Origin: Actinomadura sp. WMMA1423
Lineage (GTDB): Bacteria > Actinomycetota > Actinomycetes > Streptosporangiales > Streptosporangiaceae
DNA length: 64,000 nucleotides
Assembly: GCF_006547145.1 (NCBI RefSeq)
Contig: NZ_CP041244.1
Coordinates: 1,736,001-1,800,000, forward strand
Reading direction: 5' to 3'
Below are positions 1 through 64,000 of the stretch, one piece after another. The notes under the pieces were generated by a model that worked only from the letters and a program-made list of their open reading frames with translations, was not told the origin of the DNA and searched no databases. The first letter of the stretch is position 1. The number at the start of each line of letters is the position of its first letter. The position numbers and the translations under genes are program-made.

Positions 1-131
1 GCATCGAGATCGGTGACGGACGCCAGGAACGCCTGCAACTCGTCCCTGTCGAACATGGCCACTCCGGCCCGGCATTCGGCCAGGTCACTCGGCTGCCGGA
101 CGAACTGCGCGATCCCCCCGGTCTGCGACAT
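1..131 (-). CDS. Hypothetical protein, N-terminal fragment (cut by window edge)
   Basis: An ATG at 131 on the minus strand opens a frame that runs off the left edge after about 43 codons. The visible peptide starts MSQTGGIAQFVRQPSD and ends FDRDELQAFLASVTDLDA. The pattern FDRDELQAFLASV faintly resembles the C-terminal end of DUF397 proteins, but the Trp-Lys-Ser-Ser and Gly-Asn-Cys-Val-Glu hallmarks are absent from what can be seen, so no family is assigned. No good ribosome binding site precedes the ATG. It is codirectional with the F420-type oxidoreductase that ends at 165. Confidence 0.45.
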   Translation of the reverse strand, partial: MSQTGGIAQFVRQPSDLAECRAGVAMFDRDELQAFLASVTDLD

Positions 132-164
132 CAGATCATGCCAGCGGTGGGGCGGCCCGGCGCT

Positions 165-1115
165 TCATGCCTCGCGGGACGGCTCCCGGCCGCGCTCCTT
201 GGCGACCGCCTCCCGGACGGCGGGGGCGATCTCCCGGGCCCAGCGGGCGAGGGAGGCGGGGTCCTGCGTCCCGCCGCCGGGCGAGAACAGGGTGAAGCCC
301 GACGCGCCGTGCTCCAGGACCGCGCCGGTCAGCTCCTCGGCCCACTGCTCCGGCGAACCGCCGATCCAGCGTCCGTCGCGGTCGCGCGTCGCGGGCAGCG
401 GGCGCTCGGTGATCCGCCCGGGGAGGTTGTAGACCGTGCCGATCTCGCGGGGGTCGCGTCCCGCGGCGGCCGCGGCCTCGTCGATGACCGGCCGCGACGT
501 CCGGTAGCGCTCGCTGAGCCAGTCCGCCGCGTGGCCGGGGATCCAGCCGTCGGCCACCCGGCCGGTCGCGGCGAGGGACTTCGGGCCGACCGATCCCGTC
601 CAGACCGGCGGTGCGGCCACGGGGGCGGGTTCGATCTCCGCCACCCGGTAGTGGCGGCCCAGGTGGGTGACCGGCGGGCCCCCGCCCGCCAGCTTCCGGA
701 CCAGGACGATCGCCTCCTCGAAGGCGTCCACGGCGTCGCCTGGGGAGAGCCGCGGCACTCCCATGTCGGAGATCCGGTCCCAGAGCCCGCCCGCGCCCAT
801 GCCGAGGACAACGCGGCCACCGGAGAGCGCCGACAGCGACGTCACCGTCCGCGCGAGCATGGGAGCCGGACGGGTCGGCAGGTTCGTGACGTTGGCCAGG
901 CCCGCGATGCGCTCGGTGCGCCCGAGGATGAAACCGATGGCGGCGTATGCGTCCACGCGGTCGCCGATGTAGGGGTGGTCGGACAGGGAGAAGTGGTCGA
1001 GTCCGTCCCGGTCGGCCTGCTGTGCCATGTGCAGCAGGCCTGCGGCGTCCTCTATGCCGCTGTGCGCACCGAACCCGAAGAGGGGAAGTCGTACTGACAT
1101 CTTGTTGCTCACCAT
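165..1115 (-). CDS. LLM-class (luciferase-like) F420-dependent oxidoreductase
   Basis: About 316 residues of the bacterial luciferase-like TIM-barrel family, whose actinobacterial members usually use coenzyme F420 or FMN for hydride transfer on an unknown substrate. Family signs are the N-terminal barrel strand (RLPLFGFGAH), FSLSDHPYIGDRVDAYAA, the ALSGGRVVLGMGAG loop, and VWTGSVGPKSLAATGRVADGW. The ATG at 1115 is chosen because GGGAG lies about 7 bases upstream; the frame is open further up but runs through the operator palindromes. A MarR-family gene lies just upstream on the same strand and the 92-bp gap between them carries two inverted repeats, so repression by that MarR protein is likely. 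The substrate cannot be read from sequence. Confidence 0.85.
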   Translation of the reverse strand: MVSNKMSVRLPLFGFGAHSGIEDAAGLLHMAQQADRDGLDHFSLSDHPYIGDRVDAYAAIGFILGRTERIAGLANVTNLPTRPAPMLARTVTSLSALSGGRVVLGMGAGGLWDRISDMGVPRLSPGDAVDAFEEAIVLVRKLAGGGPPVTHLGRHYRVAEIEPAPVAAPPVWTGSVGPKSLAATGRVADGWIPGHAADWLSERYRTSRPVIDEAAAAAGRDPREIGTVYNLPGRITERPLPATRDRDGRWIGGSPEQWAEELTGAVLEHGASGFTLFSPGGGTQDPASLARWAREIAPAVREAVAKERGREPSREA

Positions 1116-1142
1116 TGCACGCTCCCGCGGACAGGGGTTACA

Positions 1143-1157
1143 GTTCGTAATACGAAC
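1143..1157. promoter_or_regulatory. Operator 1 upstream of the LLM oxidoreductase gene
   Basis: Perfect 7-1-7 inverted repeat, GTTCGTA-A-TACGAAC, 28 bp upstream of the ATG at 1115. It pairs with a second copy at 1164-1180, and the outermost arms CAGTTCGTA (1141-1149) and TACGAACTG (1173-1181) form one larger palindrome. The most likely binder is the MarR protein encoded next door. Confidence 0.6.
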
Positions 1158-1163
1158 CATATT

Positions 1164-1180
1164 AGTTCGCACTACGAACT
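1164..1180. promoter_or_regulatory. Operator 2 upstream of the LLM oxidoreductase gene
   Basis: AGTTCGCACTACGAACT, a 17-bp inverted repeat with one arm mismatch, centred 22 bp (about two helical turns) from operator 1. A third, weaker version lies at 1704-1720 upstream of marR, which suggests one regulator for both genes. Confidence 0.6.
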
Positions 1181-1207
1181 GCAAGCTCTGCACGGGGGCA
1201 GGCTATG

Positions 1208-1684
1208 TCAGCGCCTGCGGGCGGCTATTTCATCGGGCTCCGCGAACAGCACGGGAACGTCGTTGTCCAGCACGATGCGGCCGAGCAGGCCGGCGAGCAC
1301 GCCGCGCTCGGCGTCACTGAACCCCTTCGGCAGCCCGTCCACCCGCCGGCAGGTCTCGGCGTAGAACTCGTCTACAAGATCGCTTCCCTCGGGGGTCAGC
1401 GCGACCCTGACCGCGCGCTGGTCCTCCGGGGCCGACTCCCGGCACACCAGGCCGTTGCGCTCGGTGCGGTCGACCAGGCCGGTGAGACTCGACTTGGCCA
1501 GCCCGAGCATCGCACCCAGCTCCCCCATCCCCAGGGGCCCCTCCATCAGCACGCACAGCAACTTGCCCTGCTGGGAGGTGAGGCCGTACTCCCGCGCCGA
1601 TTCGGCATAGACGGCGTTCACCAGGAACGCCCCTCGCACCAGCGCCGGCACCACGCCGATCCGACCTTCGTCATCTTCAGCCAC
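1208..1684 (-). CDS. MarR-family transcriptional regulator
   Basis: 158 residues with the MarR winged-helix layout: an N-terminal dimerisation helix, LTSQQGKLLCVLMEGPLGMGELGAMLGLAKSSLTGLVDRTERNGLV as helix-turn-helix, then the wing EDQRAVRVALTPEGSDLVDEF and a C-terminal helix pair. MarR proteins repress nearby genes and release DNA on binding small phenolic ligands or after oxidation. It is the first gene of a pair with the LLM oxidoreductase. Related inverted repeats before its own start (1704-1720) and before the oxidoreductase (1143-1180) argue for autoregulation and control of that enzyme. The ATG at 1684 lacks a strong Shine-Dalgarno. Confidence 0.88.
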   Translation of the reverse strand: MAEDDEGRIGVVPALVRGAFLVNAVYAESAREYGLTSQQGKLLCVLMEGPLGMGELGAMLGLAKSSLTGLVDRTERNGLVCRESAPEDQRAVRVALTPEGSDLVDEFYAETCRRVDGLPKGFSDAERGVLAGLLGRIVLDNDVPVLFAEPDEIAARRR

Positions 1685-1703
1685 GCGCTCAGGGTATCTC
1701 GAC

Positions 1704-1720
1704 AGTTCGCGCAGCGAATT
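1704..1720. promoter_or_regulatory. Candidate autoregulatory operator of the MarR gene
   Basis: AGTTCGCGCAGCGAATT has arms AGTTCG and CGAATT (one mismatch) and matches operator 2 at 13 of 17 positions. It lies 20 bp upstream of the MarR start codon. Weaker than the other two copies. Confidence 0.4.
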
Positions 1721-1752
1721 ACCATGCGGTCGCCGCGGTTTCCGCCTATAGC

Positions 1753-1800
1753 TTGACAGCTAACAGTATTAGCTTTACGTTGGCTAACGAGGTTAGCCAA
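1753..1800 (+). promoter_or_regulatory. Promoter with two overlapping operators before the DUF4260 gene
   Basis: TTGACA (1753-1758), a 17-bp spacer and TACGTT (1776-1781) make a near-consensus vegetative promoter. Two inverted repeats overlap it: AGCTAA-N5-TTAGCT (1758-1774) across the spacer, and a perfect 9-3-9 repeat with arms TTGGCTAAC (1780-1788) and GTTAGCCAA (1792-1800) over the expected transcription start. Both share the half-site GCTAA. The core differs from the TTCG-type MarR sites nearby, so a different repressor, perhaps TetR type and encoded elsewhere, is expected. Confidence 0.7.
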
Positions 1801-1819
1801 CACTGGAAGGGACGTCATC

Positions 1820-2284
1820 ATGAGCACAGCCGCCCACGGCGAGGTCTCCGTCAGCCGCACCGTCCGCCGCGCCGCCTGGTTCGCCGGAGCGCTCTTCTGG
1901 GCGGCCTTCGCCGTCCTCGAAGGCGTCAACCACGGCCGGCCGGCGGCCCTCCTGGCCCTCGTCTTCTTCGTGGCCCCGGACCTGACCTTCCTCGCCGGGC
2001 TGCGCGAGGCCGCGTCGATGGAGCCCGGCCGGCTCCCGCCGCGCGCCGTGCCGTACTACAACTCCGCGCACCGGGCGCTGGTGCCGTTCGCGCTGATGGT
2101 CGTCTACACGGTGACTCCGCCGGCCTGGGCGCCGCTGTTCGCCGCCCTGTGCGGATGGATGGCGCACATCTCCTTCGACCGCGCGTTCGGCTACGGCCTC
2201 CGCACCAAGGACGGCTTCCAGCGCCACCGACGGCGTTCCGCCACCAGGGCGTCCGGGTGTCCCGCACGAACCGGGGGAGGATGA
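1820..2284 (+). CDS. DUF4260 family membrane protein
   Basis: 154 residues with about four hydrophobic segments (near 18-35, 44-60, 85-105 and 108-125) and the DUF4260 signature region: YYNSAHRALVPFALM followed by GWMAHISFDRAFGYGLRTKDGF. The function of DUF4260 is not known; members are small inner-membrane proteins. The ATG at 1820 is well placed after GGAAGGGA. The gene sits behind an obvious regulated promoter (1753-1800), and its stop is followed within a few bases by the TfoX-like gene, so the two are probably one transcript. Confidence 0.8.
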   Translation: MSTAAHGEVSVSRTVRRAAWFAGALFWAAFAVLEGVNHGRPAALLALVFFVAPDLTFLAGLREAASMEPGRLPPRAVPYYNSAHRALVPFALMVVYTVTPPAWAPLFAALCGWMAHISFDRAFGYGLRTKDGFQRHRRRSATRASGCPARTGGG

Positions 2285-2285
2285 C

Positions 2286-2621
2286 GTGGTGAGCTACGAC
2301 GAAGAACTGGCCGAACGGGTGGAAGACCTGCTCGGAGCGAGGCGGGACGCGACCCCGAAGCGGATGTTCGGCGGGATCGCGTGGCTGGTGAACGGCAACA
2401 TGGCCGTGGTCGTGAGGGGCCGGGGAGGGCTGATGGTCCGGGTCTCCCCCGACGACCACGACGCGATGCTCGCCGAGCCGGGGACCACCACGACGGTCAT
2501 GCGCGGCTACCCGATGCGGGGATGGATCACGGTGGCTCCCGATGCCTGCTCCACGCCGTCCGACGTGGCCGCATGGGTGGACCGCGGGCTCGCCTTCGCT
2601 CTCACCCTGCCCGCCAAGTAA
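2286..2621 (+). CDS. TfoX/Sxy N-terminal domain protein
   Basis: 111 residues matching the TfoX N-terminal domain: a helical start (EELAERVEDLLGA), the core KRMFGGIAWLVNGNMAVVV, LMVRVSPDDHDAML, and a C-terminal MRGYPMRGWITV segment. In gamma-proteobacteria Sxy/TfoX controls competence, but stand-alone actinobacterial copies have no known role and lack the C-terminal TfoX domain. Two GTG codons are possible starts (2286, 2289); GGGGGAGGA precedes both. It follows the DUF4260 gene by 1-4 bases, so translational coupling is likely. Confidence 0.8.
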   Translation: MVSYDEELAERVEDLLGARRDATPKRMFGGIAWLVNGNMAVVVRGRGGLMVRVSPDDHDAMLAEPGTTTTVMRGYPMRGWITVAPDACSTPSDVAAWVDRGLAFALTLPAK

Positions 2622-2994
2622 GGGCGGGGAGGACCTTCGCCCCCGGCCGGGAGGCGCCGAACGAGGTCGCGCGGGAGCGATGAGTTCCGGGGGCGGCGCC
2701 GGTCTGCCTGGGTGCGCGGAGGGAGGGGAGGTTGGGATGTCGCGTCCGTCACACTTGGTTGACCTCAAGCGCGGTGCAGGTCGGAGGGTGGACACCGCAG
2801 AGCAGGGCGGATTTGTCGGACCCCGCTGGAATACTCCCGGAACGCTCGAGGTTTAATCGTTCGCAAAAGTGTCAGTCGCTGCAGTATTTTGCGGCGGTAG
2901 GCCTGAACAAGCGCCGAGCAACCCCTGAGACCCCTGAGCAACCGTGCTCACGACCCCCGCGTGCCCGCATGCGGGCCTGACGATTGGAAGAGAG
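2622..2994. other. Intergenic region before the MFS efflux gene
   Basis: About 370 bases without a convincing gene. The only clear structure is the perfect 14-bp palindrome GCCCGCATGCGGGC at 2963-2976, about 18 bp before the likely TTG start of the efflux gene, where a repressor could block transcription or translation. The stretch TTGACCTCAAGC near 2758 loosely recalls a MerR-type half-site but has no matching second arm. Confidence 0.4.
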
Positions 2995-4536
2995 TTGACC
3001 GCTCCCGCATCTCCCAAGATGGCGGACGGCCCGCTGGAGAAATCCGACGCGGGAGGAGGACTGGACCGCGGCGTGCTCGCGGCGGCCATGGTGGTCGTCC
3101 TCGGGGCGATCATGTCCATCCTGGACGTGACCGTCGTCAACGTCGCGATCAACGACCTGGCGAAGGAGTTCAAGACCTCGCTGGCGACGATCCAGTGGGT
3201 CGCGACCGGCTACACCCTGGCGCTGGCCACCGTGATCCCGATCACGGGGTGGGCCTCGGCCCGTTTCGGCACCAAGCGCCTCTACATGATCTCGATCGGC
3301 CTGTTCGTGGCCGGCTCGATGCTGGCGGGGATGGCCTGGTCCGCCGAGTCGCTGATCGCCTTCCGGGTGCTGCAGGGCCTCGGCGGCGGCATGATCATGC
3401 CGGCCGGCATGACGATCCTGACGCAGGCCGCGGGGCCGCAGCGGGTCGGCCAGGTGATGAGCATCGTCGGCGTGCCGATGCTGCTCGGCCCGATCCTCGG
3501 CCCCATCATCGGCGGCTACCTCGTCGACGACGTGTCGTGGCGGTGGATCTTCTTCATCAACCTGCCGATCGGCATCGTCGCGCTGGTGATGGCGGGACGG
3601 ATCCTCAAGCGCGACCAGCCGAAGAAGACCGAGCGGCTCGACTTCATCGGGCTGATCCTGCTGTCCCCGGGCCTCGCGTCGCTGATCTACGGCGTGGCCA
3701 AGGGCGCGGAGCTGAAGGACTTCCTGGCGACCGAGGCGCTGGCCTTCTGGGCCGTGGGCGCCGTGCTGGTGCTCGGGTTCGTGTTCCGGGCGCTGAAGGC
3801 CGAGAACCCGCTGATCGACCTGCGGCTGCTCAAGCGGCGCTCGGTGGCGGCCGCGTCCGGCACGATGGTGCTGTTCATGATCGCGTTCATGGGCGCGATG
3901 CTGCTGCTGCCGCTGTACTACCAGACCGTGCGCGGCGAGGGGGCCCTCCAGTCCGGCCTGCTGCTGGCCCCGCAGGGCCTCGGCGCGATGATCACGATGC
4001 CGATCGGCGGCAAGCTCACCGACCGGATCGGCCCCGGGCGGGTCGTGCTGGTCGGCATGACCGTCGTGGTGCTGTCGGTGTCGGGCTTCGCCGCGATTCT
4101 GGAGTCCGACACCTCCTACTGGGCCCTCGGCGGGGCGCTGTTCGTGATGGGCCTCGGCATGGGCATGACGATGATGCCGACCATGGCGGCGGCCATCCAG
4201 ACGCTCGTCCACGACGAGGTGCCGCGGGCGAGCACGATGCTGAACATCATCCAGCAGGTCTCGGCCTCCGTCGGCACCGCGATGATCTCGGTGCTGCTGG
4301 CCAACCGGCTGGCGTCCGAGCTCGGCGGCGGGGCCGGCGGGGAGATCGGCAGCACCGAGAAGGTGCCGCCGGCGGTCATGGAGAAGATCGCCGGGCCGAT
4401 GGCCGACGCGTTCCAGCACACCTACTGGTACTCGGCGGGGCTGCTGCTGCTGGCGTTCCTGCCCGCGCTGCTGCTGCCGCGCAAGAAGCCGCAGACCCCG
4501 GTCGAGGCGGTCGACGCGCCGCTGCCGATGCACTAG
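2995..4536 (+). CDS. DHA2-family MFS drug efflux transporter (EmrB/QacA type)
   Basis: About 513 residues, right for the 14-helix DHA2 drug/proton antiporters. Motifs include SILDVTVVNVAI in helix 1 (motif D1), ITGWASARFGTKRLY (motif A), RVLQGLGGGMIMP (motif B), and GVPMLLGPILGPIIGGYLVDDVSWRWIFFINLPIG (motif C and the loop typical of the family). It would export hydrophobic or cationic compounds. The start is uncertain: TTG 2995 follows GGAAG at a short distance, ATG 3019 has no Shine-Dalgarno, and GTG 2944 is also open. No dedicated regulator adjoins it. It converges with the acyl-CoA synthetase on a strong terminator hairpin. Confidence 0.9.
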   Translation: MTAPASPKMADGPLEKSDAGGGLDRGVLAAAMVVVLGAIMSILDVTVVNVAINDLAKEFKTSLATIQWVATGYTLALATVIPITGWASARFGTKRLYMISIGLFVAGSMLAGMAWSAESLIAFRVLQGLGGGMIMPAGMTILTQAAGPQRVGQVMSIVGVPMLLGPILGPIIGGYLVDDVSWRWIFFINLPIGIVALVMAGRILKRDQPKKTERLDFIGLILLSPGLASLIYGVAKGAELKDFLATEALAFWAVGAVLVLGFVFRALKAENPLIDLRLLKRRSVAAASGTMVLFMIAFMGAMLLLPLYYQTVRGEGALQSGLLLAPQGLGAMITMPIGGKLTDRIGPGRVVLVGMTVVVLSVSGFAAILESDTSYWALGGALFVMGLGMGMTMMPTMAAAIQTLVHDEVPRASTMLNIIQQVSASVGTAMISVLLANRLASELGGGAGGEIGSTEKVPPAVMEKIAGPMADAFQHTYWYSAGLLLLAFLPALLLPRKKPQTPVEAVDAPLPMH

Positions 4537-4555
4537 AACGCCCCTGGCGCGTTCC

Positions 4556-4595
4556 AAACCCCGGCCGGGCCCTCAGGGACCCCCGGCCGGGGTTT
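4556..4595. terminator. Bidirectional terminator hairpin
   Basis: A perfect 14-bp stem, AAACCCCGGCCGGG (4556-4569) with its complement at 4582-4595, around a 12-base loop. It lies between the convergent MFS and acyl-CoA synthetase stop codons. The stem begins with A and ends with T, so it reads as a terminator on both strands. Confidence 0.85.
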
Positions 4596-4612
4596 GGCCT
4601 TTCATGAGGGTC

Positions 4613-6148
4613 TCAGGCCGTGGCGGACCGCGTCCGGGCCCAGTACTCGTCCTTCAGGAGCCGCTTGTAGAGCTTGCCCGTCGGGTGCCGGGGCAGCTCG
4701 GCGCGGAAGTCGACCGAGCGCGGGCACTTGTAGTGGGCGAGCCGGTCGCGGCAGTACGCGATCAGCTCGGCCTCCAGCTCGGGGCCCGCGTCGTCCGCCG
4801 ACAGCGGCTGGACGACGGCCTTGACCGCCTCCCCCATCTCGTCGTCCGGGACGCCGAACACCGCGACGTCGGCGACCTTCGGGTGCACCGCGAGGACGTT
4901 CTCGGCCTCCTGCGGGTAGATGTTCACCCCGCCACTGATGATCATGTAGGCGCGGCGGTCGGTGAGGTAGAGGAAGCCGTCCTCGTCCACGTGGCCGACG
5001 TCGCCGAGGGTCGTCCAGCCGTGCCCCCAGGGATCGCGGGACGCGGCCGTCTTCGCCTCGTCGGCGTGGTACTCGAACACCGGGCCGTTGCCGAAGTAGA
5101 GCGTGCCCGACTCCCCGGGAGGCAGCTCCCGGCCGTCCTCGTCGCAGACGTGGACCTCGCCGAGGATGGGACGGCCGACGGTGCCCTTGTGCGCCAGCCA
5201 GTCCTCCGAGTTCGTGTAGACGAAGCAGTTGCCCTCGGTGCCCGCGTAGTACTCGTGCAGGATCGGCCCCCACCAGTCGATCATCTGCTCCTTGACGGGG
5301 ACGGGGCAGGGCGCGGCGGCGTGCACGGCGCAGCGCAGCGACGACACGTCGTAGCGGGCGCGGGTCTCCTCCGGGAGCTTCAGCATCCGGATGAACATGG
5401 TCGGCACCCACTGGCTGTGCGTGACGCGGTACCGCTCGATCGCGGCGAGGGCCTGCTCGGGGTCGAACCTCTCCATCACGACGACGGTGGCGCCGAACCG
5501 GTGGAAGTTGAGCGAGTACCGCAGCGGCGCGGCGTGGTAGAGCGGCGCCGGGGAGAGGTACACCGAGTCGGCGTCGGGCTGAAAGAGGAACGCCAGGAGC
5601 TGGTACAGCGGCCCCGCCTCGCCCATCGGCGCCTTGGACAGGGCCGGTTTCACGCCCTTGGGGCGGCCCGTCGTGCCGGACGAGTAGAGCATGTCCACGC
5701 CCTCGCACTCGTCCTCGATCGGGGCGGGCGGGTGCTGCGCGACGCGCTCCTCGTAGGACTCGTAGCCCGGGGCGGTGCCGCCGAGCATCAGGCGAAGCGG
5801 CACGTCCGGCGGCGACTGGGCGGCGACCTCCATCGCCGTGCTGGTGATGAAGACCTTCGCCTCGCAGTTGTCCGCGATGTAGGCGAGCTCGTCGGCCTGG
5901 AGCCGCGAGCTGATCGCGGTGTAGTAGAGACCGGACCTCTGCGCGGCCCAGGCGACGGCCAGGTAGAGCGGATGGTTCTCCAGCATGAACGCGACGTGGT
6001 CCCCCGGCCGCAGCCCCTCCGCGCGGAGGAGCTGCGCGAGCCGGTTGGACTCCTCGTCGAGTTCCCGGAAGGTCACGACCCGCCCGGAGCCCGCCATGAC
6101 GACGGCGGGCTTGTCGGGCGTCCGAGCGGCTATCTGCCCCAGGTGCAT
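4613..6148 (-). CDS. AMP-forming acyl-CoA synthetase (FadD-like)
   Basis: 511 residues of the ANL adenylating family. Key motifs are the P-loop YSSGTTGRPKG (about 155-165), YYAGTEGNCFVYTN (adenine-binding A5 region), the hinge core TLGDVGHVDEDGFLYLTDR, and the C-terminal catalytic-lysine motif RHPTGKLYKRLL. It activates a carboxylic acid as acyl-AMP and passes it to CoA. The EGNCFV motif is common in actinobacterial FadD3/FadD4-like enzymes, which hints at a branched, aromatic or steroid-derived acid, but the substrate is not determinable here. The start ATG is at 6148. The gene is not in a recognisable degradation cluster. Confidence 0.88.
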   Translation of the reverse strand: MHLGQIAARTPDKPAVVMAGSGRVVTFRELDEESNRLAQLLRAEGLRPGDHVAFMLENHPLYLAVAWAAQRSGLYYTAISSRLQADELAYIADNCEAKVFITSTAMEVAAQSPPDVPLRLMLGGTAPGYESYEERVAQHPPAPIEDECEGVDMLYSSGTTGRPKGVKPALSKAPMGEAGPLYQLLAFLFQPDADSVYLSPAPLYHAAPLRYSLNFHRFGATVVVMERFDPEQALAAIERYRVTHSQWVPTMFIRMLKLPEETRARYDVSSLRCAVHAAAPCPVPVKEQMIDWWGPILHEYYAGTEGNCFVYTNSEDWLAHKGTVGRPILGEVHVCDEDGRELPPGESGTLYFGNGPVFEYHADEAKTAASRDPWGHGWTTLGDVGHVDEDGFLYLTDRRAYMIISGGVNIYPQEAENVLAVHPKVADVAVFGVPDDEMGEAVKAVVQPLSADDAGPELEAELIAYCRDRLAHYKCPRSVDFRAELPRHPTGKLYKRLLKDEYWARTRSATA

Positions 6149-6215
6149 GGCCGCAACCTACCTGGCCGGACCGGCGAATGGAATCCCATTCGGTTTTCTG
6201 CGGTACCGGACGGGG

Positions 6216-6449
6216 TCAGACGAGCATGTGGTCGAAGTCACCGTCCTTGGCTCCTCCGACGAACGCCTCCACCTCCTCGCGCGTGTAGACGAGGATCGCC
6301 CCCTCGGGATCCCTGGAGTTGCGCACGGCGATGTCCCCCGTGGGGAGTTCCGCCATCTCGACGCAGTTGCCGGACGGGTTGCTCCGCCGGCTCTTCTGCC
6401 AGACGAGCCCGCCGCGCCGGACGTCCGACATCTGGTGGTGGCCGTCCAT
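6216..6449 (-). CDS. DUF397 domain protein
   Basis: 77 residues with the DUF397 pattern: WQKSRRSNPSGNCVEMAELP, IAVRNSRDPEGAILVYTREEVEAFVGG and KDGDFDHM. These small proteins of filamentous actinomycetes usually accompany an XRE-family regulator (the WhiJ/BldB-linked systems) and often an HATPase like the divergent gene at 6645. Here no XRE gene is adjacent, so the set is incomplete or its third member is elsewhere. The ATG at 6449 follows AGGGGG at about 6 bases. Confidence 0.88.
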   Translation of the reverse strand: MDGHHQMSDVRRGGLVWQKSRRSNPSGNCVEMAELPTGDIAVRNSRDPEGAILVYTREEVEAFVGGAKDGDFDHMLV

Positions 6450-6526
6450 CAATGCCCCCTCTAGGCGTCTCGGCCTCCCTGTCCCGGGAGACCGCGATCT
6501 CGCCCCACCCCACACCATGGTACGAG

Positions 6527-6556
6527 ATGCACGTGCATTCGTTCTTGCATTCGTTC
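6527..6556. promoter_or_regulatory. Repeats in the DUF397/HATPase divergent promoter region
   Basis: ATGCACGTGCAT (6527-6538) is a perfect 12-bp palindrome. It overlaps the first of two identical 11-bp direct repeats, TGCATTCGTTC at 6534-6544 and 6546-6556, with a 12-bp period. More TGCA steps follow (TTGCATCTGCAC). Such an array between divergent genes is a plausible operator for the XRE-type partner of DUF397. Confidence 0.5.
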
Positions 6557-6644
6557 ATGCAGACGGCCTTGCATCTGCACGACTTGGGGAGCAAGATAGC
6601 GAACGCTCGCCGGTGACCAACCCGCACGCCTCTGAGGTTTGACA

Positions 6645-7271
6645 ATGACCGTTGACCAGGCAGACGAAGTCGTAGCCCCCGCGGCCCTGGGGGGCGGGCG
6701 GCCACGGCACGTCTCGGCCGTCCGCACGCCCTGGCCGGACGCCCCGCCGATGACGCTCGGCACGGACGTCCCCGAGCAGTCCGCGCGCGTCCAGGCCGCC
6801 CCCGGCCTCGCCGGGCTCTGGCCGGCCCCGCACGCCGGTACCCCGCGCACGGCCCGGCGGGTGCTCCCGGCCGAGATCACCGCGCCCCGGTCGGCGCGGG
6901 AGTTCACTCAGGTCACGCTGGACGCGTGGGGCCTGGCCGACGACTCCGGGGACGTGGTCGTCGCCGTGTCGGAGCTGGTGACCAACGCGCTGCGGCACGG
7001 CCTGGAGGGCCTGCCCCAGCCGCTGCCGCTGTGCCCGATCCAGCTCGTCCTGATCGGCCACCCGAGGCGGCTGGTCGTGTCGGTGACCGACCCGGGCGCA
7101 CGCGCGCCCGAGCCGGTGCGCGCCGACCTCGACCGGTGCGCGGAGGGCGGCCGCGGCCTCGTCGTCGTCGGCGCGGTCAGCGACTCCTGGGGCTGGTCCC
7201 GCCTCGCGACCGGCGGGAAGGCCGTCTGGGCGGCCTTCGACCTGCGCTTCAGCCCTCCAGAACAGCCGTAG
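6645..7271 (+). CDS. ATP-binding HATPase_c protein (SpoIIAB/RsbW-like anti-sigma regulator)
   Basis: 208 residues. A low-complexity N-terminal part of about 65 residues precedes a single GHKL ATPase domain with the N-box [11 protein letters not shown] and the G-boxes [11 protein letters not shown] and [19 protein letters not shown]. The fold is that of anti-sigma kinases, and streptomycetes have dozens of such proteins, many next to DUF397 genes. The target, sigma factor or anti-anti-sigma, is unknown. ATG 6645 has GAGG 7 bases upstream. The last 23 bases overlap tail-to-tail with otsA. Confidence 0.85.
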
Positions 7272-8679
7272 TCTCGGCCGCGGCCGGCCGGGCGGGGTTC
7301 TCCAGCTCGCTGAGGAACGCCTGGGCCCACCGGTCGACGTCGTGCTCGATGACGCGGCGGCGCATGGCGCGCATCCGCCGCGCCTGCTCGGCGGGCTCGG
7401 CGTTCAGCGCGGCCATCAGGGTGCCCTTCAGCCCGTCGATGTCGTAGGGGTTGACCTGGAAGGCGCCGCGCTTCAGCTCGGCGGCCGCCCCGGTGAACTC
7501 GCTGAGCACGAGCGCGCCCCGCAGGTCCTTGCGGCAGGCCACGTACTCCTTGGCGACAAGGTTCATGCCGTCGCGCAGCGGGGTCACCACCATCACGTCC
7601 GCCGCGAGGTACAGCGCGGTCAGCTCGGCGCGGCCATACGAGCTGTGCAGGTAATGGATGACCGGAAACCCGATCTCGCCGTGCTCCCCGTTGATCCGCC
7701 CGACGAGCTGCTCGATCTCCTCCCGGAGCAGCTGGTACTGCTCGACGCGCTCCCGGCTCGGCGTCGCGATCTGCACGAACACCGCCTGGCCGGGCTTGAT
7801 GTGGCCCTCCTGGACCAGCTCCCCGAACGCCTGGAGCCGCTGCGTGATGCCCTTGGTGTAGTCGAGCCGGTCGACGCCCAGCAGCACGGTCGCGTCGCCG
7901 AGGTCCGTGCGGATCTCCTGCGCCCGCTCCTGGACGTCCTCACGCCCGACCAGGTCGTTCAGCTCGCCCACGTCCACCGAGATGGGGAACGCGCGGGCCC
8001 GCACGACGCGGTCGTCCCAGAAGACGTCCTGCTTGTGGAAGCGGGCGTCCAGGAGCCGGCGGCAGAGCCGCACGAAGTTGGCCGCCGCGCCGGGGAGCTG
8101 GAAGCCGACCAGGTCGGCTCCTAGCAGCCCCTCCAGGATCCGCCGCCGCCACGGCAGCTGCCAGAACAGCTCCACCGGCGGGAAGGGGATGTGCAGGAAG
8201 AACCCGATGCGCAGGTCGGGACGCAGCTCGCGGAGCATCTGCGGGACGAGCTGGAGCTGGTAGTCCTGCACCCAGACCATGGCGTTCTTCGAAGCGACCT
8301 TCGCCGCCGCCTCGGCGAAGCGCCGGTTCACCCGGACGTAGGCGTCCCACATCGCCCGGTCGTAGACGGGCGTGGCGACGACGTCGTGGTAGAGCGGCCA
8401 CAGCGTGGCGTTCGAGAACCCCTCGTAGTAGAGCTCGACCTCCTGCGCGGACTGCGCGATGGGATGCAGCGACATGCCGTCCTCCTCGAACGGCTCCAGC
8501 TCCTCGTCCGGCGCGCCCGTCCAGCCGATCCACGTGCCATGCCTGCGCCTCATCACCGGCGCGATCGCGCTGACCAGCCCGCCCGGGCTGCGCCGCCAGC
8601 GCGGGACGCCGTCGGCTCCGACCTTCCGGTCCACCGGCAACCGGTTGGCCACCACAACGAACTCACTACCGCGCGACAC
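7249..8679 (-). CDS. otsA: Trehalose-6-phosphate synthase
   Basis: 476 residues, the usual length for a single-domain GT20 enzyme making trehalose-6-phosphate from UDP-glucose (or another NDP-glucose) and glucose-6-phosphate. Family motifs are [11 protein letters not shown] at the start, [56 protein letters not shown] and [13 protein letters not shown]. No otsB phosphatase gene lies beside it in this window. The start is GTG 8679. Trehalose is a compatible solute and, in spores, a reserve; the GH65/beta-phosphoglucomutase pair at 60.5-63.7 kb may recycle the sugar. Confidence 0.95.
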
Positions 8680-8978
8680 TCTGCGACCCGCCTCTCCAGG
8701 GAACTCTCAGCGCTCACTCATGCCCAGAAACGGTCAACGGGAACATCTTGTCACTTCGACGCAAAGGACCCGAGGCCCGCAAAGGGGGATGTCAGGCGGC
8801 CGGGGCGGCGCAGACCGAGGATTGGAGCGGGCCATATTCCTTTCCCGGCTGGTGACCGCTGTTGACGCACCAGTCACACGGCCCGGCACGGCGGCGCGGA
8901 AAGTTACCTAGATCACAGTCGCGCCGGTGCGGCTAACGTGCTCGGAAGGCGCTGACCACCACGTGACGGAGGCACCTC
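8680..8978. promoter_or_regulatory. Divergent promoter region of otsA and the FAD oxidase gene
   Basis: About 300 bases between divergent starts with no coding evidence. A short inverted repeat CTGGTG-N13-CACCAG lies near 8848-8872, and GGAGG sits 7 bases before the FAD oxidase ATG. I see no promoter I would defend in detail. Confidence 0.35.
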
Positions 8979-10076
8979 ATGCGCGACTTCGGGGGCATCG
9001 TCGAACGCTCGCCCGCGCGGACCGTCCGGCCGGCCACGGCGCGGGAGGCCGCGGCGGCGGTCCGCGAGGCCGCCGCGCACGGCCTCGAAGCGGTGCCGCG
9101 GGGCCTCGGGCACTCCACCTACGGGCAGTCGCTGACCTCGGGCGTGTCGCTCGACCTGAGCGGGCTCGCGGGCGTGCATGAGGTCCGCCCCGACCGCGCG
9201 GTGGTCGGGGCCGGGACGAGCTGGCGCGCGGTCCTCGCCGCGACCCTGCCGCTCGGGCTGACCCCGCCCGTCCTGACCGACCACCTCGACGTCACCGTCG
9301 GCGGGACGATCTCCGCGGCCGGCGTCGGCGGGACGTCCCACCGGTACGGGACGCAGGCCGACAACGTCCTCGCCCTGGACGTGGTCGTGGACGGGGAGCC
9401 CGTCGCCTGCTCCTCGTCCGTCCGCCCGGACGTCTTCGACAGGGTCCGCGGCGGGCTGGGCCGGCACGGCGTGATCACCGGGGCTACCCTGCGGCTCGTC
9501 CCGGCGCCCGAGCGGGTGCTGTCCTGCACGGTCCCGTGCCGGGACGCCGCCGACCTCCTGCGCGTCCAGCGCGAGACCCGGGCCGAGCACGTCTCGGGCC
9601 AGGTCAAGCCCTCCGAGACCGGCTGGGCGTACGAGGCCAAGGCCGTCCTGTACGGGCCGGGCGAACCGCCTCCCGGCACGACCGAGACCGAGGAACTCCC
9701 CTACGCCGACTTCGCCGACCGGCTGCGTCCCGACGTGGCCGAGCTGGTCGCGCTCGGCGAGTGGGCGCGCCCGCACCCGTGGGGCATGGTCCTGCTGCCC
9801 GGCTCCGCGGCCGCGGCGGTGATCGGGGCGACGGTCGCCGAGATGACCCCGGCGGACCTCGGCCTCGGCGTGGTCCTCGTCAAGGCGCTGCGGGTGGACC
9901 GCGTCCCGATGCTGGCGGCGCCTGACGATCCCGTCCTGTTCAGCGTGCTGCGCACCGCCTCCCCGGGCTGCGCGTCCGTCGCGGAGATGCTCGAAGCCAA
10001 CCGGACCCTGCTCACCCGCGCCGAAGCGGTCGGCGGCGTCCGCTACGCCGTCGACTCCGTCCCGCCCGCGGGGTAG
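8979..10076 (+). CDS. FAD-binding oxidase (PCMH/cytokinin-dehydrogenase-like), C-terminus apparently truncated
   Basis: 365 residues. The N-terminal half is a PCMH-type FAD-binding domain: PRGLGHSTYGQSL is the pyrophosphate loop (His106-type covalent flavin site in relatives), followed by GVSLDLSGL and VGAGTSWRAVL, then TVGGTISAAGVGGTSHRYG. Overall it resembles cytokinin-dehydrogenase-like oxidases, which normally end with a segment like DW..HFG..W and a GQGIF tail. Here a TAG at 10074 stops the frame after GVRYAVDSVPPAG, and the codons straight after read A-D-W-N-A before similarity ends. About 50 residues therefore seem lost, and activity is doubtful. ATG 8979 follows GGAGG. Confidence 0.75.
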   Translation: MRDFGGIVERSPARTVRPATAREAAAAVREAAAHGLEAVPRGLGHSTYGQSLTSGVSLDLSGLAGVHEVRPDRAVVGAGTSWRAVLAATLPLGLTPPVLTDHLDVTVGGTISAAGVGGTSHRYGTQADNVLALDVVVDGEPVACSSSVRPDVFDRVRGGLGRHGVITGATLRLVPAPERVLSCTVPCRDAADLLRVQRETRAEHVSGQVKPSETGWAYEAKAVLYGPGEPPPGTTETEELPYADFADRLRPDVAELVALGEWARPHPWGMVLLPGSAAAAVIGATVAEMTPADLGLGVVLVKALRVDRVPMLAAPDDPVLFSVLRTASPGCASVAEMLEANRTLLTRAEAVGGVRYAVDSVPPAG

Positions 10077-10126
10077 GCGGACTGGAACGCCAGACGCCGG
10101 CCGCCCCCGAGGCGGGCTGGGAGCGC

Positions 10127-10645
10127 CTACTGCGCCAGGGCGATGACCTCGGCGCCGGGGAGGCCGGTCAGGGCCTTGCCGGGGAGGAGGAGCTTGGATC
10201 TGCGCAGACCGCTGCCGATGACGACCCGCGGTGCGGCGGCGACGGCCTCGTCCACAAGGATCGGCCAGCCCTCGGGGAGGCCGACCGGGGTGATACCGCC
10301 GTACTCCATGCCGGTCAGGGACGTGGCGTCGGCCATCGGCGCGAAGGAGACCTTCCGGGCGCCCAGGTGCTTGCGGACCACGCCGTTCACGTCCGCGCGG
10401 CCGGTCGCGAGGACCATGCAGGCGGCGTGGGCGACCTCGCCGCCGCGCTTGGCGGCCACGACCACGCAGTTGGCGCTGATGTCGAGGGGGACGCCGTAGC
10501 GCTCGCAGAACGCCGCCGTGTCGGCGAGGTCCGGGTCGATCTCGGCGGCCTCCGCGCCGGTCAGGCCGCCTATCGCCGCGGCCACCGGATCCGCCAGCAG
10601 GTCGCGCCGTTCGTTCGCCGGTCCCCAGTCGAGCGTGCCGACCAT
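10127..10645 (-). CDS. YbaK/EbsC-family aminoacyl-tRNA deacylase
   Basis: 172 residues with the YbaK fold sequence: ISANCVVVAAKRGGEVAHAACMVLATGRADVNGVVRKHLGARKVSFA, then SLTGMEYGGITPVGLPEGWPILVDEAV and the C-terminal GSGLRRSKLLLPGKAL. Family members hydrolyse mischarged aminoacyl-tRNAs such as Cys-tRNA(Pro) or Ala-tRNA(Pro). The conserved lysine of RKHLGARK is present. The ATG at 10645 is chosen over the much longer open frame because AGAGGGGG lies 7 bases upstream; upstream codons are antisense to the GntR gene. It is divergent from that regulator. Confidence 0.85.
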   Translation of the reverse strand: MVGTLDWGPANERRDLLADPVAAAIGGLTGAEAAEIDPDLADTAAFCERYGVPLDISANCVVVAAKRGGEVAHAACMVLATGRADVNGVVRKHLGARKVSFAPMADATSLTGMEYGGITPVGLPEGWPILVDEAVAAAPRVVIGSGLRRSKLLLPGKALTGLPGAEVIALAQ

Positions 10646-10677
10646 GTTCCGCCCCCTCTCGTGACGCCACCCACCCT

Positions 10678-10699
10678 GCCATGGCCTTGACGCCATGGC
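10678..10699. promoter_or_regulatory. Paired GCCATGGC elements, candidate GntR operator
   Basis: Two copies of the self-complementary octamer GCCATGGC (10678-10685 and 10692-10699), six bases apart, in the gap between the divergent YbaK and GntR genes. The binder is inferred to be the GntR/FadR protein. Confidence 0.4.
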
Positions 10700-10747
10700 G
10701 GCGCGCGTGGTCCAGTGGCTCATCCACTCATCCTCTGGAGGTTGCCG

Positions 10748-11440
10748 GTGCCGTCCTCCCCGATCCCCCGCGACACCGTCGTCGACGCCCTCGTCGACCG
10801 GCTGCGCGACGACGTGCTGAGCGGCCGCTACCCGCCCGGCTCCTACCTGCCGCCGGAGCGCGACCTCGCCGCCGGCTACGAGGTCACCCGGACGTCGCTG
10901 AAGCACGCCATCGTCCGGCTGGCGCAGGCCGGGCTGCTGGAGACGCGGCACGGCGTCGGGACGCGGGTCCGCGACTACGAGCGGCTGGGCGGGCCCGAGC
11001 TGCTGCCGATGCTGGTCAGCACGGTCGGGGCCGCCTGGATGGCGGAGATCTTCGAGGTGCGCCGGGAGGTCGGCGCGCAGGTCGCGGCCAAGGCGGCGGT
11101 CCACGCGACCGGCGAGCAGCGGGAGCGGCTGCGGGAGCTGGCCGCGCGGGTGCGCGACGCCGCCGGAGGCGAGGAGGCGCAGCTCGCCGAGTGCGAGGTC
11201 CACCGGGTCGTCGCCGCGGCCACCGGCAACCGCGTCTACGGGTTCATGGTCAACGCCCTGCTGAACGCCTACCTCGCCGTCCGGGAGGGCTTCACGCACG
11301 CGTTCGCCGACCCGCCGGCCGCCGCCGACCGGCTCGCACCCCTGATCGACGCCCTGTGCGAGGGCGACGCCGCGCGGGCGCGCGCGGCGGCGGGCGCGTA
11401 CTTCGCCGAGACCGAGTCGATCATGCGGGGTGAGCGGTGA
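10748..11440 (+). CDS. GntR-family (FadR subfamily) transcriptional regulator
   Basis: 230 residues: an N-terminal winged helix (DALVDRLRDDVLSGRYPPGSYLPPERDLAAGYEVTRTSLKHAIVRLAQAGLLETRHGVGTRV) and an all-helical FCD-type effector domain with AEIFEVRREVGAQVA and the conserved CEVHRVVAAATGN metal/ligand region. Translation from GTG 10748 fits GGAGG 6 bases upstream. Its stop overlaps the start of the next gene (GTGA), so it heads a three-gene operon with the lipocalin-like protein and the GMC oxidoreductase and probably regulates it in response to the substrate or product of that enzyme. Confidence 0.9.
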   Translation: MPSSPIPRDTVVDALVDRLRDDVLSGRYPPGSYLPPERDLAAGYEVTRTSLKHAIVRLAQAGLLETRHGVGTRVRDYERLGGPELLPMLVSTVGAAWMAEIFEVRREVGAQVAAKAAVHATGEQRERLRELAARVRDAAGGEEAQLAECEVHRVVAAATGNRVYGFMVNALLNAYLAVREGFTHAFADPPAAADRLAPLIDALCEGDAARARAAAGAYFAETESIMRGER

Positions 11441-12822
11441 GCGCGCGGCGCACGGTGTTCGGCGAGGTGATGGAGGGGACGCTGCGGCTCGCCGGGGAGG
11501 ACCGCGAGCGTCCGATGCGGCTGGAGCTCGCCGCCGACCTGCCGGGCGTCCTGCGCCCCTGGGGAGACGCGGAGGGGGCGCTCACCGGACGCGTCCACGT
11601 GCCGGACTGGGCGGACGACCCCGCGGCGGCCGGGCGGCTGCGGGTGGCGCCGATCGCGGCGCGCCGGATCCGCTACACCCTCGCCTTCACCTCCGGCGAC
11701 GGGCGGCGGCTGCGCCTGGACGGCTGGAAGACCATCACCCCGCGGCGGCCCGTCCGGTCGATGACGCTCCTGCCGCTCACGGTGACCGACGAGGAAGGGG
11801 CCGTGGTGGGCGAGGCGCGGCTGCGCTTCCACCTGCGCCGCGACCTCGCCCGGTTCCTCGGCGGCTTCCGGTTCCCCGGGCCCGACCCGATGCGGTCGCG
11901 CTGGCGCGGCCAGGCCGGGCGGCTGGAGGTCTGGTACACGACGCTGACCGACCCGGCGACCGGAACCGGCGTCTGGATCCACCACGAGCTCGTCGCGCCG
12001 GACAGGGACGGGCGGGACGGGGGCGGGGCGCGGGCGCACGGCTGGGCCGCGGTCTTCCCGCCCGGAGAGGCGCCGGTGCTGGCTCGGTTCGGCCCGCGGG
12101 AGTGGAGCCCCCCGGAGGACGCGGGGTTCGCCGCCGGGCCCGTCGTGCAGGCCGGCGACCGGCTCGCGGGCACCGCCGGGGACGTCACCTGGGACCTGCG
12201 CGAGACCGGCGGCGGACCGCCCCTCTACACGTTCCCGCGCTGGGCGTGGGAGTCGGAGCTGCTGCCGGCCGCGCAGATCGTCCCGAGGCCGGACGCGAGG
12301 TACGACGGCGTGGTCCGCTTCGGCGACCGCGCCCTCGAACTGGAGGCCGCGCCCGGCGCGTCCGCCCGGATCTACGGGCACGGGAACGCGCGACGCTGGG
12401 CGTGGCTGCACGCCGACCTCGGCGGCGGGGACGTGTGCGAGATCGTGGCGGCGGTCTCGACGCGGCCGGGGATGAACCGGCTCCCGCCGCTGCCGTTCCT
12501 CCGGCTCCGGGTGGACGGCGCGGACCTCGCCTCCGGCGACCCGCTGCTCGCGGCGCTGCGGCTGCGCGCCGACATCGGCCTGCCCGTCTGGACGGTCCAG
12601 GGCCGCCTCGGCGACCGGGCCGTCCACGTGCGGGTGGCGCTGCCGCCCGGGGAGACCGTCTCGGTCGACTACGCCGACCCGGACGGCGCGCCGGCCGTCT
12701 GCCACAACTCCGAGCGCGCCGACGTCCGGATCGTCCTGGCCCGGCGGGCGGGGCGCGGCTGGGAGACCGAGCGCGAGTGGCGGCTCGACGGCACCGGGCA
12801 CGCGGAGGTGGGGCTGCGATGA
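11437..12822 (+). CDS. Hypothetical protein coupled to GMC oxidoreductase
   Basis: 461 residues. The first 180 or so (FGEVMEGTL, RIRYTLAFTSGDGRRLRLDGWK, RLRFHLRRDLARFLGGFR) match, from memory, a beta-rich domain found fused to or beside cholesterol-oxidase-like GMC enzymes and alpha/beta hydrolases. The second half (RIYGHGNARRWAWLHADLGGGDVCEIVAAVS) resembles the AttH/CrtC-like lipocalin-type domain of lipid-handling enzymes. A role in presenting or modifying a hydrophobic substrate for the GMC enzyme is inferred. It overlaps its neighbours by 4 bases at both ends, so tight translational coupling is evident. No signal peptide is visible. Confidence 0.75.
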   Translation: MSARRTVFGEVMEGTLRLAGEDRERPMRLELAADLPGVLRPWGDAEGALTGRVHVPDWADDPAAAGRLRVAPIAARRIRYTLAFTSGDGRRLRLDGWKTITPRRPVRSMTLLPLTVTDEEGAVVGEARLRFHLRRDLARFLGGFRFPGPDPMRSRWRGQAGRLEVWYTTLTDPATGTGVWIHHELVAPDRDGRDGGGARAHGWAAVFPPGEAPVLARFGPREWSPPEDAGFAAGPVVQAGDRLAGTAGDVTWDLRETGGGPPLYTFPRWAWESELLPAAQIVPRPDARYDGVVRFGDRALELEAAPGASARIYGHGNARRWAWLHADLGGGDVCEIVAAVSTRPGMNRLPPLPFLRLRVDGADLASGDPLLAALRLRADIGLPVWTVQGRLGDRAVHVRVALPPGETVSVDYADPDGAPAVCHNSERADVRIVLARRAGRGWETEREWRLDGTGHAEVGLR

Positions 12823-14624
12823 GCGCGATGACCGGAGCGGTCGCGGCGCTGCTCGGCATCGAGGACGCCGGCGACGTGGCCCGCGTCTCGGCCCGCGCGG
12901 AGGCCATCGGCCGGGCGATGCCGGCGCCCGCACGGCTCGGGCTGCGCGCCGGGGCGGGCACGCTGGACGCGCTCTCCCGGCTCGCCACCGGGCACCCGCT
13001 GGACGGCCTGGACGCCGACCGCCGGGACGCGTTCTGCGCCCTGCTGACCTCCCGCGAGCCGGCGGCCCGGCTCGTGGAGGCGCTGAAGATCCCCCTGCTG
13101 CTGGCCGCCGGCACCGAGCTGCTGCCGCTCCCCCGGGCCGCCGGCGACCCCCGTCCCGACGCGCCGCTCGACTGCACGCCGTCGGGCGGCTGGCCCGCGT
13201 GCTCGACCGCCGACGCGGTCGTGGTCGGGTCGGGCGCGGGCGGCGCGATGGCGGCGCGGACCCTCGCCCGGCGCGGCATGTCGGTGGTCGTCCTGGAGGA
13301 GGGGCGGCGGTTCACGGTCGCCGAGTTCCGCGAGCGCCCCCCGCTCGACCGCTTCCTCGACCTGTACCGGGACGGCGGCTCCACCGTCGCGCTCGGGCGC
13401 CCGCCCGTGCTGCTGCCCCAGGGCAGGGCCGTCGGCGGGACGACCGTGGTCAACAGCGGCACCTGCTACCGGACGCCGGACCGCGTCCTTCGGCGGTGGG
13501 CGGGGCTCGGCGTCCCGGTCGAGGCCTTCGGCGACCGGCTCGACGAGGTCGAGGCCACGCTGAGGGTCGCGCGGCAGCCGCTCGGGCCCCTCGGCCGCAA
13601 CGGGCTCCTCGCCCTGGAGGGCGCGCAGCGGCTCGGCTGGCGCGCGGGCCCGCTGCGCCGCAACGCGCCCGACTGCGTGGGCAGCGGGCAGTGCGCCGCC
13701 GGCTGCCCGCACAACGCGAAGTACGGCGTCCACCTGAACGCGCTCCCCCAGGCATGCGAGGCGGGAGCGCGGATCGTCTCGCAGGCCCGGGTCGACCGGA
13801 TCCTCGTCGAGCGCGGCACCGCCACCGGCGTGCGCGCGCGCCGCCCCGACGGCACGGTCTTCGAGATCCTCTCGCCGCGGGTCGTCGTCGCGGCCGGTGC
13901 CACGGAGACGCCCCTGCTCCTGCGGCGGTCCGGGCTCGGCGGGCACCCCGAGGTGGGGCGCGGCATGGCCGTGCACCCCGCGACGAACATCGCCGGGCGC
14001 TTCGCCGAGCCGGTCGTGTCGTGGTCTGGGGTGATGCAGAGCGTCGGCGTCGAGGAGCTGCACGGCGACGGGATCCTCATCGAGGCCACGGCGAGCCCGC
14101 CCGGCATGAGCTCGTTCCCGCTGCCGGGCTCGGGGCGGGCGCTGCGCCGCGCGCTGGAGGGCGCCGACCGCCTCGCCGTGCTCGGCGCGATGATCGCCGA
14201 CGCGCCGTCCGGCCGCGTGCACGGCGCCCGGCACCGCGCGATCGTCCGCTACGACCTGGCGCGGGAGGACGCGGCCCGGCTGCGGCGGGCCCTCGTCGCG
14301 ATGGGCCGGATCCTGTTCGCGGCGGGCGCCGAGGAGGTCCTCACCGGCCTGCCCCGCCACCCGGTGGCCCGCGACGAGGCCGAGCTCACCCGCGCCGCGG
14401 CGATGGCGCCCGCCGGCGACCTGCACCTCGCCGGGTTCCACCCGACCGGGACGGTGAAGTCGGGCGCCGACGCGGCGAGGGCGCCGGTGGACCCGTCCGG
14501 GCGGCTGCGGGGCGTGCGCGGCGTGCACGTCGCCGACGCGTCGGTGCTGCCGACCTGCCCCGAGGTGAACCCGCAGCTCACCGTCATGGCGATGGCGCTG
14601 CGGATCGCCGAGGGGATCGAGTAG
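12819..14624 (+). CDS. GMC-family FAD-dependent oxidoreductase
   Basis: 601 residues. An N-terminal helical extension of about 130 residues precedes the FAD dinucleotide motif AVVVGSGAGGAMAARTLARRGMSVVVLEEG (GSGAGG at 137-142), then GRAVGGTTVVNSGTCYR, the cysteine-rich CVGSGQCAAGCPHNAK, GATETPLLLRRSGLG, and the C-terminal HPTGTVKSG ... VADASVLPTCPEVNPQLTVMAMALR. This is the long-chain-alcohol or sterol-oxidase branch of GMC enzymes. The ATG overlaps the upstream stop (ATGA). With the GntR regulator and the lipocalin-like protein it probably oxidises a hydrophobic alcohol. Confidence 0.88.
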   Translation: MSAMTGAVAALLGIEDAGDVARVSARAEAIGRAMPAPARLGLRAGAGTLDALSRLATGHPLDGLDADRRDAFCALLTSREPAARLVEALKIPLLLAAGTELLPLPRAAGDPRPDAPLDCTPSGGWPACSTADAVVVGSGAGGAMAARTLARRGMSVVVLEEGRRFTVAEFRERPPLDRFLDLYRDGGSTVALGRPPVLLPQGRAVGGTTVVNSGTCYRTPDRVLRRWAGLGVPVEAFGDRLDEVEATLRVARQPLGPLGRNGLLALEGAQRLGWRAGPLRRNAPDCVGSGQCAAGCPHNAKYGVHLNALPQACEAGARIVSQARVDRILVERGTATGVRARRPDGTVFEILSPRVVVAAGATETPLLLRRSGLGGHPEVGRGMAVHPATNIAGRFAEPVVSWSGVMQSVGVEELHGDGILIEATASPPGMSSFPLPGSGRALRRALEGADRLAVLGAMIADAPSGRVHGARHRAIVRYDLAREDAARLRRALVAMGRILFAAGAEEVLTGLPRHPVARDEAELTRAAAMAPAGDLHLAGFHPTGTVKSGADAARAPVDPSGRLRGVRGVHVADASVLPTCPEVNPQLTVMAMALRIAEGIE

Positions 14625-14641
14625 GCCGCCCCGCGCCCCGG

Positions 14642-15289
14642 TCAGGAGCCGAGGTAGCGCAGGACGGCGAGGACGCGGCGGCTGTACCCGGTCGCCTGCG
14701 ACAGGTCGAGCTTGTCGAAGATCGCGTTGACGTGCTTCTCGACGGCGCTCTGCGAGATGTGCAGGTGGGCGGCGATCGAGGCGTTGGTGTGCCCCTGCGC
14801 CATCGTGTCGAGGACGTCCCGCTCGCGCGGGGTGAGGCGCGCCAGCGGGTCGTCCCGGGCGCCGTGCGCGGCCAGCAGCCGGCGCACCACCTCCGGGTCG
14901 AAGGCGGCGCCGCCCGCGCCGACGCGCTCCAGGGCGTCGAGGAACTCGTCGACCTGCGCGACCCGGTCCTTCAGCAGGTAGCCGACCCCGGCGGTGTCCG
15001 CGGTGATCAGTTCGGTGGCGTAGCGCTTCTCCACGTACTGCGAGAGGACGAGCACGGCGACGTCCGGCCAGCGCCGCCGGATCTCCAGCGCGGCGCGCAG
15101 GCCCTCGTCGGTGTGGGTCGGCGGCATCCTGACGTCCACCACCACGACGTCGGGCGGGCCCTCGGCCACCGCTGCGATCAGGGCGTCGCCGTCGCCGACG
15201 GCCGCCTCCACCCGGTGGCCCTCCTCCGCGAGCAGCCGGACCAGCCCCTCGCGCAGGAGCGTGGAGTCCTCGGCGAGCATCACCCGCAC
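14642..15289 (-). CDS. NarL/LuxR-family response regulator
   Basis: 215 residues: receiver domain with acidic pair AED near the start, phospho-acceptor D52 in VVVDVRMP, and a C-terminal LuxR helix-turn-helix (LTPRERDVLDTMAQGHTNASIAAHLHISQSAVEKHVNAIFDKL). GTG 15289 gives the canonical VRVMLAEDSTLLREGL start and overlaps the histidine kinase stop by 10 bases. It is the partner of the kinase at 15280-16473 in a DesK/NarX-type two-component system. Confidence 0.92.
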   Translation of the reverse strand: MRVMLAEDSTLLREGLVRLLAEEGHRVEAAVGDGDALIAAVAEGPPDVVVVDVRMPPTHTDEGLRAALEIRRRWPDVAVLVLSQYVEKRYATELITADTAGVGYLLKDRVAQVDEFLDALERVGAGGAAFDPEVVRRLLAAHGARDDPLARLTPRERDVLDTMAQGHTNASIAAHLHISQSAVEKHVNAIFDKLDLSQATGYSRRVLAVLRYLGS

Positions 15290-16473
15290 GGCAGCTCCGC
15301 GGTGATCACGGTGGGGCCGCCGCGCGGGCTGTCCACGGAGAACGTCCCGTCCAGCGCGGCGACCCGGCGGGCCAGCCCGGCGAGGCCGCCGCCCGCGGGG
15401 TCGGCTCCCCCGTTCCCGTCGTCGCGGATGCGCACACCGATCATTGTCGCCGATCCCGCGCGGTGCCGGCGGAGGACGGCCACCCGCACCGACGCGGCGC
15501 CGGAGTGCTTCGCGGCGTTCGTGACGGCCTCGCACACGACGAAGTAGGCGGCGGTCTCGACCGCGTGCGGGACCCGGTCCGGGACGTCGTAGTCGATCTC
15601 CACCGGCAGGGCGGACCGCTCGGCCACCGTCTCCAGGGCCGCCCGCAGCCCTTCCCCGTCCAGCGCGGCGGGGTAGACCCGCCAGGTGACCTCCCGCAGG
15701 TCGGCCAGCGCCCGCTGCGACTCCTCGTGCGCCTGCCTCAGCAGCTCCGACGCCCGTTCCCCGTCGCCCGCGCGGCGGGCCCGGCCGATCAGCATGCCGA
15801 GCGCCACGAGCCGCTGCTGGACGCCGTCGTGCAGGTCCCGCTCGATGCGGCGGCGCTCGTCGTCCACCGCGTCCACCACCTGCGCCCGCGTGACCGACAG
15901 CTGCGCGATGCGGCGCTCGTACTCCTCCAGCGGGCTCGGCCCCAGGCACCGCCTGGCCACGCTCCGCTCCATCACCGCGACCCCGACCAGGCCCTGGACG
16001 GCGAGGAAGAGCAGGACCACGCCCGCGACCGCGGTGTAGAGGACGATCCACCAGCTCGGCGGGATGCCGTCCAGGTGGTCGCCGGTGATCCACCAGCCGA
16101 CCGCGAGGCGCACCGCGACCGCCGCGCCGTAGGCGACCAGCAGCAGGATCACTCCGCCGAGCAGCCCCACCGGAACCCGCAGCACCAGGTACGCGAGCGC
16201 CTTCAGCGGCCCGTAGCGGACGGCCCGGCCCTCGCCGAGGAACGCCCTGAGCCTCCACAGCTCCAGCTCGGCCAGGAGTTCGGCGCCGTCCGCGACCGCC
16301 GCGGGGACCTTGCGGCGCCCGCGCGAGAACGCCATCGAGTAGGCCATCAGGAGGGCCGCCACCGCCAGCAGCACCAGCTCCGCTCCGGCGGTGGCCGCGC
16401 CGAGCAGCAGGCCGACCGCGGCCCGCGCCACCGCGCGCGGGCCGCCGCGCCGCACCTCAGAAGTCGCGATCAC
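15280..16473 (-). CDS. Sensor histidine kinase with N-terminal membrane sensor domain
   Basis: 397 residues. Four hydrophobic segments (about 20-48, 90-125 and 140-168) make the 'putative sensor' domain usual in actinobacterial NarL-type kinases. A HisKA_3 dimerisation helix with phospho-acceptor H215 in ERDLHDGVQQRLVALGM follows, then an HATPase domain with CEAVTNAAKHS and GGGLAGLARRVAALDG. GTG 16473 overlaps the end of the dedA gene by 17 bases, so DedA, kinase and regulator are one operon. The signal is unknown; the link to DedA suggests an envelope signal. Confidence 0.9.
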   Translation of the reverse strand: MIATSEVRRGGPRAVARAAVGLLLGAATAGAELVLLAVAALLMAYSMAFSRGRRKVPAAVADGAELLAELELWRLRAFLGEGRAVRYGPLKALAYLVLRVPVGLLGGVILLLVAYGAAVAVRLAVGWWITGDHLDGIPPSWWIVLYTAVAGVVLLFLAVQGLVGVAVMERSVARRCLGPSPLEEYERRIAQLSVTRAQVVDAVDDERRRIERDLHDGVQQRLVALGMLIGRARRAGDGERASELLRQAHEESQRALADLREVTWRVYPAALDGEGLRAALETVAERSALPVEIDYDVPDRVPHAVETAAYFVVCEAVTNAAKHSGAASVRVAVLRRHRAGSATMIGVRIRDDGNGGADPAGGGLAGLARRVAALDGTFSVDSPRGGPTVITAELPCG

Positions 16474-17170
16474 TTTCGAGCACCTCCGCTCGGTCGGCCC
16501 CTGCCCCCGGCCGCCGCGAGGACCTGCGAGCCTTCACGATACGTACGGCGACGAACGCCGCCGCCGCCAGTCCGGCCAGCGCGAGCACGGCCGTGGAGTA
16601 GGCGCCGACGAACTCCTCGACCGTCCGCCAGTTGTCCCCGAGCCCGTATCCGGCCAGGACGAACGCCGTGTTCCACAGCAGGCTGCCGAGGGTGGTGTAG
16701 AGCAGGAAGACCCCCATGCCCATCCGCTCGACCCCCGCGGGGACGGAGATCAGGCTGCGGAAGATCGGGACCATGCGGCCGAAGAACACGGCCTTGGCGC
16801 CGTGCTTGGCGAACCACGCCTCCGTCCGGTCCAGGTCGTCGAGCTTGAGCAGCGGCAGCCGGTCCACCAGCGCGCGGATCCGGCGCCGTCCGATCAGCGC
16901 CCCGATCCCGTACAGGGCCAGCGCCCCGACCACGCTGCCGGCCGTCGTCCACACGAGCGCCGCCACCAGGCTCATCCGGCCCTGCGCCGCCGAGAATCCC
17001 GCGAGCGGGAGGATCACCTCGCTCGGCAGCGGCGGGAACAGGTTCTCCAGCGCGATCGCCAGCCCCGCCCCGGGTGCGCCCAGCCGGTCCATCAGATCCG
17101 TCGCCCACCCGGCGACGCCCCCGGCCGGCTCGCCCCCGGACGCCGCGTACATCGTCTCGATCATGTACAC
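16457..17170 (-). CDS. DedA-family inner-membrane protein
   Basis: About 237 residues with the DedA/SNARE-associated pattern: ENLFPPLPSEVILPLAGFSAAQG near residue 42, RPGxG-like turns, FAKHGAKAVFFGRMVPIFRSLISVPAGVERMGMGVFLLYTTLGSLLWNTAFVLAGYGLG, and a final membrane helix before a basic tail. DedA proteins are proton-dependent transporters or scramblases that recycle lipid carriers such as undecaprenyl phosphate and affect envelope stress resistance. Start is ATG 17170 or 17164. It leads the operon with the kinase and response regulator, an unusual pairing. Confidence 0.9.
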   Translation of the reverse strand: MYMIETMYAASGGEPAGGVAGWATDLMDRLGAPGAGLAIALENLFPPLPSEVILPLAGFSAAQGRMSLVAALVWTTAGSVVGALALYGIGALIGRRRIRALVDRLPLLKLDDLDRTEAWFAKHGAKAVFFGRMVPIFRSLISVPAGVERMGMGVFLLYTTLGSLLWNTAFVLAGYGLGDNWRTVEEFVGAYSTAVLALAGLAAAAFVAVRIVKARRSSRRPGAGADRAEVLESDRDF

Positions 17171-17377
17171 GACGCTAGGAACCGGGGCGGGCCGCCGCCA
17201 TGGAGCGCACCGCCGACCCTTCCGGCCGCGTCCCGCACCCCCTCCCCTGCGGAAAACCGCACCCCACCGCGCCCCAGACCGCCAAAACCCGGACGAGGGC
17301 GGAGAACCGCCCTAAAGTTGGATCACCGCCGTCGCCCGTTCAGGGGATCAGGGCGCACAACAGAAGGAGCCGCGCGC

Positions 17378-18193
17378 GTGGCCGACGACCTCCCAGAGAA
17401 CGCGCCTCCGGGCATCGACCCCTCCACGCCCACCTTCGCGCGCGTGTACGACTACTTCCTCGGCGGCAAGGACAACTTCGCCGCCGACCGCGAGGTGGCC
17501 GACATGGTCATGCAGCTCGTGCCGGAGGCCCCCGTCGTGGCGCAGGGCAACCGGGTCGCCATCGAGCGGGCCGTCACCTACATGGCGCGCGACCTCGGGA
17601 TCGACCAGTTCGTGGACATCGGCTCGGGGCTGCCCACCTCCTCCAACGTGCACCAGTTCGCCCGGTCGGCCAACCCCGCCGCGCGGGTCGTCTACGTCGA
17701 CAACGACCCGATCGTGCTGGCGCACGGGCGCGCGCTGCTGACCGAGAGCGGCGTCGCGACGTTCATCCAGGGCGACCTGTACGAGCCGGAGAAGATCTTC
17801 ACCGACCCCGCGCTGACGGGGCTGCTCGACCTGTCGCGGCCGGTGGGGGTCGTGCTGGCGGCGATCATCCACCACGTGCCGGACGAGCGCGACCCGGCGG
17901 GCGTCGTCCGGGCGCTGCTCCCGTTCCTGGCGCCGGGCAGCCACGTCGTGCTCACCCATCTGCACGACGCGGGGGACGACCCGCGGGTCGAGGAGGCCAA
18001 GCGCGTCCTCCAGTCGGGGCTCGGCGGGTCCTACTTCCGGCACTCCTCCGAGATCGAGCGGTTCATGGAGGGCCTCACGATCCTGGAGCCGGGGGTGGCC
18101 AACGTGACCGAATGGCGGCCCGCCGGTCCGACCGGCCCGCTGGAGCACCCCCTGCACACCCAGATGGTCGCCGTGCTCGGCCGGAAGGACTGA
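17378..18193 (+). CDS. SAM-dependent methyltransferase, DUF574 (methyltransf_19) family
   Basis: 271 residues. Signature elements are FARVYDYFLGGKDNFAADREVAD, the SAM-binding FVDIGSGLPTSSNVHQFA, VVYVDNDPIVLAHGRALL and the late VTEWRPAGP. The family is expanded in actinomycetes and its substrates are mostly unknown. GTG 17378 follows AAGGAG. A second member lies at 20622-21419 on the other strand; the two flank the finger-protein cluster. Confidence 0.9.
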   Translation: MADDLPENAPPGIDPSTPTFARVYDYFLGGKDNFAADREVADMVMQLVPEAPVVAQGNRVAIERAVTYMARDLGIDQFVDIGSGLPTSSNVHQFARSANPAARVVYVDNDPIVLAHGRALLTESGVATFIQGDLYEPEKIFTDPALTGLLDLSRPVGVVLAAIIHHVPDERDPAGVVRALLPFLAPGSHVVLTHLHDAGDDPRVEEAKRVLQSGLGGSYFRHSSEIERFMEGLTILEPGVANVTEWRPAGPTGPLEHPLHTQMVAVLGRKD

Positions 18194-18377
18194 TCGGCGG
18201 ATTCAGCGGAGAGTGAAACCGGCTCCGCCGCCCGCCGCCGCGGAGGAGCCTCGGAGGCCCGGTTCCCGCAGGCCCCGAGGTTCTGGACGGCCTCGCCGCC
18301 GGTTTCGGGCCCGGGGCACGGTCATGATCCAGGTAAAGGATCTTTTTGATCGACTTTTCCGTTGTCGGGCCTTTCTT

Positions 18378-18412
18378 GTAGCGTTCGCAGCGTTTTGTGA
18401 AGTGCATTCATG
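18378..18412 (+). promoter_or_regulatory. Upstream signature of the finger-protein gene, shared with its paralogue
   Basis: GTAGCGTTC (18378-18386), GTTTTG (18392-18397) and CATTCATG (18405-18412) occur in this order 40 bp before the gene at 18453. The same three blocks precede the paralogue at 19767. A shared promoter or activator site is the simplest reading. Confidence 0.5.
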
Positions 18413-18452
18413 ATCGGACCTTCCCGCCACAAGATCATCTGAGGACGCCGCG

Positions 18453-18947
18453 ATGCCCCTGGCGACAGGACTGGCCGCGGCCGCGCTCCTGGGCCTGCTG
18501 ACGCTCCTGGCCACCGCGCGGCGCGGCAGGTGCCGAGACCGTTCGGACGAGCACCCCGAGTCGCTCACGGCCGTCCTCGACCCGGGGGACGAGGAGTACC
18601 TCGCGTGGCTGGCCGACCACCACTGGCCGGCCGACGAGTACCTCGACCTCGAGCACGAGTGGCGCGTCGAGCTGGAGTTCGGCGAGCCGGCGGGGCACTA
18701 CGAGTCGCCGCTGTGCCCCCGGTGCGACCTGCGGCGCGAGGACGTCTGGCCGTGCCCCGCCTGCGGAAGGCTCCTGCACTCCTCCTGCGGCCACGGGATG
18801 CGGCGCCGCACCGTGGAGCGCCCGTACCGGACGCACGGCACCAACTCCGAGGCCGTCATCGCCGAGTGGATCTGCACGGGCTGCACGGCCGTCGTCGGCC
18901 TGGACGTGGACCACGGCGGCGAGCCTGACGAAGGCGTCTTGTGGTGA
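18453..18947 (+). CDS. Membrane-anchored protein with PHD/RING-like zinc finger
   Basis: 164 residues, not a family I can name. Residues 4-22 form one hydrophobic N-terminal anchor. A module HPESLTAVLDPGDEEYLA...WPADEYLDLEHE (34-69) follows, nearly repeated in the gene at 19767. The C-terminal part has C88-x2-C91, C101-x2-C104, H109-x2-C112, and W139-x-C141-x2-C144. That order and spacing, including the Trp two residues before the seventh ligand, is the C4HC3 cross-brace of PHD/RING fingers. Such fingers are rare in bacteria (the 'Prok-RING' families). Expected to face the cytoplasm behind the anchor and bind a protein partner; function unknown. Confidence 0.72.
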   Translation: MPLATGLAAAALLGLLTLLATARRGRCRDRSDEHPESLTAVLDPGDEEYLAWLADHHWPADEYLDLEHEWRVELEFGEPAGHYESPLCPRCDLRREDVWPCPACGRLLHSSCGHGMRRRTVERPYRTHGTNSEAVIAEWICTGCTAVVGLDVDHGGEPDEGVLW

Positions 18948-19087
18948 ATCGGCCCTGATTGCCCGAGCTTCGGCGGATTCACACGTGTTCGTTGGTAAAA
19001 AATTCGTCATCCACTTGCATATTTCGGACGTGGCGCGGCAGGCTGAAGTTTGTCCTTAAACACGTGGGACACCCGTGGAGGAACCCT

Positions 19088-19297
19088 GTGACCGCCGAAC
19101 ACCGCACCATCTGCACGCACGAGCCGCTCTGTCCGCAGCCGGACGACCTCGACCGCGAGGCCGCGCGCATCGTCGCCGCCCACCCCGAGCAGGGGTGGAG
19201 CCTTCTCTGCAACGGCGTCGTCGTCTTCGACGACACCGGCGAACTGCTTCCCGACGGGCGCGTCATCGCCCCGCACCGCCCCACCACGGCCGCCTAG
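19088..19297 (+). CDS. DUF5999 family protein
   Basis: 69 residues: ICTHEPLCPQPDDLDREAARIVAAHPEQGWSLLCNGVVVFDDTGELLPDGRVIAPHRP is characteristic of DUF5999, a very conserved small protein of streptomycetes and relatives with no known function. The Cys pair near the start (C-T-H-E-P-L-C) may bind a metal. GTG 19088 is set by GGAGG 5 bases upstream. It sits between the two DPGDEEYLA paralogues. Confidence 0.85.
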   Translation: MTAEHRTICTHEPLCPQPDDLDREAARIVAAHPEQGWSLLCNGVVVFDDTGELLPDGRVIAPHRPTTAA

Positions 19298-19697
19298 ACC
19301 CGCGGCCCCCACCGGCACGCCCATCTGACGGCCTGCCGGCCCCCTCCGGCGCCGGGCGAGCCCCTCCACGCCGCCCGCGCCACCGCACCGCTCCGGCAGT
19401 CGCCCGGGACCGGTGCCGTTCTCTCTGTCGCGGCCCATGCCGAGACCACTTTTCCGCACCCGCATCCGGCGACCACCAGCGGATTCCATCCCTCACACCA
19501 AAGCCTGGCAGCATGCGCCGCGATTCCGCGTGTCGCGGCACTCCCGCGCGGAGATCGCGCCAGCCTTGGAGAAGTGATCGGACCGGACGGGGCGGCCCAG
19601 CCGCCCGTCGCCGGTCCGCGCGCGCCCGCGGGAGCCTCCACGGGATCTTCGTCTCGAGCGGTTCGCATGTCGGGCTCCCATCCGGCGGGCGATCCCG
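19298..19697. other. Gene-free stretch between DUF5999 and the paralogue
   Basis: About 400 bases. The open frames present are antisense or have no start signal and no family resemblance. I see no clear terminator or repeat. Confidence 0.4.
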
Positions 19698-19736
19698 GTA
19701 GCGTTCAACTGTTTTGCTACTTACGCAACATTCATG
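19698..19736 (+). promoter_or_regulatory. Upstream signature of the paralogue gene
   Basis: GTAGCGTTC (19698-19706), GTTTTG (19711-19716) and CATTCATG (19729-19736), the same blocks as at 18378-18412 with slightly different spacers. The identity stops outside this region. Confidence 0.5.
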
Positions 19737-19766
19737 CGGAACTCGACCGCGGAAGGACGGTGTGGT

Positions 19767-20084
19767 GTGGTCACAGTCCAGGTCCTCGCGTCCCTGGTCG
19801 CCCTGTTCGGCCTCTTCCTGCCGAATCTCCTCCACCCCATGCAGCCGCGACCCGTCCCGGAGCCGCAGGGGCTCGCCCCCGAGGCCCCGCGCCCCGTCGC
19901 GGTCCCTCCCCCGGCCGCCGAGCCCCCGGGCCACCCGGAGTCCATGACCGCCGAACTGGACCCCGGCGACGAGGAGTACCTCGCCTTCGTGGCCGACGAG
20001 CTCTGGCCCGACGACGAGTACCTGGAGCTTGAGCACACCTCCGACGGCGAAGAGGAGTCCGGCGGCAGCAGCATGCTCAGGTGA
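19767..20084 (+). CDS. Membrane-anchored paralogue of the finger protein, lacking the finger
   Basis: 105 residues from GTG 19767 (GAAGGA about 9 bases upstream; ATG 19734 is possible but lies in the promoter block). One N-terminal hydrophobic helix (about 4-22), a Pro-rich linker (25-54), then HPESMTAELDPGDEEYLA...WPDDEYLELEH (56-90) and a short acidic tail. The module matches residues 34-66 of the protein at 18453 at 25 of 33 positions. It ends where the other protein continues into its zinc finger, so it may be a competing or accessory subunit. No known family. Confidence 0.65.
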   Translation: MVTVQVLASLVALFGLFLPNLLHPMQPRPVPEPQGLAPEAPRPVAVPPPAAEPPGHPESMTAELDPGDEEYLAFVADELWPDDEYLELEHTSDGEEESGGSSMLR

Positions 20085-20123
20085 CGGATCGGGTGGCCGT
20101 GGAGCGTTTCGGCACGCGACCGG

Positions 20124-20594
20124 TCAGGTGGTGGGGAGCGGGGCCCCGGTCTCCAGGAGGGTCTTGAGGCCGGACAGGACGTGCGGCCAGCCCTCCCGGG
20201 ACATGCCGAGCAGCACCTCCCCGCCCTCGTGGACCACGGTCAGCCTCACCGTCCCCCCGACGGGTTCGAGTTCGAAGGTCACCTTCGAGCGGGGCTCCAG
20301 GAGCAGCCTGGCCCGGGTCTCCTCGTCCACGCCGGTGGCCCGCCCCCACTCCGGCGTGAAGGTGTGCCAGGTGTAGGAGAGGCGCCGGCCCGGCTCCGCT
20401 TCGAGGACGACCTGCTCGGGATGGGACGTCGACGCGCCCTCCTCGTGCCAGATGACGGCGGACCCGGGCTTCCAGTCGGTCTCGAAGGCCACGCCCCAGT
20501 AGCGGCGGGTGAGGTCCGGTTCGGTGAGCGCCTCCCAGAGCCGCTCCGGCGTGGTGCCGATGTACAGCGTGTAGACGAACTCGGTTCCGGTCAT
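20124..20594 (-). CDS. SRPBCC (AHSA1-like) family protein
   Basis: 156 residues of the START/Bet v1-like AHSA1 type: FVYTLYIGTTPERLWEALTEPDLTRRYWGVAFETDWKPGSAVIW near the start and GGTVRLTVVHEGGEVLLGMSREGWPHVLSGLKTLLETG at the end. These hydrophobic-pocket proteins bind lipids or small molecules; no substrate can be inferred. In actinobacteria they often pair with ArsR regulators, but here the gene lies 27 bases downstream of a DUF574 methyltransferase on the same strand, so co-transcription is likely. Confidence 0.85.
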   Translation of the reverse strand: MTGTEFVYTLYIGTTPERLWEALTEPDLTRRYWGVAFETDWKPGSAVIWHEEGASTSHPEQVVLEAEPGRRLSYTWHTFTPEWGRATGVDEETRARLLLEPRSKVTFELEPVGGTVRLTVVHEGGEVLLGMSREGWPHVLSGLKTLLETGAPLPTT

Positions 20595-20621
20595 CGGGGC
20601 CTGTTCCGTGCGAGGTCGGGT

Positions 20622-21419
20622 CTAGGGTTTGCGGCCCACGGCGCCGTAGGCGTCGACGGCCTCCGGCTCGGCGGCCGCGTCCGGCCGCCAGTGCGTCACC
20701 GGGACGACGCCCGGCTCCACCAGTTCCAGCCCGTCGAAGAAGCGCCCGATCTCCTCGGGCGTCCGCAGGACGAGGTGCGCGTTGCCCGAGGCGTTCCAGA
20801 CGTCCACGATGCGGTCGGACGCCTCGCCGTGCACGACGTTCGTCCCGTCGTACATGGCGAGGTAGCTGCCCGAGGGCACCGCGTCCATGAGCCGCCGCAC
20901 GATCCCGTACGCCTGGTCGTCGTCCGGGACGAACTCCAGGATGCCCATCAGCGTGAACGCGACCGGCTTCCCGAGGTCGAGCGTCTCGGCGGCGCTCTCC
21001 AGGATCGAGTCGGGATCGCGCAGGTCCGCGTGGATGTAGGCGGTGTTCCCCTCGGGCGTGCTGGTGAGCAGGCCCTTCGCGTGCTCCAGGACCAGGGGGT
21101 CGTTGTCGACGTAGACGATCCTCGACGCGGGCGCGGCGCGCTGGGCGACCTCGTGGGTGTTGTCCACCGTCGGCAGCCCCGTGCCGATGTCGACGAACTG
21201 CCGGATCCCGGCCTCGGCGGCCAGGTGCCACACCACCCGGTTCAGGAACAACCGGGAGGCGCGCGCCAGCCGGGCGACGTCCGGCAGCATCCCGAGGATC
21301 TGGTCTCCGACCTCGCGGTCCACCGGGTAGTTGTCCTTGCCGCCCAGCCAGTAGTTCCAGATGCGCGCCACGTGCGGGACGCTCGTGTCGATGCCGGGCA
21401 CGGGCCTCTGGTCGCTCAT
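20622..21419 (-). CDS. SAM-dependent methyltransferase, DUF574 (methyltransf_19) family
   Basis: 265 residues with PHVARIWNYWLGGKDNYPVDREVGDQI, FVDIGTGLPTVDNTHEVAQ, IVYVDNDPLVLEHAKGLL and VVPVTHWRPDAAA. It is clearly a paralogue of the product at 17378-18193 but too diverged to be a recent duplicate. ATG 21419 starts it. It precedes the AHSA1-like gene. Substrate unknown. Confidence 0.9.
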   Translation of the reverse strand: MSDQRPVPGIDTSVPHVARIWNYWLGGKDNYPVDREVGDQILGMLPDVARLARASRLFLNRVVWHLAAEAGIRQFVDIGTGLPTVDNTHEVAQRAAPASRIVYVDNDPLVLEHAKGLLTSTPEGNTAYIHADLRDPDSILESAAETLDLGKPVAFTLMGILEFVPDDDQAYGIVRRLMDAVPSGSYLAMYDGTNVVHGEASDRIVDVWNASGNAHLVLRTPEEIGRFFDGLELVEPGVVPVTHWRPDAAAEPEAVDAYGAVGRKP

Positions 21420-21497
21420 GGGCCACCCCCTCGGCCGTTCCCCTTCCCGCTACGGACGAAGGTCAGTCATCCCGCCGGGTTCCTCGGCGCGGACCGG

Positions 21498-22667
21498 TTA
21501 CTTGAGAAGCTGGCGGGCCATGACCATGCGCTGGATCTGGTTGGTGCCCTCGTAGATCTGGGTGATCTTGGCGTCGCGCATCATCCGCTCCACCGGGAAC
21601 TCGCGGGTGTAGCCGTACCCGCCCAGCAACTGCACCGCATCAGTGGTCACGTCCATCGCCACATCCGAGGCCAGCGCCTTGCACGCCGAGGACACCAGCG
21701 TCAGATCCGCCACCCTCTCACCGGCCATCGCCCGCTCGGACTTGATCGCCGCGTGATAGGTCAGCTGCCGCGCCCCCTCCAACCGCATCGCCATGTCGGC
21801 CAGCATGAACTGCACACCCTGGAAATCAGCGATCGCCTTGCCGAACTGCCGCCGCTGCTTGACATACCCCACCGCGAAGTCCAGCGCCCCCTGCGCGATC
21901 CCCAACGCCTGCGCCGCGATCGTGATCCGCGTATGGTCCAGCGTCGCCAGCGCCGTCTTGAACCCCGTCCCCTCGGCCCCGATCATCCGATCCGCCGGCA
22001 CCCGCACCCCCTCCAAGAGCACCTGCCGGGTCGGCGACCCCTTGATCCCCAGCTTGCGCTCCTTGGGCCCGAACGAGACCCCCGCATCCAGCTCGGAATC
22101 CACCACGAACGCCGAGATCCCCCGCGCCCCCGCACCCGGCTCGGTCACCGCCATCACCGTGTAGTACCGCGACACCCCCGCATTGGTGATCCACATCTTG
22201 GCGCCGTCCAGCACCCAGTGATCCCCATCACGCACCGCACGCGTGCGCATCCCCGCCGCATCCGACCCCGCATCCGCCTCCGACAACGCATAGGAGAACA
22301 TCGCCTCCCCCCGCGCCACCGGCCCCAGGAACCGCTCCTTCAACCCCGCCGAACCCGCCAGCAGCACCGGCACCGTCCCCAGCTTGTTCACCGCCGGGAT
22401 CAACGACGACGACGCGCACACCCGCGCGACCTCCTCGATCACGATCACCGTCGCCAGCGCATCGGCCCCCGCACCCCCGTACGATTCGGGCACGTGCACC
22501 GCCTGCAGACCATTGGACACCAACGCGTCCAACGCCTCCTGCGGGAACCGCGACTCCTCGTCCACCTCCGCCGCGAAAGGAGCGATCTTGGCCTCGGCCA
22601 GCTCACGCACCGTCACCCGCAGCAGCTCATGCTCCTCCGACGGCGCGTACGCGGGAAAGTCGCTCAT
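21498..22667 (-). CDS. Acyl-CoA dehydrogenase
   Basis: 389 residues, full length. FAD-dependent alpha-beta desaturation of an acyl-CoA. Signatures are YALSEADAGSDAAGMRTRA, MWITNAGVSRYYTVMAV (flavin contacts), RRQFGKAIADFQGVQFMLADMA, LLGGYGYTREFPVERMMRDAKITQIYEGTNQIQRMVMARQLL, with E373 as the catalytic base. It looks like short-chain or branched-chain enzymes. ATG 22667. An inverted-repeat operator at 22700-22732 suggests control by a TetR-type fatty-acid or branched-chain regulator. Codons of this gene use C in the third position very heavily, so the opposite strand stays open over a long span. Confidence 0.93.
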   Translation of the reverse strand: MSDFPAYAPSEEHELLRVTVRELAEAKIAPFAAEVDEESRFPQEALDALVSNGLQAVHVPESYGGAGADALATVIVIEEVARVCASSSLIPAVNKLGTVPVLLAGSAGLKERFLGPVARGEAMFSYALSEADAGSDAAGMRTRAVRDGDHWVLDGAKMWITNAGVSRYYTVMAVTEPGAGARGISAFVVDSELDAGVSFGPKERKLGIKGSPTRQVLLEGVRVPADRMIGAEGTGFKTALATLDHTRITIAAQALGIAQGALDFAVGYVKQRRQFGKAIADFQGVQFMLADMAMRLEGARQLTYHAAIKSERAMAGERVADLTLVSSACKALASDVAMDVTTDAVQLLGGYGYTREFPVERMMRDAKITQIYEGTNQIQRMVMARQLLK

Positions 22668-22699
22668 CGTTCCTCCAGGAAGCGGGTGGTCCGGGCCGA

Positions 22700-22732
22700 T
22701 ATTTTGACGGCCAATATTTGGACGCCAAAATA
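22700..22732. promoter_or_regulatory. Operator of the acyl-CoA dehydrogenase gene
   Basis: TATTTTG (22700-22706) and CAAAATA (22726-22732) are perfect 7-bp arms. Between them lies a second small inverted repeat, CCAA-TAT-TTGG (22711-22721). The AT content stands out against the surrounding GC. It lies 33 bp upstream of the start codon, consistent with a repressor site over the promoter. Confidence 0.6.
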
Positions 22733-22751
22733 AGCGAGCGGACGGACGCCG

Positions 22752-23636
22752 TCAAGGCGCTCGCAGGTGGCGGAGCAGCCGCTCGAGCGCCGGGTTGTCG
22801 TTGCCGCGCCGCCAGGCGAGGCTCAGCTCGACGGGAGCCGGATCGGGCAGCTCGACGGGCCGGTACGTCAGGCCCGCGTAGCGGAGCCGGGCCGCGGCCG
22901 CGGGCACGAGGGCGAGGCCCCAGCCGCAGTCGACCAGCGCGAGGATGCTGTGCACCTGGCTGAGGTACTGCGCGTACACGGGCGAGACGCCGGCCTGCCG
23001 GAACAGGCTGATCAGCAGGTCGTGGAAGTAGCGGGCCTCGACGGGCGAGTACATGATGAGCCGCCGCCCGTCCAGGTCGGCGAGGGAGAGCGGGCCGTCC
23101 CCCTCCGCCAGGGGGTGGCCGCTCGGGACCGCGGCGAGCAGCGCCTCGCGGTCGGCGCGGCGCTCCACCAGGTCGGGGTCGCTCACCGGAGGGCGGAGCA
23201 GCCCGAGGTCGAGGCCGCCGTCGGCGAGCGCGCGCACCTGGTCGCGGGTCACCATCTCCCGCAGCACGATCCCGACGCCCGGCAGCTCCGTCCGCGCGGT
23301 CTCCAGGACCCGGCCGAGCGCGGTGTGGGCGCTCGCGGCGGTGAAGCCCAGCGTGATCGTCCCGGCCTCCCCCGCCGACACCTGCCGGACGGAGGTCGCG
23401 GCCTGGTCGGCCTGCTGGAGCAGCCGGCGGGCCTCGACGAGGAACGCGCGCCCGGCCGGGGTGAGGCGCACCGAGCGGTTCGTCCGGTCGAACAGCCGCA
23501 CCTTCAGCTCGTTCTCCAGCAGCTGGATCTGGCGGCTGAGCGGTGGCTGCGTCATGCGCAGCCGCGCGGCCGCCCGGCCGAAGTGCAGTTCCTCGGCGAC
23601 GGCCACGAAGTTCGCGAGCTGGGTGAGCGTGAACAT
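22752..23636 (-). CDS. LysR-family transcriptional regulator
   Basis: 294 residues: N-terminal helix-turn-helix MFTLTQLANFVAVAEELHFGRAAARLRMTQPPLSRQIQLLENELKVRLFDRT, then a periplasmic-binding-like effector domain (ITLGFTAASAHTALGRVLE...DLGLLRPPV). ATG 23636 gives the usual LysR start; the frame is open 20 codons further up but those lie in the shared promoter. Divergent from the aldarate dehydratase genes, so it is the likely activator, with galactarate or a related sugar acid as inducer. Confidence 0.92.
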   Translation of the reverse strand: MFTLTQLANFVAVAEELHFGRAAARLRMTQPPLSRQIQLLENELKVRLFDRTNRSVRLTPAGRAFLVEARRLLQQADQAATSVRQVSAGEAGTITLGFTAASAHTALGRVLETARTELPGVGIVLREMVTRDQVRALADGGLDLGLLRPPVSDPDLVERRADREALLAAVPSGHPLAEGDGPLSLADLDGRRLIMYSPVEARYFHDLLISLFRQAGVSPVYAQYLSQVHSILALVDCGWGLALVPAAAARLRYAGLTYRPVELPDPAPVELSLAWRRGNDNPALERLLRHLRAP

Positions 23637-23639
23637 CGA

Positions 23640-23660
23640 TTCACTTCGGGTATCAGTGGA
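23640..23660. promoter_or_regulatory. Candidate LysR box between lysR and the aldarate genes
   Basis: TTCACT-N9-AGTGGA, an imperfect inverted repeat (one mismatch) of the T-N11-A type, in the 74-bp divergent promoter. Position fits a LysR site that both autoregulates and activates the operon. Confidence 0.45.
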
Positions 23661-23710
23661 TGCGTTTTCTGTGTTGGACCTGGATCGATCGCCCATCCTA
23701 GCCTCGGGGC

Positions 23711-24625
23711 ATGAAGCAGACCGCGCCCGACGAGGTCGCCCGCAGGCTCGGGTCCGGGCTCCTGTCGTTCCCCGTCACCCACTTCCGCGACGACCTGTCG
23801 TTCGACGAGGACGCCTACCGGGACAACATCGCCCGGCTCGGCGAGTACGACGTGGCGGGACTGTTCGCCGCGGGCGGGACCGGCGAGTTCTTCTCACTCG
23901 CGCCGGACGAGGTCGGGTGGGTCGTGCGCGCGGCGGTCGCGGAGGCGCCGGACGGCGTCCCGGTCGTCGCGCCCGCCGGGTACGGGACGGCGGCGGCCGT
24001 GCGGATGGCCGAGGACGCCGAGCGCGCGGGCGCCGACGGGGTCCTGCTGTTCCCGCCCTACCTGACCGAGGCGCCGCAGGAGGGCCTCGCCGCCCACGTC
24101 CGGGCCGTGTGCGAAGCGACCGCCCTGGGCGTGACGATCTACAGCCGCGCCAACGCCGTCTACCAGGACGCGACGGTCGCGGGGCTGGCCGACGCCTGCC
24201 CCAACCTCGTCGGCTTCAAGGACGGGGTTGGCGACCTGGAGCTGATGACGCGGATCCGGTCCCGGCTCGGCGACCGCCTCGTCTACATCGGCGGGCTGCC
24301 GACCGCCGAGACCTTCGCGCTCCCCTACCGGGAGATGGGCGTCACGACGTACTCCTCGGCGATCTTCAATTTCGCCCCGGAGTTCGCGCTCGCCTTCCAC
24401 GCCGACGTCCGCGCCGGCGACCGGGAGGCCGTCCGGCGGCGGCTCGCGGAGTTCGTCCTGCCGTACTGCGAGATCCGGAACCGCCGCAAGGGCTACGCGG
24501 TGAGCATCGTCAAGGCGGGCATGCGGGTCACCGGGCATCCCGCCGGCCCCGTCCGGCCGCCGCTGACGGATCTGACCGGCGCGGAGACCGATCTGCTCGC
24601 GGAACTCGTGAAGCGGGTCGGCTGA
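23711..24625 (+). CDS. kdgD: 5-dehydro-4-deoxyglucarate dehydratase
   Basis: 304 residues of the DHDPS/NAL aldolase superfamily. It dehydrates and decarboxylates 5-dehydro-4-deoxy-D-glucarate to 2,5-dioxopentanoate (2-oxoglutarate semialdehyde). Seen here: FPVTHF near the start, [10 protein letters not shown] (54-63), VTIYSRANA with Tyr144, and the Schiff-base Lys170 in VGFKDGVGD; the C-terminal [19 protein letters not shown] is typical of this subfamily. The neighbouring enolase-family dehydratase makes its substrate. The downstream semialdehyde dehydrogenase is not in this window. ATG 23711. Confidence 0.93.
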
Positions 24626-24626
24626 G

Positions 24627-25775
24627 ATGGAGGCCGCCGGGGAGGCGACCCTCGACCGGATCGCCTGGATCGAGCTGTCGTCGGTCATGCTGCCGCTGGC
24701 CGCGCCGGTCAGCGACGCGAAGGTGCTCACCGGGCGGCAGCGGCCGATGACCGAGGTGGTGCTCCTGTTCGCCGAGATCGGCACCGAGGGAGGGCACGAG
24801 GGCGTCGGCTTCGGATACTCCAAGCGCGCCGGCGGCCCCGGCCAGTTCGCGCACGCCGCCGAGATCGCCCCCGCCGCCCTCGGCCAGGACCCGAGCGACA
24901 TCGGCAGGATCGCGGCGGTGCTGGAGTGGGCGGGCGCCTCGGCCGGGCGCGGCGGCCTCGCCGGGCAGGCGATCGCCGCCGTCGACATCGCGCTGTGGGA
25001 CCTCAAGGCCAGGCGCGCGGGACTGCCGCTCGCCAAGCTCCTCGGCGCGCACCGCGACTCCGTCCGCTGCTACGACACCTCGGGCGGGTTCCTGAGCGCC
25101 CCGCTGGAGCAGGTGGTCGACAACGCCGGCGCGGCCGCGCGGGCCGGGATCGGCGGCGTCAAGATCAAGGTCGGGCATCCCGACCAGGCCGAGGACCTGC
25201 GCCGCGTCGCCGCCGTCCGGGAGCGGCTCGGCGACGGGTTCCCGCTCATGGTGGACGCCAACCAGCAGTGGGACCGGCCGGCGGCGCGCCGCATGGGACG
25301 GGCGCTGGAGGAGTTCGGCCTGACCTGGATCGAGGAGCCGCTGGACGCCCACGACGCCGAGGGGCACGCCGCGCTGGTCCGCGTGCTCGACACCCCCGTC
25401 GCCACCGGGGAGATGCTCACCAGCGTGGCCGAGCACCGCGAGTTCATCGACCGGGGCGCCGCCGACGTCCTCCAGCCGGACGCCCCGCGCATCGGCGGCA
25501 TCACGAACTTCCTCAAGGTCGCCGCGCTCGCGGAGCACCGGCACCTGCGGCTCGCCCCGCACTTCGCGATGGAGATCCACCTTCACCTGGCCGCCGCGTA
25601 CCCGTCGGAGACGTGGGTGGAGCACTTCGACTGGCTCGGCCCGCTGTTCGAGGAGCGGCTCGTGATCGGGGACGGGCGGATGCGCGTCCCGGCCCGGCCG
25701 GGCCTCGGTATCACGCTCAGCGAGCAGGCCCGCGCCTGGACCACGCGGCGGACCCTCGTCGGGACCCGCCCCTGA
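24627..25775 (+). CDS. L-talarate/galactarate dehydratase-type enolase superfamily enzyme
   Basis: 382 residues of the mandelate racemase group. Catalytic features visible: K179-I-K181 (KxK), metal ligands D210 (DANQQWD), E236 and E262 (GEML), D285 (PDAPRIGG) and H312 in APHFAMEIHLHLAAAYP. The stretch HFAMEIHLHLAAAYP...WVEHFDWL is distinctive for talarate/galactarate dehydratases, which yield 5-keto-4-deoxyglucarate, the kdgD substrate. It begins one base after the kdgD stop, so it is co-transcribed. Glucarate dehydratase is an alternative but its usual motifs fit less well. Confidence 0.88.
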   Translation: MEAAGEATLDRIAWIELSSVMLPLAAPVSDAKVLTGRQRPMTEVVLLFAEIGTEGGHEGVGFGYSKRAGGPGQFAHAAEIAPAALGQDPSDIGRIAAVLEWAGASAGRGGLAGQAIAAVDIALWDLKARRAGLPLAKLLGAHRDSVRCYDTSGGFLSAPLEQVVDNAGAAARAGIGGVKIKVGHPDQAEDLRRVAAVRERLGDGFPLMVDANQQWDRPAARRMGRALEEFGLTWIEEPLDAHDAEGHAALVRVLDTPVATGEMLTSVAEHREFIDRGAADVLQPDAPRIGGITNFLKVAALAEHRHLRLAPHFAMEIHLHLAAAYPSETWVEHFDWLGPLFEERLVIGDGRMRVPARPGLGITLSEQARAWTTRRTLVGTRP

Positions 25776-25795
25776 GACGCGCCGGGGCGGACGAG

Positions 25796-25866
25796 CTGCT
25801 GGAGCAGGACTCGAACCCGCATGACGTGATCCAGAGTCACGCATCCTGCCGTTGGATGATCCAGCA
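25796..25866 (-). tRNA. tRNA-Gln, anticodon CTG
   Basis: 71-nt cloverleaf on the minus strand: acceptor TGCTGGA/TCCAGCA with G discriminator (a Gln identity base), D-stem ATCC/GGAT, anticodon stem CGTGA/TCACG around CTCTGGA (anticodon CTG), and a T-arm with TTCGAGT loop. No encoded CCA. Last member of a four-tRNA array transcribed leftward. Confidence 0.85.
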
Positions 25867-25955
25867 CGGGTGCCCGCCGGCGGGCGGTGGCGTCCGCCCG
25901 CCGAGGGCACGGGGAGGACCGGCCGGGGGTCGTTACTCCCGCCGGTCCAGTCCGG

Positions 25956-26027
25956 AGCCGCACCCGGGAGTCGAACCCGGTCCTGCTGGGTGGTAGCCAG
26001 CCGCCTCACCATTTCGGCCTGTGCGAC
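25956..26027 (-). tRNA. tRNA-Gly-like, anticodon ACC (unusual)
   Basis: 72-nt cloverleaf: acceptor GTCGCAC/GTGCGGC (one T-G pair), anticodon stem GCTGG/CCAGC around CTACCAC, so anticodon ACC (Gly, codon GGU), T-stem CCGGG/CCCGG. The discriminator is T, as expected for bacterial tRNA-Gly. Anticodon ACC is very rare in bacteria, which read GGU with GCC. Position 8 is A instead of the near-universal T. It may be an accessory or decaying tRNA. Confidence 0.7.
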
Positions 26028-26055
26028 GGGCGGAGCCGACAAAGGCTCCGCTCGG

Positions 26056-26127
26056 TGGCCGTCCGGGGAGTCGAACCCCGTCCTCCCGGTCTTCACCCGG
26101 GCGCTCATCCGCATGAGCTTGAAGGCC
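26056..26127 (-). tRNA. tRNA-Phe-like, anticodon GAA (unusual)
   Basis: 72-nt cloverleaf: acceptor GGCCTTC/GACGGCC with a T-C mismatch at the fifth pair, D-stem GCTC/GAGC, anticodon stem CCCGG/CCGGG around GTGAAGA (anticodon GAA, Phe), T-stem CGGGG/CCCCG, discriminator A. Position 8 is A and position 37 is G, both atypical for bacterial tRNA-Phe. Possibly degenerate. Confidence 0.68.
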
Positions 26128-26128
26128 G

Positions 26129-26200
26129 TGGATCGGGCCGGACTCGAACCGGCATCCCCCCGCTTGCAAGGCGGGTGCTCTCCCATTGAGCTACTGACCC
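26129..26200 (-). tRNA. tRNA-Ala, anticodon TGC
   Basis: 72-nt cloverleaf: acceptor GGGTCAG/CCGATCC with one A-C mismatch, anticodon stem CCCGC/GCGGG around CTTGCAA (anticodon TGC, Ala), D-arm GCTC/GAGC, T-stem GCCGG/CCGGC. It has the G3-U70 pair and A discriminator that define alanine identity. First gene of the array; its 3' end is one base from the Phe-like tRNA. Confidence 0.8.
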
Positions 26201-26528
26201 AGGTTGATCGTCGACAGACGATGGAATGTGGCTCGCGGTGTGGAACGAGAAAGGCCGCCGGGATTTCTCGCTGGCGGCCTCCGGCGGAGCCTGACGGCTC
26301 TATCCGGAGGCGTTCGCGGCAAAGGCGGCACCCTGCCCCACGCCGGCCCCGAAGGACCGCGGCGCCTGCTGCGCGATGCCCGCGACCATGTCCGTCACTC
26401 CCTCCGGTTCGCTTCCGTTCCGTGCTCGCCCCTCTATGGTGCGGGACGCCGGACGGGCGTGCAACGCCTTTTCCACGCGATCGCCCCGGGCCATTCCGAA
26501 GAGCGGCCCGGGGCGAGTCGGATATGCG
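26201..26528. other. Intergenic region with strong hairpins upstream of the tRNA array
   Basis: About 330 bases, no gene. A perfect 12-bp stem lies at 26481-26492 and 26505-26516 (TCGCCCCGGGCC and its complement), 13 bases beyond the stop of the LPFR microprotein gene, and is a good terminator for it. A second inverted repeat, GGCCGCC/GGCGGCC, lies near 26251-26278. The tRNA array promoter must be near 26205-26250 but I cannot pick it out. Confidence 0.5.
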
Positions 26529-26657
26529 TCACGCCGCTCCGCGGCGGCTCCGGCCGCGGCCGGGGGTCAGCAACCGCCCCAGAACGCGGAACGGCAGGGT
26601 CACGACGTTGATGATCGTCCCGACAATGGCGCTGATCACTGCGCTGATGCGGCGCAT
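26529..26657 (-). CDS. LPFR-motif microprotein
   Basis: 42 residues: MRRISAVISAIVGTIINVVT, then LPFRVLGRLL and a Gly/Arg-rich tail. The hydrophobic helix with LPFR followed by a basic end matches the 'LPFR motif small protein' family of actinobacteria, whose function is unknown; association with the inner face of the membrane is likely. The ATG at 26657 follows GAAGGAG. Too short for most gene callers. A hairpin follows the stop codon. Confidence 0.75.
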   Translation of the reverse strand: MRRISAVISAIVGTIINVVTLPFRVLGRLLTPGRGRSRRGAA

Positions 26658-26711
26658 CTGCCTTCACTCCTTCGGCTCGGTCCTGACGCACCGATACCCG
26701 CCTGAGGAGTT

Positions 26712-27494
26712 TTACACCGGCTTTGCTCCGACAATGACGGTGGCATGGAAATCGTCGGAGGTCTCGACCGCCGCCGCGAGGCCGCCGCGCCGCACGGCCG
26801 CCAGGGCGTCCGGCACCTGCCGCTCGCTCGTCTCGAACAGCAGGCGCCCGCCGGGAGCGAGCCACCGCGGGGCCTCGGCGGTGACGCGGCGCAGCACGGC
26901 GAGGCCGTCCGGACCGCCGTCCAGCGACGATCGCGGCTCGTGGTCGCGCGCCTCCGCCGGCATGAACTCGACGTCCCCGGTGGGGACGTAGGGGACGTTC
27001 GCGATGAGCACGTCGACCAGTCCGCACAGCGCTCCGGGGACGGGTTCGAAGAGGTCGCCCTCGTAGACCCGCCCGCCGTACGGTGCGATGTTGCCGCGGG
27101 CGCAGCGGACCGCCGCGGGTTCGATGTCGGCGGCGTACAGGGCGTACCCCTCCAGCCCGGAGGCGAGCGCGGCCCCGAGCGCCCCGGACCCGCAGCACAG
27201 GTCCAGGATCACCGGCCGTGGCGGCGCGAGGGCGTGGGCCCGCCGGACGAGGAACTCGGTGCGGCGGCGGGGCACGAAGACGCCGGGTCCGACGGCGATC
27301 CGCAGCCCGCAGAACATCGCCCAGCCGAGGACGTGCTCGAGCGGCTCGCCCGCCGAGCGCCGCTCCACCATCGCGGCGGCCTCGGCGGGGGTGCCCGCGG
27401 TGGAGAGGATGAGCCGGGCCTCGTCCTCGGCGAACACGCAGCCGGCGGCGCGCAGCCTGGAGACGATCTCGGGTTCGGTGAGGGGTGCAGTCAT
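26712..27494 (-). CDS. PrmC/HemK-like protein N5-glutamine methyltransferase
   Basis: About 260 residues. The N-terminal helical region is followed by a Rossmann methyltransferase with ILDLCCGSGALGAAL (SAM motif I), LYAADIEPAAVRCARGN and the catalytic-loop motif NVPYVP, where PrmC itself has NPPY. NVPYVP is normal for the actinobacterial 'putative protein N5-glutamine methyltransferase' branch, so the target may differ from release factors. ATG 27494 is preferred to TTG 27506; neither has a strong Shine-Dalgarno. Confidence 0.85.
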   Translation of the reverse strand: MTAPLTEPEIVSRLRAAGCVFAEDEARLILSTAGTPAEAAAMVERRSAGEPLEHVLGWAMFCGLRIAVGPGVFVPRRRTEFLVRRAHALAPPRPVILDLCCGSGALGAALASGLEGYALYAADIEPAAVRCARGNIAPYGGRVYEGDLFEPVPGALCGLVDVLIANVPYVPTGDVEFMPAEARDHEPRSSLDGGPDGLAVLRRVTAEAPRWLAPGGRLLFETSERQVPDALAAVRRGGLAAAVETSDDFHATVIVGAKPV

Positions 27495-27604
27495 AAGGGT
27501 CGGCAACTTTATCCCGGCACCGGCCCGCGCCGCCTCCCGGCGCGGTCACGGCATGGCCGGCACGGCGCGACAATGGAGCGTCGTCCAGGAAGACGGGGGT
27601 CGGG

Positions 27605-28423
27605 GTGTCGGACAGAGCGGACCTGCGGGCCGACTGCGCCAGTTGTTTCGGGCTGTGCTGCGTGGCGCTGCCGTTCGCCAGGTCGGCCGACTTCGCGATG
27701 GACAAGGACGCGGGCGAGCCCTGCCGCAACCTGCTGGACGACTTCCGCTGCGGCATCCACGCCGACCTCCGGCGGCGCGGCTTCCCGGGCTGCACGGTCT
27801 TCGACTGCTTCGGAGCCGGCCAGAAGGTCTCGCTGCACACCTTCTCCGGCCGCGACTGGCGCGGCGATCCGGCCGTCGCGCGCCGCATGTTCGCCGTGTT
27901 CCCGGTCATGACGCGGCTGCACGAGCTGCTCCGGTACCTGGACGAGGCCGCGGCGCTGCCGTCCTCCGCCCCGATCCGCGAGGACCTGCGGCGGGCCTTC
28001 GAGGAGATCGACCGCCTCACCCGGGGCGGCCCCGGCGAGCTCGCGGAGGTGGACGTCGGCGCGGCGCGGCAGAGCGTGAGCGGCCTGCTGTCGCGGGCCA
28101 GCGAGCTCGCCAGGGCGGGCCTGCCCGGGCGGGGGAAGGACCGGCGGGGGGCCGACCTCCTGGGCGCGAGGCTGAAGGGCGCCGACCTGCGCGGAGCCGA
28201 CCTGCGCGGCGCGTACCTGATCGCCGCCGATCTGCGGGGCGCCGACCTGCGGGCGGCCGACCTGCTCGGGGCCGACCTGCGGGACGCCGACCTGCGCCGC
28301 GCGGACCTCACCGGGTGCCTGTTCCTGACCCAGGCGCAGCTCGATTCGGCGCGGGGCGACGCGGCGACGTGCCTGCCCGAGGCCCTCGTGCGGCCCGCGC
28401 ACTGGATGACACCCGTGGCCTGA
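27605..28423 (+). CDS. Cys-rich / pentapeptide-repeat protein
   Basis: 272 residues. The N-terminal 70 carry several cysteines (CASCFGLCCVALPF, EPCRNLLDDFRCGIH, GFPGCTVFDCFGAGQ), probably a metal-binding domain. A helical middle leads to at least ten A(D/N)LxG-type pentapeptides from about residue 180 (GADLLGARLKGADLRGADLRG and onward), which form a right-handed quadrilateral helix. Pentapeptide proteins can mimic DNA and shield gyrase, but this family, common in streptomycetes, is uncharacterised. Start GTG 27605; the next gene is codirectional after a hairpin at 28434-28450. Confidence 0.85.
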   Translation: MSDRADLRADCASCFGLCCVALPFARSADFAMDKDAGEPCRNLLDDFRCGIHADLRRRGFPGCTVFDCFGAGQKVSLHTFSGRDWRGDPAVARRMFAVFPVMTRLHELLRYLDEAAALPSSAPIREDLRRAFEEIDRLTRGGPGELAEVDVGAARQSVSGLLSRASELARAGLPGRGKDRRGADLLGARLKGADLRGADLRGAYLIAADLRGADLRAADLLGADLRDADLRRADLTGCLFLTQAQLDSARGDAATCLPEALVRPAHWMTPVA

Positions 28424-28433
28424 TCTTGTTTAG

Positions 28434-28474
28434 GCCCCCTGTCAAGGGGCATTTTCGCCCATCAAAGGGCATTT
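28434..28474 (+). promoter_or_regulatory. Hairpin plus 20-bp-spaced direct repeats before the PrsW operon
   Basis: GCCCC-N7-GGGGC (28434-28450) followed by ATTTT looks like a terminator for the pentapeptide gene. The 13-bp repeats TCAAGGGGCATTT (28442-28454) and TCAAAGGGCATTT (28462-28474) are exactly two helical turns apart, as expected for a dimeric activator or repressor of the 28501 operon. Confidence 0.5.
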
Positions 28475-28500
28475 CTCCGCAGCGCACGTCGGGGGGTCGC

Positions 28501-29070
28501 GTGGTGCGGGTCAAATGGTGGGGCACTGGCGCCGTGGCGTTCGTGCTGCTGGTCCTCGGCGCCGGGCTTCCCCTGCTCGACCGGGTCCTCGGACTCCGCG
28601 GGCAGCCGCTGGCGCCGGGCACGGTGGTGTCGGTCGGGACGGAGCGCGGCGGCGTCCGCCCGGTGACGTTCTCGGTCACCTCGGCCGGCTGGGCCCTGAA
28701 CAGGGGCTCCACCTCCCTGTCCAACAGTGCCGAGCTGTTCAGCGGCGACGTGGTCTTCGACCTCAGCGTGGTGGTCCCGCTGGGGTCGGCGGACGCGCGG
28801 GCGCTGTGGGGCGGGCTCGGCCGGATCGTCGCCGCGGGCGGGCACACACGGCTCGGGACCGGGCCCGTCCCGGTCACGACCGCGCAGGGCCTGACCGGGC
28901 TGACGGGACGGCTCGCGGGTCGCGAGCGGGTCGGCTCGGCGTCCGTCTTCGCCAGGGGGACGCTCGGCGCGGCGGTCACCGCCACCGGGCCGCCGCACGC
29001 CTTCCGGGAGGTCTCCCCGCAGGTCGAGGCCATGGTGCGGACGATCAGGATCGCGGCGACATGGGGATGA
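28501..29070 (+). CDS. Hypothetical membrane-anchored secreted-domain protein
   Basis: 189 residues from GTG 28501 (28504 is also possible). One hydrophobic helix near residues 8-28 with a basic start makes it a signal anchor; the remaining beta-rich part (SVTSAGWALNRGSTSLSNSAELFSGDVVFDLSVVVPLG ... RTIRIAATWG) would lie outside the membrane. No recognised family. Its stop overlaps the start of the PrsW-type protease gene by 10 bases, so the two proteins probably work together and this one may be a partner or substrate. Confidence 0.7.
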   Translation: MVRVKWWGTGAVAFVLLVLGAGLPLLDRVLGLRGQPLAPGTVVSVGTERGGVRPVTFSVTSAGWALNRGSTSLSNSAELFSGDVVFDLSVVVPLGSADARALWGGLGRIVAAGGHTRLGTGPVPVTTAQGLTGLTGRLAGRERVGSASVFARGTLGAAVTATGPPHAFREVSPQVEAMVRTIRIAATWG

Positions 29071-30170
29071 CCGGCGGGGCCCTCGCGCGCCGGCCCGCGT
29101 TCTGGCTGTGGGCGGCGGCGTGCCTGCTCGGCGCCCTCATCGCGCTCCGCGGGATCGGCGGGCACGCCGCCGCCTTCCCCACCGGAGCGGTCGCCGGGCT
29201 CGCGCTGCTCGCGCCGGCGCTGGCCACCGGGGTGTGGCTGCTGCGGCGGCTGCACCCGGTCCGCTCGCCGCCGCTCGGGTACGCGCTGGCCGCGGTGGCG
29301 TGGGGCGGGCTGGCCGCGTTCGGGACGGCGCTTCCCGCCAACGCCGCGTTCCAGGGGGTCCTCGGGAAGACGGCGGGGCCGGGCTTCAACGCGGCGTGGG
29401 GCGCGTCGATCGCCGCGCCGGTGGACGAGGAGACCCTGAAGCTGCTCGGTGTCGCGGTCCTGGCGCTGATGGCGCCGGCCGCGGTCCGCGGGCCGCTGGA
29501 CGGGTGGAGCTACGGCGCGCTGGCCGGGCTGGGCTTCCAGTTCGCGGAGAACTTCCTGTACGTCCTGAACACGATCATCCTGACGGGCGCCACGCACGAC
29601 GCCAACGCGGCCTTCTTCTCGTTCGGCAGCCGGGTGGTCGGCGGGGCGTGGTGGAGCCACTGGGCGATGACCGCGGTGGGCGGCGCGGGCCTCGGCTGCC
29701 TGATAGGGCGGCTCTCCAGGGCGCACGTGACCGCCGCGGTGAGCGCGTTCGTCCTCGCCATGGCGCTGCATTCGTGGTGGGACGCACCCGTCCTGTCCGG
29801 GCTGGCGCTCATGCCGGTGAAGGGCGCGCCGATCCTGCTGGCCGCGATCGTCGCCTACCGCCTGTCCAGGCGCCGCTACCTCTCGCACTTCCGGCGGACG
29901 GTGCACGCCGAGACCGCCGGCGGCGTCCTCGTGCCGGGCGAGGGCCACGTGCTCGCCTTCCGCAAGTGGCGCAGGAAGGAGCAGTGGGGCGTGCCGGTCG
30001 GGGAGTCGCGGCGGCTGCTCGCGCGGCTCCGGGCCGCCGAGCTCGCCCTCATCGAGGACGGCCTCGGCGGCCTGGAACGGGACCCGCTGGCCGCCGAGCG
30101 GCTGCGCACCGACATCCGCGCCCTGCGGGACGATCTCAAGGCGTCCGGGGCGAACGTGCGCGTGGTGTGA
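29061..30170 (+). CDS. PrsW-family intramembrane metalloprotease
   Basis: 369 residues with about eight membrane segments in the first 280. PrsW/CAAX-type catalytic elements are present: E123-E124-xx-K127 (DEETLKLLG), E163 in GFQFAENFLYVL, H200 in WWSHWAMT, and H237...D241 in ALHSWWDAP. In Bacillus PrsW starts cleavage of the anti-sigma factor RsiW; actinobacterial homologues have unknown targets. A cytoplasmic tail of about 90 residues (RRRYLSHFRRTVHAE onward) extends the core. ATG 29061 overlaps the upstream gene. It ends 35 bases into the tail of the convergent MFS gene. Confidence 0.88.
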   Translation: MGMTGGALARRPAFWLWAAACLLGALIALRGIGGHAAAFPTGAVAGLALLAPALATGVWLLRRLHPVRSPPLGYALAAVAWGGLAAFGTALPANAAFQGVLGKTAGPGFNAAWGASIAAPVDEETLKLLGVAVLALMAPAAVRGPLDGWSYGALAGLGFQFAENFLYVLNTIILTGATHDANAAFFSFGSRVVGGAWWSHWAMTAVGGAGLGCLIGRLSRAHVTAAVSAFVLAMALHSWWDAPVLSGLALMPVKGAPILLAAIVAYRLSRRRYLSHFRRTVHAETAGGVLVPGEGHVLAFRKWRRKEQWGVPVGESRRLLARLRAAELALIEDGLGGLERDPLAAERLRTDIRALRDDLKASGANVRVV

Positions 30171-31518
30171 GCGCCAGGACGGCGGCGCAGACCGCGGCGG
30201 CGACGAACAGCGCGTAGGCCGGGTCGCGGGAGCCGCCCCCGGAGCCGACCGGCGCGAACGCGCCCATGGTCGCGACACCGAGGGTGGCGCCGAGCTGCCG
30301 GACGGCGTTCAGCAGCCCGCCCGCCGCTCCGGCGGCGCCCTCGGGAGCGGAGGCGACGACCATGGTCGCGAGGGCGGGAAGGGCGAACGAGACTCCGAAC
30401 CCGGTGCACAGCAGGCCGGCGACGAGCGGCGGATAGGTCGCGCCGCCGAGCAGCACGGCCCCGAACAGCACTCCCCCGGCGGTGAGCAGGCCGAGCCCGG
30501 CGAGGACGGGGCGGCGCGGCCCGGTGCGCGCGACGATCCGCCCGGTGAGCAGCGGGTTGAACGCGAACGGCAGGGTCATCGGCAGGAACGCCAGGCCGTT
30601 CTGGAGCGGCGTGAGGCCGAGGGTCCGCTGGAACACCAGCGGCAGCACGAACAGCACGCCGGTCATGACGAAGTTGACCGCGGCGCCGGCGGCCAGCGCG
30701 GCGGGCATGCCGGGCGCCCGCAGCACCGCCGGGACCAGGACCGGCGCCGCGCTCCCCCGCTCGCGGACCGCGAACGCCGCACCGGCCGCGAGCGCCCCGG
30801 CCGCCGAGGCGGCCGTGTGGGCGAGCGCACCGGCGCCCAGCGCGATGAGGGCGTCGGTCAGCAGGGCCAGCGCGGCGCAGGCGAGCAGCTGCGCCGCCCC
30901 GTCGAGGCGGCGGGACCCGCGGGGGCAGCGGACGGCCCGTCCCGCCGCGAGCGCGAGGACGGCGGCGGCGAGCGGCACGTTGATGAGGAAGATCGCGCGC
31001 CAGCCGGCGAGGCCGACCAGCGCGCCGCCCGCGACGGGCCCGGCCGCGAGCGCGGCGCCGCTCGTGGCCGCCCAGGCCGCCACGGCGCGGGCGCGCTCGG
31101 CGGGCTGCGGGTAGAGACGGGCGATCATCGCCATGGAGGCGGGCACGCAGGCCGCCGCGGCGGCGCCGAGGAGCGCGCGCAGCGCGACGAGCGTCCACAG
31201 GTCCGGTGCGGCGGCGCACAGCAGCGATCCGGCGCCGAAGACCGCGATTCCCGCGCGGAAGACGCGGTGGGCGCCGTACCGGTCGGCGACGGCGCCCGCC
31301 GACAGCAGCAGGGCGCCGAACACGACGGTGTAGCCGGTGACGGCCCATTGCAGGCCCGCGACCGTCCCGTGCAGGGAGCGGGCCAGGTCCGGTTCGGCCA
31401 CGGACAGGACGGTCGTGTCGAGGAGCACCATGAAGTAGCCGAGCGAGATGCCCAGCAGGGCGGGGCCGCGCCGTCCGGGGGCCGTGCCCGCCGGTGCGGG
31501 TGAGAGAACCGAGCTCAT
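30136..31518 (-). CDS. MFS transporter (DHA2-like drug efflux)
   Basis: 460 residues with about 14 hydrophobic segments. MVLLDTTVLSVAEPDL in helix 1, AGAVADRYGAHRVF (motif A), RALLGAAAAACVPASMAMI, and AALAAGPVAGGALVGLAGWRAIFLINVPLA (motif C with the loop typical of EmrB/QacA types). Drug or metabolite export is expected. ATG 31518 lies 97 bp from the divergent LysR start, with a perfect inverted repeat between, so LysR control is likely. Confidence 0.9.
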   Translation of the reverse strand: MSSVLSPAPAGTAPGRRGPALLGISLGYFMVLLDTTVLSVAEPDLARSLHGTVAGLQWAVTGYTVVFGALLLSAGAVADRYGAHRVFRAGIAVFGAGSLLCAAAPDLWTLVALRALLGAAAAACVPASMAMIARLYPQPAERARAVAAWAATSGAALAAGPVAGGALVGLAGWRAIFLINVPLAAAVLALAAGRAVRCPRGSRRLDGAAQLLACAALALLTDALIALGAGALAHTAASAAGALAAGAAFAVRERGSAAPVLVPAVLRAPGMPAALAAGAAVNFVMTGVLFVLPLVFQRTLGLTPLQNGLAFLPMTLPFAFNPLLTGRIVARTGPRRPVLAGLGLLTAGGVLFGAVLLGGATYPPLVAGLLCTGFGVSFALPALATMVVASAPEGAAGAAGGLLNAVRQLGATLGVATMGAFAPVGSGGGSRDPAYALFVAAAVCAAVLALTPRARSPRTP

Positions 31519-31574
31519 GGCGCCCAAGTCTCGGAATCCGAGGCCGCGGGCTCCACCGGCGGTGCCGCACGCGC

Positions 31575-31593
31575 CGTTCGGAATATCCGAACG
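31575..31593. promoter_or_regulatory. Operator between the MFS and LysR genes
   Basis: Perfect 8-3-8 inverted repeat: CGTTCGGA (31575-31582), ATA, TCCGAACG (31586-31593). It lies midway between the divergent start codons. Best candidate binder is the LysR protein. Confidence 0.6.
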
Positions 31594-31615
31594 CGCGGCC
31601 CGGGTTGGCACCGGC

Positions 31616-32494
31616 GTGGAACTGCGCCAGTTGCGGGCGTTCGAGGCCGTCGTCGCCCACCGGACCGTCACGGAGGCCGCGAACGCGCTCGGCCTCGCGC
31701 CGTCGTCGGTGTCGGAGCGGATACGCGCGCTGGAGGCCTCGCTCGGCGTGCCGCTGTTCCACCGCGGCCCGAAGGGCATGCGGCTGACCGAGCAGGGCGA
31801 GCGGATGCGCGGCTGGGCGCGGCGCCTGCTCCGGCAGGCCGAGGAGGCCCGCCGCGACGTCACCGGGGAGCGGCCGGTGCTGCGGCTCGGCGCGCTGGAG
31901 TCGATCGCCGCCGCCCACGTCCCCCGCGTCCTGGCCAGGCTGGCGGAGCGGCGGCCGGGCCTGCGGGTCGACGTGCGGTCGGACGCCGCCCGCGACCGGC
32001 TCCTGGACCAGGTCGCCGCCGGGGACCTGGAGGCCGCGCTGCTGCTGGACGCCGGAGCCGACGTGGGCGGGCTCGGTTTCACGCCGCCGCCCGCGCCGCT
32101 GGACTTCCTCGACCTGGAGCCGGTGCCGCTCGTCCTCGTCGCCGCGCCCGGCCACCGGCTCGCCGGGGCGCCGCGCCTGGCCGCGGGCGACCTGCGCGGC
32201 GAGAGGCTGCTGGTCAACGTGCCGGCGTGCTCGTTCTGGATGGCGGGCGAGCGGCTCCTCGGGGACGCCGTGGAACGCGTCAGGGCGGGGAGCGTGACCG
32301 TGATGGCGTCCTGGGCCGAGCAGTCCCTCGGCATCGCGCTGCTCCCCGAGTTCGCCGTCCGCGGCAGGCTGGCCGCCAGGGCCCTCGTCCCGCTCGCCTT
32401 CGAGGTCCCTGACCTGGTCCTCCGCCTTGTCTGGCGGGCCGACAGGGAGACCGTCCCGGGCATGCGGGAGGTCCTCTACGCGGCCAGCGGCTGA
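31616..32494 (+). CDS. LysR-family transcriptional regulator
   Basis: 292 residues: VELRQLRAFEAVVAHRTVTEAANALGLAPSSVSERIRALEASLGVPLFHRGPKGMRLTEQG is the DNA-binding part, followed by an effector domain (LRLGALESIAAAHVPRVLARLAERRPGLRVDVR). GTG 31616 gives the standard LysR start; the longer frame upstream overlaps the operator and the MFS promoter. Likely regulates the divergent MFS gene in response to its substrate. Confidence 0.9.
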   Translation: MELRQLRAFEAVVAHRTVTEAANALGLAPSSVSERIRALEASLGVPLFHRGPKGMRLTEQGERMRGWARRLLRQAEEARRDVTGERPVLRLGALESIAAAHVPRVLARLAERRPGLRVDVRSDAARDRLLDQVAAGDLEAALLLDAGADVGGLGFTPPPAPLDFLDLEPVPLVLVAAPGHRLAGAPRLAAGDLRGERLLVNVPACSFWMAGERLLGDAVERVRAGSVTVMASWAEQSLGIALLPEFAVRGRLAARALVPLAFEVPDLVLRLVWRADRETVPGMREVLYAASG

Positions 32495-32583
32495 GCGCCT
32501 CCGGGCCGCCGGCGCGCGGCGTTTGCCCCCACCGGCCCCGGGTAGCCGCCCAGGGACATCACCGCCCGGCCTGGGAGACCGCT

Positions 32584-34218
32584 ATGGCAGGACAAATCGG
32601 GAGCGAAGGGGCGAAATTCGAGCGGATACCGAGACTCTTCTGGGGCGTCAACGACCGGCTCGGCTCCGCCGGGTTCCTCGAGAAGAACATCCGGAAGGCG
32701 TTCCCCAAGCACTGGTCGTTCCTGCTCGGCGAGATCGCCCTCTACGCGTTCGTCGTCCTCGTGCTCACCGGCGTCTACCTGACGCTGTTCTTCAAGCCGA
32801 GCGGCACCGAGATCGTCTACGACGGCTCCTACGCCCCGCTGAGGGGCGTCAGGGTGAGCGAGGCGTACGCGTCCACCCTCGACCTGTCGTTCGACGTGCG
32901 CGGCGGGCTGCTGATGCGCCAGATCCACCACTGGGCGGCCAACGTCTTCGTCGCGGCGATCTGCGTCCACCTCCTGCGGATCTTCTTCACCGGCGCGTTC
33001 CGCAAGCCGCGGGAGATCAACTGGGTGATCGGCACGACCCTGTTCGCGCTGGCGATGGCGGAGGGGTTCGCCGGCTACTCGCTCCCGGACGACCTGCTGT
33101 CGGGCACCGGCCTGCGGATCTTCCAGGGCATCGTGCTCTCGATCCCCGTCATCGGGACGTACGCGGCCCTCTGGGTCTTCGGGGGGCAGTTCCCCTCCGC
33201 CGAGGAGTTCATCCCGCGGCTGTTCACCGTGCACATCCTGATCGTCCCGGCGATCCTGCTCGCCCTGATCACCGCGCACCTGATGATCCTGTGGCACCAG
33301 ACGCACACCATCTTCCCCGGCAGGGGCCGGCGGGAGCGGGCGGTGACCGGGGAGCCGACCTTCCCCCACTTCGCCGTGCAGAGCACCGCCTACTTCCTCT
33401 ACACGTTCGGCGTCCTGGCCGCGATGGCGGCGTTCTTCCAGATCAACCCCGTCTGGCTGTACGGCCCCTACGACCCCGACCAGGTGTCGTTCGGCTCCCA
33501 GCCCGACTGGTACGTCGGGTTCCTCGAAGGCTCGCTGCGCATCATGCCGCCCCTGTCCACGACCCTCTTCGGGCACACCGTCTCGTGGAACGTGCTGGTC
33601 CCGGCAGTCATCCTGCCCGGCCTGTTCTTCACGCTCATCGGCCTCTACCCGTTCGTCGAGCGCTGGGCCACGGGGGACGAGCGCCTGCACCACCTGCTGG
33701 ACCGGCCGCGCAACGCCGCGACCAGGACCGCGATCGGCGCCGCCGCCGTCGCCTGGTACGGCGGCCTTCTGGCGGCGGGCGGCAACGACATCATCTCCGC
33801 GACCTTCAAGATCCCGCTGTTCTGGACGACCTGGTTCTTCCGCGCCGGGTTCTTCGTGTTCCCGATCGCGGCCTTCGCCGTCACCCGGCGGGTCTGCCTG
33901 AGCCTTCAGCGCCGCGACCTGCGCACGCGTGAGGAGGGCGTGGAGAGCGGCCTCATCTCGCTGACGCCGGACGGCGGTTTCCGGGAGCGGCACGAGCAGC
34001 CGTCCGAGGACGCCGAGGCGGTGATGGAGGCCCGGCGGCCCGGCGAACTGGTCGCGCCCTACCCGCACCACGTGATCCCGCTGCCGACGCCGGACCGCGC
34101 CCGCACGCAGGTCCGGACCCGCGTCAACCGCTTCTACATGAACTACCAGGCCGAGTCGCACGGCGGCGGACAGGGCGACCTGAGCGAGGGCCCCGCGGGG
34201 GACGGCCGCGGCGACTGA
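32584..34218 (+). CDS. Cytochrome b subunit of bc-type complex (QcrB-like), stand-alone
   Basis: 544 residues, the length of actinobacterial QcrB. Heme ligand pairs are H115/H129 (QIHHWAANVFVAAICVHLLRIFFTGAFRKPRE) and H217/H232 (FTVHILIVPAILLALITAHLM); the quinol-site motif is PDWY in SQPDWYVGF where PEWY is canonical. QcrB oxidises menaquinol within the bc1-aa3 supercomplex. The qcrC and qcrA genes, normally just upstream, are absent, so this is probably a second copy outside the main operon. ATG 32584. It converges with a ctaD gene, also apparently a second copy. Confidence 0.9.
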   Translation: MAGQIGSEGAKFERIPRLFWGVNDRLGSAGFLEKNIRKAFPKHWSFLLGEIALYAFVVLVLTGVYLTLFFKPSGTEIVYDGSYAPLRGVRVSEAYASTLDLSFDVRGGLLMRQIHHWAANVFVAAICVHLLRIFFTGAFRKPREINWVIGTTLFALAMAEGFAGYSLPDDLLSGTGLRIFQGIVLSIPVIGTYAALWVFGGQFPSAEEFIPRLFTVHILIVPAILLALITAHLMILWHQTHTIFPGRGRRERAVTGEPTFPHFAVQSTAYFLYTFGVLAAMAAFFQINPVWLYGPYDPDQVSFGSQPDWYVGFLEGSLRIMPPLSTTLFGHTVSWNVLVPAVILPGLFFTLIGLYPFVERWATGDERLHHLLDRPRNAATRTAIGAAAVAWYGGLLAAGGNDIISATFKIPLFWTTWFFRAGFFVFPIAAFAVTRRVCLSLQRRDLRTREEGVESGLISLTPDGGFRERHEQPSEDAEAVMEARRPGELVAPYPHHVIPLPTPDRARTQVRTRVNRFYMNYQAESHGGGQGDLSEGPAGDGRGD

Positions 34219-34244
34219 CCGGCCGCCCTCAGTTGAAGGCCCAG

Positions 34245-35933
34245 TCAGCCGGACGACCCCGGCGGGGGCAGCGCCGGCTCGGCCTCCTGCGGCGGCTCCC
34301 TCGGCGGGTAGTGCAGATCGAACGCGGGGCGCGAGGACCGGATGCGCGGCATCGAGGTGAAGTTGTGGCGCGGCGGCGGGCAGGAGGTCGCCCACTCCAG
34401 CGAGCCGCCCGCGCCCCAGGGGTCGTCGGTCTCGACGCGCTCGGCGTGCCGCCAGGACCACACCACGTTCCACAGGAACGCGAACGTCGAGGCCCCGAGA
34501 ACGAACGAGCCGATCGAGGAGACCATGTTCAGGGTCGCGAACTGGTCGGGGTAGTCGGCGTAGCGGCGCGGCATGCCCTCGGCGCCCAGCCAGTGCTGGA
34601 CGAGGAACGTGGTGTGGAAGCCGGCGAACAGCGTCCAGAAGTGGATCTTCCCCCATGTCTCGTTCAGCATCCGGCCGGTCATCTTCGGCCACCAGAAGTA
34701 GAACCCGCCGAACATCGCGAAGACCACCGTGCCGAACAGGACGTAGTGCAGGTGGGCGACGACGAAGAAGGAGTCGGTGAGGTGGAAGTCCATGGGGGGC
34801 GAGGCCAGGATGACCCCGGTCAGCCCGCCGAACAGGAACGTCACCAGGAACCCGAGCGCGAACAGCATCGGGGTCTCGAAGGTCAGCTGCCCCTTCCAGA
34901 GCGTCCCCACCCAGTTGAAGAACTTCAGGCCGGTCGGGACCGCGATCATGAACGAGGTGATGGAGAAGAACGGCAGCAGCACGCCGCCGGTGGCGAACAT
35001 GTGGTGCGCCCAGACCGTCATCGACAGCCCGGTGATCGCGATGGTGGCGCCGACCATGCCGAGGTAGCCGAACAGCGGCTTGCGGCTGAAGACCGGGATG
35101 ATCTCGGTGACGATCCCGAAGAACGGCAGCGCCGCGATGTAGACCTCGGGATGGCCGAAGAACCAGAACAGGTGCTGCCAGAGGAGCGCGCCGCCGTTGG
35201 AGGGGTCGTAGATGTGGGCGCCGAGCCTGCGGTCGGCCTCCAGCGCGAACAGGGCCGCGGTCAGCACCGGGAACGCGATGAGGACCATCAGGCTGGTCAG
35301 CAGCACGTTCCACGTGAAGATCGGCATCCGGAACATCACCATGCCCGGGGCGCGCATCGCGATGATCGTGGTGATCATGTTCACCGAGGTCAGGATCGTC
35401 CCGAGACCCGACACGATCAGGCCCATGGCCCACATGTCGCCGCCCTGGCCCGGCGAGTAGGTCTCGGTGGACAGGGGGGTGTAGGCGAACCAGCCGAACC
35501 CGGGGGCGCCGCCCGGCATGACGAACGAGGCCAGCACCATGAGCGCGCCGAACAGGAACAGGTAGTAGGTGAGCGCGTTCATCCGCGGGAAGGCCACGTC
35601 GGGCGCGCCGATCTGGAGCGGGACGAGCACGTTGGCGAAGCCCGCGAACAGGGGCGTGGCGAACAGCAGCATCATGATCGTGCCGTGGATGGTGAACATC
35701 TCGTTGTAGGTGTGGTTGCTCACCACCTGCTTGCCCGGCTCCAGCAGCTCGGTCCGCATCACCATGGCCATCAGCCCGGCGGCCAGGAACATCGCGAACG
35801 ACGTCCCGAGGTAGAGGTAGCCGACCATCTTGTGGTCGGTCGTGGCCAGGACGTGGCCGACCCTGGTCCCCTTGCGGTGCCTCGCGAGCGCGTCGCCGAC
35901 GCTCGTGTCCGGGCGTCCCTGCACGGTCGTCAT
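34245..35933 (-). CDS. ctaD: Cytochrome c oxidase subunit I (aa3-type), CtaD
   Basis: 562 residues. All catalytic signatures are present: heme a ligand in [15 protein letters not shown], the CuB/Tyr cross-link motif [13 protein letters not shown], CuB histidines in [10 protein letters not shown], and the heme a/a3 pair [14 protein letters not shown]. It reduces O2 and pumps protons in the inner membrane. Actinobacteria often keep ctaD apart from ctaC/E-qcrCAB, so it could be the only copy or a duplicate. ATG 35933 follows GGAGG 5 bases upstream. The proline-rich C-terminal tail ([15 protein letters not shown]) varies between species. Convergent with the cytochrome b gene 26 bases away. Confidence 0.95.
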
Positions 35934-36167
35934 CCCGGCCTCCCCTCCCTCGTCCGACCCCATCCGGCAACTAGCCGCGCAGGCCTGTTTCAAACGCGCG
36001 GCGGGGGCGGGCGCGACCGGCCCTCGACGCTCCCCCACCAGGCCGGACGCCCTGTCCGGCGCCTCCCCGGCGCGGGCCGGGCGGCGCCGCTCTCGAACCG
36101 CGCGAGGGATTAAGCCCGGAACTTGGGGAAGTGCGCTGAGAAAGCACGTGCGAAGGAGCTCCCCCCG

Positions 36168-36812
36168 ATGCGAAAGGACCGGCTGCCCCCGCGGGCCCGC
36201 GAGCCCGCGGAGACCGCTCGGGCGCAGGACGCCGACGTGCAGGCGGGTGTCGCGGCCGCACGGGACGAGGCGGCCCGCGCGCTCGACCGGCTGGACAGGG
36301 CGCGCAGGACGGCGGCGCGGGCGCGCCACGAGACCGGCGCCGGCGCCGGCGCGCCGCCGCCCGCGGAGGAGCAGCGGCTCGCGGAGGCCGCGCGCACCCT
36401 GGCGGAGGCCGCGAGGGAACTCGCCCGGCTCGTCCGCGAGTACGGCCGCCGGCCCGCCGCCGCGGAACTCGTCCCCGCCCCGGCGCGGTCGAGGCCCCCC
36501 GCCGCCGAGGAGCCGCTCGTGACGCTCGACCTGGCCCACCGCCTCGGGCCGGGCTGGCGGCTCTACCAGTTCACCACCGCCGACCGGGACGCCCACCGCT
36601 GGCATCTGCGCCACGACGGGCACGAGGCCGGGACCGTGACGCACGTCCTGAACCTGCGCGGCCGCCGGACGGGCTGGGAGGCCCACGACGCGCGCGGGTT
36701 CCGGCTGCGTCCCGAGCCCGGCCCGGAGGCGTACCGGCCCGGGGCGTCCCACCTGTGGGCGACGAGGAGGGCGGCGGTGCGCGCCGTCGCACGGGCCCAC
36801 CGCTGCCCCTGA
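36168..36812 (+). CDS. Hypothetical protein with coiled coil
   Basis: 214 residues, no family recognised. Residues about 10-100 are Ala/Arg/Glu-rich and should form a coiled coil; residues 125-214 ([57 protein letters not shown]) look like a compact alpha/beta domain that ends with an Arg-rich helix. ATG 36168 has AAGGAG 8-9 bases upstream. Soluble, probably cytoplasmic. Confidence 0.65.
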
Positions 36813-36859
36813 GAGCCGGGCACGGGACGTTTCGCCCTGGTCGCACGGGTACGGCCGCC

Positions 36860-36878
36860 TGGGACGGAGTCCGTCCCA
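36860..36878. promoter_or_regulatory. Perfect 19-bp palindrome before the Zn-alcohol dehydrogenase gene
   Basis: TGGGACGGA-G-TCCGTCCCA, 9-1-9 with no mismatch, ending 13 bp before the ATG at 36892 and just before GGAGGAG. As an operator or an mRNA hairpin it would cover the 5' untranslated region. Confidence 0.6.
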
Positions 36879-36891
36879 CCGGAGGAGCACG

Positions 36892-38079
36892 ATGAAGGCT
36901 GTCACCTGGCACGGCAAGCGCGACGTCCGCGTGGACGAGGTCCCCGACCCGCAGATCAAGGAGCCGAACGACGCGGTGATCCGCGTCACCTCGACCGGCA
37001 TCTGCGGGTCGGACCTGCACCTGTACGAGGTGCTCGGGCCGTTCATGAGCGAGGGCGACGTCCTCGGCCACGAGCCGATGGGCGTCGTCGAGGAGACCGG
37101 GCCGGACGTCACGCACGTCAAGCCCGGTGACCGTGTGGTCATCCCGTTCAACATCTCGTGCGGGCACTGCCACATGTGCGGTCTCGGGCTGTTCGCCCAG
37201 TGCGAGACGACGCAGGTCCGCGAGCAGGGCACGGGCGCGGCGCTGTTCGGCTACACCCGGCTGTACGGGCAGGTGCCGGGCGGGCAGGCCGAGTACCTGC
37301 GGGTGCCGCAGGCCCAGTTCGGGCCGATCAAGGTCCCGAACGGCCCGCCGGACGAGCGGTTCGTCTACCTCTCCGACGTCCTGCCCACCTCCTGGCAGGC
37401 CGTCGCCTTCGCCGAGATCCCCGAGGGCGGGTCGGTGACCGTGCTCGGACTCGGGCCGATCGGGCAGATGTCGGCCCGCGTCGCCCGCCACCTCGGCCAC
37501 CGGGTGATCGCCGTCGACTTCGTGCCGGAGCGGCTGGAGATGGCGCGCCGGCACGGCATCGAGGTGATCGACGCGTCGGACGCGGACGACGTGCCGGAGG
37601 CGGTCCGCGAGCTCACCGGGGGCCGCGGCACCGACTCGGTGATCGACGCGGTCGGGATGGAGGCGCACGGCTCCCCCGGCGCCAAGCTCGCGCAGACCCT
37701 CACCGGCTTCCTGCCGGGCAACTCCGCCGCGCCCCTGATGTCGCGCTTCGGGGTGGACCGGCTCGCCGCGCTCATGACCGCCGTCGAAGCCGTGCGGCGA
37801 GGCGGGACGATCTCCCTCAGCGGCGTGTACGGGGGCATGACGGACCCGCTGCCGATGATGCAGATGTTCGACAAGGGAATCACCCTCCGGATGGGCCAGG
37901 CGCACGTCAAGCGCTGGATCGACGAGGTGATGCCGCTCGCCGCCGACGAGGCCGACCCGCTCGGCGTGATGGACCTCGCGACGCACCGCTGGCCGCTGGA
38001 GAAGGCGCCGGAGGCGTACGAGATGTTCCAGAAGAAGCGGGACGGCGCCATCAAGGTGCTGCTCCAGCCCGGCACGTGA
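36892..38079 (+). CDS. Zinc-dependent alcohol/formaldehyde dehydrogenase family protein
   Basis: 395 residues of the medium-chain dehydrogenase family. Catalytic zinc ligands C38 ([10 protein letters not shown]), H60 and E61 ([10 protein letters not shown]); structural zinc C90-x2-C93-x2-C96-x7-C104 ([15 protein letters not shown]); NAD site [19 protein letters not shown] with D at the end of beta2 (VDFVPERL). The long form with insertion [13 protein letters not shown] matches the glutathione-independent formaldehyde dehydrogenase-like branch. The substrate is unproven. Single gene behind a palindromic leader. Confidence 0.9.
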
Positions 38080-38155
38080 CACCGCCCGCGCGGTGATCGC
38101 GCTGACGATAGGGGCGGGCGGGCCGCTCCCGGCGGCCCGAGGGGCGTGCGCCCCC

Positions 38156-39361
38156 TCAGGCGCTCAGCGGCGGCGGCAGGGACGCGTCCTCGGCGCGGCG
38201 GCCCTCGCGCTCCAGGCGTGCCAGCCGCGCCGAGGTGAGGGCGGCGCGGAAGAGCTGGATGCCGCGCGCGGAGCTGGGGTCGACGCCCGAGAGGTCCCGG
38301 ATGCGGTCCAGCCGGTAGTGCAGGGTGCGGCGGTGGATCCACAGCTCCCGCGCCGCGCGCTCGCGGTCGAGGTTGCAGGCGAGCAGCACCTCCAGCGTCC
38401 GCCGCAGGTCGGTGCCGGCGTCGAGCGGGGACAGCACGGCGGCCAGCCGGCCGCGGATGGCGGGCTGCCCGAGGATCGCCAGCTCGACCAGCAGTTCGTC
38501 GGCCCGGTAGGGGCGGTCCTCGGAGTCGGGGATGGCCTTGGCGATCGTCAGGACGCGGGACGCCTCCTCCAGCGCGGCCGGGATGCCGGCGATGCCGCGC
38601 CCGCAGGACTCGGCGGCGTGCACCGGGCCGCGCGAGCGGGCGGCGACGCCCACGGCGAACTCGGCGGCCAGGTTCTCCGCGCGCAGCGGGTCGGCGGCGG
38701 GGAACAGCACCACGAGCCCCGCCGGTCCGCCCGAGTGGAGGACGCCCTCCCACGACTCCAGGCGCTCGCTCTCCCGCTCCCAGTCCTCCTGCGTGAGCGC
38801 GGGCGCCTCGCAGCGCAGGACGAGGTAGGCGGAGGCGAGGCGGACGCCGGCCGCGTCCGCGATGACCCCGGCGGGAGCCCCGTCGATCAGGGTCTCGGCG
38901 AGGAGCCGGCGCAGCGGCCGCGACCTCGCCCCCTCGCGGGGCGCCTCCGCGTAGCCCTCGATGCAGGCCTCCCGCGCGCCGGCGGCGAGCCGGGCCGCGT
39001 GCCCGGTCAGCTCGGCCATCTCCGCGAAGCAGCCGGGCGGCGCGACCGTCCAGCAGCTCCGCGCCGCGGCCGAGAGCGCGAGGTCCCAGGCCTCCGACAG
39101 CACCGGCAGCGGGACCGCCTGCCGTGCGGCGAGGACGCCGAGATCGCGGAAGCGCCCCCGGTCGTCCTCGGGGAGGGGGGACCGGCGCAGGACGAGGCCG
39201 AGCAGCCGGGCGCAGGTCTCCCGGCGCCCGCCGAACATCGGGCTCGCCGCACGCCTGATCGGCTGGTACGCGGGGTGGCCGTGCAGGGCCTCCCGGATCG
39301 CCGCGGCGAGCCGCGGGCAGTGCGCGGTGAGGACTTCCGGGAGTCCGCCGGAGACGGTCAT
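38156..39361 (-). CDS. PucR-family transcriptional regulator
   Basis: 401 residues. An N-terminal helical domain (to about 170), a GGDEF-like sensory middle (YLVLRCEAPALTQEDWERES...GLVVLFPAADP) and the C-terminal PucR helix-turn-helix TLEVLLACNLDRERAARELWIHRRTLHYRLDRIRDLSGVD. PucR-type proteins control purine, polyamine and differentiation genes. It begins 13 bases after the stop of the polyprenyl-synthetase-like gene and is probably in its operon. Confidence 0.9.
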   Translation of the reverse strand: MTVSGGLPEVLTAHCPRLAAAIREALHGHPAYQPIRRAASPMFGGRRETCARLLGLVLRRSPLPEDDRGRFRDLGVLAARQAVPLPVLSEAWDLALSAAARSCWTVAPPGCFAEMAELTGHAARLAAGAREACIEGYAEAPREGARSRPLRRLLAETLIDGAPAGVIADAAGVRLASAYLVLRCEAPALTQEDWERESERLESWEGVLHSGGPAGLVVLFPAADPLRAENLAAEFAVGVAARSRGPVHAAESCGRGIAGIPAALEEASRVLTIAKAIPDSEDRPYRADELLVELAILGQPAIRGRLAAVLSPLDAGTDLRRTLEVLLACNLDRERAARELWIHRRTLHYRLDRIRDLSGVDPSSARGIQLFRAALTSARLARLEREGRRAEDASLPPPLSA

Positions 39362-39374
39362 CGACGGTCCTCCC

Positions 39375-40412
39375 CTAGGCCACGGCCAGCCGGTGCCCGG
39401 GCGGGCGGCCGACGGTCCCGTCGACCAGCCGGCGCAGTTCCCGCAGGTGGCCCGGGTCGCCGCCGAGCATGTCGAGCAGGCCGTGGGCCCGGTCGGCCAG
39501 CGGCGCGACGGAGGCGGCGTAGGACTCGGCGACCTCCTCGTCGAGCATCCACGACGCCAGTTCGGCGCGCGCGGACGCCGAGTGGCGGGCGGAGGCGTGC
39601 AGGGCGAGCGCCTCGCGGCGCCGCGCGGGGGGCAGCTCGGCCAGCAGGTGGACGAGCGGGTACGTGGCGGTGCCGCCGGCGAGGTCCTCGTGCCGCCCGG
39701 CGGCGAGGTCGCGCTGGTCGTCGGCGAGCCGGCGCAGCACGCCGAGGGCGCGCCCGTACGCCCGCCAGCCCGCGGTCCGGCGGTCGCCGGCCCCGGCGAG
39801 CCGGGCCGCCGACGCCGCGGCCATCGCGTAGGGCGCGCCCGTCCCGCCCTCGTAGCCGCGCAGCACCGACGCGCGGGTCGCGTTCGACGGCCGCCCGGCG
39901 AGGCCGCGGAGCCGGCCGTCCACGGCGTCCACCCAGGCGCGCGAGAGCTCGTCCGCGAGCGCGGCGCGGACGGCGGGGCCGACGGGCAGGCCGGCGATGA
40001 GCCTGCCGGGCAGCTGGCCTCCGACGGCCACCGCGGTGAGCACCTTCCCGCCCGCGGCGGGGGCCGGCGCTCCGGAGGGGTCGGCGAGGCCGTCGAGGTA
40101 GCGGGCCGACGCCCACCAGAGCAGGTGGAGCACGGCGGCGGGCATGGCGGGGCCCGGCTCGCCGGTCTCCGCCCCGTGCACCAGCAGCGGCAGCGCGACC
40201 ACGCCCCTCACCGCGGGCCGCGAACCCTCGGCCCGGACGAGGTCGAAGAACTCCACGAGGAACTCCGACATGGCGCCGCCGACCATCTCGCGGCCCTCGT
40301 CCACCCCCATCGCCATGCCCTCGGCGAGCAGCTCGCACAGCCGCGCCATCTCCGCCTCGGCCTCGGCGATCGCCCGTTCCTGGGCGGCCCTGCCGAACGC
40401 TCCTTCGTCCAC
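39375..40412 (-). CDS. Polyprenyl-synthetase-like protein with an altered first Asp motif
   Basis: 345 residues. The all-helical layout of an isoprenyl diphosphate synthase is recognisable, but the first aspartate-rich motif DDxxD reads LDGLAD (106-111, after AVLHLLWWASARY), while the second is intact: D231-D-Q-R-D235, followed by the RHEDLAGGTATYPLVHLL region equivalent to the usual Gly-Lys-x-T-L-P loop. Loss of the first motif argues against chain elongation; some relatives, such as ComQ, transfer a prenyl group to a peptide. GTG 40412 has GAGGAG 7 bases upstream. A leader-sized ORF precedes it and PucR follows. Confidence 0.72.
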   Translation of the reverse strand: MDEGAFGRAAQERAIAEAEAEMARLCELLAEGMAMGVDEGREMVGGAMSEFLVEFFDLVRAEGSRPAVRGVVALPLLVHGAETGEPGPAMPAAVLHLLWWASARYLDGLADPSGAPAPAAGGKVLTAVAVGGQLPGRLIAGLPVGPAVRAALADELSRAWVDAVDGRLRGLAGRPSNATRASVLRGYEGGTGAPYAMAAASAARLAGAGDRRTAGWRAYGRALGVLRRLADDQRDLAAGRHEDLAGGTATYPLVHLLAELPPARRREALALHASARHSASARAELASWMLDEEVAESYAASVAPLADRAHGLLDMLGGDPGHLRELRRLVDGTVGRPPGHRLAVA

Positions 40413-40471
40413 GTGCCAACTCCTCTGCTGCGGGGTGTCTCGGACCGTGCCGGCGCTCCGGCGGGGGCCCC

Positions 40472-40630
40472 TCAGTGCAGGGCGCGCCCGACCGGGATCC
40501 GGACCGTCCGGGCGGACGGCGGCATGCCCGGCGCGGGGTCGAGCGCGTGCTCGAAGGACAGATCGAGGGAGAGGGGGTCGGGCTCGTCTGCGGCGAGCCC
40601 ACGGAATCGATCGATGACGGACGCGGCCAC
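40472..40630 (-). CDS. Small protein encoded upstream of the polyprenyl-synthetase-like gene
   Basis: 52 residues from GTG 40630, chosen because GGAGG lies 8 bases upstream; ATG 40645 would add five residues (MEETR) but has no Shine-Dalgarno. Sequence: an acidic first two-thirds (SVIDRFRGLAADEPDPLSL and on) and a basic end, PPSARTVRIPVGRALH. It has no Cys or Trp, so a ComX-like prenylated Trp or a lipidated Cys is not possible in this reading. No known family. Gap to the next gene is 59 bases. Leader peptide, small subunit or chance ORF are all open. Confidence 0.5.
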   Translation of the reverse strand: MAASVIDRFRGLAADEPDPLSLDLSFEHALDPAPGMPPSARTVRIPVGRALH

Positions 40631-41179
40631 GCGCGTTTCCTCCATTTTTCTGGCCCCACGCTCGTCGGCCCGTGCCGAAAACGACACCGGACGCCCTTCT
40701 CGGGAAGGGCGGATAAGCCGACCGGACGGCCGTCATCTTGCTACAGAAATGCGGGATGCTGAACTGCACCCCCCGGCAGTCCGGGCCGCGCCGGGCTGCC
40801 CGCTCCGGCAACCGGCACCGGCCGGACACGCTCCGTTGAGGGCGCCTCCGGCCCGGAAAGCGCATGTCAGCGTCCGCTTGCAGGACGCGGCCCGGCCGCG
40901 GGCGGCACGGACCGCGCACGTCACCGCGCCCCCCGCGCGGACCGGAGCGGGATCTTCGCGGCCGACCGGCGGCGCGAATTCCCGGCACATTCGCACAAGA
41001 TATATTTTCAGATTAGAATTCAATTGAGCCGATCGGCGCGACGCTGTGACCTTGCCCACAATTAATTGGCAGAATGCGGCCAGCGCGCGGCGGGGCCCGG
41101 CGCGGCGGCTCGCGGGCCGCGCCGGGCCCCGGCCCCCGATCCGTGCCGCCCGCGAGCGCGAGGCGGCACGGCAGGCGGG
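40631..41179. other. Long intergenic region with hairpin and AT-rich island
   Basis: About 550 bases without a gene. A perfect 8-bp stem with TCGG loop lies at 40692-40711 in the leader of the small ORF. From about 40990 to 41075 the sequence is strikingly AT-rich (AAGATATATTTTCAGATTAG, GAATTCAATTG, and the palindrome CAATTAATTG at 41059-41068) in an otherwise very GC-rich genome. It is a natural Lsr2 target, and could hold the promoter of the operon or the katE 3' end. Confidence 0.55.
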
Positions 41180-43276
41180 TCAGGCCGGAACGTGGTCCTT
41201 CGCGCGCGTCCAGTGCCGGTGGGCCGCGACCGCCTCGACCAGCCTGGCGGCGAAGTCGCCGCCCGGCCCCCGCCCGGTGACGACGCCGGCGTCGCTGACG
41301 GTGTCGCCCTCCGAGAACCGCACGCTGTCGATCCCGGCCCGCTCCAGCAGGCCGATGCCCGCGTCCAGCGCGCCGATCGGCTTGCAGTGCACGAACGCCT
41401 CGGCGACGAAGTGCACGGCGTCGCCGTCCCGCGCGAGCGTCCGCGCGCTCTCCTCGCCGCCCGGCACGAGCACCGCGTCGTAGAGGACGGACGCGACGGT
41501 CGGCATGGCGCGGGTCACCTCGACCTGGCCGCCGTTGGCCGCCTGGAGGAAGCCGTCCTTCGCGGCGAGGATCTCGACCACCGCCCCGGCCTCGGTGAGC
41601 GCGTCGCCGACCGCGGCGACGGCCGCCGAGTCGACGCCGTCCGCAGCCAGCACCGCGATCTTGCGGCCCCGGACCGAGTCCGCGCGCGCGTTCGCCTGGC
41701 TGAGCGCGGGCGAGGTGCGGACGTGGGCGGCGGCGGCGGGCTCCTGCGGCGGCTCCACCCCGACGCCCTCGGCGACCTGCACGGCGAGGTCGTGGTCGAC
41801 GTGGCCGAGGTGCGCGACGACGCCCTCCCGGATGTGCCGGTGGTCGCACTTGCCGAGTTCGAACCGGAACGCGCCGACGATGTGCTCCTTCTCCCAGTCG
41901 GACATGCTGTTCCAGAACAGCCGCGCCTGGGAGTAGTGGTCGGCGAAGCTCTCGCTCCGCTTACGGATCTTGGTGCCGTCCACCCGCTCCTGGTAGTGGG
42001 TGTAGGAGCCCTCGCCGCCGACCGCGGGGCAGCCGCCCGACAGCGAGTTCTTGTGGTAGCTCGCCCGCCCCTGGTGGATGTCGGTCTGGTGGTAGCCGTC
42101 GCGGTGGTGGTTGCGGACCGGCGCGACCGGCCGGTTCACGGGCAGTTGCGAGAAGTTGGGCCCGCCGAGCCTGATCAGCTGCGTGTCCAGGTAGGAGAAC
42201 AGCCGCGCCTGCAGCAGGGGGTCGTTGGTGAAGTCGATGCCGGGCACGACATTGCCGATGTGGAAGGCGACCTGCTCGGTCTCGGCGAAGAAGTTGTCGG
42301 GATTGCGGTCGAGCACCAGCGTGCCGACCCGCCGCACCGGCACCTCTTCCTCCGGAATGAGCTTGGTCGGGTCGAGCAGGTCGAAGTCGAACGCGTGCTC
42401 GTCCTCCTCCGGCACGAGCTGGACGCCGAGCTCGTACTCGGGAAAGTCGCCGGCCTCGATCCGCTCCCACAGGTCGGCCCGGTTGAAGTCGGGATTCTTC
42501 CCCGCGATCTTCTGCGTCTCGTCCCAGGCGAGCGAGTGGGTGCCGAGCTTGGGCTTCCAGTGGAACTTCACGAACGTCCCCCGGCCCTGGGCGTTCACGA
42601 GCCGGAAAGTGTGGACGCCGAAGCCCTCCATCATCGCGTAACTGCGCGGCAGCGCCCGGTCCGACATGAGCCACATCATCATGTGCATGGTCTCGGGCTG
42701 GAGCTGCACGAAGTCCCAGAGGGTGTCGTGCGCCGAGGACGCCTGCGGGATCTCGCTGGCCGGCTCGGGCTTCACCGCGTGCACGAAGTCGGGGAACTTG
42801 ATGCCGTCCTGGATGAAGAAGACCGGCATGTTGTTGCCGACGAGGTCGAAATTGCCCTGCCGCGTGTAGAACTTCGTGGCGAAGCCTCGGACGTCCCGGA
42901 CGGTGTCGGCGGACCCGCGCGACCCCCCGACGGTGGAGAACCGCACGAACACCGGAGTCGTCAGCGACGCGTCGCAGAGGAATTCGGCCGTCGTGTACTC
43001 GGCGAGGGACTCGTGCAGGGTGAAATGGCCGTAGGCGCCCGAGCCGCGAGCGTGCACGACCCGCTCGGGGATCCGCTCGTGGTCGAAATGGGTGATCTTC
43101 TCGCGCAGATGGAAGTCCTCCATCAGGGACGGACCCCGCTCGCCCACGGTGAGCGAGTTGTCGGTGTCGTCGACCCGGACCCCCTGGTCGGTGGTGAGCC
43201 GGGCCCCTTCCGGGCTCACTCGCCGACGGTCCAGCTGCTCCTGCTTCCGGTCTTGACGGCCGGCGGGGTCAACCAT
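41180..43276 (-). CDS. katE: Large-subunit catalase (HPII/KatE type)
   Basis: 698 residues: a core catalase plus the C-terminal flavodoxin/DJ-1-like domain of large clade II enzymes (GRKIAVLAADGVDSAAVAAVGDAL...VLVPGGEESARTL). Active site H75 (RVVHARGSGAYGHF), N148 (VGNNMPVFFIQD) and the proximal Tyr in RLFSYLDTQLIRLGGPNF. It breaks down hydrogen peroxide in the cytoplasm. ATG 43276 is preferred to upstream codons. Divergent from two lsr2 genes. Its leader carries an exact 11-bp tandem repeat. Confidence 0.95.
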   Translation of the reverse strand: MVDPAGRQDRKQEQLDRRRVSPEGARLTTDQGVRVDDTDNSLTVGERGPSLMEDFHLREKITHFDHERIPERVVHARGSGAYGHFTLHESLAEYTTAEFLCDASLTTPVFVRFSTVGGSRGSADTVRDVRGFATKFYTRQGNFDLVGNNMPVFFIQDGIKFPDFVHAVKPEPASEIPQASSAHDTLWDFVQLQPETMHMMMWLMSDRALPRSYAMMEGFGVHTFRLVNAQGRGTFVKFHWKPKLGTHSLAWDETQKIAGKNPDFNRADLWERIEAGDFPEYELGVQLVPEEDEHAFDFDLLDPTKLIPEEEVPVRRVGTLVLDRNPDNFFAETEQVAFHIGNVVPGIDFTNDPLLQARLFSYLDTQLIRLGGPNFSQLPVNRPVAPVRNHHRDGYHQTDIHQGRASYHKNSLSGGCPAVGGEGSYTHYQERVDGTKIRKRSESFADHYSQARLFWNSMSDWEKEHIVGAFRFELGKCDHRHIREGVVAHLGHVDHDLAVQVAEGVGVEPPQEPAAAAHVRTSPALSQANARADSVRGRKIAVLAADGVDSAAVAAVGDALTEAGAVVEILAAKDGFLQAANGGQVEVTRAMPTVASVLYDAVLVPGGEESARTLARDGDAVHFVAEAFVHCKPIGALDAGIGLLERAGIDSVRFSEGDTVSDAGVVTGRGPGGDFAARLVEAVAAHRHWTRAKDHVPA

Positions 43277-43294
43277 GCTCGCAGCTCCCTCGAT

Positions 43295-43316
43295 GGTGAC
43301 TCGGTGGTGACTCGGT
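43295..43316. repeat. Tandem 11-bp repeat in the katE leader
   Basis: GGTGACTCGGT at 43295-43305 and again at 43306-43316, perfect and head-to-tail, 19 bp upstream of the katE ATG. One helical turn apart per copy, so it could be a regulator site on one face of the DNA. Confidence 0.5.
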
Positions 43317-43549
43317 GCTGGTGATCGCACGCGTGCTCCAGCGGCTACCCCGGGATCACCGCACCATGCGTCGCTTGACCGGAACTTGGGTCCCGCCACG
43401 CGCCGGTTCCAGCGCCGGCCGGCCCGTGCGCGGCGGGCGGCCCGCCTTCTTCTCCCGTCCCCCCGGCGCGTCCCGCCGCCATGACCGCCCCCGAAATCCG
43501 CTACGGTCAAGGTCGCCGCATCGGCGAGGGGAAGGAAGTCACAGAACAC

Positions 43550-43906
43550 ATGGCCGAGAAGGTCATTCGGGTGGACGACATGGACGGCTCCGAAGGAGCC
43601 GATGTCGCAAAGCGGGACTTCGAAGTCCTGGAGCGCACGTTCACGATCGACTTGAGCGATGACAACTACAAGCGGCTGGGCGAGATCCTGGACGCCCTCG
43701 CGCCCTTCATCGAGAACGCCGCCGAGGTGAAGCCCGCCGGGAAGGGGCGCAAGTCCCGCACCGCGAAGATCAAGGGCTACACGAACGGCGATGTCCGCGC
43801 GTGGGCATTGCGAGAGGACATCGAAGTCTCCGAACGTGGCAAGATATCGGATGAGGTCTATGCTGCATTCATCGAGGCACATCCGGACGCCAAGCCGGAC
43901 GCATAG
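43550..43906 (+). CDS. Lsr2-like protein, divergent (RGK in place of RGR)
   Basis: 118 residues. The N-terminal oligomerisation part is Lsr2-like but altered ([53 protein letters not shown]), and the C-terminal DNA-binding domain reads [31 protein letters not shown]. The minor-groove hook that is RGR in Lsr2 is RGK here. Lsr2 is the actinobacterial H-NS analogue that silences AT-rich DNA. This copy may bind weakly or heterodimerise with the classical Lsr2 17 bases downstream. ATG 43550; GGAAGG lies rather far upstream. Confidence 0.82.
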
Positions 43907-43923
43907 CTAGAGGGAGTCCCCGC

Positions 43924-44253
43924 ATGGCACAGAAGGTCGAAGTCCTTCTCGTGGACGACATCGACGGTGGAGAGGCCGACGAGACCGTCAGCTTTTCCCT
44001 GGACGGGACGTCTTATGAGATCGACCTGAGCAAGAAGAACGCCGCCAAGCTCCGCAGCGGCCTGGAGCCGTTCGTGGCCGGCGCCCGCAAGGCGCGCAAG
44101 GCTCCCGGCCGGGGCGGCCGCGGGACGCGCACGGCGGGCAGCCGCGAGCGCTCCGCCGAGATTCGCGAGTGGGCGAAGAACCGCGGCATCAAGGTCAATG
44201 AGCGGGGCCGTATCCCCGCCAATGTGATCGAGCAGTACGAAGCCGCGCACTAG
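43924..44253 (+). CDS. lsr2: Lsr2 nucleoid-associated silencer
   Basis: 109 residues of classical Lsr2: [51 protein letters not shown], a basic linker ([22 protein letters not shown]) and [32 protein letters not shown], where RGR is the AT-hook-like minor-groove contact. It binds and bridges AT-rich DNA to silence horizontally acquired or developmental genes. AGAGGGAG precedes the ATG. Second gene of a tandem pair with a divergent Lsr2-like gene. Confidence 0.93.
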
Positions 44254-44434
44254 CGGCCGCAGCGCGGCCGGCGGTGTTCCGGCGCGCCGAGGGGCCGGGG
44301 CGGATTTTCCGTCGCCCCGGCCCCTTGCGCGCGCGGGACGAAAATTCTCCCCTCATTGAGGGAGAGAATGCCAGGAATGGTGCGAGACAACACAATAGGC
44401 TGGCGCCGGGAGCGACGGCGGAGGGGGCGGCCCG

Positions 44435-46312
44435 TTGAGACGCGTGACGCGGCGGGACAGGGTCCGGTACTGGTTCGACCGGACGATGTCGAAGGGGACG
44501 CCCGCGCTCATCGGCTGGCTCGGGCTCGCGTCCGTGGCGCTGGTCCTGGTGGTGGCGAGCGCGGCGGTCGTGATCGCGCCGGGCGACAGCGACTCCCACG
44601 GGCACTGGCCCGGCATGGTCTGGCGCAGCCTCCTGCGCACGCTCGATCCGGGCACGATGGGCGACGACGCCGGCACCGCGCCCTTCCTCGGGCTGATGCT
44701 GGTCTCCACCATCGGCGGGATCTTCATCGTCAGCTCGCTGATCGGTGTGCTCACCACCGGCCTGGAAGCGAAGATCACCGAGCTGCGCAAGGGCCGGTCG
44801 CGGATCGTCGAGCACGACCACACGGTGCTGCTCGGCTGGTCCGAGCAGGTCTTCACCGTGGTGGCCGAGCTCGTGGAGGCCAACCAGAGCAGGCGCAGGT
44901 CGTGCGTCGCGATCCTCGCCGACCGCGACAAGGTCGAGATGGAGGACGCCATCCGCGCGCGGGTCGGCGACCTCGGCCGCACCAGGATCGTGTGCCGCAC
45001 CGGCGACCCGCTGAAGGTCGCGGACGTGGAGCTGGTCAGCCCCGGCACGGCGCGGTCCATCATGGTGGTCACGCCGGAGGTCGACGAGGCCGACGCCCGC
45101 GTCATCAAGGTGCTGCTGTCGCTCGGCGCCCGCCCCTGGGGGCGGCGCCGCCCGCACGTGGTCGCCGCCGTGCACGACTCGGCCAACCTGCCCGCCGCCC
45201 GGCTCGCGGGCGGCCCCGCCGCGCACGTCATCGACGCCGACGACGTGGCGATCCGGCTGATCGTCCAGTCGCACCGCCAGTCGGGGCTGTCGCAGGTCTG
45301 CACCGAGCTGCTGGACTTCGCCGGCCACGAGTTCTACATGCGCCCCGAGCCGTCCCTCGCGGGCATGACGTTCGGGGAGTCGCTGTCGGCCTACGACCTC
45401 GGCGTCCCCTCCGGACTGCGGCGGGCGGACGGGGCCGTCCTGCTGAACCCGCCGATGGACACCGTGATCCGCGCCGACGACGAGGTCATCATCCTGGCGG
45501 AGGACGACCTGCTGATCCGGCTCGCCACCGGACCCGCGCCGCCCGCCCGGGAGGCGGCGATCACGACGGCGACCGCGCGGCCCCCGGTGCCCGAGCGCAC
45601 CCTGATGCTCGGCTGGAACCACCGCGCCCCGAAGATCATCGAGCTGCTGGACGAGTTCCTCGCCCCCCGGTCCGCGCTCGTGGTGGCGGCGCCCCGCGAC
45701 GACCCGACCGGGGCCCTGCGCGAGCACGCCAACCTCGAGATCGACTTCATCCGGGCGGAGCCGACCGAGCGGCCCGCGCTGGAGTCCCTCGACCTCGGCT
45801 CCTTCCAGAAGGTCATCGTGCTGTCGGACGCCCGCCACGAGCGGGAGCACGCCGACGCCCGCACCCTCGTCACGCTGCTGCACCTGCGCGACATCGAGGA
45901 CAAGATCGGTGACCCCTTCGCTATCGTCAGCGAGATCAACGACGACGCCAACCGGGAGATCGCGCAGGTCACCAAGGCCGACGACTTCGTGGTCAGCGAG
46001 AAGCTGATCAGCCTGATGCTGACCCAGCTGAGCGAGAACCGGCACCTGTACGAGGTGTTCGCCGACCTGCTCGACCCCGCGGGCTCGGAGATCTACCTCA
46101 AGCCGGCCTGCGACTACCTGGCCCCGGGCGCCGAGGCCGACTTCACCACGCTCATCGAGTCGGCGCGGCGGCGCGGCGAGGTCGCGCTCGGCTACCGGCT
46201 GACGGAGCGGTTCCACGAGCCGCCCGGCTACGGGGTGGTGCTGAACCCCGGCAAGACCGCGCCGCTCACGCTGTCGGCCGACGACCGCGTCATCGTGCTG
46301 GCCGAGAACTGA
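44435..46312 (+). CDS. CASTOR/POLLUX-type ion channel with RCK domains
   Basis: 625 residues. Two to three N-terminal membrane segments (near 24-48 and 82-105) with the pore-side LMLVSTIGGIFIVSSLIGVLTTGLEAKITELRKGRS, then two long RCK/TrkA-like regions starting HTVLLGWSEQVFTVVAELVEAN and RTLMLGWNHRAPKIIELLDEFL. This is the bacterial homologue of the plant nuclear-envelope channels CASTOR and POLLUX; ion selectivity in bacteria is unproven (K+ or Ca2+). TTG 44435 follows GGAGGGGG at 8 bases. Single gene, convergent with 46368. Confidence 0.88.
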   Translation: MRRVTRRDRVRYWFDRTMSKGTPALIGWLGLASVALVLVVASAAVVIAPGDSDSHGHWPGMVWRSLLRTLDPGTMGDDAGTAPFLGLMLVSTIGGIFIVSSLIGVLTTGLEAKITELRKGRSRIVEHDHTVLLGWSEQVFTVVAELVEANQSRRRSCVAILADRDKVEMEDAIRARVGDLGRTRIVCRTGDPLKVADVELVSPGTARSIMVVTPEVDEADARVIKVLLSLGARPWGRRRPHVVAAVHDSANLPAARLAGGPAAHVIDADDVAIRLIVQSHRQSGLSQVCTELLDFAGHEFYMRPEPSLAGMTFGESLSAYDLGVPSGLRRADGAVLLNPPMDTVIRADDEVIILAEDDLLIRLATGPAPPAREAAITTATARPPVPERTLMLGWNHRAPKIIELLDEFLAPRSALVVAAPRDDPTGALREHANLEIDFIRAEPTERPALESLDLGSFQKVIVLSDARHEREHADARTLVTLLHLRDIEDKIGDPFAIVSEINDDANREIAQVTKADDFVVSEKLISLMLTQLSENRHLYEVFADLLDPAGSEIYLKPACDYLAPGAEADFTTLIESARRRGEVALGYRLTERFHEPPGYGVVLNPGKTAPLTLSADDRVIVLAEN

Positions 46313-46367
46313 CCGGCCGAGGACCCCGCCACGGCGGGACGTCCCGGAAACCGTCCCCGGACCGGCC

Positions 46368-47372
46368 TCATCCGAGCGGCGGGCCCAGCTCGTGCCCGGC
46401 GCGCACGGCTCCGGCGACGCGCTCGCGCAGCGCCGTCTCGGCCCGGCGGGCGTCCTCGGTCATCCCGCGGATCTCCTCCCCCGCCATCTCGTCCCCTACG
46501 GTGCTCGCCAGCAGGTCCCGGTAGCGGGCGTTCTGCTCGGGCAGCCCCTGCAGGACCGTGGACTCGTGGTAGGCGTCGTCGGCCTCGCCCGCCCGGCGCG
46601 CGTACGCCTCCAGCGCCTCGATGCGTCCGGTGACCGAGCGGACCGACAGCGCGAGGGCGCGGTCCTGCGGCTCCAGCAGGGCGCGGACGTGCGGCGAGAG
46701 GCGTTCCGGGCGCTGGGCGCGGCGCTCCCGGCGCAGCCGCGTGTGCTCGGCGAGGGCGTCCGCGATCGCCCACTCCTGCCGCGGCAGCACGACCGAGTTG
46801 TTGATGTCGTCGAGCAGCCCGGCGCAGTGGGCCCGCGAGCCGAGGACGGCGTCGACGGCGCGCTGGGCGCGGACGAGCAGGGCGGCGGCGGGCTCGTCGA
46901 AGTCGGCGGGCAGCAGGTAGCGGCCGTGGTGCTCGCGCGCGGCGCGGGCGGCGGCCGGCTCCCGGACGTAGCGCAGCGCCCCGCCGACCCAGCCGGCGAA
47001 GCTCGCGGCCGCCAGGACGACGGCGGCCTCGACCTGGCCGATCAGCAGCAGGAGGACCTGCAGCGCCGGGGTGAGCATCATCGCGAGCACGGGCAGCCTG
47101 CCCCAGCGCACCGCGCCGCCCACCAGCTCGTCGTCGTCCAGCGAGGCGACGAAGCACACGCGCAGCCATCCGCCGGGCAGCACGCCGTAGAAGAGGGCGA
47201 ACGCCGGGATCCACACCATCCGCGCCGCAACCGTGGCGGTGCGCAGGCGCGGCGGCGCGGGCGCGGGCATGCGGGCGGGGACGAGCCGCTCGGGCGCGGC
47301 GGCCAGCAGCGCGCGCTCCTCGCCGGCGATGCCGGGATCGAACACCGGACGGGGACGGTACCGCTCGGTCAT
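46368..47372 (-). CDS. Hypothetical membrane protein
   Basis: 334 residues from ATG 47372 (GGAGG 8 bases upstream). Hydrophobic segments lie near 50-75, 90-112 and 115-135; the remainder is helical and charged, with coiled-coil potential (LLEPQDRALALSVRSVTGRIEALEAYARR) and ends in the cytoplasm. No family recognised. It converges with the channel gene, and the intergenic gap holds only a short GC-rich inverted repeat. Confidence 0.7.
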   Translation of the reverse strand: MTERYRPRPVFDPGIAGEERALLAAAPERLVPARMPAPAPPRLRTATVAARMVWIPAFALFYGVLPGGWLRVCFVASLDDDELVGGAVRWGRLPVLAMMLTPALQVLLLLIGQVEAAVVLAAASFAGWVGGALRYVREPAAARAAREHHGRYLLPADFDEPAAALLVRAQRAVDAVLGSRAHCAGLLDDINNSVVLPRQEWAIADALAEHTRLRRERRAQRPERLSPHVRALLEPQDRALALSVRSVTGRIEALEAYARRAGEADDAYHESTVLQGLPEQNARYRDLLASTVGDEMAGEEIRGMTEDARRAETALRERVAGAVRAGHELGPPLG

Positions 47373-47506
47373 CGACACTCCCTCCGCGTCTGGAACCCCG
47401 TGCCCGCGGGCGCCTCCCAGCCTTCCACGCGGGTCCCGGCCCTCTCCGGGTCGTCACGAGATCCGGACATTCCTGCCGCCGCTGGGCCTCCCTTCTCCGG
47501 TACCGG

Positions 47507-48466
47507 CTAGTCCTGCAACTCCGCCCAGACCTCCCGGTCGCGTTCGGCCGTCCAGATCCGGGGGCGCTCGACGCCGTCCAGTTCGTCCCAGAGGCGGGAG
47601 ACGTCGAACGGCAGGCAGTGCTCGAAGATCGGCCAGCCGCCGTAGGCGGGGGCGAGCGCCGCGTGCACGGCGGCGAAGGCGTCCCCGAGCGTGCCGCCGC
47701 CGCGCCGGACCCGCTCGGCCTCCTCGGTCATCGTGGTCAGGAAGTCGCGGGTCTGCCGGACGGCGGCGCGGGCGGCGTCCCGGCCGTGCGCGACGGCGCC
47801 GCGCCCGCCGACGAGGACCTCGGCCCCGAAGGAGTCGACGTGGTCGAGCGTGCGGGACGCCCACTCGCGGTGGAACGCGTCGCCGGTGTAGAGCGCGGCC
47901 TGCGTCTCCACGAGGTCGCCGGCGAACAGGATCCGGTGCCGGGGCAGCCACGCCACGATGTCGCCCTCGGTGTGCCCGCGCCCGCAGTAGGCCAGGTCGA
48001 GGTCGCCGCGGTCGCCGCCCAGGTCGATGGTGAGCGTGCCGGAGAACGTCACGGTCGGCCAGGTGAGCCCCGGTATGCCGTCCGGGTCCTTGAACAGCCG
48101 TGGCATCCGGCCGTACTCCGACTCCCAGTCCTGCTTGCCGCGCTCGGCTATCAGCGCGCGGGTCAGGTCGTGCGCGACGACCACCGGGGCGCCGAACGCG
48201 CTCGCGCCCAGCGTCCGGACGGCGTGGTAGTGCGACAGGACCAGGTAGCGGACGGGCTTGTCGGTGTGCTCGCGCAGGACGGCGAGCCAGTCGCGCGCGG
48301 CGGCGGGCGTGGCGAGGGCCTCGAAGCAGACGAGGAAGTCCTCGCCCTCCACGGCCCCGACGTTGGGGTCCCCCTCGGCCGTGAGCGCGTACACCCCGTC
48401 GGCGAGGATCTCCAGCGTCTGCGTCTTGTCGCCCAGGTCCGCGGACGACGCGAACGGTCTCGGCAT
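47507..48466 (-). CDS. MBL-fold metallo-hydrolase-like protein with altered metal motif
   Basis: 319 residues. The beta-lactamase fold is clear: ADGVYALTAEGDPNVGAVEGEDFLVCFEA, RYLVLSHYHAVRTLGASAFG, YCGRGHTEGDIVAWLPRHRILFAGDLVE. The usual zinc motif HxHxDH reads HYHAVR, so the second-site Asp and His are missing, while the later His (GRGHTEGD) and Asp (AGDLVE) remain. A mono-metal or non-hydrolytic role is likely. Similar HYHAVR-type proteins exist in proteobacteria. ATG 48466 has GAGGGGG 5 bases upstream. Confidence 0.83.
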   Translation of the reverse strand: MPRPFASSADLGDKTQTLEILADGVYALTAEGDPNVGAVEGEDFLVCFEALATPAAARDWLAVLREHTDKPVRYLVLSHYHAVRTLGASAFGAPVVVAHDLTRALIAERGKQDWESEYGRMPRLFKDPDGIPGLTWPTVTFSGTLTIDLGGDRGDLDLAYCGRGHTEGDIVAWLPRHRILFAGDLVETQAALYTGDAFHREWASRTLDHVDSFGAEVLVGGRGAVAHGRDAARAAVRQTRDFLTTMTEEAERVRRGGGTLGDAFAAVHAALAPAYGGWPIFEHCLPFDVSRLWDELDGVERPRIWTAERDREVWAELQD

Positions 48467-48620
48467 GGGCGCCCCCTCGCGGTCGTGGCCCCGGCCTTTT
48501 CGCCTGCAATGTGGTTCATTCCACACAGAGCAGTCGATAACCGTCTCAGGCACCGGGGAGGGTCGGCCGGGCGGGGGTAGAAGTGATCTCGAAGGTGCCG
48601 CGCGTGAGGAGGACTCCGGG

Positions 48621-49943
48621 GTGAATGCCGCGCTCGGGCTGCTCGCCGTCCTCGTGCTGACCGCCGCGACCGGCTACTTCGTGGCGCAGGAGTTCGCGTT
48701 CGTCACCGCGGACCGCCCGGCGCTCGACCAGCGCGCGGCGGAGGGCGACCGGGCGGCGGGGCGCGCGGTGCGGGTGATGGGCCGGCTGTCGTTCATGCTC
48801 TCGGGCGCGCAGCTCGGCATCACGGTCACCGCGCTGGTCGTGGGGTTCATCGCCAAGCCCGCCCTGGCCGACCTGATCGCCCCGGCCCTGCACGCGGGCG
48901 GGGTGCCGGACGCGGCGGCGGGCGGGGTGGCGGTGGCGCTCGGGTTCGTCCTCGCCACCGTGATCCAGATGGTGCTGGGCGAGCTGTTCCCCAAGAATCT
49001 GGCGCTGGCGAGAGCGGAGCCGATGGCGCGCGCGTTGGCCGGGTCCACCCTGGTCTACCTGACCGTGGCGGGCCCGCTGATCAGGCTGTTCGACGCGTCC
49101 GCGAACCGCCTCGTCCGCGCGGTGGGCATCGAGCCGGTGGAGGAGCTGCGGCACGGCGCGACGCTGGAGGAGCTCGGGCACATGATCGGCGAGTCCGGGG
49201 AGCAGTTCCAGGCGGGCCACGCCGACCTGCTGGAGCGGGCCCTGGTGTTCTCCGAGCGGGACGCCGAGGAGGTCATGGTGCCCCGGGTCGACGTGGTGAC
49301 CGTGCCGGCCTCCGCGCGCGCGGCCGAGGTGAGCGACGTGGTCGCGGCGAGCGGGCACACGCGCTACCCCGTCCTCGGCGAGGGCGTCGACGACGTGGTC
49401 GGGATCGTCGGGCTGGAGGAGCTGGTCGCGCTCGGTCCGCGGGAGGCGGAGCGCACCGAGGTCGGCGCGATCGCCCGCCCGGCGCTGCTGCTGCCCTCGT
49501 CGCTGCCGCTGCCGGACGTGGTGCTGCGGCTCCAGGGCGCGGGCGAGCCCATCGCCTGCGTCGTGGACGAGTACGGGGGTTTCGCCGGCATCCTCACCTG
49601 GGAGGACGTCGCCGAGGAGCTGGTCGGGGAGATCGCCGACGAGAACGAGCCGGGCGAGGAGCTCGCCATCCGCAGCGGCGAGTGGTGGACGACCGACGCG
49701 GGCCTGCGGATGGACGAGGTCGCCCACGAGACGGGCATCTCGCTGCCGGAGGGCGACTACGAGACCGTCGCGGGGCTGCTGATGAAGCGGCTCGGCCGGG
49801 TCGCGCGGCCGGGCGACGTCGTCCGGGTGGAGCTGGCCCCGACCGCGCTGGACGAGCCCGCCCGGACCGCCGTGGTGGAGGTCCTGACGATCCACCGGCA
49901 CGTGCCGGAGCTGATCCGCGTCCGCACCGAGGAGGGCCGGTGA
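48621..49943 (+). CDS. CNNM/hemolysin-C family membrane protein with CBS pair
   Basis: 440 residues: DUF21/CNNM membrane domain (about 1-185, including EFAFVTADRPALDQRAAEG and GELFPKNLALARAEP), a CBS pair (EVMVPRVDVVTVPASARAAEVSDVVAASGHTRYPVLGEG ... GGFAGILTWEDVAEELVGEI) and a CorC_HlyC domain (GDYETVAGLLMKRLGRV). These proteins are linked to Mg2+ or Co2+ export and homeostasis. GTG 48621 follows GAGGAGG. It overlaps the next gene by 4 bases, making a paired operon common in actinobacteria. Confidence 0.92.
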   Translation: MNAALGLLAVLVLTAATGYFVAQEFAFVTADRPALDQRAAEGDRAAGRAVRVMGRLSFMLSGAQLGITVTALVVGFIAKPALADLIAPALHAGGVPDAAAGGVAVALGFVLATVIQMVLGELFPKNLALARAEPMARALAGSTLVYLTVAGPLIRLFDASANRLVRAVGIEPVEELRHGATLEELGHMIGESGEQFQAGHADLLERALVFSERDAEEVMVPRVDVVTVPASARAAEVSDVVAASGHTRYPVLGEGVDDVVGIVGLEELVALGPREAERTEVGAIARPALLLPSSLPLPDVVLRLQGAGEPIACVVDEYGGFAGILTWEDVAEELVGEIADENEPGEELAIRSGEWWTTDAGLRMDEVAHETGISLPEGDYETVAGLLMKRLGRVARPGDVVRVELAPTALDEPARTAVVEVLTIHRHVPELIRVRTEEGR

Positions 49944-50959
49944 ACCTCGCGCTCGGCGCTCCGGTCACGCTGGCGCTGCTGGCGGGCAACGGGTTCTTCG
50001 TCGCCACCGAGTTCGCGCTGGTGGCGGCGCGGCGGCCGCGGCTGGAGCGGTCCGCCGCGCGCGGCGGGCGGGGCGCGGCGGCGGCCGTCGCGGGGATCGA
50101 CGAGCTGTCGCTGACCCTGGCCGGGGCGCAGCTCGGCATCACGATGTGCTCGCTCGGGCTCGGCCTGGTGTCCGAACCGGTGTTCGCGGGCGCCCTCACG
50201 CCGCTGTTCCACTCGGCCGGCCTGCCGGAGGGCGCGGCGCACGCGGTCGCGTTCGTGCTGGCCCTGGCGCTGGTGACGTTCCTGCACATGGTCGTCGGCG
50301 AGATGGCTCCGAAGTCGTGGGCGATCGCCGACCCGGAGCGCTCGGCGAGCGTGCTCGGCATGCCGTTCCGCGCGTTCGCCACCGTCGCCCGCCCGGTGCT
50401 GGCGGCGCTGAACGGCTCGACGAACCTGCTGCTGCGGCTGGTGGGCGTCCGCCCCGCCGACTCGCGGGAGGTCTCGCGCACCCCCGAGCAGCTGCGCAGC
50501 ATCGCCCAGGAGTCGCGGCGGCTGGGGCTGATCGGGCAGGGCGAGCTGAAGCTGCTCACCACCGCGCTGGACGCGCCGCGCGCACCGCTGGCCGGCCTCG
50601 TCGTGCCGGTCTCCGACATCGTGTCGGTCCCTGCGGCCGCGACCCCGCAGGAGGTCATCGACATCGCCGCCCGCAGCGGCCGCACCCGGCTCATGCTGCG
50701 GGACTCCGGGCGTCCGGGGCAGGCCCGCATGGTGCACATCCGGGACGCCTTCGTGGCGCGCGCGCGGGGCCGCGACACCCCCGCCCGGGACCTGGCGCAC
50801 CCCGTCCCGGCGCTGCCGGTCGGTACCCCCGTCGGAGAGGCCGTCGCCACCCTGAAGGCCAATCACAGCCATCTCGGCCTCGCCGTCGCGCCGGACGGCC
50901 GCGTCGCCGGCATGGTCAGCCTCGACGACCTGCTCACCACGCTGCTCACCGTGCGCTGA
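49940..50959 (+). CDS. CNNM family membrane protein with CBS pair, shorter partner
   Basis: 339 residues. The DUF21 membrane domain (FFVATEFALVAARRPRLERSAARGG ... VVGEMAPKSWAIADPERSA) is followed by a CBS region (LVVPVSDIVSVPAAATPQEVIDIAARSGRTRLML ... VAGMVSLDDLLTTLL). The CorC_HlyC C-terminal domain of the upstream paralogue is absent. Start GTG is embedded in the preceding stop. The two probably form a hetero-oligomeric transporter. Confidence 0.92.
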   Translation: MNLALGAPVTLALLAGNGFFVATEFALVAARRPRLERSAARGGRGAAAAVAGIDELSLTLAGAQLGITMCSLGLGLVSEPVFAGALTPLFHSAGLPEGAAHAVAFVLALALVTFLHMVVGEMAPKSWAIADPERSASVLGMPFRAFATVARPVLAALNGSTNLLLRLVGVRPADSREVSRTPEQLRSIAQESRRLGLIGQGELKLLTTALDAPRAPLAGLVVPVSDIVSVPAAATPQEVIDIAARSGRTRLMLRDSGRPGQARMVHIRDAFVARARGRDTPARDLAHPVPALPVGTPVGEAVATLKANHSHLGLAVAPDGRVAGMVSLDDLLTTLLTVR

Positions 50960-50970
50960 ACCCGCGAGGG

Positions 50971-51015
50971 TGTCAACGTTGGTTGACATGCCTCGAATGT
51001 CAACCTACATTGACA
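50971..51015 (+). promoter_or_regulatory. Twin operators and leaderless promoter of the HTH-ClpN operon
   Basis: TGTCAA-N6-TTGACA occurs twice, at 50971-50988 and 50998-51015, both perfect. The TTGACA of the first copy (50983-50988), a 17-bp spacer and TACATT (51006-51011) form a strong promoter. The expected start point falls on or within a base of the ATG at 51019, and no Shine-Dalgarno is present, so the mRNA should be leaderless. Both sites overlap the promoter: repression, probably autoregulatory. Confidence 0.72.
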
Positions 51016-51018
51016 GCC

Positions 51019-51348
51019 ATGAGCGATGGAGTGACGCTCGCCCAGGAGGCGAGCAGCCGGGATCCCGCGGTCGGGCTGCGGGCCGTGCGAGCGCTGCGCG
51101 AGCTGGCCGAGCGGCTGGAGGCGCTCCAGGTCGCCAGCGCCCGCGACCAGGGCTGGTCCTGGCAGGAGATCGCCGTCTGCCTCGGCGTGAGCAGGCAGGC
51201 CGTTCACAAGAAGCACGGCTCCGGCCGCCGGATTCTCCACAAGGCAGTTCCGGGGGGTGCGGGGGGTCGCCCCCCCGCCAGAGACCAGAAGGCAGTTCCG
51301 GGGGGTGCGGGGGGTCGCCCCCCCGCCAGAGACAAGAAGGAGCAGTAG
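51019..51348 (+). CDS. Helix-turn-helix regulator with in-frame repeat tail
   Basis: 109 residues. Residues 1-72 are an actinobacterial HTH protein (VGLRAVRALRELAERLEALQVASARDQGWSWQEIAVCLGVSRQAVHKKHG), commonly paired with a Clp N-domain gene. Residues 75-106 are two 16-residue copies of KAVPGGAGGRPPARD(Q/K), encoded by a perfect-frame 48-bp tandem DNA repeat that most relatives would not have. The regulator probably represses its own operon at the twin operators upstream. Confidence 0.85.
   Translation: MSDGVTLAQEASSRDPAVGLRAVRALRELAERLEALQVASARDQGWSWQEIAVCLGVSRQAVHKKHGSGRRILHKAVPGGAGGRPPARDQKAVPGGAGGRPPARDKKEQ
51241..51336. repeat. Two 48-bp tandem repeats containing GC-rich palindromes
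   Basis: Units 51241-51288 and 51289-51336 differ at one base. Each contains GCGGGGGG-TCG-CCCCCCCGC, a strong hairpin. The 48-bp length keeps the reading frame of the HTH gene. The sequence has the look of a REP-like intergenic hairpin that entered a coding region near its 3' end. Confidence 0.75.
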
Positions 51349-51350
51349 GG

Positions 51351-51908
51351 ATGTTCGAGCGTTTCACCGCCGACGCGCGGCAGGCGGTCACCGGCGCCCA
51401 GGCCGAGGCGCGGGCGCTGCGCGACCGGCACATCGGCACCGAGCACGTCCTGCTCGCCCTCACGGGCGCGCAGGACGCCATGGGACGCGCGCTCCGCGAG
51501 CACGGGCTCACCCAGGACGACCTGCGGGCCCGGATCGTCCGCGTCAACCGCGCGGGCGGCGACGTCCTCGACTCCGAGGCCCTGCGCAGCATCGGCATCG
51601 ACCTGGACGCCGTCCGGGAGGCCACCGAGCAGAGCTTCGGCGAGGGCGCCCTCGACGTGCCGCCGGGGAAGATCGACCGGTACCGCAGGGGCCACATCCC
51701 CTTCACGCCGAAGGCCAAGAAGGCGTTGGAGCTGGGCCTCCGGCACGCGGTCCGGCTCCGGCAGAAGGAGATCCGCAGCGGCCACCTCCTGCTCGGCCTC
51801 CTGCACGACGACGACTTCCTGTCGACGCGGCTGGTCACCGAGGCGGGGGTGGACGTCGAGGCCCTGCGCGACGAGGTCCGCCGGCTGCTGACGTCCAAGG
51901 CGGCCTGA
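51351..51908 (+). CDS. Clp N-terminal (ClpR repeat) domain protein
   Basis: 185 residues: MFERFTADARQAVTGAQAEARALRDRHIGTEHVLLAL and a second Clp_N repeat (KALELGLRHAVRLRQKEIRSGHLLLGLLHDDDFLSTRLVTEAGVDVEALRDEVRRLL). It has no ATPase modules, so it is an adaptor-like protein resembling the N-domain of ClpC/ClpA. It may bind substrates or compete with ClpC. Translation is likely coupled to the HTH gene two bases upstream (GGAG 8 bases before the ATG). Confidence 0.88.
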   Translation: MFERFTADARQAVTGAQAEARALRDRHIGTEHVLLALTGAQDAMGRALREHGLTQDDLRARIVRVNRAGGDVLDSEALRSIGIDLDAVREATEQSFGEGALDVPPGKIDRYRRGHIPFTPKAKKALELGLRHAVRLRQKEIRSGHLLLGLLHDDDFLSTRLVTEAGVDVEALRDEVRRLLTSKAA

Positions 51909-51918
51909 CCGCACGGCG

Positions 51919-52509
51919 TCAGCGGCCGAAGACGCCGGAGAGGGTGCCGGCGCAGGCGGCGCTGCGGGTGGGATCGAACGGGTAGCGGCGCTTGCACTCG
52001 CGCGTGATCCACGGCGGCGCCGCGGGGCGGACGGGCCGCGGCGGCCTGCGCACCACCGGCCTGTGGGGCCGCCGCACGGGCCGGTGGTGGCGGGGGCGGG
52101 AGGCGTGCTTGCGGTGATGGGCCCGCTTCTTCTTCCCGGCGGGGTGGCGGGGCGGTGTCGTGCCGGGCGCGTCCGCCTCCCGGCCGGACGGCGGCACGGT
52201 GGCGGCCGGCGGAGGCGCGGTCGAAGGCGCGGTCGAAGGCGCGGCGGACGACGGAGGCCCGGCGGACGGCACCGGAGTGGTGCCCGGGCCCCCCGCCGGC
52301 GGGGCGGGCGCGAGCCGCGTCGTCCCGTAGGCGATGACGAGGAGGAGCCCGGTGACGAGGGCGGCCGCCGCGACGACCACCGACAGGCGGCTCGGGCGGC
52401 GGACGGGCGGCCTGGGCTCGCCGCGGGTGTACCCGGCGGGCGGAAGGCTGGAGGAAGGGCGCACCCTACGATGGTCACGCTGAGCACCCGTCCGGGCACG
52501 GAAAATCAC
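51919..52509 (-). CDS. Hypothetical membrane protein with Pro/His/Arg-rich region
   Basis: Up to 196 residues. Start uncertain: GTG 52509 or GTG 52464. A single hydrophobic helix (about 43-62, SVVVAAAALVTGLLLVIAYG) separates a short cytoplasmic N-terminus from a Pro/Thr/Ala-rich and then very basic His/Arg-rich stretch (KKKRAHHRKHASRPRHH). It ends with two Cys residues (ECKRRYPFDP...ACAGTL), a possible disulphide. Secreted or surface-anchored, function unknown. Confidence 0.6.
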   Translation of the reverse strand: MIFRARTGAQRDHRRVRPSSSLPPAGYTRGEPRPPVRRPSRLSVVVAAAALVTGLLLVIAYGTTRLAPAPPAGGPGTTPVPSAGPPSSAAPSTAPSTAPPPAATVPPSGREADAPGTTPPRHPAGKKKRAHHRKHASRPRHHRPVRRPHRPVVRRPPRPVRPAAPPWITRECKRRYPFDPTRSAACAGTLSGVFGR

Positions 52510-52542
52510 CGTGACGTTGCCACCTCGATACCCCTCCTGGGT

Positions 52543-52672
52543 CGGCGGCCCGCGAGCGGCCCCACCACCGGCGCGAGTTCCTCGACCAACGCGGAGGAGC
52601 CCGATACGTACGACACGCCCAGCTCGTCCCGTCAGCGGGCGAGCGTGCCGGCCATCTCGCGGGGCGCCCTGG
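52543..52672 (-). pseudogene. Decayed duplicate of the LLM oxidoreductase C-terminus
   Basis: About 130 bp, roughly 90% identical to 53706-53838, the last 43 codons of the neighbouring LLM gene. Read in the same frame it gives REMAGTLAR, a TGA where the intact gene has CGG, then RDELGVSYVSGSSALVEELAPVV. The rest of the gene is missing. It lies downstream of the DUF1444-like gene, so an ancestral duplication followed by deletion is indicated. Confidence 0.8.
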
Positions 52673-52704
52673 AGGGAGGGTCTCCGGGACGCCCCCGATC
52701 CCGC

Positions 52705-53640
52705 TCAGCGGCGCGCCGCCTCCCAGCCCTGCACCAGCGCGGCGGTGTGGTCGCCGACGAGTCCGGCCTGGAGGCGCTCCCCGCCCTGCTCGACCTGGAC
52801 GCCCACGGGCCGCAGGTCCGGGACGCGCCCGCCGAACAGGGCGTCGCGCTCGGCCAGGGCCTCGTAGTCGCCCGGCCGCCACCAGTACACCTGCGGGCTG
52901 ATCGGCTTCTCCCCCGTGCCGGCGAGCCTGGCCGCGACGTCCTGGACGGTCTTCATGGCGAGGACCAGGTGCTGCTCGGTCCCGACCTCGTGGACCATGA
53001 CGTACTCCGGGAGCGGGAAGGCGACCAGTGCGCCGAACGGCAGCGGCCCGGGGAAGTAGCGCCGCAGGACCTGGACGTGCGCGCCGATGTAGCGGTGCTG
53101 CTCGCCGATGTTCGCGATCTTTATGCCCTGCACGTCGGTGGCCTGGACGTAGTGGGGCTCCCGCTCGATCGACTGCGTCAACGCGTGCCCGAACGCCTCG
53201 GTCTCGGGCAGGCCGCCGAGGTCGACCCGGTTGAGCGGCACGATCGAGTCCGGATAGTCCATGACGACGGTCTGGAGCAGTCCGGGTGCGAGCGGCCGGG
53301 TCACGAGGGCGGCCCGCATCCGCTCGTCGAGCGCCTCCTCGGGATAGAGCCGGACGCGCAGGCTCGCGACGTCGAGCGTCCCGCCGGCCGGAGGCGGAGC
53401 CGGGCGCCGCGCGAACGCCCGCACCGCCTGGTCGGCGTACTGGGCCGCGATGCCCGGCAGAGCGGACCTCGGGTTCCGTCCGGCGTGCGCCCGCCATTCC
53501 GCGATGCCCGCCTGCACACGGGTGCCGTCCCTGAGCGTGACGGCGAGGGTGTCGGGGTCGGGCAGCGCCGCCTGGTAGCCGCGCTGAGCGAACGCGTCCA
53601 CGAGGGCGGTCCCGATGATGTCGTGGCTGTTGGAATTCAC
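52705..53640 (-). CDS. DUF1444 (YtpQ)-like protein
   Basis: 311 residues, no signal peptide. The central part RVRLYPEEALDERMRAALVTRPLAPGLLQTVVMDYPDSIVPLNRVDL and later VMVHEVGTEQHLVLAMKTVQDVAARL resemble the DUF1444/YtpQ family, which has no established function. ATG 53640. It stands between the intact LLM gene upstream and its decayed fragment downstream. Confidence 0.62.
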   Translation of the reverse strand: MNSNSHDIIGTALVDAFAQRGYQAALPDPDTLAVTLRDGTRVQAGIAEWRAHAGRNPRSALPGIAAQYADQAVRAFARRPAPPPAGGTLDVASLRVRLYPEEALDERMRAALVTRPLAPGLLQTVVMDYPDSIVPLNRVDLGGLPETEAFGHALTQSIEREPHYVQATDVQGIKIANIGEQHRYIGAHVQVLRRYFPGPLPFGALVAFPLPEYVMVHEVGTEQHLVLAMKTVQDVAARLAGTGEKPISPQVYWWRPGDYEALAERDALFGGRVPDLRPVGVQVEQGGERLQAGLVGDHTAALVQGWEAARR

Positions 53641-53705
53641 GGTCTTTTACGACTCCTCGCGCGGGCCGTGAGTTCCGGGCCGGCCCCCGGAGGTTCGCCT
53701 ACGGG

Positions 53706-54548
53706 TCAGCGGCCCGCGAGCAGCTCCACCACCGGCGCGAACGCCTCGACGAACGCGGAGGAGACCGATACGTATGACACGCCCAGTTCGTCCCGCCGGC
53801 GGGCGAGCGTGCCGGCCATCTCGCGGGGCGTCCCGGAGAGCTTCGCGATCGCGGCGGATCTCGCCAGGGCGTCGGTGTCCACGTTCATCTGCCGGCTCAG
53901 CCACTCCGGCACCTCGTCGCCGACGACGTGGACCTGCGTGCACAGCTCGAGGTCGTCGAACCGCTCGCCCGCCGCCGTCCGGACGATCTCCACATACTCC
54001 GCCAGGCGCGCGTCGTCGGTCATCGGCGGGACGCCGAACGCGACCGTGTCGGCCCGCCGTGCGGCCAGTTCCAGCATCCGGCGCCGCGACGCGGCGACGA
54101 GCACGCGCGGCGGGCGGCCCGTCCCCGCGAACAGGCGGTCCGGCGGGCGCGCGACCGCGTCGAGCACCCGCTCCACCCTGGCCAGCCGCTCGGCGCCCGA
54201 CCCGTAGGGGACGCCGAACAGCGCGGCGTCGTCCTCGCCGCCGGGCCGGCCGGCGCCGATCCCGAGTTCGAACCGGTCGCCGGTGGCGAACGCCATCGAG
54301 GCGGCCTCCCAGGCGATCATGTGCGGCGGCCGGGTCGCGGCGGAGAGCACGAACGTGCCGACCCGCAGCGCCGTCGTGGCGCCCGCCGCCGCGGCGAGGG
54401 ACGCCGCGGGCATCGCCGTGCCCGAGGTGTCGGGGGTCAGCAGCGTCGCATACCCCAGTTCCTCGGCGCGCCGCGCCTGAGCCGCCCAGTCCGCGCCGTC
54501 CCGCGCCCACGCGGCCATCACCGCGAACCTGAACCGCCGATCGGCCAT
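53706..54548 (-). CDS. LLM-class F420-dependent oxidoreductase
   Basis: 280 residues: FRFAVMAAWARDGADWAAQARRAEELGYATLLTPDT, RVGTFVLSAATRPPHMIAWEAASMAFATGDRFELGIGAGRPGGEDDA and a C-terminal EMAGTLARRRDELGVSYVSVSS match the TIGR03621-type F420 family. Substrate unknown. ATG 54548 has GGAGG 7 bases upstream. A perfect 18-bp operator precedes it, so a TetR-like repressor is expected. A fragment of a duplicate lies 1.1 kb downstream. Confidence 0.88.
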   Translation of the reverse strand: MADRRFRFAVMAAWARDGADWAAQARRAEELGYATLLTPDTSGTAMPAASLAAAAGATTALRVGTFVLSAATRPPHMIAWEAASMAFATGDRFELGIGAGRPGGEDDAALFGVPYGSGAERLARVERVLDAVARPPDRLFAGTGRPPRVLVAASRRRMLELAARRADTVAFGVPPMTDDARLAEYVEIVRTAAGERFDDLELCTQVHVVGDEVPEWLSRQMNVDTDALARSAAIAKLSGTPREMAGTLARRRDELGVSYVSVSSAFVEAFAPVVELLAGR

Positions 54549-54584
54549 CTGCCCGCCTCCCGTTCGCCGCCGGACACCTCCATT

Positions 54585-54602
54585 TGAGTGAGCACTCACT
54601 CA
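54585..54602. promoter_or_regulatory. Operator of the LLM oxidoreductase gene
   Basis: TGAGTGAG-CA-CTCACTCA, a perfect 8-2-8 inverted repeat 37 bp upstream of the ATG at 54548. Typical in size and position of a TetR-family operator; no regulator gene is adjacent. Confidence 0.65.
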
Positions 54603-54645
54603 TTTGTCAAGGGCCCGCGAGCCCGGGCCCGCGCGGCGAGGGCGG

Positions 54646-55446
54646 CTAACCGGCCTCGGTGACGGTGAAACGCCGCAGGTCGAGGGCCGGGTTCTTCGCC
54701 CGGACGGCCTTGATCCGCTCGGGTGAGACGTCCCCGGACACGACGCCGGTCCCCTCCCCCAGCGCGGCCACGACGACGCCCATCGGGTCGACGACCATGC
54801 TGTTGCCCGCGCCGGTCGGGGCGCACTGGTCGGCAGCCGCCACGTAGACCGTGTTCTCGATCGCGCGGGCCCGCACCAGCGTGCGCCAGTGGTCCTCCTT
54901 GAGCGGTCCCGGCACCCACTCGGCGGGCAGCGCGAGGACGTCGGCGCCGGCGTCCACGATCCGCCGGGTCACCTCGGGGAACCGGACGTCGTAGCAGGTC
55001 TGCATGCCGAACACGACGCCGTCGACGGCGAAGGTCTCCGGCTCTCCGATCTCGCCGGGCCGCACCAGCGCCGACTCCTCGTACCCGAACGCGTCGTACA
55101 GGTGGAGCTTGCGGTATTCGGCGACGACCTCCCCGCCGGGGGCGATCGCGACGAGGGTGTTGGAGATGCGGTCCGGCTCGTCCAGCCGCTCGTTCACACC
55201 GGCGACGACGTGGACGCCGTGGCGCCAGGCCAGATCCCCGAGACCCGCGACGAACGGGCCGTCCAGGGGTTCGGCCGAGTCGACGAACCGCCGGTCCATC
55301 TTCGGCGCGGTGAACATGGCGAACTCGGGCAGGACCACGACCCGCGCCCCCTGCGCGACCGCCTCGGCGGCCAGCCCGCCGATCGCCGCGAGGTTCTCGT
55401 CCTTGCCGGTTCCGGGCGCGAACTGCGCCACCGCGACACGTACCAT
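54646..55446 (-). CDS. Carbon-nitrogen hydrolase (nitrilase superfamily)
   Basis: 266 residues with the complete triad E41 (VLPEFAMF), K113 (YRKLHLYDAF) and C151 (MQTCYDVRFPE). This branch holds omega-amidase-like and deaminated-glutathione amidase-like enzymes; the substrate here is open. Ends 43 bases before the LLM operator region. It starts 9 bases after the helicase stop, so the two may be co-transcribed. Confidence 0.9.
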   Translation of the reverse strand: MVRVAVAQFAPGTGKDENLAAIGGLAAEAVAQGARVVVLPEFAMFTAPKMDRRFVDSAEPLDGPFVAGLGDLAWRHGVHVVAGVNERLDEPDRISNTLVAIAPGGEVVAEYRKLHLYDAFGYEESALVRPGEIGEPETFAVDGVVFGMQTCYDVRFPEVTRRIVDAGADVLALPAEWVPGPLKEDHWRTLVRARAIENTVYVAAADQCAPTGAGNSMVVDPMGVVVAALGEGTGVVSGDVSPERIKAVRAKNPALDLRRFTVTEAG

Positions 55447-55455
55447 CCCCGCCTC

Positions 55456-57963
55456 CTACATCCGGTCGACGCCGGTCACCCGGACTACGGCCTCGCCCTC
55501 CTGGTCGGAACCCGCGAGGTCGACCTCGGCGCTGATGCCCCAGTCGTGATGCCCCTCGGGGTCGTCGAACACCTGCCGGACCCGCCACAGGGCGTCCTCC
55601 GGGACCTCCTCGATCTGGAGCAGCTTCGGCCCCCGCGCGTCGGCCCCGGTGAGCAGCTCGTCGTGGTCCTCGAAGTAGCGGTCCATGGCGTCGGCCCACG
55701 CCCCGGCGCCGAAGTCGGGGTCGAGCACGCCAAGCTCGTCGTAGCGCTCCAGCGCCGCCAGCTCCACCCGCCGGAACATCGCGTTGCGCACCAGCACCCG
55801 GAACGCGCGCGTGTTCGCGGTCACCCTGGTGACCCGCTCCTCGATCGGCTCGTCCAGGTCCTCGGCGGCGGGGTTGGCGAGCTGCTCCCACTCGTCCAGC
55901 AGGCTGGAGTCGACCTGCCGGACCAGCTCGCCCAGCCACTCGATCAGGTCGATCAGGTCGTCGGTCTTGATCGACTCCGGGACGGTCTGCTGGAGCGCCT
56001 TGTAGGCCCCCGACAGGTACCGCAGGACGAGCCCCTCGCCCCGCGCCAGCTCGTAGAAGCCGATGTACTCGGTGAACGTCATCGCCCGCTCGTACATGTC
56101 GCGCACGACCGACTTCGGGCGCAGCGGGTGGTCGCCCACCCACGGGTGCCCGGCCCGGTACACCTCGTAGGCGGCGCCGAGCTCCTCCTCCAGCGGCTTC
56201 GGGTAGTCGACGTCCTGGAGCAGCTCCATCCGCTCCTCGTACTCGATGCCCTCGGCCTTCATCTCCTGGACGGCCTCGCCCCGCGCCCGGTTGAGCTGCG
56301 CGGCGATGATCTGCCGCGGGTCCTCCAGCGTCGCCTCGATCACCGACAGGACGTCCAGCGCGTACGACGGCGACGCCGGGTCGAGGATCTCGAAGGCGGC
56401 GAGCGCGAACGTCGACAGCGCCTGGTTGAGGGCGAAGTCCTCCTGGAGGTCGACGGTGATGCGCGCGTACCGGCCGACGTCGTCCGGCTCCGGCAGCACC
56501 TCGACGACGCCGCCGGCCAGCAGCGACCGGTAGATCGCGATGGCCCGGGAGATGTGCCTGCGCCGCGCCGCGGGCTCCTCGTGGTTGTCGGTCAGCAGCC
56601 GCTTCATCGCCTGGAAGGCGTTGCCCGGCCGCGCGATCACCGACAGCAGCATCGCGTGGCTGACCTGGAAGCGGGACCGGAGCATCTCCGGCTCGGCCTC
56701 CTGGAGCTTGTTGAAGACGTCCTCGTCCCAGCCGACGAACCCCTCCGGGGGCTTCTTGCGCTGGACCTTGCGCCGCTTCTTTGGGTCGTCCCCCGCCTTG
56801 GCCAGGGCCTTCTCGTTCTCCACGACGTGCTCGGGCGCCTGCGCGACGACGAACCCGACCGTGTCGAACCCGGCCCGTCCCGCCCGTCCGGCGATCTGGT
56901 GGAACTCCCGTGCCCGCAGCCGCCGCACCCGGTGCCCGTCGTACTTGCTGAGCGCCGTGAAGACGACGGTCCTGATCGGGACGTTCACCCCGACCCCCAG
57001 GGTGTCGGTCCCGCAGATGACCTTCAGCAGCCCGGCCTGCGCGAGCCGCTCCACCAGCCGCCGGTACTTGGGCAGCATCCCGGCGTGGTGGACCCCGATG
57101 CCGTGCCGGACGAACCGCGACAGGTTGCGCCCGAACTTCGTGGTGAACCGGAAGTTGCCGATCAGCTCGGCGATCCGCGCCTTCTCCGCCTTGGTGCACA
57201 CGTTGATGCTCATCAAGGCCTGCGCCCGCTCGATCGCCGCCGCCTGCGTGAAGTGCACCAGGTAGATCGGCGCCTTCTGCTCGGCCAGCAGCTCCTCGAT
57301 GGTCTCGTGCAGCGGCGTCACCCGGTAGTCGTAGATGAGGGGGACGGGCCGCTCGGCCGACGTCACCAGGGCCGTCGGGCGCCCCGTCCGGCGCGTCAGG
57401 TCCTTCTGGAAGAACGTGACGTCGCCGAGGGTGGCCGACATGAGCAGGAACTGGGTCTGGGGCAGCTCCAGCAGCGGGATCTGCCACGCCCACCCCCGCT
57501 CGGGCTCGGCGTAGAAGTGGAACTCGTCCATCACGACCACGCCGATGTCGGCGTCCGCGCCGTCCCTGAGCGCGATGTTCGCCAGCACCTCGGCCGTGCA
57601 GCAGATGATCGGCGCGTCCGCGTTCACGCTGGCGTCGCCGGTCATCATCCCGACGTTGTCGCGCCCGAACATCTCGCACAGGTCGAAGAACTTCTCCGAC
57701 ACCAGCGCCTTGATCGGCGCCGTGTAGAACCCGACCTGGTCCTTGCCGAGCGCCGCGAACAGCGCCCCCGCCGCCACCAGGCTCTTGCCCGAGCCGGTCG
57801 GCGTGGAAAGGATCACGTTCGCGCCGGAGACCACCTCGATGAGCGCCTCCTCCTGGGCGGGGTACAGCGTGATCCCGCGTCCCGACACCCACCGCTCGAA
57901 CGCCTCGAACAGCGAGTCGGCGTCGGCGTCGTTTCCGGAGGGAAGCTCATCGATAAGGCTCAC
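55456..57963 (-). CDS. DEAD/DEAH-box RNA helicase with DUF3516
   Basis: 835 residues from GTG 57963 (GTG 57990 is equally open). Superfamily 2 core: ILSTPTGSGKSLVAAGAL (Walker A), VVMDEFHFY (Walker B, DEFH), LMSATLGD (motif III) and EFHQIAGRAGRAGFDTVG (motif VI). The C-terminal third is DUF3516, seen only in actinobacterial helicases of this type. Related to Ski2/Mtr4-like RNA helicases; probably acts in RNA processing or decay. Target unknown. Confidence 0.9.
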   Translation of the reverse strand: MSLIDELPSGNDADADSLFEAFERWVSGRGITLYPAQEEALIEVVSGANVILSTPTGSGKSLVAAGALFAALGKDQVGFYTAPIKALVSEKFFDLCEMFGRDNVGMMTGDASVNADAPIICCTAEVLANIALRDGADADIGVVVMDEFHFYAEPERGWAWQIPLLELPQTQFLLMSATLGDVTFFQKDLTRRTGRPTALVTSAERPVPLIYDYRVTPLHETIEELLAEQKAPIYLVHFTQAAAIERAQALMSINVCTKAEKARIAELIGNFRFTTKFGRNLSRFVRHGIGVHHAGMLPKYRRLVERLAQAGLLKVICGTDTLGVGVNVPIRTVVFTALSKYDGHRVRRLRAREFHQIAGRAGRAGFDTVGFVVAQAPEHVVENEKALAKAGDDPKKRRKVQRKKPPEGFVGWDEDVFNKLQEAEPEMLRSRFQVSHAMLLSVIARPGNAFQAMKRLLTDNHEEPAARRRHISRAIAIYRSLLAGGVVEVLPEPDDVGRYARITVDLQEDFALNQALSTFALAAFEILDPASPSYALDVLSVIEATLEDPRQIIAAQLNRARGEAVQEMKAEGIEYEERMELLQDVDYPKPLEEELGAAYEVYRAGHPWVGDHPLRPKSVVRDMYERAMTFTEYIGFYELARGEGLVLRYLSGAYKALQQTVPESIKTDDLIDLIEWLGELVRQVDSSLLDEWEQLANPAAEDLDEPIEERVTRVTANTRAFRVLVRNAMFRRVELAALERYDELGVLDPDFGAGAWADAMDRYFEDHDELLTGADARGPKLLQIEEVPEDALWRVRQVFDDPEGHHDWGISAEVDLAGSDQEGEAVVRVTGVDRM

Positions 57964-58032
57964 CCCTCCATCCTGCCCCCCATCGCCCACTGCCCGCGCC
58001 GGGCGGCGCCCCGCGCGACCCCGCCCCGCGTC

Positions 58033-58629
58033 CTAGACCAGCCCGTGGCCGTACTTCTCCAGGAGGGGCCCGAGGTCTGGCTCCCCGAAGGATTCCCGCA
58101 TGGAGTCGAAAAGGGGGAGCTTGTCCGCCCCGTAGCGCTGGACGCGTCCGGCGTAGGTGCGGGCGGACACGAAGGTCGGCGGCTCGGTCTTGCTGTGGAA
58201 CTTGTCGGCGTACATGACGAGCCGCTCCTCCTCCGTCACGGCCACGTAGTCGCCGGGAGGCACGGGCAGCCCCTGCCTCGCGATGTCGCCACGGGTCAGC
58301 CCCACGCCGGTGTGGCACGAGCAGAACCGGCAGATCTCCTCGGGGAACCCCTCGTCCCGGAGGATCGCGTGACCGAGCACCCCGTGCCGGACGTACCCCG
58401 TGAGGTCGATCCTGCCGGACGGGCCGTACAGACGGTAGACGCCGAGGTCGTGCAGCAGGCACCCCGCCCGTACGAGGTCGGCGTCCACCGCGAGCCCGGC
58501 CCCGTCCGCGAGCCGCTCGGCGATCTCGCTCACGATGACGCAGTGCGTCCACACGACCTCGAACGCCTGCGCCGTCGGCGCGTACCTCTGATGCAAGGCC
58601 CGGATCTCGTCGGTCCCTGGAATCTCCAC
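58033..58629 (-). CDS. HD-domain phosphohydrolase
   Basis: 198 residues. HD signature with H29, H60-D61 (CLLHDLGVYRLYG) and H82 (YVRHGVLGHAIL), plus the later D in YADKFHSK. Metal-dependent hydrolase acting on phosphate esters, nucleotides or similar substrates. ATG 58629. Single gene; substrate unknown. Confidence 0.88.
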   Translation of the reverse strand: MEIPGTDEIRALHQRYAPTAQAFEVVWTHCVIVSEIAERLADGAGLAVDADLVRAGCLLHDLGVYRLYGPSGRIDLTGYVRHGVLGHAILRDEGFPEEICRFCSCHTGVGLTRGDIARQGLPVPPGDYVAVTEEERLVMYADKFHSKTEPPTFVSARTYAGRVQRYGADKLPLFDSMRESFGEPDLGPLLEKYGHGLV

Positions 58630-58726
58630 CCCACGACCATAGGCCGGAGCCGCCCCGGGTGGTTAGGGCCGGACCGATCGGCAAGGAAGGGCGGAACGAG
58701 ACGAGGCGCGCGAGAGGAGCCGAGCG

Positions 58727-58912
58727 ATGGACGAGAGGGAACCCGAGGAGCACGGGCCCGGGGCCAGTTCGGGGCGGGAGGACCAGCCGCACGAGCGGGT
58801 CGTCCCCGGCACCGACAGCGCCGAGGAGGGCTACGAGAGCGACGCCGAGAGCGGGACGCGCGACGGCAACCCGATCGCGGGCGTGGAACTCGACGCCGAC
58901 GAGGACTCATGA
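58727..58912 (+). CDS. Small acidic, probably disordered protein
   Basis: 61 residues, rich in Asp, Glu and Gly (EEHGPGASSGREDQPHERVVPG ... EEGYESDAESGTRDGNP), no hydrophobic core, no cysteine. GAGGAG lies 8 bases before the ATG. Similar short acidic ORFs occur next to various actinobacterial genes; no function is known. It is read as real mainly because of the good translation start and codon composition. Confidence 0.55.
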   Translation: MDEREPEEHGPGASSGREDQPHERVVPGTDSAEEGYESDAESGTRDGNPIAGVELDADEDS

Positions 58913-58947
58913 GCCGCGCCTGACGGCACGGCTCATGAGCCGCCCCG

Positions 58948-60372
58948 TCAGGCGTCCACCTCGGAGCGGTCGCCGCCCCAGAGGGTGTGGAAGGAGCCGT
59001 CGCGGTCGGTGCGCCGGTAGGTGTGCGCTCCGAAGAAGTCGCGCTGGCCCTGCGTGAGCGCGGCCGGAAGGCGGTCGGCGCGCAGGGAGTCGTAGTAGGC
59101 CAGGGCGGTGGAGAAGCCCGGCGCGGGGATGCCGAGTCGCGCCGCGGTGGCGACCACGTCGCGCCAGGCGTCCTGCGCGTCGCCGACGGCCTCGGCGAAG
59201 TGGTCGTCGGTCAGCAGCGTCGGCGTCCGCGGGTCGGCCTCGTAGGCGGCGCGGATGCGGTCCAGGAAGCGGGCCCGGATGATGCAGCCGCCGCGCCAGA
59301 TCGTGGCCATCGCCCCGAGGTCGATGTCCCAGCCGTACTCGGCGCTGCCCGCCTGGATCTCGTGGAACCCCTGCGCGTACGCGACGATCTTGGACGCGTA
59401 CAGGGCCTTCTCCACGGCGTCGGCGAAGCCGGAGTCGGCGACGGCCCCGCGGGACGGGCCGGGCAGGCGCCGCGCCGCCTCGCGCAGGTCGGCGTGGCCG
59501 GAGACGGACCGGGCGAACACGGCCTCGGCGATGCCGCCGACGGGGACGCCGAGGTCGAGGGCCGTCTGCACGGTCCAGCGGCCGGTGCCCTTCTGCTCGG
59601 CCTGGTCCAGGACGACGTCCACGAACGGCTTGCCGGTCGAGGCGTCGGTGTGCGCGAGGACCTCGGCGGTGATCTCGATCAGGTAGGACTCCAGCCGGCC
59701 GGTGTTCCAGGTGCGGAAGACCTCGGCGATCTCGGCGGGCGCGAGCCCCGCGGCGTGCCGCAGCAGGTCGTAGGACTCCGCGATCAGCTGCATGTCGGCG
59801 TACTCGATGCCGTTGTGCACCATCTTCACGAAGTGCCCGGCTCCGTCGGGGCCGACATGGACGCAGCAGGGCGTCCCGTCGACCTTGGCGGAGATGTCCT
59901 CCAGCAGCGGGCCGAGCGCCTCGTAGGACTCGGCGGAGCCGCCCGGCATGATGCTCGGGCCGTTCAGCGCGCCCTCCTCACCGCCGGAGATCCCCGTGCC
60001 GACGAAGTGGAGGCCGCGCTCGCGCAGCGCCGCCTCCCTGCGGCGGGTGTCGGCGAAGTTGGCGTTGCCGCCGTCGACGATCATGTCGCCCGGCTCCAGG
60101 AGCGGCGCGAACTCGTCGATGACGGCGTCGGTGGGGCCGCCCGCCTTCACCATCACGACGAGCCGCCGGGGCCGCTCCAGCGACTCCACGAACTGCTCCG
60201 GCGTCTCCGCGGGCAGGAACGTCCCCTCGTCGCCGAACTCCTCCACCAGCGCCTTGGTCCGGGCCGAGGTGCGGTTGTGCACGGCCACGGGATGCCCGTG
60301 CCGGGCAAGGTTGCGGGCCAGGTTGCGCCCCATCACCGCCAGTCCGGTGACACCGATTCGCGCCTTCTGCAT
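58948..60372 (-). CDS. gnd: 6-phosphogluconate dehydrogenase, decarboxylating
   Basis: 474 residues. NADP-binding IGVTGLAVMGRNLARNLARHG, substrate/catalytic segments GTGISGGEEGALNGPSIMPGG, GAGHFVKMVHNGIEYADMQLIAESY, and QKGTGRWTVQTALDLGVPVG. It oxidises and decarboxylates 6-phosphogluconate to ribulose-5-phosphate with NADPH in the pentose phosphate pathway. Full length, ATG 60372. Divergent from the beta-phosphoglucomutase gene. Confidence 0.96.
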   Translation of the reverse strand: MQKARIGVTGLAVMGRNLARNLARHGHPVAVHNRTSARTKALVEEFGDEGTFLPAETPEQFVESLERPRRLVVMVKAGGPTDAVIDEFAPLLEPGDMIVDGGNANFADTRRREAALRERGLHFVGTGISGGEEGALNGPSIMPGGSAESYEALGPLLEDISAKVDGTPCCVHVGPDGAGHFVKMVHNGIEYADMQLIAESYDLLRHAAGLAPAEIAEVFRTWNTGRLESYLIEITAEVLAHTDASTGKPFVDVVLDQAEQKGTGRWTVQTALDLGVPVGGIAEAVFARSVSGHADLREAARRLPGPSRGAVADSGFADAVEKALYASKIVAYAQGFHEIQAGSAEYGWDIDLGAMATIWRGGCIIRARFLDRIRAAYEADPRTPTLLTDDHFAEAVGDAQDAWRDVVATAARLGIPAPGFSTALAYYDSLRADRLPAALTQGQRDFFGAHTYRRTDRDGSFHTLWGGDRSEVDA

Positions 60373-60528
60373 TGGCTCACTCCTCCTCGTGTGCGACCCT
60401 GGCCAAGGGGTTGTACGCGGCTCATGATCCCCCCGTTCGAGCGCCCGGGACCCGCATGTCCGCGCTCGGCGCGGGAAAGGGGCGCGCTTAAGGATCTACT
60501 TCGATGGTGCCACTTACCAGGGGGTGCG

Positions 60529-61274
<746 letters not shown>

Positions 61275-61278
<4 letters not shown>

Positions 61279-63674
61279 GCGAGCGCGACGGCCAGACCGG
61301 CGCCGACCGGCCCGTGTTCTCGGTCGAGCCCTGGTGCGTGCGGGAGCCGGAGCTGCGGCTCGACCGTATCGCGCAGACCGAGTCCGTGTTCTCCCTGTCC
61401 AACGGGCACGTCGGCATGCGCGGCAACCTCGACGAGGGCGAGCCGCACGGGCTCCCCGGCACCTACCTGAACTCCTTCTACGAGCAGCGCCCCCTGCCGC
61501 ACGCCGAGACCGCCTACGGCTACCCCGAGATGGGCCAGACGGTCATCAACGTCACCAACGGCAAGGTGATCCGGCTGCTCGTCGACGACGAGCCGCTCGA
61601 CGTGCGCTACGGCCGCCTCCACCACCACGAGCGCATCCTCGACATGCGGGCGGGGACGCTCACCCGGCAGTTGGAGTGGACCTCCCCGGCCGACAAGAGG
61701 ATCAAGGTGACCTCGGTCCGGATGGTCTCGCTCGCCCAGCGGGCCGTGGCGGCGATCTGCTACGAGGTCGAGCCGGTGGACGAGGCGGTCCGGGTGGTCG
61801 CCCAGTCGGAGCTGGTGGCCAACGAGGCGCTGCCCGGCGGCGGCAAGGACCCGCGCGCCTCGGCGATCCTGAGCAGCCCGCTCGTCGGCGAGGAGCACGT
61901 CGCCAACGGCACCAAGGTGCTGCTGCTGCACCGGACCCGGCAGAGCGGCCTGCGGATGGCCGCGGGGATGTCGCACGACATCGAGGGCCCGGAGTCGATG
62001 GCGATCGACACCGAGAGCTCCAAGGACGTGGGGCGGCTGACGGTCGCGACGCGGCTGGAGCCGGGGCAGCGGCTGCGCATCGTCAAGTACATCTCCTACG
62101 GGTGGTCCAGCCGGCGGTCGCGCCCGGCGCTGCACGACCAGGTGGTCGGGGCGCTGGCCGGCGCGCGGCAGACCGGCTGGCAGGGCCTGCTCGACGAGCA
62201 GCGCGAGTACCTCGACGAGTTCTGGGAGGGCGCCGACGTCGAGGTCGACGGCGACGCCGAGATCCAGCAGGCGGTCAGGTTCGGGCTGTTCCACGTCCTG
62301 CAGGCGGGCGCCCGCGCGGAGCGCCGCATGATCCCGGCCAAGGGGCTGACGGGGCCCGGCTACGACGGGCACACGTTCTGGGACACCGAGACCTTCGTGC
62401 TGCCCGTGCTCACCTACACCTCCCCCGGCGCCGCGGCGGACGCGCTGGCGTGGCGGCACATGACGCTGCCGCTCGCACGGGACCGTGCCAACCAGCTCGG
62501 GCTGGAGGGCGCCACGTTCCCCTGGCGGACGATCCGCGGGCACGAGTGCTCGGGCTACTGGCCCGCGGGCACGGCCGCGTTCCATATCAACGCCGACATC
62601 TCCGACGCCGTCGTCCGGTACGTGGACGCCACGCAGGACGAGCAGTTCGAGCGGGAGATCGGCCTCGACATCCTGGTCCAGACGGCCCGGCTGTGGCGGA
62701 GCCTCGGCCACCACGACGTGGGCGGCGTGTTCCGCATCGACGGCGTCACCGGCCCCGACGAGTACAGCGCGGTCGTGGACAACAACGTCTACACCAACCT
62801 GATGGCGCGCCGGAACCTCCAGGAGGCCGCCGAGACGGCGATGCGCCACCCGGACGTCGCCGACCGGCTCGGCGTGAACGCCGAGGAGGCGGCGTCGTGG
62901 CGGGACGCGGCGGCGGCGATGCTCATCCCCTACGACGAGCGGCTCGGCGTCCACCCGCAGAGCGAGAGCTTCACCAACCACGCCCGCTGGGACTTCTCCG
63001 CGACCAAACCCGACCACTACCCGCTCCTGCTCAACTACCCCTACTTCGACCTCTACCGCAAGCAGGTGGTCAAGCAGGCCGACCTGGTGCTCGCGCTGCA
63101 CCTGTGCGGGGACGCGTTCACCGACGAGCAGAAGGAGCGCGACTTCGCCTACTACGAGGGCCTGACCGTCCGCGACTCCTCGCTGTCGGCGCAGACGCAG
63201 GCGGTCGTCGCCGCCGAGGTCGGCCAGCTGGAGCTGGCGCACGACTACCTCGGCGAGACCGCGCTGATGGACCTGCACGACCTCAACCACAACACCCGCG
63301 ACGGGCTGCACATCGCCTCGATGGCGGGCGCGTGGAGCGGGCTCGTCGCCGGGTTCGGCGGGATGCGGGCGGGCAAGGGCACGCTCCGGTTCGCGCCGCG
63401 GCTGCCCGGCGGGATCAGCCGGCTGGCGTTCCGGATGCGCTACCGGGGCAACCGGATCAAGGTCAGCGTGACCGGCGAGTCGGCCCGCTACGAGCTGCTG
63501 GACGGCCGGGGCCTCACGCTGTGGCACCACGGCGAGCGGTTCACCCTCGCCGACGAGCCCGTCGAGCTGCCCATCGAGCAGATCCCGGTGCGCCCGGCGG
63601 TGACGCAGCCCGCGGGGCGGGAGCCGGCCCCTCGGCGCATCGACCCGCACGGCCGCGACCCGCGCCGCCGCTAG
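61275..63674 (+). CDS. Glycoside hydrolase family 65 disaccharide phosphorylase
   Basis: 799 residues. The N-terminal beta-sandwich (ESVFSLSNGHVGMRGNLDEGEPHGLPGTYLNSFYEQ) and the (alpha/alpha)6 catalytic barrel with general acid E496 in GVTGPDEYSAVVDNNVYTN are clear, as is FWDTETFVLPV. GH65 phosphorylases cleave trehalose, maltose, kojibiose and related sugars with phosphate to give beta-glucose-1-phosphate, the substrate of the coupled mutase. Which sugar is used cannot be read here; trehalose is attractive because otsA is in the window. Pro/Arg-rich tail of about 30 residues. Confidence 0.9.
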
Positions 63675-63710
63675 CGCAAAGGCGCTGGACGGCGCCGCCA
63701 GGCGGGTTCG

Positions 63711-64000
63711 CTAGGCGGGGCCGTCCTCCGGAGGGCAGGGGCCCGCGCAGTCGTCGTCGTGCTGCGCGGGCCGCGCCCCGCCGGCCGTACTGAGTGCGGG
63801 CTCCCCGGCACCGTCGCGGGCGAGCAGCCGGCGCGGGCCCGGCCCCTCGTCCCCAAGCCGGTCGTAGGGGTTGGCCAGCGCGCACTTGTTGATCGACAGG
63901 CAGCCGCAGCCGATGCAGTCGGTGAGGTCGTCGCGGAGCCGCTCCAGCTGCCTGATGCGCTCGTCGAGGTCGCTGCGCCACGCCTCCGACAGCCGCGCCC
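63711..64000 (-). CDS. soxR: Redox-sensing MerR regulator SoxR, C-terminal part (cut by window edge)
   Basis: At least 96 residues reach the right edge. The visible part holds the dimerisation helix (LSEAWRSDLDERIRQLERLRDDL) and the [2Fe-2S] motif C-x2-C-x-C-x5-C in DCIGCGCLSINKCALANP. A tail of about 40 residues (ARDGAGEPALSTAGGARPAQHDDDCAGPCPPEDGPA) extends it, with two extra Cys. SoxR senses redox-cycling compounds and activates efflux and monooxygenase genes in actinomycetes. Its operator and HTH lie beyond the window. Confidence 0.9.
   Translation of the reverse strand, partial: ARLSEAWRSDLDERIRQLERLRDDLTDCIGCGCLSINKCALANPYDRLGDEGPGPRRLLARDGAGEPALSTAGGARPAQHDDDCAGPCPPEDGPA

Follow-up and report, generated by a model that had tools for sequence, protein, structure and literature searches.

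The window analyzed here, a stretch of 64,000 nucleotides from the single-contig 9.53-Mb genome of Actinomadura sp. WMMA1423, carries a gene at 18453..18947 (+), referred to here as F, that encodes a 164-amino-acid (aa) single-pass membrane protein with an eight-ligand zinc finger. The finger has a PHD-like order of ligands, but its predicted shape is that of no standard PHD or RING finger. F is paired with a short paralogue (S) that lacks the finger, the two genes share an upstream core, and in two species the finger alone is absent from F; these features, like the architecture of F and the conservation of its ligands, are directly observed, and the finger-less paralogue, the two-site genomic core and the two species without the finger are new here. 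Cross-brace fingers with eight ligands typify the chromatin and ubiquitin proteins of eukaryotes, and to our knowledge clear bacterial examples are few. A finger that is compact, invariant and membrane tethered, with a finger-less paralogue and finger-less species to set beside it, offers a direct route to the origins of such domains, which may lie in a PHD-like ancestor or in a ribbon or beta-tent core that gained a zinc, and raises the question of what such fingers do in a cell that has neither histones nor ubiquitin.

Anatomy of F and conservation of its finger

When the open reading frame at 18453-18947 was re-read, the coordinates, frame, length and all residues named in the preliminary description proved exact, including C88/C91, C101/C104, H109/C112 and W139-x-C141/C144. 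The ATG is preceded by a GAGGA ribosome site and the codon-position bias is gene-like, and we consider the anatomy of F, in both architecture and ligand conservation, to be solid. An inverted repeat (TCATGATC...GATCAT; window 18408-18438) adjoins the ribosome site; its pattern is found in only 35/55 orthologues, and Rfam at gathering scores returned no known RNA in window 17000-21000. In one orthologue, from Actinomadura sp. J1-007 (L063; G027:C2:166325-166851), the ~30 N-terminal residues of the finger protein are encoded out of frame with the remainder, reflecting either a frameshift or a sequencing error.

The single N-terminal membrane helix proposed previously (residues 3-25; 18459..18527, +) is predicted by AlphaFold2 (AF2) and supported by hydropathy in 54/55 orthologues with a usable N terminus. 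The helix is followed by an Arg-rich stretch of the positive-inside kind. In 54 of the same 55 proteins, Lys and Arg residues after the helix outnumber those before it, with means of 4.5 in the 15 residues after and 0.07 in up to 10 residues before. Because of this excess, the finger is predicted to lie on the cytoplasmic side; judged from charge, the C terminus of F should thus be cytoplasmic.

The zinc-finger domain (residues 86-152; 18708..18908, +; AF2 pLDDT 86, pTM 0.72) contains the ligands C88, C91, C101, C104, H109, C112, C141 and C144. Our named-record set comprised 62 loci, of which 59 (L032-L090) encode the finger. Orthologues that keep all eight ligands had been proposed as a check on the domain, and 59/59 named finger orthologues do so, with the spacing C-x2-C-x9-C-x2-C-x4-H-x2-C-x27-30-C-x2-C. 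A stricter regular expression matched 58/59, the exception (L037) being one residue shorter before the seventh ligand with all ligands kept. The ligands are likewise invariant across the 29 sequences of one alignment (A1) and the 34 fingers of another (A2; the window finger plus 33 of the 59 named loci), which are 53-99% identical to the window finger. Further invariant columns of A2, converted to residue numbers of the window protein, are W99, P100, G105, G113, G115, Y125, V135, E138, W139, V148, L150 and D151; the two tryptophans, each part of a repeated W-x-C-x2-C pattern, are invariant in A1 as well. H114 could be a ninth ligand but varies within A2 (Y in L081-L083, L in L086), and neither alignment contains an additional conserved Cys. 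Across nine orthologue pairs, dN/dS of the finger was 0, 0.04, 0.05, 0.06, 0.07, 0.12, 0.16, 0.18 and 0.71; the highest value (L057/L061) is based on few changes, the other 8/9 pairs span 0-0.18, and the finger value is below that of the membrane-proximal module in 7/9 pairs. By these ratios, the finger is under purifying selection. Loose eight-ligand and strict PHD-like regular expressions matched F in 60 sources and no other gene, against a background of 1,905,466 residues in open six-frame segments of the window and 62 loci, that is, the surroundings of F and not whole genomes.

A finger-less paralogue and a shared upstream core

S (19767..20084, +) lies 0.8 kb downstream of F, starts with GTG and encodes 105 aa, comprising a membrane helix (hydropathy 2.33 over residues 2-18) and a PES/EEYL/DEYL module, with no finger and no Pfam match. 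The module corresponds to residues 33-72 of F (18549..18668, +), where it reads PES...EEYLAxxAxxxWPxDEYL; in S it takes the form PES-x-T...EEYLA-x2-A-x3-WP-x-DEYL. It has 14 invariant columns in the 30 sequences of a third alignment (A3), and AF2 modeled it in F at low confidence (block means 34-55). In the window and the 62 named loci, the module motif occurs in 59 finger genes (all but that of L087) and in 44 finger-less genes. F occurs without S in 7 Actinoallomurus-type and 2 Thermomonospora loci, and in the family scan genomes outside the genus gave one match each, to the finger gene only. The simplest history would be that F was duplicated in the Actinomadura line and that S then lost the finger.

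Two of the 44 finger-less module genes are shortened orthologues of F itself. In A. atramentaria (L091, 9953-10198) and A. rayongensis (L092, 6932-7159), the F orthologue ends just before the finger, and all three frames of ~570 bases downstream contain no finger. The upstream core, the intervening DUF5999 gene and S are still in place. Because these species keep the module, core, DUF5999 and S, the module can evidently persist without the finger, which is thus separable; by sequence, this is natural finger loss. Orthologues lacking several ligands had been named in advance as evidence against the domain. Wherever the finger is present no such orthologue was found, but in these two species the finger is wholly absent.

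Upstream of F, 16 aligned sequences of the genus show strong conservation, and this region includes a promoter-like core, GTAGCGTTC-N-GTTTTG (18378..18397, +), that recurs upstream of S (19698..19716, +). The pattern GTAGCGTTC-N3-6-GTTTTG has exactly two sites in the 9.53 Mb of the genome, one ahead of each paralogue, and its reversed control has 0. A loosened pattern gave 66 matches in 1.17 Mb (window and named loci), all on the strand of the genes and 0 on the opposite strand. Of these, 64/66 precede F or S; the other two lie at contig ends, 159 and 172 bases from the end, in loci whose covered sequence contains no S. The loosened core precedes 31/59 F genes and 33/44 finger-less genes, and a variant form precedes 39/59 and 31/44, respectively. 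The closeness of core and gene is partly by construction, because these sequences served to derive the pattern and the loci were centered on them; the lack of matches elsewhere in the loci is not. A further box, TTGATCGACTTTTCC (18346..18360, +), stands before F only, and the genome has one site that fits its first 14 bases with at most 1 mismatch. The pattern TGATCGA[CT]TTT[TC]C gave 45 matches, before 44/59 F genes and 0/44 finger-less genes; the 45th precedes F in L087, a gene that escaped the module motif. Box and core are combined once in the genome. In this genome, the core is a private two-gene element of F and S, and we infer that it is a promoter. With a shared core and a box before F alone, F and S seem to share one promoter-like signal, with an additional input for F.

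Distribution and genomic neighborhood

Named F loci belong to Actinomadura, Spirillospora, Thermomonospora, Actinoallomurus and one Streptosporangiaceae metagenome-assembled genome, and relatives were found only there, in a scan with two short peptide patterns that, as such, finds close relatives. F is matched in 36/59 related genomes (its own included), all of one genus, and in 77/341 family genomes from 6/68 genera. By our reading of the match table, 73 of the 77 include the finger; three (G003, G011 and G017) match the N-terminal half only, and one (G091) is weak (E 4.8e-4). Among the genomes listed, four of the same genus have no match. Against 394 genomes of the class, the A2 finger profile matched 11 at E up to 0.01, of which 4 were strong and within the family (own genome included); the remaining 7 were partial (E 2.6e-4 to 4.9e-3) and are regarded as chance. 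The A3 module profile matched 6 of 394 class genomes: 4 matches were strong and fell within the family, and the other two had E 0.008-0.009. Class-wide profile sampling thus yielded nothing convincing outside the family. F had no tblastn match in phage and plasmid collections, and among viral contigs 21 stretches fit a pattern, none of them a relative of F.

Between F and S lies a gene for a 69-aa DUF5999 protein (19088..19297, +; PF19462, 118.5 bits), present in 45/63 sources (window and 62 loci). Within the sequence covered, it is absent from the 7 Actinoallomurus-type loci, the 2 Thermomonospora loci and four Actinomadura loci with both paralogues (L073 and L075-L077). We rejected it as an obligate partner on these absences, and it is probably independent of the pair; a literature search on the name DUF5999 returned no paper. 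Two Methyltransf_19 (PF04672) genes flank the pair (17345-18193, +, and 20622-21419, -). These, like the neighboring histidine kinase, VTT, AHSA1 and acyl-CoA dehydrogenase genes, look like ordinary synteny, and no neighbor of F is constant across genera.

Fold, function and known relatives of the finger

The preliminary description assigned the domain to PHD/RING-like fingers. PHD fingers pair their zinc ligands as 1-2-5-6 and 3-4-7-8, bind histone-tail-like peptides and have a C4HC3 order with C4-x4/5-H5 spacing. The finger of F shows this order with C4-x4-H5 in 59/59 orthologues, and the aromatic residue two positions before the seventh ligand is W139, which all 34 sequences of A2 have in common. 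Membership in the PHD or RING families was not supported: PF00628 (PHD) scored 9.2 bits against F (cut-off, 24) and exceeded its cut-off in 0/100 family genomes and 0/14 controls, and the predicted fold has no helix after ligands 5 and 6. No Pfam or NCBIfam model was over cut-off for F or S, and PADLOC had no match whatever. In the AF2 model, a strand (116-126) stands at ligands 5 and 6, where a RING helix would begin, and the domain has no helix of at least 4 residues. C101-x2-C104 lies between predicted strands 98-100 and 107-109, and C141-x2-C144 between 134-141 and 147-152; C88/C91 has no flanking hairpin with at least 3 residues per strand. Structural searches with Foldseek, and a second look with VIA-align, ranked beta-tent domains highest among solved structures, all of them weak. 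No PHD chain was among the matches listed, which does not speak against a PHD fold. In a profile search of the PDB, 6 of 12 sequences at E up to 10 were PHD fingers. For two PHF24 entries (E 0.035 and 0.18), the alignment keeps register through all eight ligands; KMT2D matches cover the first half only, and GATA fingers and others are interleaved in the ranking. At E up to 10, Prok-RING_1 (PF14446) did not match the window protein, and it matched 4/29 members (best E 0.98). A viral structure library gave only weak matches, the best (E 0.12) being a phage restriction-alleviation protein. Literature searches on bacterial or prokaryotic PHD fingers and their horizontal transfer found no relevant report, and none came from Actinomadura with PHD finger or from Actinomadura and Actinoallomurus with zinc finger.

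The explanation that we tentatively prefer, and rate as a whole at slightly below an even chance, is that F serves as a docking protein anchored in the membrane, its two-zinc cross-brace finger being separable. F would be a single-pass inner-membrane protein with its C-terminal part in the cytoplasm, and its acidic-aromatic, probably helical membrane-proximal module would dock a partner or pair with itself or with S. We infer that the C-terminal domain binds two zinc ions, most likely through C88/C91/H109/C112 and C101/C104/C141/C144, which is the cross-brace order: in the AF2 model, the hairpin knuckles C101/C104 and C141/C144 could share one zinc, so that C88/C91 would be left with H109/C112. 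An Arg-rich beta-hairpin (residues 116-141) would then draw a second ligand, probably acidic or a protein, to the membrane, although the Arg-rich strand could be simply structural. S, the docking half only and under the same promoter-like core, may modulate or compete with F. The invariant ligands, the purifying selection, the two predicted knuckles, the in-register PHF24 match, the positive-inside charge, the paralogue pair, the two-site core and the finger loss count in favor of this explanation; the weakness of all fold and profile matches, the low-confidence model of the module, the presence of the core before only part of the F and S genes and the lack of a constant neighbor as partner count against it. 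We put forward this picture of function with modest confidence; docking, recruitment and the role of S are guesses, as is the earlier proposal that the finger is a protein-interaction hub.

The same structural evidence bears on other readings. The domain might be a small beta-tent-like ligand-binding domain, a relative or look-alike of Mis18/yippee, the cereblon CULT domain and the RIG-I CTD, in which C101, C104, C141 and C144 hold an apical zinc, the other four ligands hold an added one, and a small molecule, peptide or nucleic acid is bound in the cradle; we consider this unlikely. The scores are weak, and four of the invariant ligands have no place in that fold as described. It is doubtful, if a little less so, that the finger is an unrecorded bacterial binuclear fold in which an added knuckle cross-braces a hairpin core of the zinc-ribbon or beta-tent type, giving a PHD ligand order without PHD ancestry, and that it forms the ligand-binding head, on the cytoplasmic side, of a docking pair of F and S that is specific to the lineage and has its own promoter. 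The zinc sites might instead be arranged in series, a short ribbon (C88/C91/C101/C104) followed by H109/C112/C141/C144. Residues 85-109 do resemble a zinc-ribbon knuckle, and at E up to 10 the Cas12f TNB model matches 28/29 members (best E 0.0059; 14.6 bits for the window protein, cut-off 26.3), but the hairpin knuckles predicted by AF2 do not include C88/C91 and the PHF24 matches run through all eight ligands, and we consider this arrangement distinctly improbable.

Seven Cys and a His in a cytoplasmic, membrane-anchored domain, and a box before F only, would also suit a tethered thiol- or zinc-responsive sensor whose Cys-rich domain frees a partner upon metal loss or oxidation. The finger of F does not have the H-x3-C-x2-C anti-sigma motif, A1 and A2 offer no spare conserved Cys, and the seven neighbors scanned include no sigma factor or thiol-redox gene, so a sensor is less probable again. 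Least probable, and hard to credit, is that F is an accessory of the actinobacterial G-protein system (conservon CvnABCD). Conservon genes do lie directly upstream of F on the same strand in 6/7 Actinoallomurus-type loci (L074, L078, L081, L082, L085 and L090), and in five of the six a gap of 325-429 bp separates the end of cvnD from the start of the F match; cvnC was not found in L090, and L083 has no conservon. (L085 is recorded as Actinomadura sp. DC4, yet its sequence is Actinoallomurus-like by eye.) Linkage is confined to the Actinoallomurus-type loci, however: at E 1e-10, neither the other 55 loci nor the window showed a conservon. Domains were checked in L074 and L085, and both CvnA proteins carry a NIT sensor domain. 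The known accessories accompany kinases without a sensory domain (PMC13343842), so the NIT domain argues against an accessory-sensor role for F.

Among known systems, the beta-tent domains, in which two beta-meanders meet at a right angle and two CxxC knuckles hold one zinc, resemble F in placing two C-x2-C knuckles on beta-hairpins, but the domain of F is smaller and has four extra invariant ligands. RING fingers have a spacing of 2-3 between ligands 4 and 5. That of F is 4, and its model lacks the helix after ligands 5 and 6. The RING-like binuclear treble clefs, including Prok-RING, share its eight-ligand set and have, according to PMC4506424, a zinc-ribbon-like second site, a helix that begins at ligands 5 and 6, and a last ligand just ahead of a C-terminal strand, which starts there and joins the primary hairpin in a three-stranded sheet. 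The PHD fingers (PF00628), and above all the divergent one of PHF24/KIAA1045 (PDB codes 1wil and 5xht; PF16744, zf-RING_15), have the same C4HC3 order as F, the same Trp two residues before ligand 7 and an in-register profile. F differs from them in scoring below the curated cut-offs, in being bacterial and membrane tethered, and in its AF2 model, which puts a strand (147-152) behind the last ligand and a long beta-hairpin into the stretch that separates ligands 6 and 7.
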